From the NCBI GenBank assembly GCA_004282745.1, contig SHMT01000003.1:62001-126000 (forward strand): DNA of 64,000 nt, written 5' to 3'. Positions 1-64,000 of the stretch are shown here, in pieces (position 1 is the first letter of the stretch; every line of letters starts with the position of its first letter). Below the pieces are notes generated by a model that made no database searches, was not told the DNA's origin, and was given only the letters and a program-made list of their open reading frames with translations. A program made the translations under genes and the position numbers. This DNA is from Candidatus Scalindua sp. SCAELEC01 (GTDB taxonomy: Bacteria; Planctomycetota; Brocadiia; Brocadiales; Scalinduaceae).

Positions 1-864
1 GAATTTCGAGAATTCCTAGAGATTAGCTATCCATTGGCAAACGGGGTTATCAAACAAGGTGTGCAGAGAGACCTTGAAGCCGCTGAGGAGCTTATCAAGC
101 ACATCATTTCCCTGGCAGAAGTCCCTGAGAAAAAGAAAATATGTGGTATCGTCGGGGTCCCAGCCAAGGCCTCTCAGCAAAGCAAACAGATATTATTGGA
201 TTTATCAAAGAAGCATATGAACCAGGTAACACTCATCAGCGAGCCATTCGCTATCGCGTATAGGGAAGAGAGACTGAATAATTCAATTATCATTGATCTT
301 GGAGCCGGTACATTAAATTTTTGTACTATGAAAGGGAGGATCCCTGATGAAAATAGCCAGGTCTCCTTAGAAAAAGCGGGAAATTATGTTGACAATGTCT
401 TGTTTGATTCCCTGAAACGGAAATTCCCTGATGCTCAACTGACCCCAAATATTGTCAAAAAACTGAAGGAAAAACATGGTACTATACTAAGCGGCGGTGG
501 TAATATCATGGTTGAGCTCCGAATACATGGTAAACCGCAGACTCTGGATATTACTGAAGAGATGATCAGCGCTTGCTCGACATTTGTTCCTAATATGATC
601 GAGGAAATTAAAAAGCTGATCGTTAGCTTTGACCCCGATTTCCAAGAGGAGGCCATGAAAAATATCATGCTGGCGGGTGGTATGAGCAAAATTAAAGGAT
701 ATGATTCCGTGATCAAAGAATCACTATCTGATTATGGGGATGCACAGATTCACAGAATAGATGACCCTATGTATGCAGTTGCTGAAGGCGCTTTAAAGAT
801 TGGAACTGATATACCGGTAAAATATTGGTCTCAATTAGGTGAGACGGTAGCTACGGGAAAGTAA
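1..864 (+). CDS. MamK/MreB-like bacterial actin, 3' part (5' end outside window)
   Basis: The reading frame is open from base 1, so the gene starts upstream; about 287 residues are visible. It is an actin-fold ATPase expected to form cytoplasmic filaments. The phosphate-2 loop IIIDLGAGT and the adenosine motif IMLAGGMSKIKG are clear, as is SEPFAIAY between them. The ending (FDPDFQEEAMKNIMLAGG, then DDPMYAVAEGALK and a late KYWSQL) resembles, from memory, MamK of magnetotactic bacteria more than MreB or ParM. MamK organises magnetosome chains, but MamK-like actins also occur outside magnetotactic species, and no mam genes are visible here. It converges on the TPR-GT gene downstream. The subfamily is an inference; the actin fold is secure. 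Confidence 0.75.
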   Translation, partial: EFREFLEISYPLANGVIKQGVQRDLEAAEELIKHIISLAEVPEKKKICGIVGVPAKASQQSKQILLDLSKKHMNQVTLISEPFAIAYREERLNNSIIIDLGAGTLNFCTMKGRIPDENSQVSLEKAGNYVDNVLFDSLKRKFPDAQLTPNIVKKLKEKHGTILSGGGNIMVELRIHGKPQTLDITEEMISACSTFVPNMIEEIKKLIVSFDPDFQEEAMKNIMLAGGMSKIKGYDSVIKESLSDYGDAQIHRIDDPMYAVAEGALKIGTDIPVKYWSQLGETVATGK

Positions 865-924
865 TAAGAAAAAAGCGTACAGTATCAACCTGGAACTCTT
901 GTCCCAATGAAGAAATAGTACTGG

Positions 925-2892
925 CTAGAGGAGATCATACAATCTCCTCTTCACCTGCAGAAAAACCCCCAGCCAGTCATTAGGATGAGCTTGCCTAAAT
1001 AGTCGCATAGTTGGATACCAAGGGCTACTATCCCCCTCTTTCAACCAACGCCAAGCGGGTGCAAAGGGCAATAGGTTCCAGACAGGTATACCCATTGCCC
1101 CTGCTAAGTGGACGACTACCGTATCAACTGAAATAACAAGGTCGAGGTTTGCAATGGCTGCTGCCGTATCGACAAAGTCTCTGAGCTCTTTTTCGAGGTT
1201 AACGATGTTCATCTCCCCTGGTGGATTTGAGGCTTCCTCTGCGGCTGTCCCTTTTTGTAGAGTGTAAAAAGTTATGTGAGGAATATCTCCCAGGACGGCA
1301 AAATCTTTTAATGAGCAGGAGCGATTACGGTCATTTGCATTCTTTGGATTACCGGACCATGCGATTCCAATTTTAAAGTTGTCATTCGTATGAAATCTCC
1401 TGTTCCATTTCATGCAAAGAGCAGAATCAACCTTAATGTAGGGAATATCAGCAGGTACGGTTTCAAGAGTAGTGCCAAAAATCTTTGGTAAACTTAAGAG
1501 AAATATATGCGTATCAAATGGTACTGGCGGTTTACAGGTCGAAACATATTCTATGAGCTCGTCAATTCCAGAACAGCCTCTTAATAAGCTCATGAGCTCC
1601 TTCTGACACTCCAGAACAACCCGACCACCCAGTGCCTTCACCATGGGCAGGTAGCGTGCAAACTGGATAGTATCTCCAAACCCCTGTTCACCATGTATCA
1701 ATATTGATTTGCCAGTAAGGGGTGAACCGTCCCACAACTTTTTAATACGAGTCCTGGGAATACGATTCCGTATATGTAACCGCCACTCATACTCTTCCCA
1801 TCCATCTGCAAATTCCCCTGCCAAGAGGAGGGCAAGTCCTCTATTGAGGTGTCCCAGGGCATAATCAGGTTTGAGTGATGTTGCCCGTTTATAGCTTGTT
1901 ATCGCCTCATCCAGTCTCCCTGTTTCTTGAAGAGAGGTACCGAGATTATTGTGTGCTTCTGCATAGTTAGGGTCGACTTCAATTGCCCGATTACAGCTCT
2001 CTATTGCACTATCAAGTTTACCCACCTCTCGGTATGCCGTTCCAAGATTACTGTAGGCCATTGCGTAGTCTGGTTTCAGTGCTATCGCCAAATGGTAACT
2101 TTGTAGCGCTTGATCAATCTTTTTCTGTTCCAGAAATATCGTACCTAGATTATTATGCGCCTCAGCATAATAAGGTTTCAAAGTTATCGCATTACGATAA
2201 CACTCTGCCGCCTCGTCAAGCTGTCCGAGTCTCTTCAATACGGTCCCAAGATTATTTTGCATGACCTCATTGTTCGGATTGAGCTGCCTTGCTTTTAGGC
2301 AACTCTTTACCGCTTCGTTTAATTTTCTTAATTCTTGAAGGGCCATGCCGAGATTACTGTATGCCAGTGCATAATCCGGTTTGAGATCTATCGCCCTACG
2401 ATAGCAACCAACTGCATCATCGAGCCTCCCAATTTCCTGAAACAGTGCGCCAAGATTACAATGTAATTCTGCACTATCCGGATTTTTTCTTATCGCCTGT
2501 CTGTAACTTATAACTGCCTTCTTGAATTTCCCCTGTTCTCTATAGATATCGCCTAAATTACTGTTGATTTTTGGTTCATTTGGTTTTAATTCACCCGCAC
2601 GATGATAACACGCTTCAGCCTCTTCCAGTTGTCCCAGTTCTTGAAGTACGCTGCCAAGATTATTATGGGCCATAGCGTGATCAGGCCTGAGTGTCAGTAC
2701 CTTTCTGAGCAGTTCACAAGCATCGTCAATTTCACGTCGTTGCAGATGGAGTGTTCCAAGGAGAAAGAGGGCATTGGTGCTTTCAGGATGCTTTTCCAAT
2801 ATCTCCTTATACAAAGCAACTGCCGCTTCAAGGTTTCCCGCCTCATGCTGCTTAAAAGCAGCATGAATTAAATGTTTTTCGGTAGTATCCAT
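925..2892 (-). CDS. TPR-repeat protein with C-terminal GT9/ADP-heptose-type glycosyltransferase domain
   Basis: This 655-residue protein has about ten tandem 34-residue TPR units over residues 1-360, with repeated AEAHNNLGT / PDYAMAYSNLG signatures. A glycosyltransferase-like domain follows, containing HGEQGFGDTIQFARYLP and, near the end, DLVISVDTVVVHLAGAMG. Proteins of this build are often annotated as SPINDLY/O-GlcNAc-transferase-like, but the C-terminal part looks like the heptosyltransferase (GT9) fold. The TPRs probably bind the acceptor protein. No signal peptide is seen, so it is likely cytoplasmic. A close paralogue lies immediately upstream on the same strand (3014-5083). Donor and acceptor are unknown. 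Confidence 0.8.
   Translation of the reverse strand: MDTTEKHLIHAAFKQHEAGNLEAAVALYKEILEKHPESTNALFLLGTLHLQRREIDDACELLRKVLTLRPDHAMAHNNLGSVLQELGQLEEAEACYHRAGELKPNEPKINSNLGDIYREQGKFKKAVISYRQAIRKNPDSAELHCNLGALFQEIGRLDDAVGCYRRAIDLKPDYALAYSNLGMALQELRKLNEAVKSCLKARQLNPNNEVMQNNLGTVLKRLGQLDEAAECYRNAITLKPYYAEAHNNLGTIFLEQKKIDQALQSYHLAIALKPDYAMAYSNLGTAYREVGKLDSAIESCNRAIEVDPNYAEAHNNLGTSLQETGRLDEAITSYKRATSLKPDYALGHLNRGLALLLAGEFADGWEEYEWRLHIRNRIPRTRIKKLWDGSPLTGKSILIHGEQGFGDTIQFARYLPMVKALGGRVVLECQKELMSLLRGCSGIDELIEYVSTCKPPVPFDTHIFLLSLPKIFGTTLETVPADIPYIKVDSALCMKWNRRFHTNDNFKIGIAWSGNPKNANDRNRSCSLKDFAVLGDIPHITFYTLQKGTAAEEASNPPGEMNIVNLEKELRDFVDTAAAIANLDLVISVDTVVVHLAGAMGIPVWNLLPFAPAWRWLKEGDSSPWYPTMRLFRQAHPNDWLGVFLQVKRRLYDLL
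927..950. terminator. Hairpin between convergent genes
   Basis: A 9-bp perfect stem (AGAGGAGAT / ATCTCCTCT) with a 6-base loop lies where the actin gene and the TPR-GT gene converge. It overlaps the last codons of the latter. There is no long T-run on either side, so terminator activity is only plausible. Confidence 0.35.
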
Positions 2893-2930
2893 CTGTCTAT
2901 TTTCTGAGCAATAACTTTACCTCAACCAGC

Positions 2931-2984
2931 TATACCCATCACTAATTTTTTGTCAGTTTTCAGAATTAGATTCCACTATAACGT
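2931..2984. repeat. Truncated copy of repeat family B
   Basis: It starts with TATACCCATCAC and continues with GTTTTCAGAATTAGATTCCAC, matching with changes the first about 50 bases of the full 182-bp copy at 40089-40270. The rest of the element is missing. It sits between the two TPR-GT paralogues. Confidence 0.55.
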
Positions 2985-3013
2985 TACCTTTCCCTCACTC
3001 ACAAGATCCAGTT

Positions 3014-5083
3014 TCACGCAACCTCCCGTATCAATGCCTTCTTCACCGCCTGAATCACAGAAGTCCAATCATTTGGTTGTGCCTGACGAAACAATCTCAT
3101 GCTCGGATACCATGGAGTGTCCTCACGATTAATCAACCAACGCCAGTCGGGATCAACCTGTATGAGAGACCATACCGGTTTCCCGATTGCACCAGCGAGA
3201 TGAGCAACTGCGGTATCAACAGTGATAACGAGATCCAGATTAGCAATAGCAGCCCCTGTTTCAGCAAAATCATACAACTCTTTTTCAAGATTGTTGAATA
3301 CCATATTTTTAGGTGGATCAGTTACTTGGTCTGATGCAGCTCCCTTTTGAAGCGTATAGAAAGAGACACCCGGAACATCTGCTAAGGTCGCAAAATCTTC
3401 CAAAAAACATGAGCGAATACGGTCTTTCCTGTTATGGGGGTTTCCCGCCCAGACTAAGCCGATTTTAAAATTTTTGTCGTGAACAAACCTTGAGTGCCAC
3501 CGTTTTACACGTTCTCGGTCCAGAGAAATATAGGGTATATTTGAGGGTATAGTCACACTATCAGTACCAAAAATCCCTGGGAGGCTCAAGAGGGGAACAT
3601 GAAAATCAAATTGTACCGTTGTCACACCAACCGCAGGTCTCTCCACAAGGCGGTCAATAGCAACACCGTTTTGTAAGAGACACAAAAGATCCTGATTACA
3701 CTCAAAAATAACATGCCCCCCTCTCTCCTTTATCAAGGGGAGATAACGGACAAACTGTATCGTATCACCATACCCCTGTTCAGCATGTACGAGGATAGAT
3801 TTCCCATTAAGTGATGAACCATCCCATTTTGGTTTTTTAAACGTCCTCAAACTATGATCTCTCGTGAGCAGTCTCCACTCATATTCTGACCACCCTTCTA
3901 CAAAGTTTTCGTTCATCAATAAGATAAAAGCCCTGTTCATGTGCGCCTCTGCATAGTCAGGTTTAAGGGTAATGGCCTTTTCGTAGTTTATGATTGCTTC
4001 ATCAAGCTTCCCGATTCGTTGGAGTGATGCACCCAGGTTATTATGTAAATGAGCACTTTCTGGTTTAAGCATAACCGCTCTCTGGCACCACTCCACAGCC
4101 TCTTCATTTCTCCCTTGATCCATACATGTCATACCGAGATTAGTGTGAGCAATAATATGGTGATGCTCTATTTCTAACGTCTTCTCAAAACAGGAAGCGG
4201 CTTCCTCTAGTCTGCCCAGTACTTGAAAGCACACCCCTAGATTGTTATGTGCCTCGGCGTAATCAGGCCTTAAGGAAATTGCACGTTGGCAACAGAAAAT
4301 AGCCTCATCGAGTCTCCGCTGTTCCGTAAGCAACGAGCCAAGATTTGTAAGGGCGGTAACATTATCAGGTTCAATCTCCAATGCCTTTCCATAACTCTCA
4401 TTTGCCTTTTCAAGATTTCCCTGCTCTTGAAATACGAGTCCCAGATTGATATACGCTTCAGCATAATCAGCTTTTAATTCCAATGAACGAAGACAACACT
4501 TCACTGCTTTATCAAACATCTTTCCCTCTTTTAGTGCTACGGCCATATTGTTGTATGCCTCAGGCAGATCTGGATTGATTTGTATCGCTTTACGGTAGTA
4601 CTCGACAGCCTCATTGCTTCTCCCTTTCTCTTGAAGAACTGCTCCGAGATTGATGTACCCTTCAAAATAGTCCGGTTTGAGAGATACCGCTCTCTTATAA
4701 CTCTCTATCGCATTATCCAAGCTACCAATATCGTGATAAAGGGAAGCAAGATTACTGTGAGGCATAGCGTAGGCAGGATTGAGCACTATTGCCCTCTTGT
4801 AACTTTCAATAGACTGTTCGTATTTACCCTGTTTTTTGAGAACAGTGCCGAGGGAATTATGCGCTGTTGAATGTTCCGGATTTAACAAAAGCGCCTTCTG
4901 GATATATTCCGAGGCCTTATCGAGGTCACCCTGCTGTAGGTAGAGAATACCCAGGAGATAGATTGCGTCAATGTGTCCCGACTGCATTTTGAGCAACTCG
5001 TGGTACAACAATACTGCAGTGGAAAAATTTCCCGCCTCGTGTTGATTGAATGCCCTTTGAAATAAGTTATTGATACTTTCCAT
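3014..5083 (-). CDS. TPR-repeat protein with C-terminal GT9-type glycosyltransferase domain (paralogue)
   Basis: This 689-residue protein has the same architecture as the gene at 925-2892: a long TPR array (about eleven units) and then a glycosyltransferase-like domain with HAEQGYGDTIQFVRYLP and DLVITVDTAVAHLAGAIG. The start at 5083 (MESINNLFQ) is chosen because the frame upstream of it runs into a mobile repeat (5126-5274); the 36 extra residues would be repeat-encoded. The two paralogues look like a tandem duplication followed by divergence. A role in protein or surface glycan glycosylation is inferred from the surrounding glycosyltransferases. Confidence 0.8.
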   Translation of the reverse strand: MESINNLFQRAFNQHEAGNFSTAVLLYHELLKMQSGHIDAIYLLGILYLQQGDLDKASEYIQKALLLNPEHSTAHNSLGTVLKKQGKYEQSIESYKRAIVLNPAYAMPHSNLASLYHDIGSLDNAIESYKRAVSLKPDYFEGYINLGAVLQEKGRSNEAVEYYRKAIQINPDLPEAYNNMAVALKEGKMFDKAVKCCLRSLELKADYAEAYINLGLVFQEQGNLEKANESYGKALEIEPDNVTALTNLGSLLTEQRRLDEAIFCCQRAISLRPDYAEAHNNLGVCFQVLGRLEEAASCFEKTLEIEHHHIIAHTNLGMTCMDQGRNEEAVEWCQRAVMLKPESAHLHNNLGASLQRIGKLDEAIINYEKAITLKPDYAEAHMNRAFILLMNENFVEGWSEYEWRLLTRDHSLRTFKKPKWDGSSLNGKSILVHAEQGYGDTIQFVRYLPLIKERGGHVIFECNQDLLCLLQNGVAIDRLVERPAVGVTTVQFDFHVPLLSLPGIFGTDSVTIPSNIPYISLDRERVKRWHSRFVHDKNFKIGLVWAGNPHNRKDRIRSCFLEDFATLADVPGVSFYTLQKGAASDQVTDPPKNMVFNNLEKELYDFAETGAAIANLDLVITVDTAVAHLAGAIGKPVWSLIQVDPDWRWLINREDTPWYPSMRLFRQAQPNDWTSVIQAVKKALIREVA

Positions 5084-5125
5084 GAGAAACCGTGTATGGT
5101 AATCGTTTTGTGAATCGTTACTAAA

Positions 5126-5274
5126 TAGTGTTTGAACGAAAACTACCCATCTACTGCGTTGCTGCAATAATTTCGCAATCCTCAAGTACAATTGTACGTT
5201 CCAGTTACGAAATTATTACGCGCCTTGTACCTAGGCACTTTTCATTCAAACACAGGGTTTTCGTTCAGGCACTA
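5126..5274. mobile_element. MITE-like repeat family A, copy A1 (long form)
   Basis: The ends read TA-GTGTTTGAACGAAAACT ... and, inverted, ...TTTTCGTTCAGGCAC-TA, so TA dinucleotides flank a GTG...CAC element. The interior forms a long imperfect palindrome (AATAATTTCG ... CGAAATTATT). No coding capacity is seen. The last about 20 bases repeat the terminal inverted sequence, as if a second end had been added. It lies 43 bp upstream of the TPR-GT start. It is nearly identical to A6 at 42893-43041. Confidence 0.8.
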
Positions 5275-5469
5275 AATAGTATTTTTCGCTAAAAACATGC
5301 CAAAATAAATTTTGGTCTAAAATTTGTAGACTAGTAAGGAAAACATTATACTACCCGTTCCCTGTGTTCAGATTTTGGCCGCTCCTGTCTAATTATTCTT
5401 CAAAGGAATTGTCAAATATCTATGGAGAGCGATACAATTTATCCGTGATCGTTTAGTAAATTATTAATC

Positions 5470-6204
5470 ATGATTGAAGAGATGAGAAAATATACTTCAC
5501 CATTAAACATTGACTATGAGACCAAATACGGTGATGAACCACGCAGAGATCTCATACAGTTTATTACCGTGCCTCCACAACGGGTTTTAGAAATTGGTTG
5601 TGGTGCAGGCGCAACCGGAGCCGCGTTAAAACAGAAGTTTCATGGGGTAGAGTACACTGGATTAGAATCTGAAGAAAATGTGGCAGACATTGCGCGGACA
5701 CGATTGGATAAAGTTTTTACTGGTAGCATAGAAAAAGTACAATTGCAATCCTTTGGATTGAGCAAGGAATATTTTGACATAATCATATGCGGTGATGTCC
5801 TTGAGCATCTTTATGATCCTTGGAAGACGCTCTCACTCCTGCATGACTATCTGAAACCAAAAGGGGTCATTCTCCTCAGCATACCAAACGTACAAAACAT
5901 TAACAATATCATCAACCTGATAAACGGACACTGGACATATAGAGAAAATGGTCTCTTAGATGCAACACATATCCGGTTTTTTACTCTGCAGGAGATAGTC
6001 AAGATGCTCTCTGGGACCGGATATAAATTAACTCAGTGTAAAGGTGTAATGGATCCCAAATTGCAAAGTGACACCTGGCCAAAAAACTTTAATTTTGGAA
6101 ATTTTGAAATAAAGAATATGACCCAGAGAGAGGCCTTTAACTTTTCCTCTTTTCAATATCTCATTGTGGCCCAGAAGTCTGTTGCCCAGCCAGGTGGAGC
6201 CTGA
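5470..6204 (+). CDS. Class I SAM-dependent methyltransferase
   Basis: This 244-residue protein has the Rossmann methyltransferase motif I VLEIGCGAGATG (around residue 40), an acidic motif II region, and DIIICGDVLEHLYDPW as motif IV, as in UbiG-like and glycan-associated methyltransferases. The later LLSIPNVQN and DATHIRFFT segments are common in methyltransferases of polysaccharide clusters. It is expected to be cytoplasmic and to methylate a sugar or lipid-linked intermediate; the substrate cannot be told. It converges on the leftward glycosyltransferase at 6227. No strong ribosome-binding site is visible before the ATG. Confidence 0.75.
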   Translation: MIEEMRKYTSPLNIDYETKYGDEPRRDLIQFITVPPQRVLEIGCGAGATGAALKQKFHGVEYTGLESEENVADIARTRLDKVFTGSIEKVQLQSFGLSKEYFDIIICGDVLEHLYDPWKTLSLLHDYLKPKGVILLSIPNVQNINNIINLINGHWTYRENGLLDATHIRFFTLQEIVKMLSGTGYKLTQCKGVMDPKLQSDTWPKNFNFGNFEIKNMTQREAFNFSSFQYLIVAQKSVAQPGGA

Positions 6205-6226
6205 GTCAGTCATGGCTCTATACCCA

Positions 6227-7198
6227 TCACAAACAAAAAGCCCGTTTTACTCTGTCCAAAAAATATGTGGCCCTCTTCGTCGTCAGGTGATAATCAATTA
6301 AATGTTGACGACTATTTTGAATCACTTTATCTGTCTCATCTTTGTTTGCCAAACAGTTGTCCATGATCATCCTCAATTCATCAATATTTGAGAATCTCAT
6401 AATGTGCTGTTTATCCTTAAAATCGTTTGGAACAAACAGCGTCATCTCCTCTGAAAGGTGTAGCGCATTGCATGCCGCATTTTCCCAAAAGCGAAATGTA
6501 TCATACCCGGCCCCCCGTAAGGTAAGGACAACACTGCATCTTTGAAGGTTATCGTAATAGGAATCAAGTCCCAGTCTCTCATCAGGATGTTTACCTTCAC
6601 TCTCAGAAATAGGGGTTGCCTGAAGAAGAGTGTCCGGATAGTAAGATTCTATCTTCTCTATCAGTTCACGTCTATTGTCAGACTCTTTCCCTGCTGATCC
6701 GAGAAATCCAATAGAATATGATTTGGGATTATCATCATATGATGCAATGCGATTGAATATCTCCTCCGGTAGTGCCATCGGTAATGGAATGCTGTAATCA
6801 GTCCCGTCAGTTTCCCTACGACATATCACAAAAAGCCCGAAATTTATCGGAACCGGTAGATCCTCTCCATCAATGATAATTACCCTGAACCGCATACCGG
6901 AAAATTTTTTTAATATGATGTTTAAGATAGAGAGGGAGCGGACATCACTGATTATATAATCAAAGTATCGGTTTCTCAACTTGGTTTCAACATCTCCCCT
7001 GTCTATCTTATCGTTATCATCCGGAAACCAGAATGGATCACAATAGATCTCAGGATGTTTCCCCTCTTGTAATCCACTGTATAAGCACTCCTTTTTTGGA
7101 TAATCCACAACTTTTTCTCCTAACAGTTTCCTGAGTCCATGAAGCAGAAGATCAGGAACATAATTAGGGCCAGGATGTGTGAGAAACAAAATATTCAT
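6227..7198 (-). CDS. Putative glycosyltransferase (CgeB/GT1-like C-terminus)
   Basis: This 323-residue protein begins MNILFLTHPGPNYVPDLLLHGL, typical of the N-terminal strand of GT-B enzymes. The C-terminal part (GLDSYYDNLQRCSVVLTLRGAGYDTFRFWENAACNAL region) matches the CgeB-like glycosyltransferase pattern, where an Arg-rich helix and FWE precede the donor pocket. No signal peptide is seen. Its start is 29 bp from a family C repeat. It probably acts in the same glycan pathway as its neighbours; donor and acceptor are unknown. Confidence 0.55.
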   Translation of the reverse strand: MNILFLTHPGPNYVPDLLLHGLRKLLGEKVVDYPKKECLYSGLQEGKHPEIYCDPFWFPDDNDKIDRGDVETKLRNRYFDYIISDVRSLSILNIILKKFSGMRFRVIIIDGEDLPVPINFGLFVICRRETDGTDYSIPLPMALPEEIFNRIASYDDNPKSYSIGFLGSAGKESDNRRELIEKIESYYPDTLLQATPISESEGKHPDERLGLDSYYDNLQRCSVVLTLRGAGYDTFRFWENAACNALHLSEEMTLFVPNDFKDKQHIMRFSNIDELRMIMDNCLANKDETDKVIQNSRQHLIDYHLTTKRATYFLDRVKRAFCL

Positions 7199-7226
7199 TT
7201 TGAATAGCTAAATAATACTTTTGAAA

Positions 7227-7335
7227 TATACTCATCTCATAATGGTTTTCGGATAAAATCCGAAATCAATTGAGCGAGTAAAGTTCTCGGCGCCGGGGAT
7301 ATCTTCACCAAGATTTGGTTTCCATCCCGCCCGGC
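7227..7335. repeat. Repeat family C, copy C1, in a 540-bp gene-free stretch
   Basis: It begins TATACTCATCTCATAATGG and runs through GGATAAAATCCGA (a small palindrome), TTGAGCGAGTAAAG and CTCGGCGCC. The same order is found at 18049 and 54738. The right end is indistinct. The remaining 7336-7742 is AT-rich spacer in which I see no gene. Confidence 0.7.
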
Positions 7336-7742
7336 CTGTGAGCCGTTCGCCAGACCTCTCCATAATTGAGTTTCGCTTCAACAAAGTAACGTTGGTTTAT
7401 AGCTAAACACATACCAAAAACACCTAATTTCCCCTGAGGGAAAAATACATACCGTCACCATTTTAGTTAATCGTTACATACCAATGGCTTAAAAACGATA
7501 CTGTGTTAACCTGCACGTACCTTTACCTTCTCTTTCTCTATTGAGTGTATACTATTCATGCGATCAAGAAGAAATTACCGACAACAATCAACACATTATT
7601 ATAAGTGGGTAGTATTCACTCAACCACGCACAATAATTTGATAGTAATCTATCACAATGCCAGTAAAATGACCGGTACCCATAATGCATTTTTTCCAATT
7701 TTTGGTTTTCTGAAAATTCTCACACTTTTAGGAGTTTGGACT

Positions 7743-8693
7743 ATGAAAATTTTTCTCACCTATGCATCAAATCCTCAAACAACGGCATTTTATCTCGAAA
7801 AAGCGATGCGTGAGTTATCTGATGTCATCACTTACGGTCCAACTATTAGTGAAGAGACCTTGAAAAAATGGGACCTCATGGCTATTGCCGAAAAAGTTAA
7901 AGCACACCAGATTCCTTTGACCGATGGAGACATAATAAATGCGTTAAAACTGGTACCATCAGGATGGGCACCGGATGTTCTACTCTTTATCGATACCGGT
8001 TTCTTTTTCCCTCTAATAAACATAAGTACCGTAAACTGTATTAAGGCATGCTATATGATCGATTCTCACATAAATTTTAAACGGCACCTTGATTTTGTGA
8101 AGAGCTTTGATGTCGTATTTACGGGTCACAAACCTGCTGTTGAGATGTTTAAGGAAGAGGGTTTTAACGATGTATTTTGGATACCTCCCGCCTGCGACCC
8201 GGAAATTCACGGAAAGAAGGGAGAAGAAAAATGGTACGATATCAGTTTTGTCGGTAGTCTGAATGCCAACTTTAATCCGGAAAGGGTCCACCTTCTGAAT
8301 GAACTCAAACAGAGGTTTCATGTCCATTACGAGAGGTGTTTTCTCGAGAGGATGGCAGAGGTATTTTCCCAGTCAAAGATAGTGTTTAACAAATCAATTA
8401 TGAATGGTCTCAATATGAGGGTTTTTGAGGTCTTGGCCTCCGGGAGTATGCTACTCACTGATGAAAGTAAAGAGAGTGGCCTTACCGAGCTGTTTCAGGA
8501 GCAAAGGGATCTCGTAATTTACCGGACAGAAGATGAGCTCTTCGAACTCGCATATCATTACTTGAAATATGGAGAAGAGAGGGAGAAGATTGCTGAAGCG
8601 GGGAGAAAAAAGGTCCTGAAAGAACATACCTACCACCACCGAGCAAGAGATATCGTAGAGGTACTATCCACTATTAAGAAAAAAAAACCATGA
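7743..8693 (+). CDS. CgeB-family glycosyltransferase
   Basis: This 316-residue protein starts at MKIFLTYASNPQT; an in-frame upstream extension to 7605 exists but has no conserved character. The C-terminal half carries DISFVGSLNANFNPERV, then FNKSIMNGLNMRVFEVLASGSMLLTD and GLTELFQEQRDLVIY, the standard CgeB / glycosyl transferases group 1-2 arrangement in which the N-x-R-x-FE segment binds the nucleotide-sugar. Cytoplasmic. It stands alone on the plus strand between leftward glycan genes. Confidence 0.75.
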   Translation: MKIFLTYASNPQTTAFYLEKAMRELSDVITYGPTISEETLKKWDLMAIAEKVKAHQIPLTDGDIINALKLVPSGWAPDVLLFIDTGFFFPLINISTVNCIKACYMIDSHINFKRHLDFVKSFDVVFTGHKPAVEMFKEEGFNDVFWIPPACDPEIHGKKGEEKWYDISFVGSLNANFNPERVHLLNELKQRFHVHYERCFLERMAEVFSQSKIVFNKSIMNGLNMRVFEVLASGSMLLTDESKESGLTELFQEQRDLVIYRTEDELFELAYHYLKYGEEREKIAEAGRKKVLKEHTYHHRARDIVEVLSTIKKKKP

Positions 8694-8713
8694 TGCAACG
8701 AAACAGATGAATA

Positions 8714-8741
8714 GATGGGCACGAAAAAACCTTTGCCCATC
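8714..8741. terminator. Hairpin after the CgeB-like gene
   Basis: An 8-bp stem (GATGGGCA / TGCCCATC) with a 12-base loop lies 21 bp past the stop codon. It is followed by CTACGTGTTTCCC rather than a pure T-run, so it is only terminator-like. Confidence 0.35.
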
Positions 8742-8795
8742 CTACGTGTTTCCCGTTACTGTTTCTCAAATCTTTCATCATAACGGAAAGAAATC

Positions 8796-8925
8796 CGGTG
8801 GTTGAACGAAAACTGCTCAGATACAAGGCGCGTACTAATTTCGTAACCGGAGCATACTAAAGTACGTGAGGATTACGAAATTAGGACAGCAGCGCAATAG
8901 ATGAGTAGTTTTCGTTCAACCACTA
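8796..8925. mobile_element. MITE-like repeat family A, copy A2 (short form)
   Basis: The element runs from GTGGTTGAACGAAAACT to the inverse AGTTTTCGTTCAACCAC-TA, with a palindromic interior (CTAATTTCG ... CGAAATTAG). The left TA has decayed to CG. The right end supplies the stop codon of the formyltransferase gene: the final C and TA read TAG on the minus strand. Confidence 0.8.
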
Positions 8926-9876
8926 TTTGAATACGATATCCTTTGCAGACACCCCGAGAGATTCAATATAATCTCGTGGTATCTGGTTGTCGAGTAAACC
9001 TATCTCCATCAAATCACCGTCTGCCGTTACGGTGACTACCGAACCTGAATCGGTAACCTCTTGTATGCTGCCAACCAATTCACTCTCTCTCGATACCTCC
9101 CTGTCACACAACCGTGAATTACCTACAGTTACTTTCAATTGCTGCCCGTTTGGAATCTGTAATGATGCCACCGGTAGTTGGAAAGGTTCAAAAGAGAATG
9201 CACATATCTTTCTATGTATCTCGCTTCCTGTTTTACTCCAATCAATAATCTTATCGCGTACAAAATCAATGCTATTTTTGGTATAGTAAAGCTTTTGTGT
9301 CAAATCTTGAGGATGTGACTCTGTCGCCCCTTCCAGCAATGCGGGATACCTATCCATGAACAACTTAACGGCTTCTTCGCTCAGGGTATCAAACAATTTA
9401 CGTGATGTCGTATCATTTTCGACGGGTACAGTCGCTTGCGCAATTATCCCACCTTCATCAAATCCCTCCACCATGTGGTGTAAGGTCACACCTGCCTGCT
9501 TCTCACCATTTAGGATTGCCCAGGCAACAGGGTAACAGCCACCATAGCGTGGAAGGAGACCAAAATGCATGTTTACACACCCATGAAGGGGAAGGTTTAA
9601 GATTGCCGTCTTCAGTAAAGGACGATACTGAAATGAGAAAATATAATCAGGTTTCAAGGACGCAAGTACATCAACATAATCGTTTATATTACCCACAAAG
9701 ACCTTGATACGTCTCTCCGTACCAAAGGATATTAAGTTGGCTTGCCAATCTTCCGGAGCAGCCACTATTGCGCAGATCTCTGTATCTCTGCGACCGTACA
9801 AGAATTGAAGACACCGCTCTGCTACCCATTTCTCTCCACATACGACTACTCTCTTCTTCTCTTGATCATTTTTCAT
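8923..9876 (-). CDS. Methionyl-tRNA formyltransferase-like (formyl transferase family) enzyme
   Basis: This 317-residue protein has a Rossmann-like formyl transferase domain with the N-x-H and D catalytic pattern: CVNMHFGLLPRYGG (Asn and His) and VEGFDEGGII (Asp), plus WAILNGEKQAGVTLHHM. A C-terminal OB-like domain (about residues 200-317) follows as in Fmt. The setting among glycan genes suggests transfer of a formyl group from 10-formyl-THF to an amino sugar rather than to initiator Met-tRNA, which is inference; a second fmt may be the housekeeping copy. The TAG stop lies at the end of a family A repeat, so the original C-terminus could have been different. Confidence 0.7.
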   Translation of the reverse strand: MKNDQEKKRVVVCGEKWVAERCLQFLYGRRDTEICAIVAAPEDWQANLISFGTERRIKVFVGNINDYVDVLASLKPDYIFSFQYRPLLKTAILNLPLHGCVNMHFGLLPRYGGCYPVAWAILNGEKQAGVTLHHMVEGFDEGGIIAQATVPVENDTTSRKLFDTLSEEAVKLFMDRYPALLEGATESHPQDLTQKLYYTKNSIDFVRDKIIDWSKTGSEIHRKICAFSFEPFQLPVASLQIPNGQQLKVTVGNSRLCDREVSRESELVGSIQEVTDSGSVVTVTADGDLMEIGLLDNQIPRDYIESLGVSAKDIVFK

Positions 9877-9978
9877 TTCGGATTTCGGAATGCAGAATTC
9901 GGATTTTATTTCCTCATAACTACTTGCATACTGCGGTAGCCACTGTCATGGTTTTTCTCACTGATAACAGTACATTAT

Positions 9979-10027
9979 CTATTATTACAGCAACGCAGTA
10001 GATGAGTAGTTTTCGTTCAAAACACTA
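9979..10027. mobile_element. MITE-like repeat family A, copy A3 (half element)
   Basis: Only one arm remains: ATTACAGCAACGCAGTAGAT, then GAGTAGTTTTCGTTCAAAACAC-TA. The matching left arm is absent. Its terminal CTA provides the TAG stop of the PilZ-CBM48 gene on the minus strand. Confidence 0.7.
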
Positions 10028-11143
10028 CAGACAAATGGCAGGATTTTCTTCTACATTATCCATTATTTTAATAGAGCAGTTTGACAAACCTATCAGTACA
10101 GAATCAACTAAGTAACCAAACTTATAGTTGTTACCGGGTTCCAGGTCTAGAGAGAGAGTATGGTCACCATTTCTCTCTTTTATCATAGGATTACAGTGAG
10201 AATCCCAATTGTTAAAATCTCCAACAATATTGACCCTATTTGCCATCGGAGCAGCAAACTTTGGTAGTCTGAACGTTACCCTTCGCAACTTTTCATTTTG
10301 TCGAAATACTTCTGTTTGATCGTACACTTCCTCTACCAGATTTTCTAATTTTTCATCAATGCGATTCTTTACCGTTTCCGTATGCTCTTCTCTCATCACG
10401 ACCGCTGAAGTATCGCTGTTTGTTACCGCGTCTCCTCTTTTCACAACCCCTGAGATGCTGTTTTCCGCCTCTTCACTCTTTATGGTATTTCCACAATCTC
10501 TCTTGTTCCTAATATTACTGGAACACTCTAGACAATATAATTGTCCATAATGTTTTCTTGCAAAACCTGTTGATATATCTTTTGCTGAAAGGCTTTTATT
10601 ACAACTACAGCATGCTCTCATGTCTGTAATATCTCTTTTTAGCAGACTCGAAGGGGTTTCTGGAATCTGTTCAGAAACAACTTCTCTCCTTTTCATGAAA
10701 CTGACCACTCTCACCAGTTTTTTAATAGAGAAATTCTTTTTTCTCTTTTTCTTTCTTACAATTTCCTCAATAGTTCTATTTATCTCAGACTTCGTTTGTG
10801 CACTCACCTCCGTAAACGCTATTGCGGTACAATACCCGGAAAGATGTTGACGCTCTTCAATCCGAACTATCCTCCCTACACAGTTAATAGTGGGCTGGGA
10901 TTGAGAAATTTTGAATCTAATATTGAGCATTGAATCAATCCCCAAACTCTTATCAAAGATAAAGACCATACCGCCTGCACTGAGATTTTTCACGGAAACT
11001 ATGTCCCATTCAGGATTTGAGTTTTCGTTGTCACTATCTTGCTTAGTATGAAACCGTGCAATGCAGGGAGTTTCAATCTCTCTATAATTTTTGTTTTCCA
11101 ACTCTATTCGAACATATTCCCTTTTTTCGGTATGACTGTACAT
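10025..11143 (-). CDS. PilZ - zinc ribbon - CBM48 fusion protein
   Basis: This 372-residue protein has three recognisable parts. Residues about 1-130 are a PilZ domain with both c-di-GMP motifs: R8xxxR12 (KREYVRI) and NLSAGG. Residues about 175-210 form a Cys4 ribbon (CCSCN ... YCLEC). Residues about 290-360 form a CBM48/AMPK-beta-like early-set domain with VNIVGDFNNWD and a final NYKFGYLVDS. Basic and polar linkers join them. PilZ senses c-di-GMP; CBM48 binds alpha-glucans in other proteins. A link between c-di-GMP and glucan or glycan handling is inferred. No catalytic domain and no membrane segment is seen. The stop codon coincides with the edge of a family A half element. Confidence 0.75.
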   Translation of the reverse strand: MYSHTEKREYVRIELENKNYREIETPCIARFHTKQDSDNENSNPEWDIVSVKNLSAGGMVFIFDKSLGIDSMLNIRFKISQSQPTINCVGRIVRIEERQHLSGYCTAIAFTEVSAQTKSEINRTIEEIVRKKKRKKNFSIKKLVRVVSFMKRREVVSEQIPETPSSLLKRDITDMRACCSCNKSLSAKDISTGFARKHYGQLYCLECSSNIRNKRDCGNTIKSEEAENSISGVVKRGDAVTNSDTSAVVMREEHTETVKNRIDEKLENLVEEVYDQTEVFRQNEKLRRVTFRLPKFAAPMANRVNIVGDFNNWDSHCNPMIKERNGDHTLSLDLEPGNNYKFGYLVDSVLIGLSNCSIKIMDNVEENPAICL

Positions 11144-11246
11144 AAAAATCTACCTCCTATTTCTCTTCGAATCAGGTTATTTATGATCACACCCTTCAAT
11201 CTTTTTTTACACACTCTCTGACAAACAGAACGCTTTACAAAGCACT

Positions 11247-12509
11247 CTACCCTTTCCCAACACCTGGCTGCCATTTTGTAATTTCCGTGTAGTAGGTAAA
11301 GAGCTCTCTAAAGAGACGCGTAATTTCATCACGACTTAATTCGTTTGTGGCAACAAAGGATTCATACTCACCTTGTCGCCCCTTTATCCAACTTTTCTCT
11401 TCAGGTATATCATAGATCTTAATATCAAATTGGTCAGGATGTTGATAAACTGGGGTACCAGGATAAGGCATAAATATGTTAAAGCCAAACTTTTGTGGCC
11501 GTACGTGTTCCATCCAGAGACGCGTCTCTTCAACCGTTTCATATGTTTCTCCCGGAAGCCCAATCATGAGAAAGACATTGGCCGTAATCCCCACCTCTTT
11601 GCATAAGCGAACAAATCTTGCATGATCTTCTACCGTCTCATTTTTATTTACACCATCCAAAATTTTTTGTGAACCACTCTCAACCCCTACACCAATTTCA
11701 ACGCACCCTGCCCCCTTCATTGCCAGAAGCATCTCCATAGTTGTTGTCGTCCTTGCGTAACAGCGCCACTTAATACCAAGTGATTTCATACCGCTACACA
11801 ACTCCAATAATCTATCTCTCCGTAAGGTAATAGTATCATCAAGAAACAAAAAGTGTTTGAACCCATAGTTGTGAATAAGATGTTCAAGCTCAGAGATCAC
11901 ATAAGAGGTACTATGAAAACGGGTACCACCCTGCCACACCTCCTTAGAACAGAAAGTGCAGGTAAACGGACACCCCCTGCTTGTAATCAGGGTGGTGCCC
12001 ATGCCATCTTCAATTTCATACCCAAATGAGCGTATGTCAACCAGATGTCGTGCAGGAAAAGGGATCGTATCCAAATCTTGAATGTAGGAAGCCTGGATGA
12101 CACAAGGTTGTTCTCCTTTCTCTCTCTGCGTAATCAATTGAAACAGTGCCTCTTCGCCCTCCCCCTTGATAACAAAATCAAATCCATCTTGAATACACTT
12201 TTCCGGCAATGATGATGGGAAAGCGCCTCCAATAGCGATAAGAGCTCTTGGGTTAAGTCGACGTAAAATGTTCAATATTTTCCGTGCCTGAGGATACTGC
12301 GGAGATGTTGACGTGATCCCATACATCTCTGCATCAGCATATGGTTCTAAGGCGGTTTCAAGAATTGATTCCCTATTAGCCAAATCGGCAACATTTATCG
12401 CAATTCCTTTATCCTCCAGAAAACCTGCAAGGTAAAGGATTCCAAGTGGTGGGAACGCCTTCTGATCAATCAAAAAAGGGCTGGGAGGTGAAAGCAAAGT
12501 TAACTTCAA
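11247..12509 (-). CDS. B12-binding radical SAM protein (BchE/PhpK-like class)
   Basis: This 420-residue protein has an N-terminal cobalamin-binding Rossmann domain (PPLGILYLAGFLEDKG ... IAIGGAFPSS ... KGEGEEALF) and then a radical SAM core with CPFTCTFC (CX3CX2C) around residue 180. The later GVESGSQKILDGVNK and LMIGLPGET motifs are typical of this class. Members methylate carbon or phosphorus or do other C-C chemistry on lipids and antibiotics; the substrate here is unknown. The start codon overlaps the stop of the oxidoreductase gene by 4 bp, so the two are translationally coupled and probably act on one pathway. Confidence 0.8.
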   Translation of the reverse strand: MKLTLLSPPSPFLIDQKAFPPLGILYLAGFLEDKGIAINVADLANRESILETALEPYADAEMYGITSTSPQYPQARKILNILRRLNPRALIAIGGAFPSSLPEKCIQDGFDFVIKGEGEEALFQLITQREKGEQPCVIQASYIQDLDTIPFPARHLVDIRSFGYEIEDGMGTTLITSRGCPFTCTFCSKEVWQGGTRFHSTSYVISELEHLIHNYGFKHFLFLDDTITLRRDRLLELCSGMKSLGIKWRCYARTTTTMEMLLAMKGAGCVEIGVGVESGSQKILDGVNKNETVEDHARFVRLCKEVGITANVFLMIGLPGETYETVEETRLWMEHVRPQKFGFNIFMPYPGTPVYQHPDQFDIKIYDIPEEKSWIKGRQGEYESFVATNELSRDEITRLFRELFTYYTEITKWQPGVGKG

Positions 12510-13597
12510 TGTAGGACCCCCTCTGACTGCTTAGAGTTAAGGGCTCCATTTGACGCTGTAAGGCTAAGGACCTCCTCTGGCACCCCGCATTTGAGGACAC
12601 TCACCGGTGCTCCGAATTTCTTCAATGACAGATTTATTGCACACATCACCCGTACCACGTCAAGGCCATTTTTCCCATCGGTAAGGGGAAAGTGTCCATT
12701 TGACACACAAGAGATGAAATGGCTGCATTGACTCTTTAACGGTTCATACGAATCAATACGAGGGCTTATTATGTCTCCGTCACGCAATTGCAATTGAAAT
12801 TCACCAAATGTGTCTGCCTCACCGGTTAATGCCGCCCCCTTTTCAAAGATACGAACTCGCTCCATGCTATTGAGGTCATCAAAGACAATTCGTTTTTTAC
12901 TTCCTACGACTGAGAGTTCTCTTACCTTATTAGAATTTATCCAGCTTACGTGAATATTACCAAGAATATTGTGAGGGTATCCAAGTGTTATAAATCCCAC
13001 ATCGGGACGTCCATTTAAGAAGTTTCCGCCTATCGCACTTACCCAGAGAGGTTGTTCATCAAGAAGGTATGAGAAGATTGATATATCATGAGGTGCTAAA
13101 TCCCAGATAGCATTAACATCACTGCGTATCAAGCCAAGGTGTGTGCGGGTCGCCTGTAAGTAGTAAATTGATCCGATATCTTCGGAAGAGAGAGACTCCT
13201 TTATTTTAAGAATGGCGGGATTGTAAAGAAACGTGTGTCCAACCATGAGCATCCGCTCCCTCTCTCCTGCAATCTGAACTAACTCTTCACCTTCCTCAAT
13301 AGTAGTAGTGAGCGGTTTCTCTACCAGCACATGCTTATCCTGTAAGAGACACTCCTTGGTAATACGATAATGGGTAGATGCCTCAGTTGAGACAACGACT
13401 GCATCAACCTCTTCATCTGCCAAGAGCTCTTCCATACGTTTTGTCGGAAATACATAAGGAAATTTTCTATGCATCATTACAAGTCTCTCTTCATTCGTAT
13501 CGCACACTCGCACTACCGTAACATCAGCCAATTCATTGAATACACGAACGTAGTTTATGCCCCAATATCCGCAACCAATAATACCAATGCGTACCAT
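12506..13597 (-). CDS. Gfo/Idh/MocA-family NAD(P)-dependent sugar oxidoreductase
   Basis: This 363-residue protein has the N-terminal Rossmann motif IGIIGCGYWG, then VLVEKPLTTT, the conserved EKP motif with the catalytic Lys, and a C-terminal GFO_IDH_MocA domain with DLAPHDISI, where His is the usual proton-relay residue. The start at 13597 is chosen because AAGGGGA lies six bases before that ATG; a frame nine codons longer has no such site. Such enzymes oxidise nucleotide-sugars, for example at C3. First gene of a coupled pair with the radical SAM gene. A truncated family C repeat ends 27 bp upstream. Confidence 0.8.
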   Translation of the reverse strand: MVRIGIIGCGYWGINYVRVFNELADVTVVRVCDTNEERLVMMHRKFPYVFPTKRMEELLADEEVDAVVVSTEASTHYRITKECLLQDKHVLVEKPLTTTIEEGEELVQIAGERERMLMVGHTFLYNPAILKIKESLSSEDIGSIYYLQATRTHLGLIRSDVNAIWDLAPHDISIFSYLLDEQPLWVSAIGGNFLNGRPDVGFITLGYPHNILGNIHVSWINSNKVRELSVVGSKKRIVFDDLNSMERVRIFEKGAALTGEADTFGEFQLQLRDGDIISPRIDSYEPLKSQCSHFISCVSNGHFPLTDGKNGLDVVRVMCAINLSLKKFGAPVSVLKCGVPEEVLSLTASNGALNSKQSEGVLH

Positions 13598-13623
13598 ACG
13601 ATTCCCCTTTGAGAGATTGTTCA

Positions 13624-13677
13624 TACTCGCTCAATTTTTCTCGTATTTTACCTGAAAACCATTATAAGATGAATATA
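13624..13677. repeat. Truncated family C repeat (C4, inverted), plus spacer to 13997
   Basis: Read on the minus strand this begins TATATTCATCTTATAATGG and goes on to TTGAGCGAGT, the first 54 bases of a family C copy with several changes. It abuts the leader of the oxidoreductase gene. In the rest of the spacer (13678-13997) I see no gene. Confidence 0.6.
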
Positions 13678-13997
13678 CAGATATCGACTGTTTTTGTAGG
13701 AGTTCGCTGGTTCAGAGTTCACAATACTTGGTAATTTTTTTTCGTTCACCCCCGCCTGTCCCAGTGGTTGATAATTCAGGCAGGCCTTCCGAGCCCCCTA
13801 ATGGATAGCTGGTGAGCGTTCGTTACATTCCGAACCTTTTAACCCAATCTCCGTGAACGGTTGCCCGTTTACCAAATTTGGCTGCTAATAACATGCCAAA
13901 TTCGTAATCCTCGTGTAACCCTTGCAGGAGAAGCGGGAATGGGTAATTTTATTTCTCAAAGTATTGTTGATTTGCTTGAAGATGTTGTTGAAATGGT

Positions 13998-14438
13998 TTA
14001 TGTTCTCCCATGCGTAGGTACGACGAGAACGGGACAAGGTGTGCTCCGTAGCACTCCTTCACTAACACTACCGAATATTAGATGGTGGACACCTCCATGC
14101 CCATGTGAACCTAAGATAATGATATCAATTTCCAGTATCTTCGATTTTTCGAGTATAACTTCAACCGTTGAACCTTGCACGAGAAGGGGCGTGGTGTCTA
14201 TTTTAGAATTCTGGAATTTATCTACCTCTTGTTGTAGTGCCTTATGTTCTTGAGGAAATTCCCAGGAGAGGTGATCATGTTCAGGTTTTGAACCAAACTC
14301 ATCGTCCAGAAAATCTGGGTCTTGATCAACAACATGGAGCAACCACACCTGAGCAGACAAAGCTAATGCAAGAGTTTTTGCGCTTTTCAATACCTCAACA
14401 GAGGCCCTAGAGAAATCTACGGTAACCAGAATTTTCAT
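13998..14438 (-). CDS. Universal stress protein (UspA family)
   Basis: This 146-residue protein begins MKILVTVDFSRASVEVLK, preceded by GGAGGG at a good distance; frames extending to 14642 run into a mobile repeat and are rejected. The C-terminal ATP-binding signature IIILGSHGHGGVHHLIFGSVSEGVLRSTPCPVLVV (G-2x-G-9x-G(S/T)) is split here only by description; it is intact. The protein is expected to be an ATP-binding, dimeric stress protein. No operon partner is seen. Confidence 0.85.
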   Translation of the reverse strand: MKILVTVDFSRASVEVLKSAKTLALALSAQVWLLHVVDQDPDFLDDEFGSKPEHDHLSWEFPQEHKALQQEVDKFQNSKIDTTPLLVQGSTVEVILEKSKILEIDIIILGSHGHGGVHHLIFGSVSEGVLRSTPCPVLVVPTHGRT

Positions 14439-14518
14439 ATTTTCCCTCCCAGAAAAAATTGGACACTGTACACCGGCCCAATGTTGTTTTACTCGATCAT
14501 GTTTGAATAGAACTCCCG

Positions 14519-14667
14519 CGGTTGAACCAAAACTGACCGGATACCAGGCGCGTAGTAATTTCGTAACCAGAACGTACGAGTACTCGAATACTTGAGTACT
14601 TTTGTACTTGAAAATTACGGAATTAATACAACTACGTAACAAATGGGTAGTTTTCTTTTAACCACTA
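14519..14667. mobile_element. MITE-like repeat family A, copy A4 (diverged)
   Basis: The left end is GGTTGAACCAAAACTGACCGG and the right end GTTTTCTTTTAACCAC-TA. The centre holds several repeats of GTACTCGAATACTTGAGTAC type, longer than in other copies. It lies 80 bp upstream of the universal stress gene. Confidence 0.65.
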
Positions 14668-14968
14668 GGAAGTAATTTAGTTTTTTATCAAACCCCTGTC
14701 AATTACTTTTTCTCAATTGAATAGAAGTGTTCTGATTCCCGGACTGCTTGAAATACTCATCCTCACACAAATTCACAAAGAACTGAAAGATTGTCTTTAT
14801 TTAAAAATAAAAATTCCTCATATTAATAATTTATTTATATATAATATGCTCCGCCCATTACTGTATAAAATATCTACGCTTGGTTCAAAAAGACAACATC
14901 AACGATTCCATACTAATTCATCCAATACATTCTAGAACAGTCAAAACAATTATGATACGGTTTATAGC

Positions 14969-15035
14969 TAGTGTCTGAACGAAAACCCTGTGTTATAATG
15001 AAAAGTGCCCAGGTACAAAGTGCGGAACAATAAAT
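14969..15035. mobile_element. Truncated family A repeat (A5); remainder of a gene-free stretch
   Basis: TA-GTGTCTGAACGAAAACCC, then TGTG and GAAAAGTGCCCAGGTACAA, matches the inverse of the right end of copy A1; the rest is missing. The spacer 14668-15260 around it is AT-rich. An open frame of 71 codons at 15042-15257 shows no recognisable domain and I do not call it. Confidence 0.6.
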
Positions 15036-15260
15036 AGTTCATTGAGTTTATACACCCTGTTGAACCAAAATCAAACAGCTCTATTCTTTAGGGAAAGTTT
15101 GAAAACCGTAGGCTTTTCTGTGACAACCTGGCCGAACCAGAACATACCTGACACCTCTCCCATTTTTTGGTTCTTGCTAGGCCAGGTTGAGATGGTATTT
15201 GATTTGCGGCCTCAATTCCTGAGAATTACTATATCCACACTAATAGCGCTAATGTAAACC

Positions 15261-16013
15261 ATGATTAATGATCCCACTCAATCAGAAATATCACGCAGTT
15301 TTATCATACCGGTCTTAGACATGTCTCCGCATAGTCCATACAATATTAAGACATTACTGGGTGATCTAGAGAACATACAGGGTGAAGTTATCTGCATCTT
15401 TAATAGCAAATCTGTCTACGAAGAGCTCCGCACCCATCCACGCATTACCAAGTATTGCTATAACAACCTCAACGCGGGTGTAAGCCGGTCATGGAACATA
15501 GGCATTAACCTGGCAGAGGGGAAGGCGGCATTCATTCTGAATGCAGACCTACACATACAGCATCAAGCCATTGAACAATTGGAATCATATCTCTTCACCC
15601 TTGACAAGGCCGTTATCGTCGGCCCGCAAGGAACCCACATCGATTACAGAAAAATGGGCATCATCAGATATTTTGAAAAAGGGACTTTCCACGAGCCCGT
15701 TCAGACGCATGATGTCTCAGGCTTCTTTTTTGCGGTACATCGTGACCGATTTCTCAAAAACCATTTGTTGTTTGATGTGCAATTCAGTCCCTGCTTTTTC
15801 GAAGAGTGGGATATGGGATTACAGGTTATGCGAGCCGAACTAGCCTGTTACACGGTTCCTGTAGAGGGTTTCGAACATCATTGGGGAGCTTCACAAGATG
15901 CTAACCTTTCCATAAACTACTTTGGGAGAAAGATGACCCGGTCTGATATATTGACAAACGGGAGAGAGAGGTTTAAGGCAAAATGGCACGATGCTATTTT
16001 CAGCAAAAAATAG
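15261..16013 (+). CDS. GT2-like glycosyltransferase, tandem copy 1
   Basis: This 250-residue protein has a GT-A layout: SRSFIIPVLDMSPHSPYNI at the N-terminus, NNLNAGVSRSWNIGINLAEG for the nucleotide-binding loop, FILNADLHI in the DxD position, and FSPCFFEEWDMGLQ near the C-terminus, where the E/D-W-D acceptor motif is expected. It is about 70 percent identical by eye to the next gene, 40 bp downstream. Cytoplasmic, no membrane segment. First gene of a three-gene plus-strand operon. The sugar and acceptor are unknown. Confidence 0.75.
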   Translation: MINDPTQSEISRSFIIPVLDMSPHSPYNIKTLLGDLENIQGEVICIFNSKSVYEELRTHPRITKYCYNNLNAGVSRSWNIGINLAEGKAAFILNADLHIQHQAIEQLESYLFTLDKAVIVGPQGTHIDYRKMGIIRYFEKGTFHEPVQTHDVSGFFFAVHRDRFLKNHLLFDVQFSPCFFEEWDMGLQVMRAELACYTVPVEGFEHHWGASQDANLSINYFGRKMTRSDILTNGRERFKAKWHDAIFSKK

Positions 16014-16052
16014 AGACTTAATCATCTCCTAACTTTTATTACGTTTATATCA

Positions 16053-16805
16053 ATGGATAATTGTGGAACAAGTTCGACAATCGCACGAAGTTTTATTATA
16101 CCTGTCCTGGACTACTCCCCACACAGTCCTTACAATATTAAGACACTCCTGGATGACCTTGGAAATATCGAGGGAGAGGTGATCTGTATATTTAATAATA
16201 AAAAAATGTACAATGAGCTCCATACACATCCTCGCATAGACAAATATTGTTATAACAACTTAAACGCAGGCGTAAGCCGCTCATGGAATGTTGGCATTAA
16301 TCTCTCCGAGGGTAAAACCTTGTTCATTCTCAATTCCGATGTGCACATAATCGGTTCGGCAATTGAAGAGTTAGAATCGTATCTCTTCGACCTGGACAAG
16401 GCCGTTATGGTAGGACCACAAGGTGCTCACATAGACTATCGCACACTTCGCGACCAAAGGTATTTTAGAAAAAGAACTTTCTCTAAAGCGGTGAAAGTTC
16501 ATGCCGTCTCAGGTTTCTTCTTTGCAATCCACAATGAGAGATTTCTCAAACACTGTCTGATGTTTGATGTGCAGTTTAGTCCGTGCTTTTTTGAAGAGTG
16601 GGACATGGGATTACAAATTACGCTAGCGGGCCTCTCCTCTTATGCCGTTCCTGTGGAAGGGTTTGAACATCATTGGGGGGCTTCCCAAGATATGGATCTT
16701 TCCGTTAACTACTTCGGGAGAGAGATGAACAGGTCCGACATATTGTTAAAAGGGAGAGAGAGATTTAGGGCAAAGTGGCACGATACTATTTTCAACAATA
16801 AATAG
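16053..16805 (+). CDS. GT2-like glycosyltransferase, tandem copy 2
   Basis: This 250-residue protein has exactly the length of its upstream twin. It has the same landmarks with substitutions: ARSFIIPVLDYSPHSPYNI, FILNSDVHI in place of FILNADLHI, and SPCFFEEWDMGLQ. The high similarity over the whole length, also seen in the DNA, indicates a recent tandem duplication. The differences around the DxD-like motif could alter donor choice, but this is inference. It is followed by the GT1 gene after 13 bp. Confidence 0.75.
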   Translation: MDNCGTSSTIARSFIIPVLDYSPHSPYNIKTLLDDLGNIEGEVICIFNNKKMYNELHTHPRIDKYCYNNLNAGVSRSWNVGINLSEGKTLFILNSDVHIIGSAIEELESYLFDLDKAVMVGPQGAHIDYRTLRDQRYFRKRTFSKAVKVHAVSGFFFAIHNERFLKHCLMFDVQFSPCFFEEWDMGLQITLAGLSSYAVPVEGFEHHWGASQDMDLSVNYFGREMNRSDILLKGRERFRAKWHDTIFNNK

Positions 16806-16818
16806 AGGTTACACGAGT

Positions 16819-18048
16819 ATGATCTATCTCATTCTGCCAAGAGGCAGTAATTTCGGTTGGGGTGTTTGCGGCAAATATCTTGTCCGAGAGATATCAAACC
16901 TTCGCCAAATAAAATATGTTACGGAAGATTTTGGTGTTCATGATATCGGTGATGAATTTGAATACTATTTTCTGAAAAACAGGTTGGTTGATCAAAGGGA
17001 ACTGATAAAAATCAGGAGTGGTGTAACGAAACAGGTAAATTCCCCAATTCTCCAGGCCATAGGCAACCAGGCACTAATGCCATGGGGACCCGAACTCCAA
17101 GGCACTTTCAAGGCAGGATACACTTTTTTTGAAGAAAATATCCTGAATCAAGAGTATATCGAAAATGGCAAGAGAAACTTCGACCTCATTATTACGGGTT
17201 CAACGTGGTGTGAGGAGGTCCTCAAAAAGCATGGGCTTCATAACGTGACAACCATCATACAGGGAATAGATCAGCAGCTTTTTAACTCTTTTCATTCAGA
17301 AAAGGAGATCTTCAAAGACAAATTTTTGGTCTTTTCCGGTGGCAAATTTGAGATCCGCAAGGGACAGGATATTGTAATACGTGCATACAAAGTGCTACAG
17401 GACCGGCACCAAGATGTCATGCTCGTTAACTCATGGTTTAACCTGTGGAGAGACAGCATGAAGACAATGTCGGCCTCTCCATACATTAAGTGCAATATTC
17501 CCTCAGATGATTATGTTACGGGGATAAACAATATTCTCACCGATAACGGCATAGACGTGAGGAGAGTCATTACCATGCTGCCGAGACCGAATGCCTTAAT
17601 GGCACAGATATACAAAAATACCGATGTTGGCCTCTTCCCCAACCGATGTGAAGGGGGAACAAACCTTGTCCTAATGGAATACATGGCATGTGGAAAGCCC
17701 GTAATTGCATCGTATAGTAGCGGTCACAAGGACGTCATCAACCACAACAATGCACTCGTGATAGAGAAGATGAAGCCCATTGCGATAAAGAGAAGTGAAA
17801 TCAAAATTGCCGAATGGGACGATCCGGATCTCGATGAGACCGTGGAACGTCTAGAATGGGCGTATCAGCACAGGGATGCACTAAGATCATACGGATTACG
17901 GGCTGGAAATCACCTAAAAAATCTCACGTGGAAAAGATGTGCGAAAAAATTCGTGGAGATTATCGAGGAGCATACGCTCCATCAGAAAGATATAAAGCCG
18001 ATGAATATGTTACACGTAAAACCGGATGAGTGTACTGTTTCGTCGTAG
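16819..18048 (+). CDS. GT1 (GT4-type) glycosyltransferase
   Basis: This 409-residue GT-B enzyme has a C-terminal donor site with FSGGKFEIRKGQDIVIRAY (strand and KGQD loop) and GLFPNRCEGGTNLVLMEYM, the E-x7-E motif, followed by ACGKPVIAS. The N-terminus (LPRGSNFGWGVCGKYL) is the acceptor domain. It is the last gene of the three-gene unit that begins at 15261, likely adding sugars to the same glycan. The TAG stop is followed directly by a family C repeat. Confidence 0.8.
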   Translation: MIYLILPRGSNFGWGVCGKYLVREISNLRQIKYVTEDFGVHDIGDEFEYYFLKNRLVDQRELIKIRSGVTKQVNSPILQAIGNQALMPWGPELQGTFKAGYTFFEENILNQEYIENGKRNFDLIITGSTWCEEVLKKHGLHNVTTIIQGIDQQLFNSFHSEKEIFKDKFLVFSGGKFEIRKGQDIVIRAYKVLQDRHQDVMLVNSWFNLWRDSMKTMSASPYIKCNIPSDDYVTGINNILTDNGIDVRRVITMLPRPNALMAQIYKNTDVGLFPNRCEGGTNLVLMEYMACGKPVIASYSSGHKDVINHNNALVIEKMKPIAIKRSEIKIAEWDDPDLDETVERLEWAYQHRDALRSYGLRAGNHLKNLTWKRCAKKFVEIIEEHTLHQKDIKPMNMLHVKPDECTVSS

Positions 18049-18214
18049 TATACTCATCTCATAATGGTGTTCGGATAAAATCCGAGATAAAATTGAGCGA
18101 GTAAAGTCCTCGGCGCCTTTTGTCCGGGGATAACGGCCCGCCTGAACGACATGTCGGGTAGGCAACCAAGATTTGGTTGCCGGTAAAACCGAAAACCAAA
18201 TCGGTTTTAGTATA
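18049..18214. repeat. Repeat family C, copy C2 (longest)
   Basis: It starts TATACTCATCTCATAATGG at the first base after the GT1 stop and includes GGATAAAATCCGAGATAAAA, TTGAGCGAGTAAAG and CCAAGATTTGGTTGCCGG. The right end, AAAACCGAAAACCAAATCGG with TATATA, gives a partial inverted match to the left end (GGTTTTCGG). Confidence 0.7.
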
Positions 18215-18431
18215 TACGTTTCTTCTTCAATAACTTCTTTTTACCTGCGCAAGCGTTCAGAGGTTCAAAGTTCACCGTTCTGGGTTACCTTTCTTTATCA
18301 ATTGTCGAGACCTCGTCGAAACCCCAGAATTCCGGCACGTCCGACCAAATTGCTTAGGCAATTCACAAAATCTCCCCTCGTCCTTCAATAGTTAATCCAA
18401 TATCATTAATTCTCACACAATCTTCTTCAAA

Positions 18432-18613
18432 TATACCCATTACGAAGTGGTTTTAGGAATTTCAGGGCAAGAGTTTGTCTGAAATTTTGATTTTTCGATT
18501 GAACAAAACCGGAGGCTTAGTAATGCTAAGTCGAGTATTTTGTGATTGAGAAAGATTTAAAGTTCTGGTGAAATCTGGTTCTGAAAACCGAAAACCAATT
18601 CGTGATGGGTATA
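18432..18613. mobile_element. MITE-like repeat family B, copy B1 (182 bp)
   Basis: It has imperfect terminal inverted repeats of about 23 bases: TATACCCATTACGAAGTGG and, inverted, TATACCCATCACGAATTGG. The interior holds a small palindrome (GACTTAGCATTACTAAGCC region). The copy at 40089-40270 is the same length, inverted, and differs at only a handful of positions by eye. No coding capacity. The surrounding 18215-18831 has no gene. Confidence 0.85.
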
Positions 18614-18831
18614 ACAAAGGACCAGTAACTGCCTATCAGGGCCATGACAAATGGCAAGCAATAGCCATAATTACTAATCAAAGTTTGATGCCATTCTTTT
18701 TTATTTGTCTGTTCAAGAACTTATGGTAAAATTACGGTGAAACATGTTCGCTTCGCGTCTTGTCGCCTCCATGGCAAATTCATTTTGGATGCAGCTACTT
18801 TGCACTGCGATTTAAAAGGAGTTTTATCACC

Positions 18832-19380
18832 ATGACAACTATTATTGAAAAGAAAAAATATACTTATGAAGATTATCTTAAAGCCCCTGAGGACAAGAAA
18901 TACGAGCTTATAGAAGGAGAGCTGATTATGGCGCCGTCGCCTATACCAAAACATCAAAGAATCTCTGGAAAGATTGAATATGAACTAAGAAAATTTGTAA
19001 CAGAAAACAAACTCGGAGAGGTTTTTGATGCGCCATGCGATGTATATCTTGATGAAGAGAATGTAGTTCAACCTGATATCCTGTTCATTTCGAAAGAGAG
19101 ATTAGATATTATAGGTGAAAAGAATATACAGGGAGCGCCCGACCTTGCAATAGAGATAATCTCAGAAAGCAGCGCTTACAGAGATATGGTACAGAAAAAG
19201 AAACTTTATGCTGTTTTTGGTGTAAAAGAATACTGGATAGTGATTCCGGAAGAAGAATCAATAGAGATATATATATTGAAAGATAAGACTTGCCAGTTTT
19301 ATAATAAATACGCCAAAGATGATACACTTCAGTCCCCTCGGATGAAAGACCTAAACATTGCGCTAAAAGGAATATTCTAA
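18832..19380 (+). CDS. Uma2-family (DUF820) restriction-endonuclease-fold protein
   Basis: This 182-residue protein has the Uma2 landmarks: YEDYLKAPEDKKYELIEGEL, then VVQPDILFI and APDLAIEIISESS, which supply the PD-(D/E)XK acidic residues, and YAVFGVKEYWIVIPEE, which supplies the Lys. The start at 18832 (MTTIIEKKK) follows AAGGAG. Uma2 proteins are numerous in cyanobacteria and some planctomycetes and often sit in accessory DNA; their function is not established. It lies next to repeat and pseudogene material. Confidence 0.85.
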   Translation: MTTIIEKKKYTYEDYLKAPEDKKYELIEGELIMAPSPIPKHQRISGKIEYELRKFVTENKLGEVFDAPCDVYLDEENVVQPDILFISKERLDIIGEKNIQGAPDLAIEIISESSAYRDMVQKKKLYAVFGVKEYWIVIPEEESIEIYILKDKTCQFYNKYAKDDTLQSPRMKDLNIALKGIF

Positions 19381-19458
19381 AACACTAAACATTTCGTAAT
19401 TTCAATTACGGTATCTGTCTCCTATCCTAGACCTAATAGAAGCTCATGCTATCTCGGT

Positions 19459-19717
19459 ATCACTATGTTTCTTATACTCAAAAACAGATCTGTTGGAAAA
19501 CTTGTCAGGGCTCTTGAGCAAGATGGTTTCCAATATAAAACTGGATAGAATCCGGGAACCTCGCCAGAGAACTTCGATCTCATGGCAAGACTATTCCTTT
19601 TTCAGACATCATAATAGCCTGCTGTGCAAAGAAGCATCAATACCAAATCTTTACCATTGACAAGCATTTTCAAGAAATCCCTAACATAAAAATTGCGGGC
19701 AATGAACAGGAGGAAAA

Positions 19718-19727
<10 letters not shown>
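19459..19727 (+). pseudogene. Fused remnants of a HicA-like toxin and a PIN-domain (VapC) toxin
   Basis: The first part reads RSVGKLVRALEQDGFQYKTG, the N-terminal segment of a HicA toxin, and then stops. In another frame from about 19554 comes GNLARELRSHGKTIPFSD, IIIACCAKKHQYQ and FTIDKHFQEIPNIK, the C-terminal half of a PIN-domain nuclease with its conserved Asp (FSD) and the late D-x-H-F. Neither has a complete frame, and the two look joined by a deletion. No antitoxin is left. Confidence 0.65.
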
Positions 19728-20097
<370 letters not shown>

Positions 20098-20176
20098 GCC
20101 ACCGTCCGAACAGCTAGTATGGCGGGTAATAAATTTTAAATTTTTTTAGCAAACCCTTAACGACAATCAAAAGGAT

Positions 20177-20315
20177 AGTAATTCCCAGTAGTGTCCGATT
20201 AGGTATTTGCGAGTCCTATTTTATTGACCCAAATCAGTCATTCCCGCTTAAAACATGCGGGAATGACAAAATGCTGCATTAGCAAAAACCTAACCGGATA
20301 CAACTGAGTAATTCC
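20177..20315. mobile_element. 121-bp MITE (element D) with exact 9-bp target duplication
   Basis: The element at 20186-20306 has about 25-bp imperfect terminal inverted repeats (CAGTAGTGTCCGATTAGG ... CCTAACCGGATACAACTG). It is flanked by the identical nine bases AGTAATTCC at 20177-20185 and 20307-20315. Inside it is an 11-bp perfect stem, GTCATTCCCGC / GCGGGAATGAC. No coding capacity. The duplication shows transposition. No full-length parent IS is in the window. Confidence 0.85.
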
Positions 20316-20430
20316 AAATTATCTTTGTCTAGTATTATAACATGACAGTCAAAGTTAAAGAATTGACACCCTATTTACTTGATAGTTTTCCAATCGTAAG
20401 TCTAAAATCGTAATTCGTAATTTTCTTCCC

Positions 20431-21318
20431 TTATTGCAAACTGACCAAAACCAAAACAAGCCCTTTACCTTTATCCAGTGACGACATTGCCTTGCCAATG
20501 ATAGCACCTTGAGCCTTGTCATGATCACTCACTTTCATAACATGCCCTGGTGTATCCGACGTAGTGAGGAGATCACCGGGTTGAATAGGTACCGCCATCG
20601 CATCGGCCTTACAATAGACACGTCCGGTCAAGGCAACCGGAAATTCACCATCAGCGGTAGAACCTGTCTGCCCCATCAGCATACCGGGACGCACCCCTCC
20701 AGCACCACTTATGATACCGGCTACGGTACGGTCGTAGGCCTTATGGCTAACCAAGAGTTTACCAGGATTCTTCGTGTCAATGCACGCAACCATACCGGGA
20801 GCAATCTTAAACTCTCCATCCTTGATATACTCCTTAAGATTGTGCGGTTTTCCAATATCAAATTGCTCTGAGAGATCAGAACCTCCGGTAATTCTGATAA
20901 TTTTTGTTCGAGTAGTACCGTCAACGTCAAGCTTATATTGAGGGTTCGGCTTACCAATACCAACGTTGCCATTCTCTTTCATGGTTACCACTTCACCCTT
21001 ATCATCATCGAAAAACCGTAATGCACTCTTATCTCTCATAATAGTAGTGTATTCCCGATAAGAGCCATCCGCCTTACTATTCCCTTCGAGCCGTATTGAT
21101 GAAGAGACCTCATCATGCGAAAATATATGTAGGTTCACCTCAGGCGTAGTCGTACAGATACCGATAAAGTCACATACCGCCTCGACGCTCTCTTCATTAA
21201 CAACACCCCCACCCGTCGTACCAATTGTACTATCGGCAAATACCGTAAAATTTGCTGCCAGACCTATAACTATTAACGATATAACTGCCATAACAATCAT
21301 CTCTCTAAAATACTTCAT
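20431..21318 (-). CDS. Exported tail-fibre-like surface protein
   Basis: This 295-residue protein starts at 21318 (MKYFREMIVMAVISL), where AAAGGAGGAGG precedes the ATG. Residues about 1-25 form a signal peptide ending near VFADS. Residues about 95-130 contain GNVGIGKPNPQYKLDVDG, the collar motif of trimeric tail-fibre and adhesin stalks. The C-terminal half (PGMVACIDTKNPGKL to GKGLVLVLVSLQ) is a conserved all-beta region often found at the end of such bacterial surface proteins. Likely outer-surface and trimeric; the ligand is unknown. The pectate-lyase-like fragment at 21422 lies just upstream. Confidence 0.6.
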   Translation of the reverse strand: MKYFREMIVMAVISLIVIGLAANFTVFADSTIGTTGGGVVNEESVEAVCDFIGICTTTPEVNLHIFSHDEVSSSIRLEGNSKADGSYREYTTIMRDKSALRFFDDDKGEVVTMKENGNVGIGKPNPQYKLDVDGTTRTKIIRITGGSDLSEQFDIGKPHNLKEYIKDGEFKIAPGMVACIDTKNPGKLLVSHKAYDRTVAGIISGAGGVRPGMLMGQTGSTADGEFPVALTGRVYCKADAMAVPIQPGDLLTTSDTPGHVMKVSDHDKAQGAIIGKAMSSLDKGKGLVLVLVSLQ

Positions 21319-21421
21319 CTTTTCCTCCTCCTTTTTCAGGTAAATGTTCCCCTGTCCAGCTTCTAATGTAACAAAAGGCAGGGTATTTCTTCTCTCCGAT
21401 TTCACTTTTACCACTACTCAA

Positions 21422-21856
21422 TCAATAAATCCTGTTTATGAATTCCCAAATCGTGATTCTTAAATCTAAAATCTCCTGTCTTCTCATTTCCCCAATGACC
21501 GCTTCACCACCTGAGGCATCAATTATGACCTCTTTCTCAATCACCGGTGTCTCATCGGTTTTGCCAGTCTTGATTATTATCTCTCCACCAGCCTTAACGG
21601 AATTTACCCCTTCCCCAACCGTAATGTATGGGTCATCAAATGTGCCTTTTTCCGTATTAGTAGAAGAAATCTCCACCCATTTTGTATCAAGAGCAGGATT
21701 TGATCCTTCATCATGTTCCCGTTTATTTGTGATCCCATTTTCATCAAGGTCACCGTTACTATCATCAACTAACGGATTAACCCAACTTCGACAACCAAAA
21801 TCTGTAACCATTTCCATATGAATGATTTGTCTATTTTTAATCTTTATTTTCGGCAC
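21422..21856 (-). pseudogene. C-terminal fragment of a TSP3/beta-helix surface protein
   Basis: This 144-codon frame carries DDSNGDLDENGITNKREHD, a calcium-binding TSP3/EF-like stretch, and then GTFDDPYITVGEGVNSVKAG and ASGGEAVIG, the opening of a right-handed beta-helix domain of the kind that normally continues for several hundred residues. There is no signal peptide, and the beta-helix stops after one or two turns. It looks like what is left of a larger exported protein, truncated at both ends. It could still be a short expressed gene. Confidence 0.45.
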
Positions 21857-22067
21857 TACATCTTTGAGGTTTAAGAGATGTTTTTACATATTTCTTGACT
21901 AATTGTTTCACTTGTCGTTCCTCGCGGCTTTGTGTGTACATTGGTCTGTTTACAGTTTATAGAATTGTTATAATGCTATTCAAGCCGGCCTTTCAATCTT
22001 TTTGATTACCCTCCTTGACTCATTCGGGCAGGCATATCCCTATTAGTTCTCACCTGGTCATCTCCGC

Positions 22068-25000
22068 CTACTGGTTTGTGTTTGCCGATTGCACAAACTT
22101 CCGAATTCTGTTGTTATTATAGTCGGCGATATAGAGGATACCTGAGGCATCCACCGATACTCCGGTAGGATTGTAAAGCTGGGAATCCTCTCCAGGACCC
22201 CCATCTCCTGAATAACCGTACTTACCACTACCGACCACAGTCGTTATTATACCCACGGTATCTACCTTCCTGATCCGGTGGTTGTAGTAATCCGCTATGT
22301 AGAGGTTACCTATGGTATCTACAGAAACACCGGATGGTTTATAGAGTTGTGCGGCATCCGCAGGGCCTCCGTCTCCGGAATAACCCCTTGTTCCAATACC
22401 AGCTACCGTCGTTATGACGCCTGAGACATCCACCTTGCGTATCCGGTGATTACTTCCATCTGCTATGTAGAGGTTACCCGATGTGTCTAAGGCAACTCCT
22501 TCGGGATAATAGAGCTCTGCATCTGCTGCAGGGCCTCCGTCTCCAGAATAGCCTCTTATTCCATTACCGGCTACCGTCGTTATTATGCCTGCAGTATCCA
22601 CCTTGCGAATACGGTTGTTATAATAATCTGCTATGTAAACATTACCTGTCCCATCTACTGCAATACCAATTGGATAATTGAGTCTTGCATCAACAGATGT
22701 ATCGCCGTCTCCGGAATAACCCCTCGTTCCATTCCCGGCTACCGTCGTTATTATGCCTGAGGTATCTACCTTACGGACCCGGTGGTTGTAATAATCCGCA
22801 ATAAAGATATTGCCGGACAGATCCACCGCCACTCCTGTAGGATAATTAAGCCTTGCATCAACAGCAGCTGAACGAACCCGGTGGTTGTTGTAGTCTGCTA
22901 TGTAGAGATTGCCTGACCCATCTACCGCCGTACCATACGGATTATAGACCTGTGCCTGTATGGCAAGACCTCCATCACCTGAATAGCCATAGGTACCATC
23001 ACCGGCTACCGTCACGATCACCTCTTCTGCAACCGTGGGATCAAGTCCGCTCACGTACTCCACCAGGTTGAGGATTGTGTCACCATCTGAATCGAGAGAG
23101 GCATCTGATGCATCAAGAGGGTCAAGACCGTATGTCGTCTCCCAGTCATCGGGCATACCGTCACCGTCATCGTCCGTATCGATAACGTCCGGTATGAAAT
23201 CTCCATCCGTATCCACCGGAATCGAGAATGCATCAAACGGATCACTCCCCGCAGCTGACTCATCGCTGTCCAGGTAGCCATCGTTGTCATCATCCGTATC
23301 TGTAACATCTGAGACATAATCACCGTCGTTGTCCGCAGGCAGTGACGTTTCATCAAGGGGATCACTTCCCGCCGCACCCTCATCTGCGTTCGTATAACCG
23401 TCTCCATCAAAGTCAGGGTTTATCTTCCGTATTCGGTGGTTATTGTAGTCTGCGATGTAGATATTACCTGACACAGCCACTGTCACTCCGGTTGGATTAT
23501 AGAGCTGTGCGCCATCAGCAGGACCTCCATCTCCGGAATAGTCTCTCGTTCCAGTACCAGCTACCGTCGTTATTACGCCCGCAGTATCTACCTTCCTGAT
23601 CCGGTGGTTATTATAGTCAGCTATATAGAGGTTGCCTATGACATCTACAGAGACTCCGGAAGGATTATAGAGTTGTGCAGCATCTGCAGGGCCACCGTCT
23701 CCCGAATATCCATATGCACCGTTCCCGGCGGCCGTGGTTATTACGCCTGTTGCATCTACCTTGCGGATTCGGTTATTATTTCTATCCGCTATATAGAGAT
23801 TGCCTGTCGTATCTACTACCACCCCTGATGGATAATAGAGCTGAGCATCCAGTGCCAGACCACCATCTCCTGAATATCCGTATGTTCCATTACCTGCCAC
23901 CGTTATTATAATACCTGCTGTATTCACCTTGCGGATCCGGTGGTTATATCTATCCGCGATATAGAGATTACCTGAAGCGTCTAACACAACTCCTGATGGA
24001 TAATAGCGTTTTGCGTCTACTGCAGGGCCTCCGTCACCTGAATAGCCCCATGATCCATTGCCTGCCACCGTCGTTATTACACCTGATGTATCTACCTTTC
24101 GAATTCGATTATTATAGAAATCAGCTATATAGAGATTGCCGGACAGATCTACCGCAACTCCGGTAGGATTCCATAATTGCGCATCCACCGCAGGGCCTCC
24201 ATCTCCTGAATAACCATTTGTACCATTACCAGCTACCGTGGTTATTACGCCTGAGGTGTCTACCTTCCTGATCCGGTGGTTACTATAGTCCGATATATAA
24301 AGGTTCCCTGATGCATCTACTACCGTACCATATGGTTTATTAACCTGTGAATTCAATGCATAACCCCCATCCCCTGAATATCCACCGGTGCCTTCTCCAG
24401 CTATCGTTGATATTGCCTCTTCCGCAACCGTAGGATTAAGGCCATTTACTGATTCCACCAAATTGATGAAAGTGTCACCATCTGAATCGAGAGAGGCATC
24501 TGACGCGTCAAGAGGATCAAGTCCGTAAGTCGTCTCCCAGACATCCATCATACCGTCATTGTCATCGTCCGTATCGATAACGTCCGGTATTAAGTCACCA
24601 TCCGTATCCACCGGCACCGACGATGCATAAAGCGGATCACTACCGGCAGCAACCTCATCCGTGTCCAGGTAGCCATCGTTATCATCATCTGCGTCTGTAG
24701 CATCTGAAATGTAATCCCCGTCGTTATCCGCAGGTAGCGACGCTTCATCAAGGGGATCGCTTCCCGCCGTCCCCTCATCCACGTTTGTATAGCCGTCTCC
24801 ATCAAAGTCCGGATTTATCTTTCGAATGCGATTATTACCGGTATCCGCAATATACACACTTCCGAAACCGTCAACGGTTATCCCACGAGAAGAGGAGAGT
24901 TGTGCATCCACCCCGGGGCCTCCATCACCAGAATACCCATTTGTCCCGCTACCAGCCACAGTCGTTATAACGCCTGTTGCATCTACTTTGCGTATTCGAT

Positions 25001-26732
25001 AATTATATGAATCTATAACATAAATATTCCCAATATTGTCTACTGCAACTCCGTACGGGTAACGGAGATGAGCATTAACGGCAAGGCCACCGTCTCCTGA
25101 ATACCCATACGTTCCATTACCAACTACTGTTGTCATTATCCCTGATGTATCCACCTTGCGAATACGATTGTTACCGGTATCGGAAATGTAAAGACCTGAC
25201 GCGTCAACGGCTATTCCGGTTGGAAACTCAAGATCTAGCTGCGCATCCGTTGCCGGCCCACCGTCTCCTGAATACCCCCGTGTTCCATTACCGGCAACCG
25301 TTGATATTATGCCTGTTGTATCCACTTTCCGAATTAGATTGTTCCCACTGTCCGCTATATAGATATTCCCAACTCCATCAATACATACACCTGAAGGCAA
25401 GGCTAATTGGGCATTTACCGCCAGACCCTCATCCCCGGAATAACCCCATGTGCCGTCACCGGCTACAGTCGTTATTATGCCTGAGGTATCTACCTTACGT
25501 ATTCGATTATTTCCATTATCCGCTATATAATAGTTACCTGAAGAATCAAGTGCCACATCTGACGGCGAGGATAGTTGCGCGTCTTCTGCTATTCCCCCAT
25601 CTCCGGAAAATCCGCCAATGCCATTACCGGCCACCGTCGTTATAATACCTGAAGTATCCACCTTCCGTATTCGATTATTATGAGGATCTGCTATATACAA
25701 ATTCCCTGATACGTCAACAGCTGCGCCAATAGGACCGGAGAGTTGCGCGAATACCGCGCCACTCCCGTCTCCTGAATACCCAGCGGTACCATCACCGGCC
25801 ACAGTAGCTAAAGCCTCTTCCGCAACCGTGGGATCAAGACCATTTACCTTCTCTACCATGTTGATGAAAGTGTCCCCGTCCGTATCTAGAAATGCATCTG
25901 CCGGATCAAAAGGATCAAGCCCGTAAGTCGTCTCCCAGACATCCGGCATACCGTCATTGTCATCGTCAGTATCAATAATATCTATGATAAAATCGCTATC
26001 ATTATCAGCCGGCAGTGATGATGCATCAAGGGGGTCGCTGCCCGCCAGGATCTCATCATCATCAGAGTAGCCATCATTATCGTCATCGGTATCAAGGGGG
26101 TCGATGATACCGTCACCATCTTTATCGGGAGGTAGTGACGCTGGATCAAGAGGGTCACTGCCGTAATCTATCTCAAACGTATCTGTCCACCCATCACCAT
26201 CAAAATCATCCCTATCCGTTGTCGTAAAGGTCCATACAGGCCCTGCAGAAGAGGCATTACGGCTATCCCTGGATACAACCTGCCAGTAATAGGTGGTAAG
26301 TGGCTCTAATTGTCCGATATTATGACTGTTCTGAGTAAAAGTACCAATATGGGGCGGTGGAGAGGATTTACCAAAGTAGATATCATATACCACTATATCT
26401 CCGGAATCAGGATCTCCACCCGTCCAGCTGAGATCAGGAAACCGAAAAACACCAGTAGTTGAATTTGAAGGAGCTGGATTAGATGGTATATCTGGTGGAT
26501 TATTTGCTGGTGAGCCTGAAAGGATGGTCCTCTTTATATAACGGTTGCCTAGCGCATCGTAAACATATTCCACTTGCGTACCATCACCATACTCAGCCCT
26601 TATCACCCGATCGAGGTCGTCGTAGGTGTATAGAATCGTCTCTGTTGTTTGAGCTGTTAGCTTAGCAGTGCTTATTACGTAAAACATCATGCATACGCAC
26701 AGAGAGAGTATCGATATTTTTAAATTACTCAT
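22068..26732 (-). CDS. 1554-aa exported NHL-repeat / TSP3 protein with an RHS-type N-terminal stub
   Basis: A signal peptide (MSNLKISILSLCVCMMFYV) is followed by two YD repeats (TILYTYDDLDRVIRAEYGDG, YVYDALGNRY). A fibronectin-like domain (about residues 75-170) comes next, and then calcium-binding TSP3/DxDxDG stretches. I count 18 NHL units of about 56 residues, each with an NxxxxADxxNxRIRKVD core followed by ITTVAGNG and YSGDGGPA, in three blocks of six. The blocks are separated by TSP3 linkers (DPDFDGDGYTN-like to GLDPTVAEE). Each block fits a six-bladed propeller. In the third block the first unit has lost its linker (NHRVR joins SAAVDARLN) by an in-frame deletion. Likely a cell-surface binding protein. 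Upstream of it on the same strand is the RHS gene pair. Confidence 0.85.
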   Translation of the reverse strand: MSNLKISILSLCVCMMFYVISTAKLTAQTTETILYTYDDLDRVIRAEYGDGTQVEYVYDALGNRYIKRTILSGSPANNPPDIPSNPAPSNSTTGVFRFPDLSWTGGDPDSGDIVVYDIYFGKSSPPPHIGTFTQNSHNIGQLEPLTTYYWQVVSRDSRNASSAGPVWTFTTTDRDDFDGDGWTDTFEIDYGSDPLDPASLPPDKDGDGIIDPLDTDDDNDGYSDDDEILAGSDPLDASSLPADNDSDFIIDIIDTDDDNDGMPDVWETTYGLDPFDPADAFLDTDGDTFINMVEKVNGLDPTVAEEALATVAGDGTAGYSGDGSGAVFAQLSGPIGAAVDVSGNLYIADPHNNRIRKVDTSGIITTVAGNGIGGFSGDGGIAEDAQLSSPSDVALDSSGNYYIADNGNNRIRKVDTSGIITTVAGDGTWGYSGDEGLAVNAQLALPSGVCIDGVGNIYIADSGNNLIRKVDTTGIISTVAGNGTRGYSGDGGPATDAQLDLEFPTGIAVDASGLYISDTGNNRIRKVDTSGIMTTVVGNGTYGYSGDGGLAVNAHLRYPYGVAVDNIGNIYVIDSYNYRIRKVDATGVITTVAGSGTNGYSGDGGPGVDAQLSSSRGITVDGFGSVYIADTGNNRIRKINPDFDGDGYTNVDEGTAGSDPLDEASLPADNDGDYISDATDADDDNDGYLDTDEVAAGSDPLYASSVPVDTDGDLIPDVIDTDDDNDGMMDVWETTYGLDPLDASDASLDSDGDTFINLVESVNGLNPTVAEEAISTIAGEGTGGYSGDGGYALNSQVNKPYGTVVDASGNLYISDYSNHRIRKVDTSGVITTVAGNGTNGYSGDGGPAVDAQLWNPTGVAVDLSGNLYIADFYNNRIRKVDTSGVITTVAGNGSWGYSGDGGPAVDAKRYYPSGVVLDASGNLYIADRYNHRIRKVNTAGIIITVAGNGTYGYSGDGGLALDAQLYYPSGVVVDTTGNLYIADRNNNRIRKVDATGVITTAAGNGAYGYSGDGGPADAAQLYNPSGVSVDVIGNLYIADYNNHRIRKVDTAGVITTVAGTGTRDYSGDGGPADGAQLYNPTGVTVAVSGNIYIADYNNHRIRKINPDFDGDGYTNADEGAAGSDPLDETSLPADNDGDYVSDVTDTDDDNDGYLDSDESAAGSDPFDAFSIPVDTDGDFIPDVIDTDDDGDGMPDDWETTYGLDPLDASDASLDSDGDTILNLVEYVSGLDPTVAEEVIVTVAGDGTYGYSGDGGLAIQAQVYNPYGTAVDGSGNLYIADYNNHRVRSAAVDARLNYPTGVAVDLSGNIFIADYYNHRVRKVDTSGIITTVAGNGTRGYSGDGDTSVDARLNYPIGIAVDGTGNVYIADYYNNRIRKVDTAGIITTVAGNGIRGYSGDGGPAADAELYYPEGVALDTSGNLYIADGSNHRIRKVDVSGVITTVAGIGTRGYSGDGGPADAAQLYKPSGVSVDTIGNLYIADYYNHRIRKVDTVGIITTVVGSGKYGYSGDGGPGEDSQLYNPTGVSVDASGILYIADYNNNRIRKFVQSANTNQ

Positions 26733-26963
26733 ACGATTTTTGTTATAACTTTTATCAATTTACAATCAAAAGAGTCATCACTATAAACAATCCAAATATT
26801 TAAATTTGGGAAAATAACCTATTTTTGATCTAAAACCTCTACCGCTTTAATTTAAAAATGGATACATTTAGAATTTGGAAAGCACCGGTAAATTGTTACA
26901 AACTAATCCACGGAGATTCACAGACCGTTATCCTTTTTATCTCAAAAATACAAGTCTGATGCT

Positions 26964-27893
26964 TTACTGGGTTTCGCATTGTTTTGCTGCCTTTTCGATG
27001 TTTTTTACATGTTGCCCTGCTGGAGATTTGCTACTAATTTCTTTTGCTAAGTCGACCCAAGCCGTCCTTTGATAAATTCCATAGAAAATCGCAGCAGCAG
27101 TGAATGACCAACCCAAGGGGCCACTAAAAGTAATAGCCCCTGCTATAAGTGCAGTTTCAATTAACCCTGAAGTAATTGGATCCATCAACAGACCAAATGG
27201 ATCTATTAAATTAACCGGATTATTTTTGACAAACCCATACAGATTGATCCCCCCTATCTCTCCCAGTGGATCTCTGTTTATCCATCTACCAATTGATGGG
27301 GAATAGAAACGATAACCATAATATGACATCCCCAATGACTCATCATATCTCTTTGTAGAAAAACGGAATGGCTGGTCAAAGCTGCCGCTACTGGGCATCA
27401 GGTTGCCGTATGTATCGTAGGTGTAGGTTTCGACAACAGATTGAGTTTCATCCAGCAATGCAGAAACATTACCCTTTCCATCATAAAGATAGGCATAATC
27501 CTCCCCACCCTCTTTGAGGTTGAGAAGCCCACCGATACCTCCACCCATATTAATTCCCCAGACATACTCCCTGATAACGTTGTTTCCTAACACATCACGT
27601 TCCTGTATCGGGAGAAAATTATTACGGACAATTCTGACATTATCAACGAGAACCTCATCTTCATATTTTTTTATTTTAGCAAGTAAATCATCACCACTGT
27701 AGTGATATTCGGTCTTATGGACAACATCTCCGCTATCCGTATACTCCAGGGACTTGAGGCGGTCCTCAGCATCATAAGCGGCAGTAAAACGATAGCCGTC
27801 AGGCGTATATCCCTGGGTCATGTTACCGTCAGCATCATATGTGAATGAACGGTTCGGATTTGTGGAACTCAGAAGCTGGTTAACCCTGTTGTT
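26964..27893 (-). pseudogene. 3' part of the split RHS gene (RHS core and C-terminal tip)
   Basis: The frame continues from NNRVNQLLSSTNPNRSF, just past the insertion at 27894-28021, through YD repeats to the RHS core: FSTKRYDESLGMSYYGYRFY, then SIGRWINRDPLGEIGG and FVKNNPVNLIDPFG. The last about 75 residues are a hydrophobic tip (ITFSGPLGWSFTAAAIFYG), not a toxin domain I recognise. It no longer has a start, signal or promoter of its own; an internal GTG/ATG could give a short product from 27821. It was the C-terminus of the protein encoded at 27955-31812. Confidence 0.8.
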
Positions 27894-28021
27894 GGCCGCC
27901 AGAAAATGGCGGCCAATGCCCAGGATGAGGAGCGCATGCTAATAAAGCTTTTAGTTATCCATCACCTGGCCAACAAACGGATTGAGCAGTCGCAAAAACG
28001 CGCTCCTCATCCTGGGCATTA
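27894..28021. mobile_element. Double-palindrome insertion that breaks the RHS gene
   Basis: It contains one hairpin with an 8-bp stem (GGCCGCCA / TGGCGGCC, 27894-27914). A second has a perfect 21-bp stem, 27915-27935 against 28001-28021, with a 65-base loop; its core is GCCCAGGATGAGGAGCGC. Removing 27894-28015 (122 bp) rejoins SYDNA to NNRVNQLL in frame and restores a normal YD repeat, so this is an insertion and not native sequence. It looks like a REP/BIME-type or other small palindromic element without coding capacity. Confidence 0.75.
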
Positions 28022-31000
28022 TCATAACTGATAATCTCGTTTTGAAATGTCGTTATCGGGTTGCCGTTTGTTATGGTCGCGCTGGAGCGAACATCCTGCT
28101 GATTATAAATGTAGTCGTATTGATTAATGATTTCAGATGATGAGTTTTTGTTTGATATCTGTACCAGACGGTTCAGGGTGTCGTATTGATAGGTGGTAAC
28201 ACTGCCATTTGGGCGCGTGAGACCTTGAACGAGCGGATTGGGGTTTGAAACCTCATATGAATATGCGTAACTATTCGTCCCAACTTGAATGGTTAATAGC
28301 TTGTCCAGATCATCATAAGTGTATGAGACAGTTTGACCTCCCTGTGGTATAACATCTTTTACTCTACCAAGTTCATCGTATTGGTAGGTGATGGTATCGT
28401 TTGTCCACGGGCCGTTAACAGTCGTGCGCTGTGAATTATCATCATAGCCGTATGAATAAAGGCCAATTCCATCCTCCCTTGTTGTAACTCGATTATCGTC
28501 ATCATATTGGTATGTTACCCCGTGTGTATCATCAGAATAGGTAATTGAGGTACGATTATGATTTGCATCATATCCGTAATCGCTAACTATACCCCTCGCA
28601 TTAATGCGTGTTTCGAGAAGGCCTGCGCTATCGTAGGAAAATGTTGTGGATTTGCCATCCGCATAGCTTTTTTTAACCAGTCGGTTATCAAGATCGTATC
28701 CAAACGCAGTAATATTACTCATGGGGTCAATAAGCTGAACCATATTTCCGTCTTCATCATATACATATCTGGTAACCCGACCCCCGATATCCGTTGTTTG
28801 TGCAAGACGTTTGAGGGCATCGTATACATAGCTTGTGGCACGACCTGAACGGTCTGTAACACTGTCCACAAGGTGAGGGCAGCAGCCTGAATAGGTATAT
28901 GTCACGAACATGCCGTCCGGATAGGATATCTTCGTAACGTTATTCAAATTATTGTATTCATAGCTCTTAGTAAGTCCTGTCGCATCTGTATAAGTCGCTA
29001 CCCTGCCGATTGTATCATACGTAAAACGATCAGTTGTAGAACCGTCCCTCGACACACGCAGCAGCAAATTGCCGGAATCATACATATAATTGGTTACTAT
29101 GTCGAGTACACCTTCCGCATCTGTTCGGGAAGTTATCTGGCCGAAACTATTGTACGCAAAGGCTGTCTTGTTACCGAGACGGTCGGTAATAGATGTGATA
29201 TCGTGTGTTTCATTATAAGCCATCGTTACGATACCAAGTCCGTTCTGAATAGTGATCAGATCAATGCCATTTGATGCATATGTTATATTTGTGACATTAC
29301 CTTTTGCATCTGTTACGGATGTAATACGACCTGAATCATTGTATCGATACCTTGTGATATGTCTATGAGGATCAGTAACAGTTGTTAGGTTTCCATTGCT
29401 GTCGTACCCATAACTGACTGCATTACCTTCCGGATAGGTAATCTTTGTTATTTCACCTTTCCCACTTGCAGTAGTATTAAAGTCGTACCTGGTCTTGGGT
29501 ACGTTGCCGCGGAAGTTATTGGTGTTATAATCAATATAGTTCGTATAATATCTGGGACTCACATACCAGCTATATCGACTGTACGCGTTGTAATGGTACT
29601 CCTCCTTCCCACCCAACGGGTCCGTAATAGTAATCCGATAATTCTCCCATGTACCTCCTCCAGGAGGCGGATATGGGTCGGAACCATTGCGAAGGCCATC
29701 AGCAGGTTCTATATAAAACGTCCATGTCCCTCTTTCATTCTCAATACTCGTAAGATAGACATCCGCGTCATAGGTGAGGGTTGACCAGTAACCACCCATA
29801 TCAGTAATCTTAGTCAGATTGCGGTTGATATCATATTCAAAAACAGTTGAACGACCGAAAGGATCGGTAACCTGAGTTACCAACCCGTTTGCGTCATATG
29901 TCAGTGTGGTATCTCTGCCCATTGGGTCTGTAATGGTTGTAAGCTCCACATTGGAATTATAACGAAAGGTAAGGCTCTGCCCGTAAGCATCTTTTTCCTC
30001 AACCAGAAATGGTTGTAGGCTGTTTGTTCCGGAGGGGATGTCATAGATATATACGGTATCGTCAGGAAACCGAAGTTCAAAGTGGTTTTCAGATATTCTG
30101 GTAAGTTTATTATGAATACTATAGGGACTGTTATAGCCTCCTAAACCATCCGGTGTATATACATCACGCCTGCCATCCGGCATATAAATTGTGACATTAT
30201 CACCGGTGTCAACCACAAGATAACTTCCATAGTTAAACTGCCATTTATTGCCAAAAGGTTCATTTCGTGCTATGGCGGACTGGGAATTATAGCTTACTCT
30301 GATCCTTACCGATGGTCCGACAGGACTGCTGTACCACATAGGAGTATCTGAAACAAAGAGATTCATATTTTTCATATTTACTTGCCATGACGGCGCTCCA
30401 CAGTCACCACAACCGCTGGCACTATTTCTGTTTCCCCCACCACAACACCCACCATAGAGTCTCCCCATTTCTCCATCATCCAACCTTATTCCGGGAAGGT
30501 CCATTTTATTAGAAAACACGAGGGCATTGCCACTCCACTCTTTCGAAAATTCATCAGAGGTCTGGTGAAATCTGCTGCCACTCTGCGGGTCAAAGATAGC
30601 AAGAGCATTATTATCTAATTTCTCAAGCACCCAATAATGTCCGCTATCACCTTTACTCCTCCCATTTATCTGGACGATTGCGGGCAGGGGAATATCTTTA
30701 AGTTCCGGGATTGTCAAACGAATACCGGAAAGATTGTATCCATAACCCGCAGCTATCGTCTTGAGCTCTTGTAAGTTCTGTCCCTTAATCGAAGTTGGCA
30801 CTATTTCCATTACCTTTCCGGCAACTGCCCCCTTCCCATCTTTTTTCATTACATAAGCCAAGGCCTGTAAGCCGCACTTAAGCAGAGCTTCTTTTTCAGC
30901 TTCGTATCGAGATATCCTCTGTACCCAGTGCGAGGCATAAGTGCGGTCTCTCCAGCTTATACTGTCGGTTTTCAGACCTGAGAACTGCCACTCCGCATCC

Positions 31001-31812
31001 TTAAAATTATTTTGAACCACCTTAAGGACACCAAGCCGGAGCCGTGCCTTGTTCTTCAGCATCTGGGCTCCAACATAATCGTTATCCCTATTGCTCTCAA
31101 TGATTTGACGAAAACTCTCCTCGGCCTCACTATAACGGCCGTTGTAGCGGGCATCACAACCTACGTGTAAGATAGCTTCAGATGCCCAGGGACTTTCAGG
31201 GTAGTCGGCAACATGCTGCCTAAACATCGTAACGGCCTTTTTGTAATTGTGTCTGTTCCACTCCTGGATCGCCTTGCCAAATGAGAGATTCATCTCGTCA
31301 ATCCTTTTTGCCACCTCCTGAATCTTTCCATCTGCTAATGGTGTTTTGGTTAAATCACGGGAATTAATATCATAGGTTGGATAGAGGAGGCCACCCAATT
31401 GTCCGGCAGCCATGAGCTCCTCCGTGGTAGGAGGTCTTGAGAGATCCAGGGGTCTTACGTTCGGCCTTACGTCAGCAATCTTTGGGGGCTTTGCACTGGT
31501 AACAGCTCCTTCAGATACCTTAACGGGTGAATTTGTCGAGTCTGACGGCACTAAGTCTGCTTTTACCTTGGATCCTTTTGATGTCTTTGTTATCTCCTTA
31601 GGGCCCTCTTCGGAGTCCTTAACAGGTTGTTTTGTCGAATCTGAGAGACCTACACCTGTCTTTACGCCAAATACTTCAGATGGATGAGGACCTTCAAAGC
31701 CCCCTTTCAGGACTAAATAAAAAACAAGTGACAGGCAAGCAATTACAAAGGGTGCAGAAATGATAGAGTATTTGATTTTTTGGCCTGTTTTTTTGTCTTT
31801 GACATATTTCAT
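27955..31812 (-). CDS. RHS-repeat protein with N-terminal TPR and C39-peptidase-like domains, truncated by an insertion
   Basis: This 1285-residue protein has a membrane anchor at residues 15-37 and a Pro/Lys/Ser-rich stretch to about 130. A TPR/Tol-Pal-like region (about 170-300; NYKKAVTMFRQHVADYPES) follows. Next is a C39-like domain with CGLQALAYVM (Cys), GHYWVLEKL (His) and FDPQSG (Asp), about 315-440, and a Cys-rich loop GGCCGGGNRNSASGCGDCG near 465. A long series of YD repeats fills residues about 600-1260. The last residues (DEERVFATAQSVCWPGDG) come from the insertion at 27894-28021, which brings a stop and cuts off the RHS core. RHS proteins form a beta-cage around a toxin; a C39 domain could process or export it (inference). 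It was once one gene with 26964-27893. Confidence 0.8.
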   Translation of the reverse strand: MKYVKDKKTGQKIKYSIISAPFVIACLSLVFYLVLKGGFEGPHPSEVFGVKTGVGLSDSTKQPVKDSEEGPKEITKTSKGSKVKADLVPSDSTNSPVKVSEGAVTSAKPPKIADVRPNVRPLDLSRPPTTEELMAAGQLGGLLYPTYDINSRDLTKTPLADGKIQEVAKRIDEMNLSFGKAIQEWNRHNYKKAVTMFRQHVADYPESPWASEAILHVGCDARYNGRYSEAEESFRQIIESNRDNDYVGAQMLKNKARLRLGVLKVVQNNFKDAEWQFSGLKTDSISWRDRTYASHWVQRISRYEAEKEALLKCGLQALAYVMKKDGKGAVAGKVMEIVPTSIKGQNLQELKTIAAGYGYNLSGIRLTIPELKDIPLPAIVQINGRSKGDSGHYWVLEKLDNNALAIFDPQSGSRFHQTSDEFSKEWSGNALVFSNKMDLPGIRLDDGEMGRLYGGCCGGGNRNSASGCGDCGAPSWQVNMKNMNLFVSDTPMWYSSPVGPSVRIRVSYNSQSAIARNEPFGNKWQFNYGSYLVVDTGDNVTIYMPDGRRDVYTPDGLGGYNSPYSIHNKLTRISENHFELRFPDDTVYIYDIPSGTNSLQPFLVEEKDAYGQSLTFRYNSNVELTTITDPMGRDTTLTYDANGLVTQVTDPFGRSTVFEYDINRNLTKITDMGGYWSTLTYDADVYLTSIENERGTWTFYIEPADGLRNGSDPYPPPGGGTWENYRITITDPLGGKEEYHYNAYSRYSWYVSPRYYTNYIDYNTNNFRGNVPKTRYDFNTTASGKGEITKITYPEGNAVSYGYDSNGNLTTVTDPHRHITRYRYNDSGRITSVTDAKGNVTNITYASNGIDLITIQNGLGIVTMAYNETHDITSITDRLGNKTAFAYNSFGQITSRTDAEGVLDIVTNYMYDSGNLLLRVSRDGSTTDRFTYDTIGRVATYTDATGLTKSYEYNNLNNVTKISYPDGMFVTYTYSGCCPHLVDSVTDRSGRATSYVYDALKRLAQTTDIGGRVTRYVYDEDGNMVQLIDPMSNITAFGYDLDNRLVKKSYADGKSTTFSYDSAGLLETRINARGIVSDYGYDANHNRTSITYSDDTHGVTYQYDDDNRVTTREDGIGLYSYGYDDNSQRTTVNGPWTNDTITYQYDELGRVKDVIPQGGQTVSYTYDDLDKLLTIQVGTNSYAYSYEVSNPNPLVQGLTRPNGSVTTYQYDTLNRLVQISNKNSSSEIINQYDYIYNQQDVRSSATITNGNPITTFQNEIISYDNAQDEERVFATAQSVCWPGDG

Positions 31813-32139
31813 TTCTTGTCCCTCTGAAAATAATAATAATTATCCACTAAATCCAAATAATTCTCTGTTTAGGTCCCTATCTGCTGCGGACAGGAATATG
31901 CATTTCATTTTTTACTCCATGTTCAATATTTTCTCGGTACTTTCAAATAATCGCTTTTCCAAATTGAGAATCATGCTCTTTATTACAATAGCCATTTTAT
32001 CCGATTCCAGTATAGGTATCTCATGTCGCGGAATAGTAACAAAATTATCTAGTTTGTCAATATGACATACTATGACAGGGTAGGACCGCTTAAAATGCGT
32101 CAATTATACTTATCCAAAAACAGATTAAGAAAGTAGTAT

Positions 32140-32500
32140 GAAGCAGCTTTAAGGACAGACAGGGGGAGATTTACCGGGACAAACTGACCGTGAGCGGTTC
32201 CTTGAAACCTTAACGGAAGTATGTGCATGAACCGATTGGACTGTCCATGCTTATGTACTCATGGATAACCATATTCTACCGGAAACCCCGGGATCCAATT
32301 GGGTTGTTGATATGAAGTGGTTTCAAGATACGTACACCCAGAGGTTCATGCTAGAAAGTAGAGAATGGGGGGATTTGTTTTGGATGGACGATAGAAGGCC
32401 TTGTTGGTGAATAATGGCAGTGATGCTTATTTTCTGATTGTTGGTTCCTATATCCATTTGAACCCGGCAAGGGCCGGATTGTTTGATCTAAAAATGGATG
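32140..32500 (+). pseudogene. Degraded REP-associated tyrosine (Y1) transposase, RAYT
   Basis: Across several frames and stops one reads DRERFLETLTEVC, TDWTVHAYVLMDNH, ETPGSNWVVDMKWFQDTYTQ, SREWGDLF, then GSYIHLNPARAGLFDLK, the order found in RAYT/Y1_Tnp enzymes. The HxH metal motif after MDNH is partly deleted. It is clearly inactive. The stretch 31813-32139 before it shows no gene. Confidence 0.8.
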
Positions 32501-32511
32501 TTTTATCGATT

Positions 32512-32793
32512 TTAAAGGAGTCGATTACGCATCTGGTAGAGTGAAGACCATTCGACAAAATCCATATCGTCTCCAAGCTTGCCTGCCTTGAATTCATTAA
32601 AAAAAAGAGTCGATTGCTTGTTGTAATTTCGTTCAAACCTTTTTAACTCTTTTTCCAATCTCTTTATCTCTTCATCATACTTTTTAATTTTATAAGCTAG
32701 CATTTTTGAAATAGTATGAGCTATAAAAGGATCATCACCATGTTTCTTAATAAATTTCTCCAAATTCTTAACCTTTGATAATGTGTGTTCCAT
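32512..32793 (-). CDS. Small coiled-coil, antitoxin-like protein
   Basis: This 93-residue protein is mostly helical and charged (YDEEIKRLEKELKRFERNY) and ends in FKAGKLGDDMDFVEWSSLYQM, a tail I recognise from small proteins annotated as antitoxin-like and usually next to a toxin gene. No toxin partner is visible on either side, so it may be an orphan. The family assignment is from memory and uncertain. The AT-rich 32794-33030 upstream holds nothing I can name. Confidence 0.5.
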   Translation of the reverse strand: MEHTLSKVKNLEKFIKKHGDDPFIAHTISKMLAYKIKKYDEEIKRLEKELKRFERNYNKQSTLFFNEFKAGKLGDDMDFVEWSSLYQMRNRLL

Positions 32794-33030
32794 TTTACCT
32801 CATTTTCAAGCTCATTATTTCATATGTGCACGTTAAGATAATTAATTTAATTTTTTGTGATTTACAACAAATCTATAAAATAATCTATCTTCCAGGTACT
32901 ACAATTGTATTTCGTTTTAGGTTAATGGCAAGTAGATTTTAAATGAGGTGCCAAGGCAAAACCTCTTCAATAATATCCGGTGAGCAATTGTTCTTGCGTG
33001 GTGATTCAGAATGGATAAATGGAAGCTTTT

Positions 33031-34407
33031 CTACAAAAAATATTTTGACACCTTTTCTGGATTCTCATTTAAATAGAGACCGTGTTTATAGAGCAACGCC
33101 TTCATATACTCTACGTGCGACCACATGAGCGGTACTACAAACATGATATATCCTCCCTCTTCCATTGCGGAATCCCGTATCATGCACTTCTTTGCCACCT
33201 CATTATAGGCCATGTGCATATTGTTGGCCTCTTCCAGAATCTTATCAAAATCCAGGTCGTCTTGCAGTATGTGTGGGTCAAATTCCTTGGAGAAATCAAT
33301 CCCCGTTTTCCATTCTGATTGCATAAAGGCATTGAATCTATCACACGTTGAAAGATGTTCTGGTATTTCACCTTTCTCATTTTTGTACCGATCTATAAGA
33401 GTAATTAATTCTTCACCCCGTGATCTATTCCGGCACCAGAAGTGATATTGTGCAAGTATCGCCGTATACTGAAGCCAGGGACCGTTACCCGCATGAGTGT
33501 GAATCTCCTTATCGCCACTAAAGGGGAGATATCTCTGTATCATTCCCAGTTCCGGGTCCCAGAGCTGTCTCTCTATAAAGTCTACACTGTTATCAAGATA
33601 ATCCCTGGTCTCTTTACCAAATCCAAAATAGAATGGACTCAGAAGAGTAAAGTCCGGTTTAAAGTCATAATTCCCTTTTTGGTCGATACGTCTGAGGAAC
33701 CTCCTGTTTGAAACCATGATGTGAAGGAGGTTATGCTTAAAGGCCGACTCAAAGAGAAGGATCTTGTCGGGAATAATATCAGCCACATCTAACTCCCCAT
33801 TAACCTTAGAGAGGAGACAGAATGCCCTGAGATACGCGAAGTTTGTCCAGCAGCTAAATCCCTCTTCAAGTGCCGATTCATGGATTGAGGTTGTTGAAGA
33901 GAAAAGGTTTATTTCGGAATGGTAATAGTTTTTTATTGCGTACTGTGCGGTACAATGAATGGCCTTGAGGAAGGTATCTAAATCTTCTATCTTTTCACTC
34001 CTCTGCTTTGCCGTAAGTAAATAATAGGAGAGGATGGTCATTCCGTGTGCATTGTTGTCCTCCTGTTTATAGATACTTTTTTCCTCACCGGAAAGCGCGT
34101 ATCTCTGCCCAAGATACCCATCATTTCGCAAGGCCTTTAAGACAAATTTTGCTATTGAGCCAAGGAGTTTATATGCGTCATCGGCAAATGTATATTGAGA
34201 GGTAGAAAGATACGCTAGGAGCTCTGAGGCACACGCTACATCTCGTGGATAAAAATAGGGATATCTTGATTCAGGCTTGGCAGCCAATAATACGGTCTCT
34301 CTATCTTCCGTTTCTAAAGAACAGGATTTAATAATCTTGAAATGGGTTTCAAGTTCTGCTTCAAGCTCATTCTGGTCTGTTTGTCTATCAGTTTTTTCTC
34401 GTGTCAT
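33031..34407 (-). CDS. Putative (alpha/alpha)6-barrel glycoside hydrolase (GH63/GH15-like) of the glucosylglycerate operon
   Basis: This 458-residue protein shows YPYFYPRDVACASELLAYL (the aromatic and Arg-Asp motif seen in GH15/GH63-type barrels), DGYLGQRYALSG, EDNNAHGMTILSYYLL, SIHESALEEGFSCWTNFAYLRA and YTAILAQYHFWCRNR. The start at 34407 (MTREKTDRQ) is chosen because GGAGA precedes it. It is the last gene after gpgP and gpgS, which points to hydrolysis of glucosylglycerate or a related alpha-glucoside when osmotic stress is relieved. Catalytic acid residues cannot be fixed without a structure. It may also be a glucoamylase-like enzyme with another substrate. Confidence 0.55.
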   Translation of the reverse strand: MTREKTDRQTDQNELEAELETHFKIIKSCSLETEDRETVLLAAKPESRYPYFYPRDVACASELLAYLSTSQYTFADDAYKLLGSIAKFVLKALRNDGYLGQRYALSGEEKSIYKQEDNNAHGMTILSYYLLTAKQRSEKIEDLDTFLKAIHCTAQYAIKNYYHSEINLFSSTTSIHESALEEGFSCWTNFAYLRAFCLLSKVNGELDVADIIPDKILLFESAFKHNLLHIMVSNRRFLRRIDQKGNYDFKPDFTLLSPFYFGFGKETRDYLDNSVDFIERQLWDPELGMIQRYLPFSGDKEIHTHAGNGPWLQYTAILAQYHFWCRNRSRGEELITLIDRYKNEKGEIPEHLSTCDRFNAFMQSEWKTGIDFSKEFDPHILQDDLDFDKILEEANNMHMAYNEVAKKCMIRDSAMEEGGYIMFVVPLMWSHVEYMKALLYKHGLYLNENPEKVSKYFL

Positions 34408-34561
34408 CGTTCTCCACTTTTTGAGATTTCCCTCGACGGCCAACTCCTTAAGCTCTCACACAAAACCAAATATAGATCATATGATTAAGGCAATCGTAAG
34501 ATGCATGACATTTGTAAGGGTAGGCCTGTAACGAGGAGCTGTCCAAGCTGGTGAAAAAAAA

Positions 34562-35770
34562 CTACTTATTGTCATGCTCAACAGCATCAATAAGCATTTC
34601 AAAAAACTCCGGTATTGCCGATATTACACGGCTCCAATTGGGAATGAGAGGTGTACCAATTGGGTTTTCCAGGAATTGCTCCCCTGCCAACTTTAATCCA
34701 TTTGTGAAGGCTTCAACTGCCTTTGCCTCCTGATGTCTATCGAAAAACAGACCATTAATAGCGGCATCGTTTTCATATCTTTCGATAAATATTTGTGCTT
34801 TCCTGAGATAGGTAATTCGAAGTGTTCTGAAAAAACCGTCACTAAATATGATCCCCGCACTCGCCATTGTGGTGAAAAGGGTCTTGGAGATATCAATACA
34901 CATTTTCATGAGCCCGGTTTCAACATTCTCTTCAGAGAGCGGCTGGTGTTTATGTTCATATGTTTCGCACAGGTCTACCTGGCAGATCCTTTTCTTCGAA
35001 CAATTCCGGTACACCTCTGCCAGAACGCCCACTTCCAATCCCCAATCCCCGGGGATCCTGTTTGCCCTTGCTAAATCCGTAATCATAGAAAATTCCCCTG
35101 CTAGGGGATAGCGAAAGCTGTCAAGATATTTCAGAAAGTCCAAATCGCCCAATAATGTGCGGAAAGCCCTCAAAAGCGGTGTGACGAACAGTCTCGTCAC
35201 CCTCCCATGCATACGGTCCGTAACACGCAGATAATATCCCTTACAGAATTCAAAATCAAGATTGTGGTTAACGACTGGATAACATAAGCGAGCAAGAAAT
35301 TCCCTACTGTACGTCTGAATATCACAGTCATGTAAAACTATTACCTGTGGTTTTTCAATTGCAAGAACATAACCATAGGCCAACCATGCAGATCTGCCCT
35401 TACCATCTTTACCGGCGGATACATTTTCATCGTCAAGGAGTTTATAAAGTTTTTTTATTCTCGTACTGTCATTCCATATCAGCTTTACCTCCTGGGGTAA
35501 GACGGAAAAGAATTTCTTAGCATACTTAAATTGCTCTTTATTAAATCTCCCCAGGGTTACTATTATTTGATTGAGGTATTTAACCTCTTTTAACTCTTCC
35601 AGGATTTTCGGCAAAGCGGTACCTTCCAGTTCGGAAAAGATCGTGGGGAGAACGAGGGCTATCGGCCTTAAACGTGAGAGTTTTTTTATTGCAGCCTCTA
35701 GTTTATTCAGGTCTGTGTTTCCAAATCTGTGTAACGTTGTAATTTCTCCTGGTTGGTGAAAATCTCCCAT
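34562..35770 (-). CDS. gpgS: Glucosyl-3-phosphoglycerate synthase (GT81)
   Basis: This 402-residue protein transfers glucose from an NDP-glucose to 3-phosphoglycerate, the first step to glucosylglycerate. The motifs visible are LVLPTIFSELEGTALPKILE (N-terminal strand and loop), GKGRSAWLAYG, HDCDIQTYSREFLARLCYPV (DxD for the metal) and GDWGLEVGVLAEVYRN, all in the order of the GpgS family, close to the Persephonella-type enzyme. No signal peptide. It lies 22 bp after gpgP. Mannosyl-3-phosphoglycerate synthase (GT55) is less similar in these motifs, so glucosyl is preferred. Confidence 0.8.
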   Translation of the reverse strand: MGDFHQPGEITTLHRFGNTDLNKLEAAIKKLSRLRPIALVLPTIFSELEGTALPKILEELKEVKYLNQIIVTLGRFNKEQFKYAKKFFSVLPQEVKLIWNDSTRIKKLYKLLDDENVSAGKDGKGRSAWLAYGYVLAIEKPQVIVLHDCDIQTYSREFLARLCYPVVNHNLDFEFCKGYYLRVTDRMHGRVTRLFVTPLLRAFRTLLGDLDFLKYLDSFRYPLAGEFSMITDLARANRIPGDWGLEVGVLAEVYRNCSKKRICQVDLCETYEHKHQPLSEENVETGLMKMCIDISKTLFTTMASAGIIFSDGFFRTLRITYLRKAQIFIERYENDAAINGLFFDRHQEAKAVEAFTNGLKLAGEQFLENPIGTPLIPNWSRVISAIPEFFEMLIDAVEHDNK

Positions 35771-35792
35771 TTCTCTTTCCCCCTATTCTTAA

Positions 35793-36623
35793 TTAAACAA
35801 AACCTTTTTTGTTAAACAACCGCAAGACTACCTTATTCCAACCAACAGGACCAATTCCGTCAGCATATCCAAGGTTTTTGACCCTTATGCGGTCATCATA
35901 ATCTCCTGACACCTTTTTTACGAGAAATGGTCTGTCCACCGCCTCTAACATTGGAAGATCGTTTAAACTATCACCAATTCCTACCGTGATAATATCTTCC
36001 TCTGGATAATTTCTTTTAAAGATATCTACTAAAATCCGCACCGCCTTACCTTTATCATTTGCGCCCATAAGGTACTTAAAATTGGCCCCCTCAGTAAAAT
36101 TGAAACCAGATAATAGTATTTCCTTTTGTATCGCTTCTCCCTCTTCAGCACCACCAGGCACAACAAAAGGTAACGTGTATTCTCGTTTCATGGCAAGGAC
36201 AGCTTCTTCTTTTTGTAACGATGTTAACTGAACAACCTCATCCAAAGTAAACTCGTTAATCCCCTTTGCATTAACTCCCGTCCTGCGCTTGATCTTATCG
36301 AAGGCATCTACAAGTTTTCCGTATTCCGTCCCTATTATTATGGTGAAATAGTCACTATCTTCATGATCAAATTTACCTGCTAAATCCTTACATTCTTTCG
36401 GAATATAGATAGCACCACCATTTTCTAAAATAAATGGGTCTCTATTTGAGAGCCTTTTTCTATACACCTCTATCTCTTCTTTGGTTTTACTTGAACATAA
36501 GACGAGAGAGGCCTTCCGCTTATTTACCTGAGAAAGTGCTTCATCTGCATCATGGTGAGAATAGGTATGATGGTCAAGTAAAGTTCCATCTAAATCTGTG
36601 AATATTATTATCTTGACGTCCAT
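35793..36623 (-). CDS. gpgP: Glucosyl-/mannosyl-3-phosphoglycerate phosphatase (HAD, MpgP-like)
   Basis: This 276-residue HAD hydrolase has IIFTDLDGTLLDHHTYS (nucleophile and acid Asp pair), LCSSKTKEEIEVYRK (motif 2), and GIGDSLNDLPMLEAVD (motif 4), with the C2-cap of the mannosyl-3-phosphoglycerate phosphatase/YedP group. It removes the phosphate to give glucosylglycerate, a compatible solute. It sits directly between gpgS and the CDP-alcohol phosphotransferase. Confidence 0.85.
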   Translation of the reverse strand: MDVKIIIFTDLDGTLLDHHTYSHHDADEALSQVNKRKASLVLCSSKTKEEIEVYRKRLSNRDPFILENGGAIYIPKECKDLAGKFDHEDSDYFTIIIGTEYGKLVDAFDKIKRRTGVNAKGINEFTLDEVVQLTSLQKEEAVLAMKREYTLPFVVPGGAEEGEAIQKEILLSGFNFTEGANFKYLMGANDKGKAVRILVDIFKRNYPEEDIITVGIGDSLNDLPMLEAVDRPFLVKKVSGDYDDRIRVKNLGYADGIGPVGWNKVVLRLFNKKGFV

Positions 36624-36708
36624 AGGCTAAATAAATGATTTCACCAATAATGTCCCGGAAAACCCTTCTGTTTCTGAGGAAGATGAACAGATCAACGTTA
36701 TGTTTTGC

Positions 36709-38007
36709 TTACATTTTCTCACCATGGACAGTCAGGGATAGGAGACGTCTCATAGGATGTACTACCTTGAGCGCTATCCAATAGAGATTCGTACCAATTG
36801 CCATTACCCAGAGAAACCATACCATTTGATTAATTCCAATGCAGAGTATAATGATTATGTAAAAAAAATCTTTATTGTTCAGTTTATCAAAAAAAACATC
36901 CGCGCTGTCATTTTGGCTCACCTTCTTTTCAAAAAATGTTGTCAAAAGAAGTGAGACTGAAATACCGAGCACCGCCAGGAGACCTAATAAGAGAATATAG
37001 CCAGAACCATCATTTTTGTAAATTCCAGCGACAATCCCCACAACAATTGCAGCATTGACAATCGTATCGGTAATTATGTCCAGGATCCTTCCCGATTCAG
37101 ATTCCCGATATTTCAACCTTGCAATTTCTCCATCACACTGATCAGAAATAACGGAGAGGAAATAGAGTATCCCTCCCAAAAAACCATACGTAAATTCCCC
37201 TAAGGAGAAAAATAATCCGGATAAGAGACCTAAGATCAAACTGGCAATGGTAACCTGGTTTGGTGTAATCGGTGTTTTTAAAGATAAACGAGAGAAATAC
37301 CTGGATATCCTGCGTATGATATATTTATCAAGAATTGGACTATCTGATGAACTCCCCAAAGACTGATACAGCTTCTTCTCACACGACACAATGCTTTCCT
37401 CAGAGTCTATCTCCTCGTATAAATACTCTTTTACAACAAGAGTCTTCAGATGGTTTTTCCTCTGAAGCAACTCTAACAAACCCTTAAAAGAGAGGTCGGC
37501 AATCGGAGAATCAAGAATATTCAAGATATTTCGGGATGTGGCAATGACACCACCCCGTATCTCATTTTGACCACTGAACTCTCCTTCAGCACTGTTTCCT
37601 GACCTGTTTTCAGATATTTCATTACTAATAACTGTTGCAATCTTATCATCAAAGGTATGCCTTAAAAGTACATGAAGAACACGATAATCAAAGAAGAAAT
37701 TTGCCTTAATGATAAAGAACTTTTCATCTGTGGAAATTTGATCGGCAATCACCTTACCCAAAGACATGCCTGTCTTCCTATCATACCACACCATTTCGGA
37801 CTCAAACTTTTTCTCTTTCTTCATGCTATTTTCGATCTCTTCTCTTAAACCACCGCCCAGTAGAATAAATTTTGTTATCCCTGCCTTACTTGCTGAAAGG
37901 ATACAGTGCTTGTATAATGGGGTCGCTGCAAGCTCCCTTGTGCACCATTGTGCTGTCGTGTCATTTTCAGAGCTATCGGAGAATATTATTATGGCGGTCA
38001 AAGACAT
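36709..38007 (-). CDS. CDP-alcohol phosphatidyltransferase with N-terminal nucleotidyltransferase-like domain
   Basis: This 432-residue protein has an N-terminal domain (about 1-190) that resembles a degraded nucleotidyltransferase: no GxGxRM loop is present (LTAIIIFSDSSEND stands there). The membrane domain (about 230-430) contains the complete CDP-alcohol motif DGEIARLKYRESESGRILD followed by IITD (DGx2ARx8Gx3Dx3D) and several hydrophobic helices. The arrangement recalls IPCT-DIPPS fusions. In this operon the natural substrate would be CMP-aminoethylphosphonate, transferred to a lipid alcohol to give a phosphonolipid. An inositol-phosphate role is an alternative. It overlaps the PntC-like gene by 10 bp. 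Confidence 0.7.
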   Translation of the reverse strand: MSLTAIIIFSDSSENDTTAQWCTRELAATPLYKHCILSASKAGITKFILLGGGLREEIENSMKKEKKFESEMVWYDRKTGMSLGKVIADQISTDEKFFIIKANFFFDYRVLHVLLRHTFDDKIATVISNEISENRSGNSAEGEFSGQNEIRGGVIATSRNILNILDSPIADLSFKGLLELLQRKNHLKTLVVKEYLYEEIDSEESIVSCEKKLYQSLGSSSDSPILDKYIIRRISRYFSRLSLKTPITPNQVTIASLILGLLSGLFFSLGEFTYGFLGGILYFLSVISDQCDGEIARLKYRESESGRILDIITDTIVNAAIVVGIVAGIYKNDGSGYILLLGLLAVLGISVSLLLTTFFEKKVSQNDSADVFFDKLNNKDFFYIIIILCIGINQMVWFLWVMAIGTNLYWIALKVVHPMRRLLSLTVHGEKM

Positions 38008-38729
38008 ATTTGTAACCTTGGCAAAATTTCATTGTTGGCCTTTTCAATATCTGCTTCAAAATCAATCTCTATCCACGGAAGATCTCCCACTCTTTCAAAT
38101 CCAACTGTGCAGTGTGGTAGGAGTTCGTGCAAGGCGTCTTCATATTCAACATTGACCTTACCATTTCTCTCAAACTCTTCAAGCACATCCTTAAGGATCG
38201 CCCCCCCCTTGGCGGAAAGCTTAAGAAAGCCTACCCCTTCACCAACCAATTCGCAATCATAAGAAGACTGTTTTGAGATTCCAATTACCTTACCCCCCAC
38301 AACAAACAACTTCATCTCTTCACCAGAATCTTCAAAATCTTCATCAAGTAAGAAACAGTTTTTATCTTTTGAGGAGACCAGCTTTTCCAGCAACTTTTCG
38401 TGATACAAGACATCTGCATCCATTATCAGTGTCTCTTCATTCAACTCATTTCTGGCATACCACAAAGAGAGAATACTGCCCTTTGTATACTGTTCATTTT
38501 CTATATATCGTATATTGAAACTCGCTCCTCTGTTTTTTAACATTTCCTGGATCTTCTCTTTATGATGACCCACAACAATGACAATGTCCTGTAATCCCAG
38601 TGCAGAAAAGGATTCAAGATAATTTTCCAGAAGCGTCTTTTTCCCTATTTTAATGAGGCATTTGGGAATCGAATTGGTTACGGCCGACATCCTCTTCCCT
38701 ACACCTGCCGCTAATATTATGACCTTCAT
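37998..38729 (-). CDS. pntC: 2-Aminoethylphosphonate cytidylyltransferase, PntC-like
   Basis: This 243-residue nucleotidyltransferase has LAAGVGKRM, then PKCLIKIGKKTLLENYL (with the conserved Lys), EQYTKGSILSLWYA, MDADVLYHEKLLEKLV (metal Asp) and a late WIEIDFEADIEKA, all at the expected spacing. It activates AEP with CTP to CMP-AEP. The assignment from sequence alone could also fit an inositol-1-phosphate cytidylyltransferase; the AEP transaminase 15 bp upstream in the operon decides for PntC. Confidence 0.75.
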   Translation of the reverse strand: MKVIILAAGVGKRMSAVTNSIPKCLIKIGKKTLLENYLESFSALGLQDIVIVVGHHKEKIQEMLKNRGASFNIRYIENEQYTKGSILSLWYARNELNEETLIMDADVLYHEKLLEKLVSSKDKNCFLLDEDFEDSGEEMKLFVVGGKVIGISKQSSYDCELVGEGVGFLKLSAKGGAILKDVLEEFERNGKVNVEYEDALHELLPHCTVGFERVGDLPWIEIDFEADIEKANNEILPRLQICL

Positions 38730-38744
38730 AGCATTGAGTACCCT

Positions 38745-39824
38745 TTAAAAATTTTTTATAACCTCTTTAAAATTGTTGATGAATGCTTCCAAATCTTGCA
38801 TAGATAGCTCTCCCATATTTGCAATCCTAAAGATTTTTGCATTTAATTGACCTTGTCCCGCATAGATAACAAAGCCTCTCTCCTTTAACCTGTCATGCAG
38901 ATGCGCATATGTCATACCATGAGGTAAGTTTAAGGCGGTAATAGTATTTGAGCATATCTCTTCTGGTAAGAGACATTCCAAATGCAACTTCTTGAATTCA
39001 CTTCGGAGAAAGCCCGAAGCCCTTTCATACCTTTTTATCCGATTTGCAACGCCCTCTTCCAAGAGTTCATCCAGAGCCTCATCAAAGGCATAAAACGTTT
39101 GTACCGAGGGGGTGAATGGACATTCACTACGCTCTTCCTGTACATCAAGTTGGGAAACCAGATTAAGATAGAGTGATCGTGCCGGAATACTTCTGAGCCT
39201 ATCCAGTTCCGTTTTCTTGATGAGCACAAATGATAATCCTGGCAGGCCTTGAATACATTTATTTGATGACCCGATACAGATATCTACGCTGTCATTGACC
39301 AGATCAATCTCTTCACCACCAAGTCCGCTTATCGAATCTACGAGAAAGGCCCGATCATATTTTTTCACTATTTCACCAATACGATGGACAGGATTTAAAA
39401 GACCTGTCGTCGTCTCATGGTGCACCATAGCAACTACCTCTATATCCCTATCCTTCGATACCGCCTCTTCTATCTCTGCAATGTCTGGTTGTTCAAACCA
39501 ATCACACTTCAATACAACCTTATCAATTTTATGTGCAGTTGCAATGCGTGCTATTCTATCTCCATAGACCCCATTGTCTATGACCAAGAGTTTTTTCCCC
39601 TCACTCACCGAAGAGCAGACCCCCGCCTCTAAGGAGGCAGTACCAGAACCGGTAATAACTGCAGTTGTGTAATCACCAATGGGTGCGAATGCCTGGATAA
39701 TTTTCTTTCGTACGCCATCCAGGATCCCCGAAAATTCCCTTTCACGATGACACATATCTCCGCGCAATAGTGCATTTCTTACTCTTTGAGATGTACATAC
39801 AGGCCCCGGATTTAATAAGATCAT
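38745..39824 (-). CDS. phnW: 2-Aminoethylphosphonate:pyruvate transaminase-like aminotransferase
   Basis: This 359-residue PLP enzyme of class V has MILLNPGPVCTSQRVRNAL and ITGSGTASLEAG at the N-terminus, AMVHHETTTGLLNP in the middle, VDSISGLGGEEID (PLP-ring Asp) and GSSNKCIQGLPGLSFV with the Schiff-base Lys. The start at 39824 is preferred to a TTG eight codons upstream. Working in the amination direction it would make AEP from phosphonoacetaldehyde. Between it and the decarboxylase genes lies a 440-bp stretch with a family B repeat, which may separate two transcripts. Confidence 0.8.
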   Translation of the reverse strand: MILLNPGPVCTSQRVRNALLRGDMCHREREFSGILDGVRKKIIQAFAPIGDYTTAVITGSGTASLEAGVCSSVSEGKKLLVIDNGVYGDRIARIATAHKIDKVVLKCDWFEQPDIAEIEEAVSKDRDIEVVAMVHHETTTGLLNPVHRIGEIVKKYDRAFLVDSISGLGGEEIDLVNDSVDICIGSSNKCIQGLPGLSFVLIKKTELDRLRSIPARSLYLNLVSQLDVQEERSECPFTPSVQTFYAFDEALDELLEEGVANRIKRYERASGFLRSEFKKLHLECLLPEEICSNTITALNLPHGMTYAHLHDRLKERGFVIYAGQGQLNAKIFRIANMGELSMQDLEAFINNFKEVIKNF

Positions 39825-40042
39825 CTTTCTCAATTCAGACTCCCCCAACCTTGCCGAGCTGGAACCAAAAACATACCCTGGTTCGGCAAGGTCGTTTCAT
39901 GAAAACCTGTGGTTTTCAAACTTTCCCTGAAACAATTGCTAAATTATTGAGTTAGCGCATGCTGCGCAACTCTTTCAAAATTGCTACAACAACATTTTAA
40001 GTATTTAGTAGCACACAAAAATTTTGTAAAATGCCCCTACAT

Positions 40043-40077
40043 CCCCTCTAGAAAGAGGGGTGTCTGCGATAGCAGAC
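40043..40077. repeat. Two adjacent small hairpins
   Basis: CCCCTCT-AGAA-AGAGGGG and then GTCTGC-GATA-GCAGAC form two short stems in tandem, in the style of a REP-like unit. They lie just left of the family B element, in the gene-free stretch 39825-40286. Confidence 0.45.
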
Positions 40078-40088
40078 GGGGTGTGTAA

Positions 40089-40270
40089 TATACCCATCAC
40101 GAATTGGTTTTCGATTTTCAGAACCAGATTTCACCAGAACTTTAGATCTTTCTCAATCACAAAATACTCGACTTAGTATTACTAAGCCTCCGATTTTGTT
40201 CAATCGAAAAATCGAAATTCCAGACAAACTCTTGCCCTGAAATTCCTAAAACCACTTCGTAATGGGTATA
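40089..40270. mobile_element. MITE-like repeat family B, copy B2 (182 bp)
   Basis: This is the inverted copy of B1 at 18432-18613, with exactly the same length and only a few base differences by eye, which implies recent spread. It begins TATACCCATCACGAATTGG and ends CCACTTCGTAATGGGTATA. It sits between phnW and the decarboxylase genes, 16 bp from the end of the latter. Confidence 0.85.
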
Positions 40271-40286
40271 ACACGCAGAACGGCTG

Positions 40287-40847
40287 CTACTTTATAGCAG
40301 ACATAAAACGCTCTTTTATTTGGTTAGGAGTATGAGTTACCCTGCCGATATCTATCTCTCCCACATACCTCGAAATCTTAACGAGAAGGAGTGATGGGCC
40401 ATCTGACTCCAAGAGTTGACTCATCTCCTTTATCAAACCTTTCTTGTCGGTAACTCTCTTCGCGTACAGATATCCGGAAGATTTTGCAATGTTCTCAAGG
40501 GCTATCATGTTCGAACAGGTAGGTTGGTTGCCTGTTGACGCATACGCTTCGTTATCAAATACAATATGGAGGAAATTCTTTGGCTGGAGTGCCCCCACCA
40601 TCGCAAGAGAACCAAGATTCATCAATACATTCCCATCACCATCAAAAACTATTACCTTTCGTACATTCTCACTTAATGCCACTCCCAAACCAATAGATGA
40701 GGCTAAACCCATGGATCCTATCATATAAAAATTTTCAACCCGGTCTCTTGCGGTAAAGGTTTCCCTGCTTATAATGCCGTTCGCACATACGACTAATTGA
40801 TCTTGTAAGATTGCGGTTACTGTTTTTACTGCTTCCCGGCAATTCAA
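40287..40847 (-). CDS. Phosphonopyruvate decarboxylase, TPP-binding (beta) subunit
   Basis: This 186-residue C-terminal half of a ThDP enzyme carries VIVFDGDGNVLMNLGSLAMV and then KNFLHIVFDNEAYASTGNQP; GDG with the N about 26 residues later is the TPP/Mg motif. Fused phosphonopyruvate decarboxylases have the same sequence near their end. The alpha half is encoded immediately upstream (4-bp overlap), so the enzyme here is split like sulfopyruvate decarboxylase ComDE. AEP-pathway neighbours favour phosphonopyruvate as substrate; the pair decarboxylates it to phosphonoacetaldehyde. Confidence 0.75.
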   Translation of the reverse strand: MNCREAVKTVTAILQDQLVVCANGIISRETFTARDRVENFYMIGSMGLASSIGLGVALSENVRKVIVFDGDGNVLMNLGSLAMVGALQPKNFLHIVFDNEAYASTGNQPTCSNMIALENIAKSSGYLYAKRVTDKKGLIKEMSQLLESDGPSLLLVKISRYVGEIDIGRVTHTPNQIKERFMSAIK

Positions 40848-41335
40848 TCAATCACTCCTTTTTTTAAAAAAAGCGCTATCGGTGTTTTCCTCTCGATAAT
40901 ATGGTTAAAAGATTCTGTGATGAGCTCTTTGGCATTATCTCCGCTGAGAGTATGGTGAACGATACCTATCGTATCAAGGAGCGTGTCACAGGTCTCTCCC
41001 ATGACGATGTGTTCCGGTGCATCTTTACCGTTAAAGCCTCTCCACGTAATTATCAAGAGACACGGGAGTTCGTAAATAAGGTTTAGGGAAGTAAGGGCAT
41101 TCAAGCATTGTCCAATCCCCGAATTCTGCATTAAGGCTACGGGTATTTTTCCTGCCATGTAAGCGCCGCTTGCAATCCCTACAGCAACATCTTCTCTCAC
41201 CGCCGGTATATACGTAACATCAGACCTGTCAGTAAGTTCTGAAATCAAATTTCCAATAATTGAGCACGGGACACCCGTAAAAAAATTGAATCCGGAAGAT
41301 ACCAATTCATCTGCAAAATCTTTAGATCTAATCAT
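40844..41335 (-). CDS. Phosphonopyruvate decarboxylase, pyrimidine-binding (alpha) subunit
   Basis: This 163-residue protein matches the N-terminal domain of ThDP decarboxylases: NFFTGVPCSIIGNLISEL, then YIPAVREDVAVGIASGAYMAG (catalytic Glu in VRED) and MQNSGIGQCLNALTSL. It ends with LFLKKGVID, where the fused enzyme would continue. The ATG of the beta gene overlaps its stop. No PEP mutase gene lies within 2.5 kb upstream, so the C-P bond-forming step is encoded elsewhere. Confidence 0.75.
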   Translation of the reverse strand: MIRSKDFADELVSSGFNFFTGVPCSIIGNLISELTDRSDVTYIPAVREDVAVGIASGAYMAGKIPVALMQNSGIGQCLNALTSLNLIYELPCLLIITWRGFNGKDAPEHIVMGETCDTLLDTIGIVHHTLSGDNAKELITESFNHIIERKTPIALFLKKGVID

Positions 41336-41793
41336 ATTATCTGTTAAGTCTTAAGCTAATTTACCATAAGTTTTCTGCTTCCCAAAAATGCCATATCATA
41401 TAGCCATTTTATGAAAAGTCAAATTCATTATGCTCACGTTGACCACGATTTGACGATAGTGTGTTTACTTCCACTTCCTGCTAATTTTAACGCAAAAGAG
41501 GTGAGATAGCTATGTGTTTTTTCATTGAGGAGACAAGTAAAAGCCTACCATAGACTTGACATAATACCCCATCACACATTGCATCAGATTGCAAAGTCAG
41601 AGGAGGAATAGATCAGAAAAATCAGGAGTCACACTCGGGGTATAACTTTCCACCACTATCCAGCGCATCCTCTTGAGAGAGAAGTGTTATTAAATCGCTA
41701 TCATGAGAGCGTAGTTCGTTACAATCAGGACGGTGGAATGACGTGAATACTTGGAATATTTTATCCCGTAACAAAGCTTAGAAGAGGACACCG
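41336..41793. other. Gene-free stretch
   Basis: About 460 bp without a supportable gene, RNA or repeat. It would be the leader region of the phosphonate operon, transcribed leftward from here. I see no convincing -35/-10 pair. Confidence 0.5.
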
Positions 41794-42747
41794 CTAGCTC
41801 CTCTCCCGTACTTTTTTTGTTACCGCTTTTAATTCTTTATTCATGGCTACGATAGCCTCCTCTACCGCATCCTGCCAGTGCTTCATACCAAATTTCTCCT
41901 TCCAGGGTTCACGGGCATAAGCATTGATTATCCCACGAGAAGAGTTAACTATGGCACCAAGACCGTCCTCATTAAAACAGTTTATGAGGTCCTCTGCACG
42001 ACCTCCCTGAGCTCCGTAACCAGGTACAAGGAAATATGCGTTAGGCATCAAGGATCTGAGGGATCGGACCGTTTCCAGATTTGTCGGCGCCACCACCGCA
42101 CCAATTGAACTATAGCCTCTCTTCCCTATCATATCTTTTCCCCATGCAGCTACCAGCTCTGCAACTTTTTGGTGAACAACACTCTTTTCGTATGACAAAT
42201 CCTGAATCTCAATCGAAGAGGGATTTGAGGTCTTAACAAGTACGAACAGTCCCTTTCCGTATTGTTTCGCCATCTTGATGAAAGGCAGGATGCTGTCGGA
42301 TCCTAAATATGGGTTAAGGGTTACGGCATCTACCGCAAAGGCGGATTCCCGCATGCCTCGAAATTCAGCAACCCCTAGATGAGCAACGGCATACGCTTCA
42401 GCAGTGTGAGAGACATCGCCCCTTTTAATGTCCCCTATCACAAGCAACTCTTTTTTTTTGGCATATGCTATCGTATCAGCATATGCTTTTAACCCCCAGA
42501 TTCCAAGCAGTTCGTAAAAGGCTATTTGTAGCTTAAGGACCCCCACATGGGGTTGAACTAGATCGATTACTTGCCTGTTAAAATCGGTTATTGCCCTTGC
42601 ACCACTCTCTAACAAGCCACCCTTTTTCTGAAAAGCAGGATTGATAATCTCATCCGGGATAGAGTCCAATTGGGGATCGAGGCCCACAACTGAACAGCTT
42701 CCCTTTTTCTCTACCTTATCGACTAATTGATCAATGAAGTTTTCCAT
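41794..42747 (-). CDS. pyrF: Orotidine 5'-phosphate decarboxylase (long form)
   Basis: This 317-residue protein belongs to the long bacterial PyrF type 2. It has SVVGLDPQLDSIPDEI near the N-terminus, the catalytic IGDIKRGDVSHTAEAYA (K and D), VDAVTLNPYLGSDSI and VPGYGAQGGRAEDLI. It converts OMP to UMP in pyrimidine synthesis. The two family A repeats lie 150 bp and more upstream of the start. Confidence 0.92.
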   Translation of the reverse strand: MENFIDQLVDKVEKKGSCSVVGLDPQLDSIPDEIINPAFQKKGGLLESGARAITDFNRQVIDLVQPHVGVLKLQIAFYELLGIWGLKAYADTIAYAKKKELLVIGDIKRGDVSHTAEAYAVAHLGVAEFRGMRESAFAVDAVTLNPYLGSDSILPFIKMAKQYGKGLFVLVKTSNPSSIEIQDLSYEKSVVHQKVAELVAAWGKDMIGKRGYSSIGAVVAPTNLETVRSLRSLMPNAYFLVPGYGAQGGRAEDLINCFNEDGLGAIVNSSRGIINAYAREPWKEKFGMKHWQDAVEEAIVAMNKELKAVTKKVRERS

Positions 42748-42892
42748 CTTACTAATTTGCGACTATTTACGGTACAACGAATTAAAATGGAATTTCCTAT
42801 ACCTTCAAGTGAGATCTCACTACTCCACTTGGATTGCGGTCCCACTGAGCGGAGTCGAAGTGTAATAAACAGTGAAAGACAATACACTTATT

Positions 42893-43041
42893 TAGTGTTT
42901 GAACGAAAACTACCCATCTCCAGCGTTGCTGCAATAATTTCGCAATCCTCAAGTACAATTGTACGTTCCGGTTACGAAATTATTGCGCGCCTTGTACCTA
43001 GGCACTTTTCATTCAAACACAGGGTTTTCGTTCAGACACTA
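42893..43041. mobile_element. MITE-like repeat family A, copy A6 (long form)
   Basis: TA-GTGTTTGAACGAAAACT at the left, TTTTCGTTCAGACAC-TA at the right, with the palindromic interior AATAATTTCG ... CGAAATTATT. It is the nearest relative of A1. Three bases separate it from the next copy. Confidence 0.8.
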
Positions 43042-43043
43042 TT

Positions 43044-43169
43044 TAGTGGTTGAACCAACTGCCCAGATCCAAGGCGCGTAACAATTCCGGAACCGGAGCG
43101 TACTTAAGTACGTGAGGATTACGGGATTGTTGCAGCAACGCAGGAGATGGGTAGCTGGTTCAACCACTA
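43044..43169. mobile_element. MITE-like repeat family A, copy A7 (short form), supplying the trpG/pabA stop
   Basis: TA-GTGGTTGAACCAACTGCCC at the left and GTAGCTGGTTCAACCAC-TA at the right, with the interior CAATTCCGGAA ... CGGGATTG. The terminal CTA reads TAG on the minus strand and is the stop codon of the neighbouring glutamine amidotransferase gene. Confidence 0.8.
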
Positions 43170-43733
43170 GTTGTAATCAAGAAAATTCTGCATCAACTTC
43201 GTACCCTCAACCGTTAAGAACGATTCGGGATGAAATTGCACGCCTTCCAACTGTATCTCTTTATGCCTTATACCCATAATTTCATCTTTATCAGCATATG
43301 CCGTTATTTCAAAGCAATCGGGTAGAGTCTCCTTATTCACAATCAGAGAGTGATAGCGGGTTGCTTCGAAGGGATTTGTCAGGCCTTTAAATACCGCTGT
43401 GTTATCATGGTATATCAAAGATGTCTTACCGTGCATTATCCTTTTTGCCCTAATGATCTCTGCACCATATGTAAAGGCAATGCATTGATGCCCCAAACAG
43501 ACACCCAAGATTGGAATTTTGCCTGCAAAGGTCTTGATCACATCATTGGATATCCCTCCCTCTTTTGGCGTACAAGGTCCGGGAGATATAATGATATGGC
43601 TCAAGTCTCTCTCTTGAATCTCAGGGAGTGTAATTTTATTATTTCTCACCACTTCAATATTCGCACCAAGTGCCCCGATTTGCTGCACAAGATTGTAGGT
43701 AAATGAATCGTAGTTATCAATTATTAGTATCAT
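43167..43733 (-). CDS. trpG: Anthranilate/aminodeoxychorismate synthase glutamine amidotransferase
   Basis: This 188-residue class I amidotransferase starts at MILIIDNYDSFTYNLVQQIG, the family's usual N-terminus; an upstream extension is rejected. The catalytic triad is visible: the Cys in GVCLGHQCIAF and the His/Glu in GVQFHPESFL. It feeds ammonia to TrpE or PabB; which of the two cannot be told, and neither is adjacent. The TAG stop is formed by the end of a family A repeat. Confidence 0.88.
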   Translation of the reverse strand: MILIIDNYDSFTYNLVQQIGALGANIEVVRNNKITLPEIQERDLSHIIISPGPCTPKEGGISNDVIKTFAGKIPILGVCLGHQCIAFTYGAEIIRAKRIMHGKTSLIYHDNTAVFKGLTNPFEATRYHSLIVNKETLPDCFEITAYADKDEIMGIRHKEIQLEGVQFHPESFLTVEGTKLMQNFLDYN

Positions 43734-44038
43734 AAAGAATTTGCTTTCCTCTTCTGCACCATTTTCGCAAAGATTATCAAATCGACATATTCTAAACAGA
43801 TAACCGTATTGATGCAAGTATATAAGAGTTAAGGCACAAAAGAAAAACTTCTCTCCATTGACAAGTCAAAAATAGACCTTACAATAAACGGCGTGGTAAG
43901 TGTCCAGGAAAAATTATTTGGTATTTTACCTCCCGTCTCCACCAGAATGATTGTCACCATCCCCGCACTCATTCCGGCGAGGAGAGGTGCACCTCTGCGT
44001 TCAAAGAAAATGCTAAAGAGCTATCTCAAAGGCTTAAA

Positions 44039-44902
44039 ATGGAAATTAATGATGCAATAAAGAGCGCTTATAAGAGTCTGGAATCTTGCAATCTCTGCCC
44101 AAGAGTGTGTAATGTCAATCGTTTGAAAGGGGAAAAGGGGTTTTGTGGTATAGGCTCAAAGGCCGTAGTCTCCTCCGCATCTCCCCATTTCGGCGAAGAA
44201 TCGGTATTGGTGGGTAATGGCGGGTCAGGTACCATATTTTTTTCAGGTTGTAATTTGGGATGTGTCTTTTGTCAAAATTATGAGATCAGCCAACTTCATG
44301 ATGGCAATTTGGTTGAGATCGATGAGCTGGCACACATCATGTTACAACTGCAAACACGAGGTTGTATTAACATTAATCTTGTAACACCGACACACGTAAT
44401 TCCACACATCATAGAATCGATCCACTATGCTCGGATTAAGGGACTTACCCTACCTATTGTTTATAACTGTGGAGGTTACGAATCTATCAAATCACTGAAG
44501 TTTCTTGAAGGTACCGTAGACATCTACATGCCTGACGCAAAATATATGGATCATAATGCATCGAAGAGATACTCTCTTGCGGAGGACTACCCCACTATTT
44601 TGCAAGCCGCTTTAATAGAGATGCATAGACAAGTAGGAGATCTAGAGATTCAGGACGGAATCGCTACCAGAGGTCTCTTAGTCCGACACCTTGTAATGCC
44701 AAACAGTGTTGCAAAGAGTCAAGAGATAATAGATTTCCTTGCAAATAAAATCTCAAAAAATACGTTTGTCAACATTATGGAACAGTACAGACCCTCATTT
44801 AAAGCTAACCGTTTTCATGAAATCGACAGAATAATCACGTTTGAAGAATTAAAAAAAATTACACGCTACGTGAAAGAACAAGGCTTAAGGCTGTCGACTT
44901 GA
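44039..44902 (+). CDS. PflA-like radical SAM protein
   Basis: This 287-residue protein has an N-terminal Cys cluster (CNLCPRVCNVNRLKGEKGFC), then the radical SAM motif GCNLGCVFCQNYEIS (CX3CX2C). VYNCGGYESIKSLKFLEGTVD is typical of the group annotated as pyruvate formate-lyase activating-like or AmmeMemoRadiSam-related. The substrate is unknown; no glycyl-radical enzyme gene is adjacent. The region 43734-44038 before it shows no gene. Confidence 0.8.
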   Translation: MEINDAIKSAYKSLESCNLCPRVCNVNRLKGEKGFCGIGSKAVVSSASPHFGEESVLVGNGGSGTIFFSGCNLGCVFCQNYEISQLHDGNLVEIDELAHIMLQLQTRGCININLVTPTHVIPHIIESIHYARIKGLTLPIVYNCGGYESIKSLKFLEGTVDIYMPDAKYMDHNASKRYSLAEDYPTILQAALIEMHRQVGDLEIQDGIATRGLLVRHLVMPNSVAKSQEIIDFLANKISKNTFVNIMEQYRPSFKANRFHEIDRIITFEELKKITRYVKEQGLRLST

Positions 44903-45022
44903 AATCGGCGGCTACTGTTTACTCAGACTTGTGCTGGCTACTTAAGGCTGCTAGCTAACACGTTGGGTCTTCGGCACTACCTTTGCGCTCTATTATATCA
45001 GATAAAAAACAAGAGAAACAGA

Positions 45023-46192
45023 ATGAGTAGAGATAAATCAACCGGTTTCATGATGAAGACAAAACACAAAATTGGTACAAAACTAACAAAAAGTGCTAAG
45101 AAAAATTTCGGCTCTCTTATTTTACAAAAATATGAATACAAAGAGATTCTTGACTTTTCACATTTTATGAAAAAAATCCTACCTTCAGGTAAAACAAAAA
45201 AAATTATACATAACTTACATTTTGATCTGAGCCTAAACAAATGTGATATCTTACACTTTATGAATAAAATCAGTTTTAGTAACACTCCATGGATAACGAC
45301 CTTTGAAGGTTATCTTCCTCAATGTCCTCACATCAGAAACCTACCTTTTTTAGAAAATGCCGCCGTTAAAAGATTGGCTAGCAAAAGTTGTAAAAAACTT
45401 ATCGCATTTTCAAGATGTTCTTATGATATTGAATGTAGGTACCTGGAAAATTTCCCAGATTATAAGGATGATATCGTTCGCAAAATTTGTATCCTCCATC
45501 CACCACAACCTTTAATCATCGAAGGGTATCATCAAAAGAAATTGAACGACCAATACATCACTTTTGCTTTTGCGGGGCATGATTTTGTTCGAAAAGGCGG
45601 TATGGAAATAGTGAGGGCTTTCGACCATTTACTGCAGAAAAAGTATCCTATCAGACTTTTTATAATTTCAAAACTGAGTGCAAAGCAACGTATAGTCCTA
45701 CCCGAAAAAACTGATAACAATGAAGTCCAAAAATTCATAAAAAAATATCCGAAAAGTGTATTTTATTACAATGAACTTCCCTATCATGAGGTTTTGAAAA
45801 TATTCAAACAATCACATGTTGCCTTGCTCCCTACATATGGTGACACTTATGGTTACAGTGTATTAGAAAGCCAATCTTGTGGTTGTCCCGTGATTACAAC
45901 TGATGTTCGGGCTCTCCCCGAGACAAATAATGATAATATTGGATGGATGATTCCGGTGCCGAAAGTATTTGGACGTACTCATGCTTGTTTTCAGACGTAT
46001 GAAGAGAAACGAAAAGTCTCTGAAATAATAAAGGAAGGATTGATAAAGAATATTGAAGATATTGTAAGTAATAAGCACATCGTCCGCGAAAAAGGAATCA
46101 AGGCATTGAAAAAGATAAGGACCTTTCACAATCCTGAGTTTAGGGCAAAAGAGCTTGAAAAAATTTATGATGATATTTTGGATAATTTATAG
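45023..46192 (+). CDS. GT1 (GT4-type) glycosyltransferase, AT-rich
   Basis: This 389-residue GT-B protein has a C-terminal donor-site pattern: FAFAGHDFVRKGGMEIVRAF, HVALLPTYGDTYGYSVLESQSCG (E-x7-E type) and CPVITTDVRALPE. The chosen start (MSRDKSTG) follows GAGAAACAG; a longer frame to 44963 is possible. The gene is clearly more AT-rich, with many Lys/Asn/Ile codons, than its neighbours, which suggests later arrival by transfer. Confidence 0.75.
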   Translation: MSRDKSTGFMMKTKHKIGTKLTKSAKKNFGSLILQKYEYKEILDFSHFMKKILPSGKTKKIIHNLHFDLSLNKCDILHFMNKISFSNTPWITTFEGYLPQCPHIRNLPFLENAAVKRLASKSCKKLIAFSRCSYDIECRYLENFPDYKDDIVRKICILHPPQPLIIEGYHQKKLNDQYITFAFAGHDFVRKGGMEIVRAFDHLLQKKYPIRLFIISKLSAKQRIVLPEKTDNNEVQKFIKKYPKSVFYYNELPYHEVLKIFKQSHVALLPTYGDTYGYSVLESQSCGCPVITTDVRALPETNNDNIGWMIPVPKVFGRTHACFQTYEEKRKVSEIIKEGLIKNIEDIVSNKHIVREKGIKALKKIRTFHNPEFRAKELEKIYDDILDNL

Positions 46193-46319
46193 TAGATTTT
46201 CTTACCCTAATTTTAGGTAACCTTGCAATGTTACAGGACTGTAATTTTAAGCTTTTCTCTATTGCCTACCACACTTAAAAATGTAGATAAAAAAATTTCT
46301 ACTCACAAGTACTACAATT

Positions 46320-46691
46320 TCAATACGCAGTTCCACTATCCACTGCCTCTTTCTGCACCTCGCTTTTTTCTACTTCCGGAGTTGCTTCCTCAACCTCACC
46401 CTTCACCTCTTCCGGAGTTGCCTCTTTCACACTTTTGATTGGTGTTTTCTGAATCATAGACTCTCTCTTTGCGTTTTCCTGCAACCGCTTCATCCTTTTT
46501 ACGTCCTCACGCACTCTTTGATCTTCAAGTTCAGAACTCAGTCGTTCAGGAGTAGTAACTTCATCTTCCATACTTCCAATTGGAGTCCATTTAAATACCG
46601 TTGTTGTACCTTGAGAACCGCAACCTATAGGGACCGCCGTTATAAACAATACCATAATGTTAAACATGATAATGTGTTTAAGAGATGTCAC
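46320..46691 (-). CDS. Small putative lipoprotein
   Basis: This 123-residue protein has a GTG start at 46691, six bases after GGAGGAG. The N-terminus is hydrophobic (IIMFNIMVLFITAVPIGC) and ends at a lipobox-like Cys (PIGC). The rest is highly charged, rich in Glu, Lys and Arg, with PEEVKGEVEEATPEVEK near the end. Probably anchored to a membrane and otherwise disordered or coiled. I recognise no family. It lies 59 bp downstream of mtnA on the same strand. Confidence 0.6.
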   Translation of the reverse strand: MTSLKHIIMFNIMVLFITAVPIGCGSQGTTTVFKWTPIGSMEDEVTTPERLSSELEDQRVREDVKRMKRLQENAKRESMIQKTPIKSVKEATPEEVKGEVEEATPEVEKSEVQKEAVDSGTAY

Positions 46692-46750
46692 AAAAGCTCC
46701 TCCTTGTTTCGTTGGTAAAAAATCCATTTTTTTTACAAGTATATTCAAAC

Positions 46751-47797
46751 TTACTGAATTGTGTTTTTAACCTTTTCCGTAGTTGGATCATTAATCACAC
46801 CTCTCTCCGTTATTATGGCCTTTATATTCCCAGCAGGAGTAACATCAAAGGCAGGATTAAACACCTTTACTCCTTCAGGAGCTATCCTATTGCCCTGAAT
46901 ATGAGTCACCTCTGCGGGATCTCTCTCCTCGATGGGAATTTCGGTACCTGATGCCAGGCTTAAATCAAAGGTTGAGGCGGGTGCAGCAACGTAAAACGGT
47001 ATGTGATGCTCCTTGGCAACGATTGAAAGACCATAGGTCCCTATCTTATTTGCAGCATCACCATTCGCAGCAATTCTGTCCGCACCAACGATGATACAAT
47101 CAACCTTTTTGTCTTTCATCGTATGGGCGGCCATATTATCACATATCAAAGTAACATCAATGCCGGCATTCTTCAGTTCCCAAGCCGTAAGCCTTGAGCC
47201 TTGCAGAAGGGGCCGTGTCTCATCTGCATAGACATGGACTGTTTTTCCCTTTTGAGCGGCAGTAAAGATCAAAGCTAATGCAGTACCATAGTACGCAGTA
47301 GCGAGTCCCCCTGCATTACAATGCGTGAGAACAGTACCACCATCAGGTATGAGTGACTGCCCATTTTCTCCAATCTTTCGACAAATCTCTTTATCTTCTT
47401 CGAGGATTGTTTTTGCTTCCTCAAGCAATAGATTTTTTATGTCCGCTACCGACTTATGGCTGTTCTTTGAGGCAGTTGCCTCCATCCTCTTTAAACCCCA
47501 GAACAAATTTACTGCAGTAGGTCTGGATGAAGCCAAATATGTAGTGGTCTCTTTTAAATCCCTCATGAAGTCTTCATAATTTCCAGAATCACTCTTTCCA
47601 ATCCCCAACACAGTGCCCATTGCAGCTGCAATCCCTATTGCGGGTGCACCTCTGACCATGAGGGTCTTAATTGCATGATAAGCATCTTTTACATCATCGC
47701 AGTACACATATTTCAGTTCCGTTGGCAGCAGTGTCTGATCTATGATCTTTATCTTTCCATCGATTCCACCAATCCATTCTATAGTCGGTAATGGCAC
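46751..47797 (-). CDS. mtnA: S-methyl-5-thioribose-1-phosphate isomerase
   Basis: This 348-residue protein of the eIF-2B family has VRGAPAIGIAAAMG (substrate loop), LTHCNAGGLATAYYGTALA (with the catalytic Cys), VYADETRPLLQGSRLTAWEL and CIIVGADRIAANGDAANKIGT (with the catalytic Asp). It isomerises MTR-1-P to MTRu-1-P in methionine salvage, and in some bacteria handles 5-deoxyribose-1-P. The nucleosidase/phosphorylase gene upstream on the same strand fits either methionine salvage or hopanoid synthesis. Confidence 0.92.
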   Translation of the reverse strand: MPLPTIEWIGGIDGKIKIIDQTLLPTELKYVYCDDVKDAYHAIKTLMVRGAPAIGIAAAMGTVLGIGKSDSGNYEDFMRDLKETTTYLASSRPTAVNLFWGLKRMEATASKNSHKSVADIKNLLLEEAKTILEEDKEICRKIGENGQSLIPDGGTVLTHCNAGGLATAYYGTALALIFTAAQKGKTVHVYADETRPLLQGSRLTAWELKNAGIDVTLICDNMAAHTMKDKKVDCIIVGADRIAANGDAANKIGTYGLSIVAKEHHIPFYVAAPASTFDLSLASGTEIPIEERDPAEVTHIQGNRIAPEGVKVFNPAFDVTPAGNIKAIITERGVINDPTTEKVKNTIQ

Positions 47798-47929
47798 ACA
47801 AACCTCCTTTAAAAATTATAGCCCGATTCCCACCCAAACATTTTCAGGCAGGCAATTGCTTGTTTCTTGTTTTTTTAATGAAATAGTAAAAATGTGAGCC
47901 TCTTTGTCCATACATAGTGATAGCCCAAC

Positions 47930-48061
47930 TCATTGTAGCTGTTTCTTCAGGGCCCAGGAAAGGCCATTTTTTCCAAAACTGTTTATCTCTTTTTTAACAC
48001 TTTTCGCTTTCTCTTCAATTTTTTCTGCCAGTATTTTAGCAACCAACAATCTTCTTCTCAT
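47930..48061 (-). CDS. Possible small ORF downstream of the nucleoside phosphorylase gene
   Basis: A 43-codon frame, starting at ATG 48061, reads MRRRLLVAKILAEKIEEKAK and goes on as a charged helix ending in WALKKQLQ. It overlaps the end of the upstream gene by 26 bases in another frame. It may be a tiny gene, or the former C-terminus of that gene displaced by a frameshift. No family is recognised. Confidence 0.25.
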   Translation of the reverse strand: MRRRLLVAKILAEKIEEKAKSVKKEINSFGKNGLSWALKKQLQ

Positions 48062-48824
48062 AAAGAAGAGGAATAAATTCAAGTAGGAAAGTAGACAGAT
48101 TTCGTGTTGCCCGCTTCATCTGTTTGTTTAAACGCCTCAGATTTGCTAATTGCTTTGGGTCCCTCATAATATTTATGGCCACGTGAGAAATCTTTACCTT
48201 TCCCGTATCAGTTATCAGGTTACTAGAATCTATCGCAAGGTCATCATCTACATCATCAGAGACCGAACGTATAACCACAAAATTTTTCCCCATATCCTGA
48301 GCAATTTGAGCAATTCCTGCACTTTCCATATCTACGGCCATATAGGGGTATTGGCTCCCAATCGCTCTTTTCGTCTCAGCCTGCCCTATCACGGTACCTA
48401 CCGTCAGAACACTACCATAATGGAATTTCAAGTCTAAGCTATTGCCCAGTTCCGATGCCAGCCGGACAAGACCCCCATTGCTGAAGAACGTTGACTCTAT
48501 GGGCAATCTGCCTCCTGCAACGTCACTTTCGTTACAATAATGGACATTTTCAGAAAAAATCAAATCACCGACATGAATCCCTTCCCTTATGCCTCCTGCC
48601 ACCCCAGACGAAATTATTGTCGTAATTTTTACCGTCTCTAAAAGATGACCAGTTGCTTTCGCCGCATTCTCTTTGCCAATCCCCGTTTGAACGAAAGTAA
48701 CCGGGAGTCCTTTCAGATCTGCTTGATAAAAAATCGATTTCCCAAAATGAAATTTTTTTGTAATAGTAACACCAGAGATAAGTGGGTTTAATTCTTGTGG
48801 TAACGCGCAGCAAACGGCAATCAT
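48036..48824 (-). CDS. hpnG: Nucleoside phosphorylase family protein, probable HpnG
   Basis: This 262-residue protein of the PNP/UDP family (MTA/SAH nucleosidase type) has TGIGKENAAKATGHLLE, SSGVAGGIREGIHVGDLIF, then AVDMESAGIAQIAQDMG, with the substrate-binding M-E-S, and VIRSVSDDVDDD with the catalytic Asp. It lies back to back with hpnH, 193 bp away, which points to HpnG (adenosylhopane to ribosylhopane). From sequence alone, MTA/SAH nucleosidase or futalosine hydrolase are possible. The C-terminus beyond residue 230 is unusual for the family. Confidence 0.6.
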   Translation of the reverse strand: MIAVCCALPQELNPLISGVTITKKFHFGKSIFYQADLKGLPVTFVQTGIGKENAAKATGHLLETVKITTIISSGVAGGIREGIHVGDLIFSENVHYCNESDVAGGRLPIESTFFSNGGLVRLASELGNSLDLKFHYGSVLTVGTVIGQAETKRAIGSQYPYMAVDMESAGIAQIAQDMGKNFVVIRSVSDDVDDDLAIDSSNLITDTGKVKISHVAINIMRDPKQLANLRRLNKQMKRATRNLSTFLLEFIPLLYEKKIVGC

Positions 48825-49017
48825 CCCTTTCCCTCTTTTCCCTTGACAGTTGGCAAGTATTCTATACTATAGAAGTCTTTGTAATTCCCACAAATAATAC
48901 TATTTGGTTACGGAAATCTATCATAACTCTATATTTATGTCAAATTATTTCATAAAACTTGGTCCCATTTCCCACTCAACTAAATTTGAGTAGGCTATCG
49001 TAAATTCCAACATAAAA

Positions 49018-50016
49018 ATGAGAGGTTCATTAAGGTTAACCTATTCTCTTGTAAAATATCTCGTCAAAAACAAATTCTCATTTGTTAAGCGTTTTCCACT
49101 TGTATTAATGCTTGAGATTACGCACAAATGCAACCTTGCCTGTGAAGGTTGCGGTAGAATAAGGGAATTCAAAGACACCATGGACAAAATGATGAGTGTC
49201 GAGGATTGTATGTCCGTAGTAGATGAGTGCCGTTCCCCCGTTATTACGATTACGGGGGGTGAACCACTCCTACACCCCGACATTGATAAGATTATACAGG
49301 GGGTTCTCTCAAAGAAGCGGCACATTTATCTCTGCACAAACGGGATCACTCTTGCCAATTCTCTGAAGAAATTCGAACCTGATTCACGACTGAACATTAA
49401 TGTCCATTTAGATGGACTCGCAGAAACTCATGACCGGATTGTTGGAGCAAAAGGTGTTTTCCAAAAGGCCACAGACGCCATAAAGATGGCCAAGCAATTG
49501 GGTTTTAACGTATGCACAAACACGACAATTTACAAAGATTCAGACCCTCAGGAAATCGAGGAGCTATTTAAGCTTCTCACCACAATGCATATCGACGGTA
49601 TACTGGTATCACCAGGTTTCAGTTTTGAGGACAATACAAACGACGTCTTTATTCAAAAAGATGATTTCTATCGAAAATTCAGCTTTATCTATGAACTATC
49701 AAAAAAATACAAGATCTTGAACACCCCCCTCTACTTAAAATTCCTTAAAGGGGAGAGAGATCTGATGTGCACTCCATGGGGTAATCCTACGAGAAACTCT
49801 CACGGCTGGAAGAGCCCCTGCTACATGATCACAGAATCCCATTTTAGCACCTTTAGGGAGTTCATGGATACCACTGACTGGGACAAATTCGAAAGTGGTA
49901 AAGACCCTCGTTGTCGTAATTGTATGGTTCATTGCGGATTTGAACCAACCGTTGTATTAGAGACAGGAAAAAACCTGAGAGATGTATACGAAATGTTGAG
50001 GTGGAGTTTTAGTTGA
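49018..50016 (+). CDS. hpnH: Adenosyl-hopene transferase, HpnH-type radical SAM enzyme
   Basis: This 332-residue radical SAM protein starts RLTYSLVKYLVKNKFSFVKR, then PLVLMLEITHKCNLACEGCG (CX3CX2C), ITGGEPLLHPDID, INVHLDGLAETHDRIVG and ILVSPGFSFE, with a final C-rich region (CRNCMVHCGFEPTVVLE). These are the HpnH marks. The enzyme joins a 5'-deoxyadenosyl radical to hopene to give adenosylhopane, the first step to bacteriohopanepolyols. Cytoplasmic face of the membrane. Divergent from the probable hpnG. Confidence 0.88.
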   Translation: MRGSLRLTYSLVKYLVKNKFSFVKRFPLVLMLEITHKCNLACEGCGRIREFKDTMDKMMSVEDCMSVVDECRSPVITITGGEPLLHPDIDKIIQGVLSKKRHIYLCTNGITLANSLKKFEPDSRLNINVHLDGLAETHDRIVGAKGVFQKATDAIKMAKQLGFNVCTNTTIYKDSDPQEIEELFKLLTTMHIDGILVSPGFSFEDNTNDVFIQKDDFYRKFSFIYELSKKYKILNTPLYLKFLKGERDLMCTPWGNPTRNSHGWKSPCYMITESHFSTFREFMDTTDWDKFESGKDPRCRNCMVHCGFEPTVVLETGKNLRDVYEMLRWSFS

Positions 50017-50068
50017 TGACTTATTCAAATGTGTATGAGTAATCATCTGTATTATATTTACAGATAAA

Positions 50069-50215
50069 TAGTGCTTGAACGGAAACCGTGTTTGAGCCAA
50101 AACTGCCCAGGTACAAGGCGCGTAACAATTTCGTAACAGGAACGTACCCTTGTACTTGAGGTTTACGAAATTGTTACAGTAACGCAGTAGATGGGTAGTT
50201 TTCGTTCAAACACTA
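50069..50215. mobile_element. MITE-like repeat family A, copy A8
   Basis: TA-GTGCTTGAACGGAAACCG, then TGTTTGAGCCAAAACTGCCC as a second nested end, and at the right GTAGTTTTCGTTCAAACAC-TA. It fills the space between the convergent hpnH and DUF2304 genes. Its extra end is on the left, so it is in the opposite orientation to A1 and A6. Confidence 0.8.
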
Positions 50216-50294
50216 AATAGATAGAGGCATTGGTGGGTCAAGGGAAGAGACTAAAACAGCTTGGTGTTTTGGCTTGTTCCTTCGCAGATTGAAT

Positions 50295-50651
50295 TTATCG
50301 AGTATTTAATACCTCCTTCTCTTCAATTTCAGAGCTCAAGAGAGCCAATTGTTGCCCCAATTCTTTTACTCGACTGATCAGACCCTTTATCATGAGTGTG
50401 CAATGTACTATTATGACAAATAAGAACATGATCAAAAAGAACAGTATATTACTCAACCAGGAGGTTGAACCCGTTACGTAACCTAGGATATTTATGGTTT
50501 TTGGAAAGATTGTCAATACCAGAAAACCCATTCCCAGGAGAAACAGAAACCAGGAGTTGCCAATCCTCAATTTGTGCGTATATATGAGTCGAAGGATATA
50601 CATAAAGGTTACAACTGAAATGGTTTGTATAAAAATATAATTAGTTGTCAT
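50295..50651 (-). CDS. DUF2304 membrane protein
   Basis: This 118-residue protein has three predicted membrane helices (about residues 5-20, 31-50 and 68-90) and a charged coiled tail (KELGQQLALLSSEIEEKEV). The pattern matches DUF2304, small proteins that usually sit, as here, directly after a DPM1-like GT2 gene. It may anchor the GT2 enzyme at the membrane. Confidence 0.75.
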   Translation of the reverse strand: MTTNYIFIQTISVVTFMYILRLIYTHKLRIGNSWFLFLLGMGFLVLTIFPKTINILGYVTGSTSWLSNILFFLIMFLFVIIVHCTLMIKGLISRVKELGQQLALLSSEIEEKEVLNTR

Positions 50652-50716
50652 ATTACAATTTCTACTAGCATATCACCAACCTTCTGTTAGCACGATAAAA
50701 AAGGGAAGAGCACTCT

Positions 50717-51568
50717 TTAGTTGAGAGAGACACGCGGATGTAATATCCTCTGTTTTGATTTAGGTTTTGATTTTAGTTTAGGCTTAAGCTTAAGTGTTGT
50801 CACCCTCTTTTGCACTTCAGATTTTGGACTCATGCTGCATTGTGTATTTCCATTGATTATCGTCTTCTTCCTGATGAGAATGATGAATATGGATATCAAC
50901 ATCTGTATGACATATATCAAGACCTTGATACCTGAGGTCATTGATTTTCCCTTCATTCTATCGTGCATCTGTACCGGTATTTCCTCGATCTTAAATCCAG
51001 CAAAGCACAAGGTAATAATTGTATCTGCATCTGGATAATCGTAAGGAAAATTGTCTAACTCGGAAAAGTAGGCTAAAGCCCTTTTGTTCAAGACCTGTTG
51101 TCCTGATGTTGAATCGGTAAACTTCTGCTTTGTGATAAGACTTGCAATCTTAGAAAAAATTTTGATCCCCGATTTCCTTATAAATGGGGCATCATAACCA
51201 CCCCCTTTTAAGAACCGAGAACCGATAACAACATCCGCTTTGCTTTGTTGTAACCTTTTGATCATTGGAATGATAAATTTCGGATCGTGTTGCCCATCTC
51301 CATCAATTTGTACAACTATATCATACCCATGCTTTACCGCATATTTATATCCTGTCTGCACGGCAACGCCATACCCCATGTTGAAAGGATGTTTTAATAC
51401 TTTCACTCCATTATTAGCTGCGATCTCCTGAGTTCTATCTTTTGAACCATCATCAATGATCAAAATATCAAGATGAGGAACAGACTCTCTTAATCCTGAA
51501 ATAACGCGAAAAATACTTTCTTCTTCACGAAATGACGGAACTATTATCAATACATCAGACCTGTTCAT
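50717..51568 (-). CDS. GT2 family glycosyltransferase, polyprenyl-phosphate (DPM1) type
   Basis: This 283-residue protein has VLIIVPSFREEESIFRVI, LIIDDGSKDRTQE, VKVLKHPFNMGYGVAVQTGY and VVQIDGDGQHDPKFI (DxD), the set of DPM1-like enzymes that make polyprenyl-phosphate sugars. A membrane helix follows near residue 230 (IYVIQMLISIFIILI). The C-terminus is a Lys-Pro-rich tail. It lies upstream of DUF2304 by 65 bp. Confidence 0.85.
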   Translation of the reverse strand: MNRSDVLIIVPSFREEESIFRVISGLRESVPHLDILIIDDGSKDRTQEIAANNGVKVLKHPFNMGYGVAVQTGYKYAVKHGYDIVVQIDGDGQHDPKFIIPMIKRLQQSKADVVIGSRFLKGGGYDAPFIRKSGIKIFSKIASLITKQKFTDSTSGQQVLNKRALAYFSELDNFPYDYPDADTIITLCFAGFKIEEIPVQMHDRMKGKSMTSGIKVLIYVIQMLISIFIILIRKKTIINGNTQCSMSPKSEVQKRVTTLKLKPKLKSKPKSKQRILHPRVSLN

Positions 51569-51635
51569 GGCACACCTTTCTCCCTCATTATTCCATTACC
51601 TATTTCAGGCTTTACAAAAATTGACCATTTGTAAT

Positions 51636-52931
51636 CTACTCTTTTCGTGTTGTTGAGATGATTTTGTCTACTTTCTCTCGCTGCATCTCAAGACTATAGT
51701 TTGTTTCAATAAATCTTCGGTATGAGATAGGAGAAAAATCTCCCTGAGTAGCCATTTCAACAAATTCGGGAATTGTGTTCCAGATATATTTATCAGGGTA
51801 GCATCCTCGAGCTCCCACATAATTGTGGATGAGAGGTTTGAGACCACTTGCCATTGCCTCCATTATCCCAACGGGATGCCCTTCTAACACACTTGTACAA
51901 ATAATGTAGTCTTTATCATCAAGCCAGGAATTAACGTCTTGTACCCATCCATCAATTTGAACATTATCTCCAAGCCCCATCTCCTTGATCATCTGGTTGA
52001 AGTAAAGGCGATATCTTGGTTCCTGGAAATCTCCGGCAATAAACAGATGATGTCCCTTATCGGTTTGAACCAGCTCTCTGAATGCGTGCAAAAGAAGCAT
52101 AGGACCTTTCTTAAAGTTTATATTACCCAGGAATGCAAGATTCTTCCCCCTCACCCTATCTTTAAAAGGGAACTTATTTAGATTGATACCATTTGGTACA
52201 ATGTGGATGTTCTTAACTCTAGCTGGAAGCTCCGGAACCTGATGGAGGACAATATCCTTAACATGCTCTGCCACAAATACCAGATCATCTATTTTCTCCC
52301 ACCTAATCTTCTCTGCAAAAGAGGACAACGCCTCATAACTGTGTAGACGACAAATTACCTTTTTGTTATCTAATAACGTTTTATGATTAGTGATATTAAT
52401 TGTCAGCTCATTTGCCCACTCCAACCAGACTACGTCAGCCCCTTGAACCGCTGATTCAATCTCTTGTTGATTCTGGCTGTAACAGGTCTTTACCTCGTAT
52501 TCTGTTTTAAGAAAATTGACGATATCATTCAGGAACGATTCAAGTCCTGGCAGGCATAAGACAGCAATGGTTAATGGTGCTTCTGCTTCAGGACAGATTT
52601 CTCCTAAAAGCCTTCTCATTTCACGGTCTCCAGGATTATCCTCTACAATTTTTTCTAAGAGAGGTATGGCTATTTGAGATTGATTGAGAGAGCCAAGCAA
52701 ATCAGTATAATTCATAACGGCATCTTTGTACGAATAATCAATCTCCAAAGAGCGGGTAAAATAATCTATTGCACCCTTAATATCATTCTTCTGAAAAGCA
52801 ATAACTCCGAGGTTATTATACGCCTCCTTACTGTTTCCATCTTTTTTCACAATTGACAAGAATTTGTCTTCAGCATCAGCAATTCTACCCTCTGTAAAAA
52901 GTTCTTCCCCTATTCTCAATTCATTTTCCAT
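51636..52931 (-). CDS. TPR - GT1 (GT4-type) glycosyltransferase
   Basis: This 431-residue protein has about three TPRs (residues 1-110; YNNLGVIAFQKNDIKGAIDYF) and then a GT-B domain: VVWLEWANELTINI, VPNGINLNKFPFKDR, LAFLGNINFKKGPMLLLHAF (donor site strand) and TSVLEGHPVGIMEAMASGLK with E-x7-E. It may glycosylate a protein via the TPRs. It is followed downstream by the GT2 gene and preceded by a TPR protein, all on the minus strand next to the flagellar operon. Confidence 0.8.
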   Translation of the reverse strand: MENELRIGEELFTEGRIADAEDKFLSIVKKDGNSKEAYNNLGVIAFQKNDIKGAIDYFTRSLEIDYSYKDAVMNYTDLLGSLNQSQIAIPLLEKIVEDNPGDREMRRLLGEICPEAEAPLTIAVLCLPGLESFLNDIVNFLKTEYEVKTCYSQNQQEIESAVQGADVVWLEWANELTINITNHKTLLDNKKVICRLHSYEALSSFAEKIRWEKIDDLVFVAEHVKDIVLHQVPELPARVKNIHIVPNGINLNKFPFKDRVRGKNLAFLGNINFKKGPMLLLHAFRELVQTDKGHHLFIAGDFQEPRYRLYFNQMIKEMGLGDNVQIDGWVQDVNSWLDDKDYIICTSVLEGHPVGIMEAMASGLKPLIHNYVGARGCYPDKYIWNTIPEFVEMATQGDFSPISYRRFIETNYSLEMQREKVDKIISTTRKE

Positions 52932-52992
52932 TTATAATCCATTTCAATAACGAGTATGAGATCCAACTTTGGGGCTGTTGAACCGTGACTAT

Positions 52993-53631
52993 TTAGCACA
53001 CATCAGAAATCTCCATCAACTTCTTTCCCAACTCTGACAAACCTGAAATTTCATCCAATCTTACCATCACCTCTTTAAGATCAGGGTCAATCTCCAGGGC
53101 CTTTTCCCATATTGACCTTGCCATCTCTTCATTATCACGGTATTGATAACACATCCCCAGGATTGTCATTGCCTCAGTATTAGAGGTATCGATTTCAAGG
53201 AAAGCCTCTATTTTTGCTAATGCCTCCTCAAATCTGTCCAAATTAAAGAGCAGTTTACCGAGATTAAAGAGGGCTGGAGGACAATTTTTGTCTAGCTTAA
53301 GAGCTTTTTCAAAGCTCATTTCCGAATCAACAAATGATTTATCTAAAAAGTATAGAATCCCTAAGTTCACAAAATGTTCCGCTTTTTCAGGTTCAATTTT
53401 CCCCAGCTTTTTAAAATTATTAATAGCCTCTCGGGTTTTTGATTGGGCCGCTTGAATGGTTCCGAGGTTTTGGTAACTCTCTGGATATATCGGATCAATC
53501 TCAATTGCTTTACAAAAAGACTCTTCTGCCTGATCCATTTCTCCAGATAATGCCAAAAGCTTACCCGTTTCGTTCAAGGATATAACAGACTCATCTCCAA
53601 AAAGTTCTCTTTCCGGCAAATCAATATCCAT
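52993..53631 (-). CDS. TPR-repeat protein
   Basis: This 212-residue protein is made of about five TPR units (MDQAEESFCKAIEIDPIYPE, CPPALFNLGKLLFNLDRFEE). The start at 53631 (MDIDLPEREL) follows AAAGGAG; the longer frame to 53706 overlaps the neighbour. No signal peptide. Likely a protein-interaction partner of the TPR-GT1 gene downstream. Confidence 0.75.
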   Translation of the reverse strand: MDIDLPERELFGDESVISLNETGKLLALSGEMDQAEESFCKAIEIDPIYPESYQNLGTIQAAQSKTREAINNFKKLGKIEPEKAEHFVNLGILYFLDKSFVDSEMSFEKALKLDKNCPPALFNLGKLLFNLDRFEEALAKIEAFLEIDTSNTEAMTILGMCYQYRDNEEMARSIWEKALEIDPDLKEVMVRLDEISGLSELGKKLMEISDVC

Positions 53632-53641
53632 AAAATCTCCT

Positions 53642-54700
53642 TTACCTTCTACATATAAAATTTTTGGTAAGATTGTAATGTCCTGTTTCACCCCTCTGAG
53701 AACCACCCCTTACCTGTGTACCGGTCGCATTCTTCTGGTTCACGTAACGGGACAATACTTCATGGAGCTTTGTTAAAATGTTGGATATCTCTTTCATATT
53801 TAAACCCAAGTTACGCTTATGAAAATATCTATGATTCTTGGTTGAAATTCGTGATTTATGTTGCATATTTATGACGCGCTCAAAGAGATCACTGTTTGTG
53901 AGCGAAAACAGAGTTGACCATTCTTGCGAAAACGTTTGGGCTTCTGTTTTCCCTCTTCCAAAACTTGTTTTTGCAAAAAAATCCATTCCTGTTTTTCTTT
54001 TTTGATAGTGAACTGCTTTCTGAAGAGAGTTGACCAAACTACTAATCGTAGCATGGGCAATGATAAATATAGGTTTTCTAATTCCATTTCGTTCGAGAAC
54101 ACCCACCGGTATTATCCCGTTCCAGTCTTGTGAAAAAGCCTCAACAACGTACGACTGTCCATTCTTATCCTTAATTTGGTACCATACGTGAGCCTTACCG
54201 ACCATACTTTTTCTATCAAACACCCACCCCCATACAATTTCGGCATATTTCTGTTGCCGGGGTATACGGGAGAAGAAAAGTAACACTGCATCCTCACAAT
54301 CACCTCTCTTCAATCTGGAAGTCTCAGAAGGTGTTTGCCAGAAATCTCTCTTTTCCGGCTCTGGAGTATATTTGATATTGAAAGCGATCTCCTTGTAAGC
54401 CGCATAGATTTCACCACCATTACTAAAAGTTTCTAAACACCATTTCAGATAGTTGGAGTTCTCCTGTTTCCCTGATACACCCTGTGATGTTGGTAACCCC
54501 CTCTCATTTATTACGTATTGAGACACATCTGGCACCGGTTTATATCCAAGTACCGTATCAGGGGAAGTTACATTTTCGCAAAAGTAGGCTACAGGGTTAT
54601 GCTGGTTACAACAATACGCATATGACTCTATCGAGATACCCAACATCGTTGTCAGATACATCAGACTAGTAATTTTTGGGATTTTGCAAATCATCATCAC
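53642..54700 (-). CDS. Exported transglutaminase-like cysteine protein
   Basis: This 352-residue protein has a signal peptide (MMMICKIPKITSLMYLTTML) and a transglutaminase-like core at about 100-200: RLKRGDCEDAVLLFF (Cys), GKAHVWYQIKDKNGQSY (His) and VVEAFSQDWN (acidic). This fits the bacterial transglutaminase-like peptidase class. The C-terminal 120 residues are basic with no known domain. It is followed 10 bp later by the TPR gene. Function unknown. Confidence 0.65.
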   Translation of the reverse strand: MMMICKIPKITSLMYLTTMLGISIESYAYCCNQHNPVAYFCENVTSPDTVLGYKPVPDVSQYVINERGLPTSQGVSGKQENSNYLKWCLETFSNGGEIYAAYKEIAFNIKYTPEPEKRDFWQTPSETSRLKRGDCEDAVLLFFSRIPRQQKYAEIVWGWVFDRKSMVGKAHVWYQIKDKNGQSYVVEAFSQDWNGIIPVGVLERNGIRKPIFIIAHATISSLVNSLQKAVHYQKRKTGMDFFAKTSFGRGKTEAQTFSQEWSTLFSLTNSDLFERVINMQHKSRISTKNHRYFHKRNLGLNMKEISNILTKLHEVLSRYVNQKNATGTQVRGGSQRGETGHYNLTKNFICRR

Positions 54701-54737
54701 CCCCTAATTACAGATTAAGATTTTATTTAAATTGTTG

Positions 54738-54835
54738 TATACTCATCTCATAATGGTTTTCGGATAAAATCCGAGATAAAATTGAGCGAATAACGTCCTC
54801 GGAGTTTTCTGTCCGGTTTTCGTATAGATGAATTG
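54738..54835. repeat. Repeat family C, copy C3, and gene-free stretch to 55133
   Basis: It begins TATACTCATCTCATAATGG and continues with GGATAAAATCCGAGATAAAA, TTGAGCGAATAACG and CTCGG, as in C1 and C2; the right part differs. It lies 38 bp upstream of the transglutaminase-like gene. In 54836-55080 I see nothing. At 55081-55109 there is a 9-bp stem (TAAGGGTGT / ACACTCTTA, one G-T pair), which may end csrA transcription. Confidence 0.7.
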
Positions 54836-55133
54836 ACAATTCCCGGACAGTGTAGCAGATCAAGTTCAAGACTCTCATTGGGTCGTCTAACAATATCTTA
54901 TGTCAGACCATCTGTTATCAGACGTTTTTAAGCCAAAATCATGCCAAAAAATATCATTCCTCCATAACGCCGATAAAGAAAGAGGAAATAATTTTATAAT
55001 TGGTTAACAGTAAAAGGCTTACAAAAACCTTACCAAGTTTTATATTTATTCTATAACTGATTATTGGTTTTAATCAACAGTAAGGGTGTATAGGATTTCA
55101 ACACTCTTATCACTTTTCTTAATACCCTGAATG

Positions 55134-55337
55134 TTAGGATAGATCAATGAGATTGGAAGAAGAGGAGTGTTCGTTTTCATCTTTTATTTTTTTGAAAACC
55201 TCTTCTCTATGGATAGCAACACTCTTTGGTGCCTCTATCCCAAATTTGATTTGATTTTTATTTATTTCAACAACCGTTAATTTTATGTTGTCTCCGATTA
55301 TTACACATTCGCCTAACTTCCTTGTTAGAATAAGCAT
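55134..55337 (-). CDS. csrA: Carbon storage regulator CsrA
   Basis: This 67-residue protein has the canonical N-terminus MLILTRKLGECVIIGDNIKL, the conserved core IKFGIEAPKSVAIHREEV and a longer polar tail. CsrA binds GGA motifs in mRNA leaders and represses translation, classically of flagellin. It is next to fliW, whose product antagonises CsrA. Confidence 0.95.
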   Translation of the reverse strand: MLILTRKLGECVIIGDNIKLTVVEINKNQIKFGIEAPKSVAIHREEVFKKIKDENEHSSSSNLIDLS

Positions 55338-55421
55338 CTATCACCTTCCTGGTTTTATGCTGGAGATTGTGTGGATTTTTGATTACGTGAGTATCCACTC
55401 AGTTATTACACGAACTAAGAT

Positions 55422-55853
55422 TTAATTCCTGTTATCCATAATATAGTAATGGATAGCGTATTTTTCTTCCTGCAAGACAATTTGTTTGGCAAGTTTTTTT
55501 TGAGGGTTATAAACTATCGGAGCTCGTAAGTTAGTCCTGATAGACAAGATATCCTGTGGCACAACCAAAAGGGTAAGAACGAGGGTTTCATCGACTTCTC
55601 TTACATGAATATCCTCACAATCCTGAGAGCTAAGCTTGATAGAATAGTTCTCGTCAACAGAAAAGGGAGAAACAACGGGAAATGCGAGCTTTGGATCTTC
55701 AACAGATTGCAACCAGAAAGTGGGAAATGCCGTTTCCTTTTCAATGAGAATAAACTGCCGATAATCATGAAAACCCAGAATTGGTACAATAAAGGTTATT
55801 ATCTCTTTTTTAGAAATCTTAATTTCACCGAAAAGACGTGTTTTTATTATCAT
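55422..55853 (-). CDS. fliW: Flagellar assembly factor FliW
   Basis: This 143-residue protein shows the FliW pattern: IIKTRLFGEIKISKKEIITF at the N-terminus, LGFHDYRQFILIE, VEDPKLAFPVVSPFSV and, near the end, LRAPIVYNPQKKLAKQIVL. It binds flagellin and allosterically blocks CsrA. It lies between csrA and flgL, the usual context. Confidence 0.92.
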   Translation of the reverse strand: MIIKTRLFGEIKISKKEIITFIVPILGFHDYRQFILIEKETAFPTFWLQSVEDPKLAFPVVSPFSVDENYSIKLSSQDCEDIHVREVDETLVLTLLVVPQDILSIRTNLRAPIVYNPQKKLAKQIVLQEEKYAIHYYIMDNRN

Positions 55854-55869
55854 GGTATTTTAAAGATAG

Positions 55870-56763
55870 TTATAAATAATCAAGTATCGAGGTTCTAAAA
55901 ATCAATGTACTCGAGGCCAATGTTGCCTGAAAAATATTTTCCTGTTCCTTGAGTTGTAATACAAGCTCGGTTATATCTGCTGCTTCGGTTTCCCCCAGTG
56001 ACGCTACAATTGACAGTTTTGCATCTACTATCCTATTCTCAGTAAGTTCTAGCGTCCTTGCAACACTACCGGCTTTTGCTACCAAACCTGTGATACTACC
56101 GTGTGCATTATTTAAGTCGTCCAGCCCACTACTTATTATTCCATTCTCAAAATCATCTCGTATTGAAATTATTGTGGCAAAAAGTTTAGTATCAATAAAG
56201 GCCTCTTCTCCTGTCTGATTAATCTGTACGGTTGCTCCAGCCCCGACCCGATATTCTATTTTTTCTTGATTTCCATTATAGGTTACAGCCGTTATCTTAT
56301 TGTTAGCATCATATGTTTCTGTAAAGGGTTTCGTCGTTGTCTTTGTACCTGCAAAGGTATAACGGTCCGATGACTTCGTATTTGCATCTTGCAACAGTGA
56401 TTCCAGTATAGCATTAATATCAATGGCAATAGATTTTCTCTCAGCCAGGCCATTTGTACCATTATTTCCTTGTACCGTTAGTTCTCTTAATCTGTTTATT
56501 TGTTCTGCCACACCAACCAGTACTCTTTCATTTTCTGCCAAATCTTCGGTTGCTTTCTGGATGTTAAAGGAGTACTGCTCAAGCTTGTGGTTCTCGGTGT
56601 TTAAGCTGAGGATCTTTCTTGCAGCAGCAGGACCATCCGATGGACGATTTATTTTTTTCCCCGATGATATCTGCTCCTGCAGTTGCTGCATACGTGAAGT
56701 ACTGGAATTGACTTTCCTCAGCGTTGTGTTTACCAGGGTTTCAAGGGTTACTTTTGAAGGCAT
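55870..56763 (-). CDS. flgL: Flagellar hook-associated protein 3 (hook-filament junction)
   Basis: This 297-residue protein of the flagellin/FlgL family has an N-terminal coiled coil (MQQLQEQISSGKKINRPSDG), then YTFAGTKTTTKPFTETYD and a C-terminal heptad region (ENIFQATLASSTLIF). A good AAAGGAG site precedes the ATG. It follows flgK by 15 bp. Confidence 0.93.
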   Translation of the reverse strand: MPSKVTLETLVNTTLRKVNSSTSRMQQLQEQISSGKKINRPSDGPAAARKILSLNTENHKLEQYSFNIQKATEDLAENERVLVGVAEQINRLRELTVQGNNGTNGLAERKSIAIDINAILESLLQDANTKSSDRYTFAGTKTTTKPFTETYDANNKITAVTYNGNQEKIEYRVGAGATVQINQTGEEAFIDTKLFATIISIRDDFENGIISSGLDDLNNAHGSITGLVAKAGSVARTLELTENRIVDAKLSIVASLGETEAADITELVLQLKEQENIFQATLASSTLIFRTSILDYL

Positions 56764-56778
56764 TTTTTATCTCCTTTA

Positions 56779-58644
56779 CTACATCGACAAAAGGGTGTCG
56801 GTAACTTCAGTAACAAGCGTAATATATCTTGCCGAGGCCTGAAACGCTTTTTGAAACCTGACGATGTCTATCATCTCTTCCTCAATGGATACACCTGATA
56901 TCTCCTGTCGTCGATTCTCCATGTTTAAGAGTAGAGTACCAAATGCATCTTTTTCGCTATCCCTTTGCCTTGTTTCAATTCCCAACTCTGCTACGGTACC
57001 TTGCAGGAAGTCGCTAAATGTTGTATTGTTCGTTGTTGAACTGTCTTTCAGATTTCCCAACCTCAGGGCATTCTTGTTGTCACCCGGTGTGAAGTTTGAG
57101 GATGCGGCTATTCTGGATACATCATCTTGAATATACTGTGTTACCCCAATAGACGAGGCATCATTTCCCTGAAAAAACGTATTCAAACCTAAAGCCGTAA
57201 GCACATTACTGGTATCCGTATCACTTATGGAATCATTGGTGAAACTAAACGTATAGCCGCTTGTTACACTTATGGTTAAAAGACCATTGCTAATGCTTGA
57301 ACTAATATTTGTGATACTGTTTATTTTTGCAGATAAAGAACTGAGGGTTTCATCTGAAGCAATACTGATACTGCCCTCAGTAATATTGTCTGAGGAATCT
57401 TTAACGCTAATGTACAGGCTGCCGTTTGTTATATTTGTAGAAAGCGCAGTTGCATCGGTATACGAACCACTTATGGTCAATTGGTTATCACTATCGACGG
57501 ATACAATTTTATAGAAATTTCCATCATTAAGTTTTATCCAGTCATTGGCTTTCACATTACTTGAGAATGCAGTACCACTTCCCGTAACCGTAGACCCTGC
57601 ACTGGTTACCGTACCGGTCGTGTACGTGGTAACTGAAGGGGTAAATGGTAGGTTATTGGTGGAAGAAGAGAGGAGGGCGGTTGGGCTGCTTACGGCATTC
57701 ATACTGGTCAGCGATGAGAAACCTCCACTCAGCCCCAAACCCTCACTGTGAATATTGTTTACTTCCTTAATGATGCTTGCAGCAAGCGTATCCAATTTTG
57801 TCACATATTTTGGAATAACTACGTCTTGGATGTTCAGCAGCCCCTTTAGTTCTCCACTGCTAATATTTGCTATCCCATTTATTCTGACGGTTCCCGATCC
57901 TGTTATTGATGTGGTAAGCGCTTCTGAACCGCTTCCCATTACCACTAACGATCCTCCAAGGAGAATATCTGTTACACCATTTCCTTGGTTGAGTACTTTA
58001 ACGTCCGCAAGCTTACTCAATCTGGTTATGAGGCTGTCTCTTTTATCTCTAATGTCATTTGCATTACCACTTGAGAGTTCGACAGTTGATACCCTTTGGT
58101 TTAAGAGAGCAATTTCATTTGTTATACTATTTAACTCCTCCACCTTTGTCGTAATCTGCTGGCTGGCATGTTGCTGCAGCTCATTAAATTGGGTTTTCTG
58201 AGTAGTAAATTTATTAACCAAGTTGGTACTGTCCTGCAGGAGCTGTTGCCGGTTGCTGTTTTCCGTAGTTCCTGTTGATAATGTCTCTAAACTCTGGAAA
58301 AACTGGTTCAAACTATTGCTTAAACTTGAATCTGATAGTTCGTTAAAAACATTTTGCAGGTTTCCAAGTAAATTACTTTGTATTTCAGAATTGCCAAGTA
58401 GTGATGTTTGGGTTCTTATCTGAGAATCGACCAGATCATCTTTCAGTCTCCTTATTTCGTCTATTGCAACTCCCTGTCCCAGGGGCCCATAGGGAGACAA
58501 CTCGGGATCTCTCGCACTAATGGAGACCGATTGCCTGCTATACCCCGGTGTGTTCGCATTCGCAACATTGTGACCAATAGTTTGTAAGGCACGTTGTGCA
58601 ACCAAAAGCCCGGTTAAACCAATTGATAGATCTGCTGATGACAT
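56779..58644 (-). CDS. flgK: Flagellar hook-associated protein 1
   Basis: This 621-residue protein has conserved FlgK termini: LSIGLTGLLVAQRALQTIGH, NTPGYSRQSV at the N-terminus and IVRFQKAFQASARYITLVTE at the C-terminus. The middle, about residues 330-480, is a Ser/Thr-rich insertion (TGTVTSAGSTVTGSGTAFSS, ...) that is variable in this family and is likely surface exposed. Confidence 0.93.
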   Translation of the reverse strand: MSSADLSIGLTGLLVAQRALQTIGHNVANANTPGYSRQSVSISARDPELSPYGPLGQGVAIDEIRRLKDDLVDSQIRTQTSLLGNSEIQSNLLGNLQNVFNELSDSSLSNSLNQFFQSLETLSTGTTENSNRQQLLQDSTNLVNKFTTQKTQFNELQQHASQQITTKVEELNSITNEIALLNQRVSTVELSSGNANDIRDKRDSLITRLSKLADVKVLNQGNGVTDILLGGSLVVMGSGSEALTTSITGSGTVRINGIANISSGELKGLLNIQDVVIPKYVTKLDTLAASIIKEVNNIHSEGLGLSGGFSSLTSMNAVSSPTALLSSSTNNLPFTPSVTTYTTGTVTSAGSTVTGSGTAFSSNVKANDWIKLNDGNFYKIVSVDSDNQLTISGSYTDATALSTNITNGSLYISVKDSSDNITEGSISIASDETLSSLSAKINSITNISSSISNGLLTISVTSGYTFSFTNDSISDTDTSNVLTALGLNTFFQGNDASSIGVTQYIQDDVSRIAASSNFTPGDNKNALRLGNLKDSSTTNNTTFSDFLQGTVAELGIETRQRDSEKDAFGTLLLNMENRRQEISGVSIEEEMIDIVRFQKAFQASARYITLVTEVTDTLLSM

Positions 58645-58706
58645 ATTTCACCTGTCTTTCAATGTTGACTGTTAAAATGATTTATTTGTACTAGAACACA
58701 TATACT

Positions 58707-58736
58707 AAAACTGAAAACCATTATGAGATGAGTATA
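58707..58736. repeat. Family C repeat end (C5, inverted)
   Basis: ACTGAAAACCATTATGAGAT and GAGTATA are the inverse of the family C left end (TATACTCATCTCATAATGG). Only about 30 bases are recognisable. It lies in the short spacer between flgN and flgK. Confidence 0.6.
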
Positions 58737-58781
58737 CCCGTGTTCCAGAACAAGAACTCCCATACAGCTGGAGGAAAGCAT

Positions 58782-59282
58782 TTAGGCACTTGTTTCGAAG
58801 ACAATCCTATTCAGATAGCCTTCTTTTACCTTCCCCGTTTGCTGGTAAATAGTATTATCCAACGGTTCAGAGCACAAAGACTTAATAAGACTGTTCACAT
58901 ATTCAAGTGAATACCTGGTGAGCGATGTATTAACGTTGTTCACTTCTTGAACCTTAAGGGCTACCTCAAGAATCACTTCACGTTTCACCCCCAATTTGCT
59001 TCGAAATGGATCTTGAGTATGTTCTATAAGTTTTTGAAGAGTTAGCGAGGTGTCATACTGTCCAATTTGTTGACTTATTGACTCCATTACGTATCTTCGT
59101 TTTTCTTCCAGGAGGACAAGATTCTCTGCCAGGTTCCGTTCCCGAAAGATGACTGATTCAAGCTTGTCAATGTCTCCGGAAATAATGTGACCCTGTTTCT
59201 CCTCCGCAGCTTGCAGTATCTCTCTATAAACAACTATCATCTTGTCTAAAGTATCGAACAAATTCTCTAAGAAATCTTCCAA
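58782..59282 (-). CDS. flgN: Flagellar export chaperone FlgN-like
   Basis: This 166-residue helical protein (LLDTLDKMIVVYREIL-like N-terminus, KLESVIFRERNLAENLVLLE in the middle) has the FlgN length and heptad pattern. It would deliver FlgK and FlgL to the export gate. It lies between flgJ and flgK. A flgM gene, often found here, is absent: only 71 bp separate it from flgJ. Confidence 0.8.
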   Translation of the reverse strand: MEDFLENLFDTLDKMIVVYREILQAAEEKQGHIISGDIDKLESVIFRERNLAENLVLLEEKRRYVMESISQQIGQYDTSLTLQKLIEHTQDPFRSKLGVKREVILEVALKVQEVNNVNTSLTRYSLEYVNSLIKSLCSEPLDNTIYQQTGKVKEGYLNRIVFETSA

Positions 59283-59353
59283 GCCTATCTTCTCCCCACA
59301 ATGGTTGTTAATTCTTCAATATCCACTCATTGTAAGAGGGATATAAAAACTAC

Positions 59354-59674
59354 CTATTCTTTTCTCATTTGCTTGTTAAGCATATCTGCGATACCGAATC
59401 CGCCACCCTTGGCAATTTCATCTGAAAGAGCATTAAGAGTAATTCCCTCATAGATACCCGACGCACTATTTTTTTCAAACAAATCTGATTTTGGTATCGT
59501 CTTCCACATTGCCTGTACCAACATATTTACCATTATGGCCTCAAAATTTTGTGTCGCATTCCGCATTTCAAAAGAAGATTTGCTTTTGTTCATATCTTTT
59601 AATACCGTTTGCGAATTCTCCAATCTCTCATTCTTCATTATGACTCCACTATCTAATGCTAATGGTATCTCCAT
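59354..59674 (-). CDS. flgJ: Rod-binding protein FlgJ (N-terminal type only)
   Basis: This 106-residue protein starts at 59674 (MEIPLALDSG), where AGGAGG is six bases before the ATG. It carries the rod-binding domain with NFEAIMVNMLVQAMWKTIPK and GGGFGIADMLNKQM. The muramidase half of enterobacterial FlgJ is absent, as in many non-proteobacterial systems. It helps assemble the rod. Confidence 0.85.
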   Translation of the reverse strand: MEIPLALDSGVIMKNERLENSQTVLKDMNKSKSSFEMRNATQNFEAIMVNMLVQAMWKTIPKSDLFEKNSASGIYEGITLNALSDEIAKGGGFGIADMLNKQMRKE

Positions 59675-59719
59675 CAAAGACCTCCTGACAAAATAGAGTG
59701 AATAAATTAATTAAAGATT

Positions 59720-60874
59720 TTACATTAACACCAATTCTGCGTGAAGGGCGCCTGCTTTTTGTATTGCCTGAAATATTGCCATCAGGTCTCGTGGTGTGAC
59801 ACCCAGAACATTTAAACCTCGGGCTATGTCAGCAATACTCGCCCCTTCGGGTATCACATTTAATTTTGCCTCCTCCTCCTCGATATCGATAGTAGTACGA
59901 TCCAGCACTTCGGTAGTTGCACTTGTAGGAGAAAATGGACCAGGTTGTGAGGCCTCTTGCCGTTCATTTATTGTAATAGTAAGACTGCCATGGGCAATAG
60001 CCACAGTAGAAATCCTCACATTTTCTCCTGCTACAATTGTCCCGGTCCTTTCATTTATCACAACACGGGCAATAGCATCAGGAGTAACGGGAAGCTCTTC
60101 TATTTGGGAAATGAATTGAGTAATCATATCCATTGTGCGAAACTTTTGAGGAGGCGTTATCTCTATATTTGCAGCACTGATCGCTTGAGCAGATCCAGGA
60201 TATTTAGCATTAACCACATCCATCAAACGCTCAGCGGTAGTAAAATCGGTTTCGTGTAAATTTAACCTAATAGCATTTCCAAAGAAGACATGAACCGGTA
60301 TCTCTTTCTCAATAAAAGCACCATTTGGAATATTGCCGGTTGTCGCTATATTTTTCCTTGTGTCAGCCGCTTTCCCCCCGACATTAAACCCTCCTCCAAT
60401 GGATAATGGACCTTGTGCCACAGCATATACTTCATTGTCTATTCCTTGAAGGACGGTATGGACAAGCACACCTCCCTCAAGACTCTTCGCATCACCAACC
60501 GAGGATAAAAGAACGTCAATTCTATCACCCGGTTTTGCAAAGGAGTGTACTTTTGCTGTGACAAGCACAGCGGCAATATTCTTGGAATCAAAGTCCTCAT
60601 CGGTAGTAATAACACCAAGTTTCTCAAACACGTTTTTTGCCAATCGGCTTGTAAAGGCAAAGGTAGTGCTATCCCCCGATCCCTGCAGACCTACGATAAG
60701 TCCATAACCAAACAGATAGTTGTCCCGGACCCCCTGAATACTTGAAATATCTTTAACACGAGCAATAATTGTCCCGTAAACGAGAGGTGTGGAGGAAGAG
60801 AGATATGTTGCAACAAGCAGAACAAGGCGTAAGAAAAAACAAAGCAAGAAACGATTATGTAACATAATTTGCAA
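59720..60874 (-). CDS. flgI: Flagellar P-ring protein
   Basis: This 384-residue protein has a signal peptide (about residues 1-34), then RVKDISSIQGVRDNYLFGYG, GLIVGLQGSGDSTTF, PPQKFRTMDMITQFISQIEE and VLGVTPRDLMAIFQAIQKAG at the end, all FlgI landmarks. A later ATG at 60865 is possible. It forms the periplasmic ring around the rod. Confidence 0.95.
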   Translation of the reverse strand: MQIMLHNRFLLCFFLRLVLLVATYLSSSTPLVYGTIIARVKDISSIQGVRDNYLFGYGLIVGLQGSGDSTTFAFTSRLAKNVFEKLGVITTDEDFDSKNIAAVLVTAKVHSFAKPGDRIDVLLSSVGDAKSLEGGVLVHTVLQGIDNEVYAVAQGPLSIGGGFNVGGKAADTRKNIATTGNIPNGAFIEKEIPVHVFFGNAIRLNLHETDFTTAERLMDVVNAKYPGSAQAISAANIEITPPQKFRTMDMITQFISQIEELPVTPDAIARVVINERTGTIVAGENVRISTVAIAHGSLTITINERQEASQPGPFSPTSATTEVLDRTTIDIEEEEAKLNVIPEGASIADIARGLNVLGVTPRDLMAIFQAIQKAGALHAELVLM

Positions 60875-60912
60875 CCCCTTTTATCCCCATTATAAAAACA
60901 CTTGATACTCTA

Positions 60913-61572
60913 TTAGAATGGCCAGAAGATATCTTGAAACCTGTTAAACCAACCCTTTTTTCCCGCTCTCGTTAGCCAGCCTTTCCCTTGAAGACCAAAA
61001 TTCACATTTGACATCTGGCTTGAGAGAATTGTATTGCTTGGTGATATATCTATCGGCCTGGCAATACCTGTAAGTCTCAGATTATAGTGCTCTCTATTTA
61101 CGTCTACGTTTCTTTTGCCCTCCAGTACCAGATTACCATTATCAAGCACTTCAACTATCATAGCCGTTATGCGCAGATTTATTTTGCGCGTACTATCATA
61201 CGATCCTTTACCGCTAAAATTTGTTGCTATATTTCCTGAAACATTATTCGCCGCCCTTGAATCGAACCGGGCATTACGCCCTTTTGTTAATCCTGAGATA
61301 ATGCCATCAACAAACGCATTATTATCAACCTCTCCAGAATACCTTGCTGAGTTATCTGTAGAAGCATCCTCCTCATTATCGATATTTGTCTCTTCAATTA
61401 CCATTACTGTCACAATATCTCCCACTCTTTTACCCCTGTTGTCATCGAAGAGGTTGTAGTTGATGGTTGTTCTTCTCTCCCATAAGGAATCAGCACTTAT
61501 TGAATTTCCAACAAAAACAAATACTATATTGAGAACACTCGAAAAGATAAAAATGTACCATATTTGAGACAT
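60913..61572 (-). CDS. flgH: Flagellar L-ring protein, without lipobox cysteine
   Basis: This 219-residue protein has the FlgH core: DNRGKRVGDIVTVMVIEETN, SGKGSYDSTRKINLRITAMI, VEVLDNGNLVLEGKRNV and RLTGIARPIDISPSNTILSS. It has a hydrophobic N-terminal signal (WYIFIFSSVLNIVFVFVG) but no Cys anywhere in the protein, so it cannot be a lipoprotein like the enterobacterial FlgH. It may be held in the outer membrane another way. Confidence 0.9.
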   Translation of the reverse strand: MSQIWYIFIFSSVLNIVFVFVGNSISADSLWERRTTINYNLFDDNRGKRVGDIVTVMVIEETNIDNEEDASTDNSARYSGEVDNNAFVDGIISGLTKGRNARFDSRAANNVSGNIATNFSGKGSYDSTRKINLRITAMIVEVLDNGNLVLEGKRNVDVNREHYNLRLTGIARPIDISPSNTILSSQMSNVNFGLQGKGWLTRAGKKGWFNRFQDIFWPF

Positions 61573-61605
61573 AGAGGATCTCTCCTTCTTGAAAACAGAC
61601 GAAAA

Positions 61606-62577
61606 CTAGAATAGTATCTGAACATTTGCAGCGTCAATAATTTTTCCATGAATCACTTTCCTTGTATCAAGATCTTTAACCTTAATTATGTCTCCCGTAA
61701 CCCCATTCTCTTCCGCAAATCCCTTGGTAACAATTTTAAAGGTTTCTGTTTTTATATAGAGTTTAACCATATCCCCTTTTCTTACCGTCGGGAGTGTCTC
61801 AACAATCTCTTCGGTGATTACGGTAAAGGGTAACACTTGACGACTGGTTACCTTACCCTTTAAGTCATCAATACTTGAAAAAACTGTCCCCTGCACCCTT
61901 GTCGTTTCTCTCCTTGCCAGAAATGAGTTCTCCGCTGTTAAACTTTTGTGTCTATCCAGTTTTTTCTTCGTAATAGCAATAAATTCAAATACCCTCACTC
62001 GAAAATGAACGGGTATTTTAAAGAGCGGAATACCGTCTGACATTGCCATAACCATGACCACAACGTTTCCTCTCATTTTATTAGTATCGGCAAGTGATGC
62101 CTCTAGATATATCTCATCCCTACTCTTTGCCACCCATTGCTCACTAGGAGCACTCCTTAACTCTATCGTAATGTCTCTGTTAAATGACTGCTGCGAGAAG
62201 ATCAAATGCTCCTTGGCCTTTTCTACGATCTCAGCCTCCGATATTTTCGTCGATTCAACTGATACCACTGCCAACCTTGGGCCTTCGAAAGCAATATCTG
62301 GCAAGTTAATACCGGAACTCACCAACCTCATCTTTATGAAATCTCTATCTATTTTTCTGCGATTATTCGGCCAGGGAGTTCTCCCCACTTCTATTTCATT
62401 GATTTGTTTTATCAAATCATCATCATCCCCGGTAACTTGAGAAATATCACGTATTGTTATTACTTTTTCTTTGAGAGTAACCTTATTTATCATATCTATT
62501 TTAATCTGAGTCGCTTGGACCTCACCAGTAACGAAACAAAACAGTACCGCAGCACACACGACAATCTTATATTTCAA
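61606..62577 (-). CDS. flgA: Flagellar basal-body P-ring formation chaperone FlgA
   Basis: This 323-residue protein has a cleavable signal (MKYKIVVCAAVLFCFVTG EVQA), and the C-terminal SAF-type domain with RQVLPFTVITEEIVETLPTV and VRKGDMVKLYIKTETFKIVT. The final DLDTRKVIHGKIIDAANVQI is the family's usual end. It guides FlgI polymerisation. The upstream spacer to flgG is 207 bp with no gene. Confidence 0.85.
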   Translation of the reverse strand: MKYKIVVCAAVLFCFVTGEVQATQIKIDMINKVTLKEKVITIRDISQVTGDDDDLIKQINEIEVGRTPWPNNRRKIDRDFIKMRLVSSGINLPDIAFEGPRLAVVSVESTKISEAEIVEKAKEHLIFSQQSFNRDITIELRSAPSEQWVAKSRDEIYLEASLADTNKMRGNVVVMVMAMSDGIPLFKIPVHFRVRVFEFIAITKKKLDRHKSLTAENSFLARRETTRVQGTVFSSIDDLKGKVTSRQVLPFTVITEEIVETLPTVRKGDMVKLYIKTETFKIVTKGFAEENGVTGDIIKVKDLDTRKVIHGKIIDAANVQILF

Positions 62578-62784
62578 TGTCTCACTCCTTAATAACTATA
62601 TCGAGCGGCATAGCCGCCCCTAAGTGAACGTGCAATTATTTTAATTGCCACAGTCTCTAAAGTTAGAACTGTTTTCTCACAAACTTATCGTGAAACTTGT
62701 CTCACGCGTTCACTGCCAACTTCCTGCCCGAACTGATTGGTCAGACGGGCAGATACTTTTAACTTCTACGGTGAAACCATGCTA

Positions 62785-63570
62785 TTATCTAATAATTTGG
62801 CTTGTCGTTTGAAGCATCTCATCACTCGCTTTAATTGCCTTTGAGCTTGTCTCATATGCCCTTTGTGCAACGATGAGGTTTACCAATTCAGTCACCACCT
62901 CAACATTCGAACTTTCCAGAAAACCCTGCATTATTTCTCCAATACCATTCAGTCCCGGTGTCCCAGTTTGCGGAGTACCAGATGCTGTCGTTTCTCTGAA
63001 CAGGTTTCTTCCGAGACTGTCCAATCCGGCAGGATTAGGAAAGGTAGCCAGTGTTATTTGTCCTACCGATTGGGTACTCCCATCGGAACTCTGGGTTGAA
63101 ACCGTTCCATCGGAACCGATATTAATGGATATAACGTCTCCTTGAATGGACGTGGAAGGATCAAGCCTAAGCCCTTCTGAATTAACCAACTCGCCATCGC
63201 TGTTAAGCTGAAAGGAACCGTCACGGGTGTATACGGTGCTCCCGTCTGGATGTGATACCTGAAAAAAACCGGGTCCCTGGATAGACATGTCCAAAGACCT
63301 CCCGGTATTTTCAGGCACACCTTGAGTAAATACCTTGTTTGTGGATACCACTCGAGTACCACTCCCAACCTGGAGGCCCGTTGGTGTTTGAACTCCCTGG
63401 GAAGATTCTGCACCGGCAGCTATAAACTTGTCGTACAATAAATCCTGAAAGTTTGCCTGGACCCTTTTAAAGCCAGTGGTGTTCACATTAGCAAGGTTGT
63501 TTGACACCACATCTAACAAGAATTGGTGCGCCTTCATCCCCGTAGCACTCGTATACAATGCCTTAATCAT
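62785..63570 (-). CDS. flgG: Flagellar distal rod protein FlgG
   Basis: This 261-residue protein has ALYTSATGMKAHQFLLDVVS, NNLANVNTTGFKRVQANFQD, the conserved segment PGFFQVSHPDGSTVYTRDGS, and the end NVEVVTELVNLIVAQRAYE TSSKAIKASDEML. These are the FlgG hallmarks. It follows flgF by 28 bp. Confidence 0.95.
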   Translation of the reverse strand: MIKALYTSATGMKAHQFLLDVVSNNLANVNTTGFKRVQANFQDLLYDKFIAAGAESSQGVQTPTGLQVGSGTRVVSTNKVFTQGVPENTGRSLDMSIQGPGFFQVSHPDGSTVYTRDGSFQLNSDGELVNSEGLRLDPSTSIQGDVISINIGSDGTVSTQSSDGSTQSVGQITLATFPNPAGLDSLGRNLFRETTASGTPQTGTPGLNGIGEIMQGFLESSNVEVVTELVNLIVAQRAYETSSKAIKASDEMLQTTSQIIR

Positions 63571-63598
63571 AGTGTTTCTCCTTTACGTCAAAGTACCA

Positions 63599-64000
63599 TT
63601 AGGTGACATTTGATTGGCTACTAATTAAATTTTGCAAAGTATCGCTAAAATTCTTGATAATGTAGTTGCTTAATTGGTAACTTCTCATGTTTTCGATCAT
63701 ACCGACCATTTCCATCACAACATTAACATTCGATTTCTCCAGATACCCCTGTTCAATCTCAAAGTTCAGATTATCTGTATCCAGAACCGCTTCGTCCGTG
63801 GCCTTGTACAGGCTTGAACCAGTTGGAACAAGTGCTGACGTGTCTGCAAAATTGTTGATCAAGAACTCTCCAATCGCACTGCTATCCACCTTAATTCTTC
63901 CTGTACCATCTACGGTAATAGAACTTTTCCCCTTCGGTATTATGAGTGGTCCATTCTGCCCTAACACCTTTCCTCCATCTGAGGTTACAATTTCACCATT
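63599..64000 (-). CDS. flgF: Flagellar proximal rod protein FlgF, 3' part (5' end outside window)
   Basis: The frame is open to the edge of the window, reading NGEIVTSDGGKVLGQNGPLI at the start of the visible part. A rod-protein C-terminus follows with IEQGYLEKSNVNVVMEMVGM and IENMRSYQLSNYIIKNFSDT. The order flgF-flgG, and the C-terminal sequence, which differs from the FlgG ending, favour FlgF; the N-terminal half is not seen. Confidence 0.85.
   Translation of the reverse strand, partial: NGEIVTSDGGKVLGQNGPLIIPKGKSSITVDGTGRIKVDSSAIGEFLINNFADTSALVPTGSSLYKATDEAVLDTDNLNFEIEQGYLEKSNVNVVMEMVGMIENMRSYQLSNYIIKNFSDTLQNLISSQSNVT

Follow-up and report, generated by a model that had tools for sequence, protein, structure and literature searches.

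Domain organization of the window protein

The gene at positions 10025-11143 of the window, by which we mean the whole 64,000-nucleotide stretch of DNA analyzed here, raises the question of whether c-di-GMP could control alpha-glucan binding within a single protein. PilZ is the standard domain for sensing c-di-GMP, as CBM48 is for recognizing glycogen. The host is placed within the Brocadiales in the family of Scalindua, an anammox bacterium. A sequence-only reading of the locus had described a PilZ domain with intact RxxxR and NxSxxG motifs, a Cys4 ribbon and a CBM48 domain in 372 residues. This description was borne out by the open reading frame, by Pfam for PilZ and CBM48, and by an alignment of the cysteines. 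The frame lies on the minus strand, as do all features of this gene and of its two neighbors given below. It begins with ATG, and its coordinates agree exactly with those of the earlier reading. A Shine-Dalgarno-like AGGAGG, read directly from the sequence, is located at 11153-11158, 9 bases before the ATG. In the AlphaFold model of the protein, the PilZ barrel is confident and the ribbon moderate, and the confidence of the CBM48 domain drops toward the C-terminus.

The PilZ domain covers residues 1-130 (10754-11143) according to Pfam, AlphaFold and Foldseek. It scores 34.5 bits against the PF07238 cut-off of 22.5, and its barrel is modeled with pLDDT > 90. Both ligand motifs were located in the protein sequence and the alignment, with R8 and R12 in RxxxR (residues 8-12, 11108-11122) and N53, S55 and G58 in NLSAGG, the NxSxxG motif (residues 53-58, 10970-10987). 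The best Foldseek matches are the PilZ domains of YcgR and Alg44 with c-di-GMP bound (5y6g, 4rt1). The beta barrel, RxxxR and [DN]xSxxG are common to the window protein and the PilZ receptors of PF07238 such as YcgR, Alg44 and BcsA, whereas the output, a flagellar, alginate or cellulose component in those receptors, is a ribbon and a CBM48 domain here. Compared with most of its close PilZ relatives, two of which have shorter insertions, the window PilZ has about 10 additional residues between RxxxR and the barrel, an extension not seen in the known PilZ receptors. These residues could disturb c-di-GMP binding. Since the host genome contains 10 GGDEF matches, c-di-GMP is expected in the cell and its synthesis is likely.

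The damaged sugar site of the CBM48 domain

The CBM48 domain was assigned to residues 286-372 (10028-10288) by Pfam and by a conservation count. The match to PF02922 reaches 27.0 bits against a cut-off of 22.4 but covers only profile positions 19-66 of 83, and Foldseek matched the domain to branching enzymes. The fold with its FNNW motif is shared with the glycogen-binding domain of AMPK beta and the N-terminal CBM48 of GlgB. Unlike in those two, the part after D347, including the equivalent of AMPK W133, is unconserved in the window protein. Measured against 12 related proteins of the same bacterial family, the domain retains 27 of 34 well-conserved positions up to D347 and 2 of 19 beyond it, and the diverged C-terminus (residues 348-372, 10028-10102) is also modeled by AlphaFold with lower confidence. 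The sequence-only reading mentioned neither this abrupt loss nor the additional residues after RxxxR. The first site tryptophan (AMPK W100) is present as W313 in FNNW, and the lysine of YKF, K341, which is equivalent to AMPK K126, is retained. The second site tryptophan (AMPK W133) is replaced by I351. Its counterpart is tryptophan in 12 of 12 stand-alone relatives, which align to AMPK beta through W133.

In AMPK, single changes at W100, K126, W133, L146 or T148 each markedly cut glycogen binding (PMC2642990). The sequence-only reading had the window CBM48 bind alpha-glucan, and this claim was not upheld: ordinary binding is doubtful because the W133 equivalent and most positions after D347 are gone. 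The same reading had named the lack of the carbohydrate-site aromatics as a point that would speak against it, and we found one of the two site tryptophans lost and the other, W313, kept. Weak glucan binding may persist, given W313 and K341. Stand-alone copies of CBM48 adjoin glgB in four Scalindua-family genomes, and these copies make an alpha-glucan link of the relatives plausible. The case of GlgX in Streptomyces (PMC9530166) likewise backs such a link for this type of CBM48.

With somewhat better than even confidence, we favor the reading that the window protein is a c-di-GMP receptor acting via protein contacts, with a CBM48 domain that has lost its usual alpha-glucan binding. Its main rival is a decaying gene, in which insertions or deletions would have hit the 3' end of an older fusion and function would have been lost. 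Conservation does stop abruptly after D347, and a candidate out-of-frame remnant, CTDRFVKLLY (10071-10100), lies at the expected place and resembles the conserved ADKYVKSPY. Another CBM48 copy of the host, a stand-alone gene, bears an in-frame stop just before the conserved YxFRYLID (L004, near position 1759), and the 74 further genomes from the class contain no orthologue of the fusion. However, the likeness of the remnant is suggestive only, as its score was equalled by 25 of 3000 shuffles and by 19 of the 1704 other segments of 75 bases in the window, or about 1% by chance. A frameshift-remnant test of the CBM48 3' end at the DNA level was not above chance. A local frameshift is a lead only, because shuffles match it and the DNA-level test was negative. 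All 372 codons are open, both PilZ motifs and the four cysteines are kept, and the Shine-Dalgarno site is good, all of which argue that decay is unlikely. As the assembly is a draft, the final 75 bases of the gene may contain sequence errors.

A two-domain PilZ-CBM48 family in Nitrospirota

The three-part architecture is absent from the 80 CBM48 loci taken from GTDB genomes. One of these loci (L074, Nitrospirae bacterium Glo_13) encodes a protein of 264 residues with PilZ (45.6 bits) and CBM48 (31.2 bits) and no ribbon. Each of the four Nitrospirota genomes tried contains a full-length relative of this protein, and so do 4 of a sample of 296 genomes from across Nitrospirota (1e-50) and 22 of the 47 genomes of one Nitrospirota order, the latter with 26 copies (1e-45). 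Samples of 392 Planctomycetota and 345 Desulfobacterota genomes gave no PilZ-CBM48 protein at 1e-40, each a weak negative because the search was run without a positive control. The first reading did not recognize the combination and had named an absence from other genomes as a point that would speak against its view. The three-part form is indeed a singleton, seen in one genome of the searched set, but the two-part form is common in one Nitrospirota order. CBM48 is also found in an unexpected pairing with a helix-hairpin-helix in Saprospiraceae and Lewinella (L059:3-752, L068:3875-4600, L122:44-730).

The Nitrospirota alignment has 18 rows representing 16 distinct proteins, which are 37-92% identical. 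RxxxR and both tryptophans are kept in every row. So are the S and the G of [DN]xSxxG, which begins with either N or D. These proteins, of about 250-290 residues, resemble the window protein in having PilZ at the N-terminus and CBM48 at the C-terminus. They differ from it in having a short linker without a ribbon and in keeping all residues of the c-di-GMP and glucan sites. Because all sites are kept, an adaptor between c-di-GMP and alpha-glucan is the natural reading, and it is credible from the alignment that the family forms c-di-GMP-responsive alpha-glucan-binding adaptors. No common neighbor genes were seen around the Nitrospirota genes, so the context does not reveal their function; one copy adjoins a diguanylate cyclase gene. 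The AlphaFold model of one member, with a mean pLDDT of 57.8, was too low in confidence and was set aside.

The Nitrospirota proteins bear on the view of the sequence-only reading, in which the window protein is a working c-di-GMP-controlled alpha-glucan-binding protein, since they share both of its end domains and retain every site. In Streptomyces, c-di-GMP regulates GlgX in glycogen breakdown, which also favors that view, although there c-di-GMP binds the enzyme itself and no PilZ-CBM48 fusion is involved (PMC9530166). The retained FNNW tryptophan and YKF lysine point in the same direction. However, the second site tryptophan is gone, the C-terminal part differs at 17 of 19 conserved positions, and single site changes each markedly lower glycogen binding in AMPK (PMC2642990). 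We consider a working glucan binder less likely still than a decaying gene.

Cys4 ribbon and predicted basic helix

The PilZ domain is connected to the ribbon by a long basic helix predicted by AlphaFold (residues 115-157, 10673-10801), and the basic stretch KKKRKK also precedes the ribbon. The zinc-ribbon-like Cys4 motif (residues 176-215, 10499-10618) was defined by alignment with four stand-alone relatives. Its spacing in the window protein is C178-x2-C181-x22-C204-x2-C207, and these four cysteines are invariant in the five aligned proteins; metal binding is putative. No Pfam family exceeded its cut-off for the motif, and the only match was ArfGap, at 14.6 bits against a cut-off of 28.7. 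The stand-alone relatives are small proteins of the same bacterial family, and their C-terminal half resembles membrane segments. A small protein with a Cys4 motif and probable membrane segments (L008:1270-1659, minus strand) is encoded next to an NtrC-type regulator. Proteins of this type recur in nine further genomes of the bacterial family and match no Pfam family over its cut-off.

The helix with KKKRKK ahead of a ribbon with all its cysteines intact would also suit a c-di-GMP-responsive regulator that binds nucleic acid or protein, with the ribbon and the basic helix (residues 115-157) as output and the CBM48 domain as incidental. However, the Pfam search gave no DNA-binding family, and the relatives of the ribbon are small membrane-like proteins without a known role. 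We rank such a regulator below the working glucan binder, as improbable. In the receptor reading that we prefer, the PilZ domain would bind c-di-GMP, the ribbon and helix would relay the signal through protein contacts, and the CBM48 domain, without its usual alpha-glucan binding, would be vestigial or serve as a scaffold.

Origin of the fusion

All three modules also occur alone in the host genome, with identities of at most 46% for the PilZ proteins, 45-46% for the small CBM48 proteins and 39% for a Cys4 protein. The three-part architecture did not turn up in any of the 74 further genomes of the host's class, and the 16 other genomes of the family contain only single modules or different combinations. 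A search of viral contigs and plasmids gave no relative. In the PilZ tree, the window domain and the Scalindua-family PilZ proteins are split from the Nitrospirota fusions with a support of 100/100. In the CBM48 tree, built from the part up to D347, the window protein groups with Scalindua-family CBM48 proteins (90/83) and lies outside the Nitrospirota clade (90/75), a moderate support below the tool's own 95/80 mark. Because both trees separate them, the two halves of the window protein look local and assembled apart from the Nitrospirota family.

The gene lies between those for a B12-binding radical SAM protein upstream (11247-12509) and a formyltransferase-like protein downstream (8923-9876). 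In two relatives (G004 and G006), the orthologues of these neighbors are adjacent, about 230 and 90 bases apart, without the fusion gene. The fusion is best regarded as a lineage-specific assembly because it is absent from the other 74 genomes and from this site in the two relatives. The sequence-only reading had also drawn on the location of the gene in a glycan gene cluster. Glycosyltransferase genes are present nearby, but the argument is weak because the flanking genes adjoin without the fusion gene in G004 and G006. The fusion gene is no regular member of that cluster. Elsewhere in the window (22068-31812), very large repeat proteins were seen by eye: one of 1554 residues in which the unit VAGNGTxGYSGDGG recurs and, alongside it, proteins with YD repeats (Rhs-like).

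In the origin that goes with the receptor reading, three locally available modules, PilZ, the Cys4 ribbon and a small CBM48, would have been joined inside the Scalindua family. An assembly or base-calling artefact behind the fusion or its odd C-terminus is very improbable: the draft genome (4.6 Mb) has 104 contigs and 4.66% contamination and the fusion was seen only once, but the gene lies deep inside a contig of 181,824 bases, its flanking genes have orthologues that adjoin in two relatives, and each module is of the kind that the host itself carries.

The Scalindua family shuffles PilZ, CBM48 and receiver modules. A Candidatus Brocadiaceae genome from Hainich groundwater encodes a receiver-CBM48 fusion (L015:1414-2094, minus strand, the same protein as L050:3644-4324). 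A PilZ-receiver fusion with a broken RxxxR was found in the same bacterial family (L010:925-1797, minus strand).

Implications for c-di-GMP signaling and carbon storage

In a literature of 5.39 million papers, PilZ and CBM48 co-occur in one paper, once each, and no description of their fusion was found. The analysis yields a conserved Nitrospirota PilZ-CBM48 family in which both sites appear intact from their residues, together with a one-off three-part fusion. We hypothesize that PilZ-CBM48 proteins represent a general coupling of c-di-GMP to stored glycogen, in which the receptor would dock on or leave glycogen or recruit glycogen enzymes. Such a coupling would have arisen at least twice, in Nitrospirota with the sites kept and in the Scalindua family with a Cys4 ribbon added. 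We regard this proposal as tentative, and as possible rather than probable. With its damaged sugar site, the window protein is less suited to a test. A conserved PilZ-CBM48 family with intact sites would provide a directly testable link between c-di-GMP and carbon storage beyond Actinobacteria, where GlgX is known (PMC9530166).
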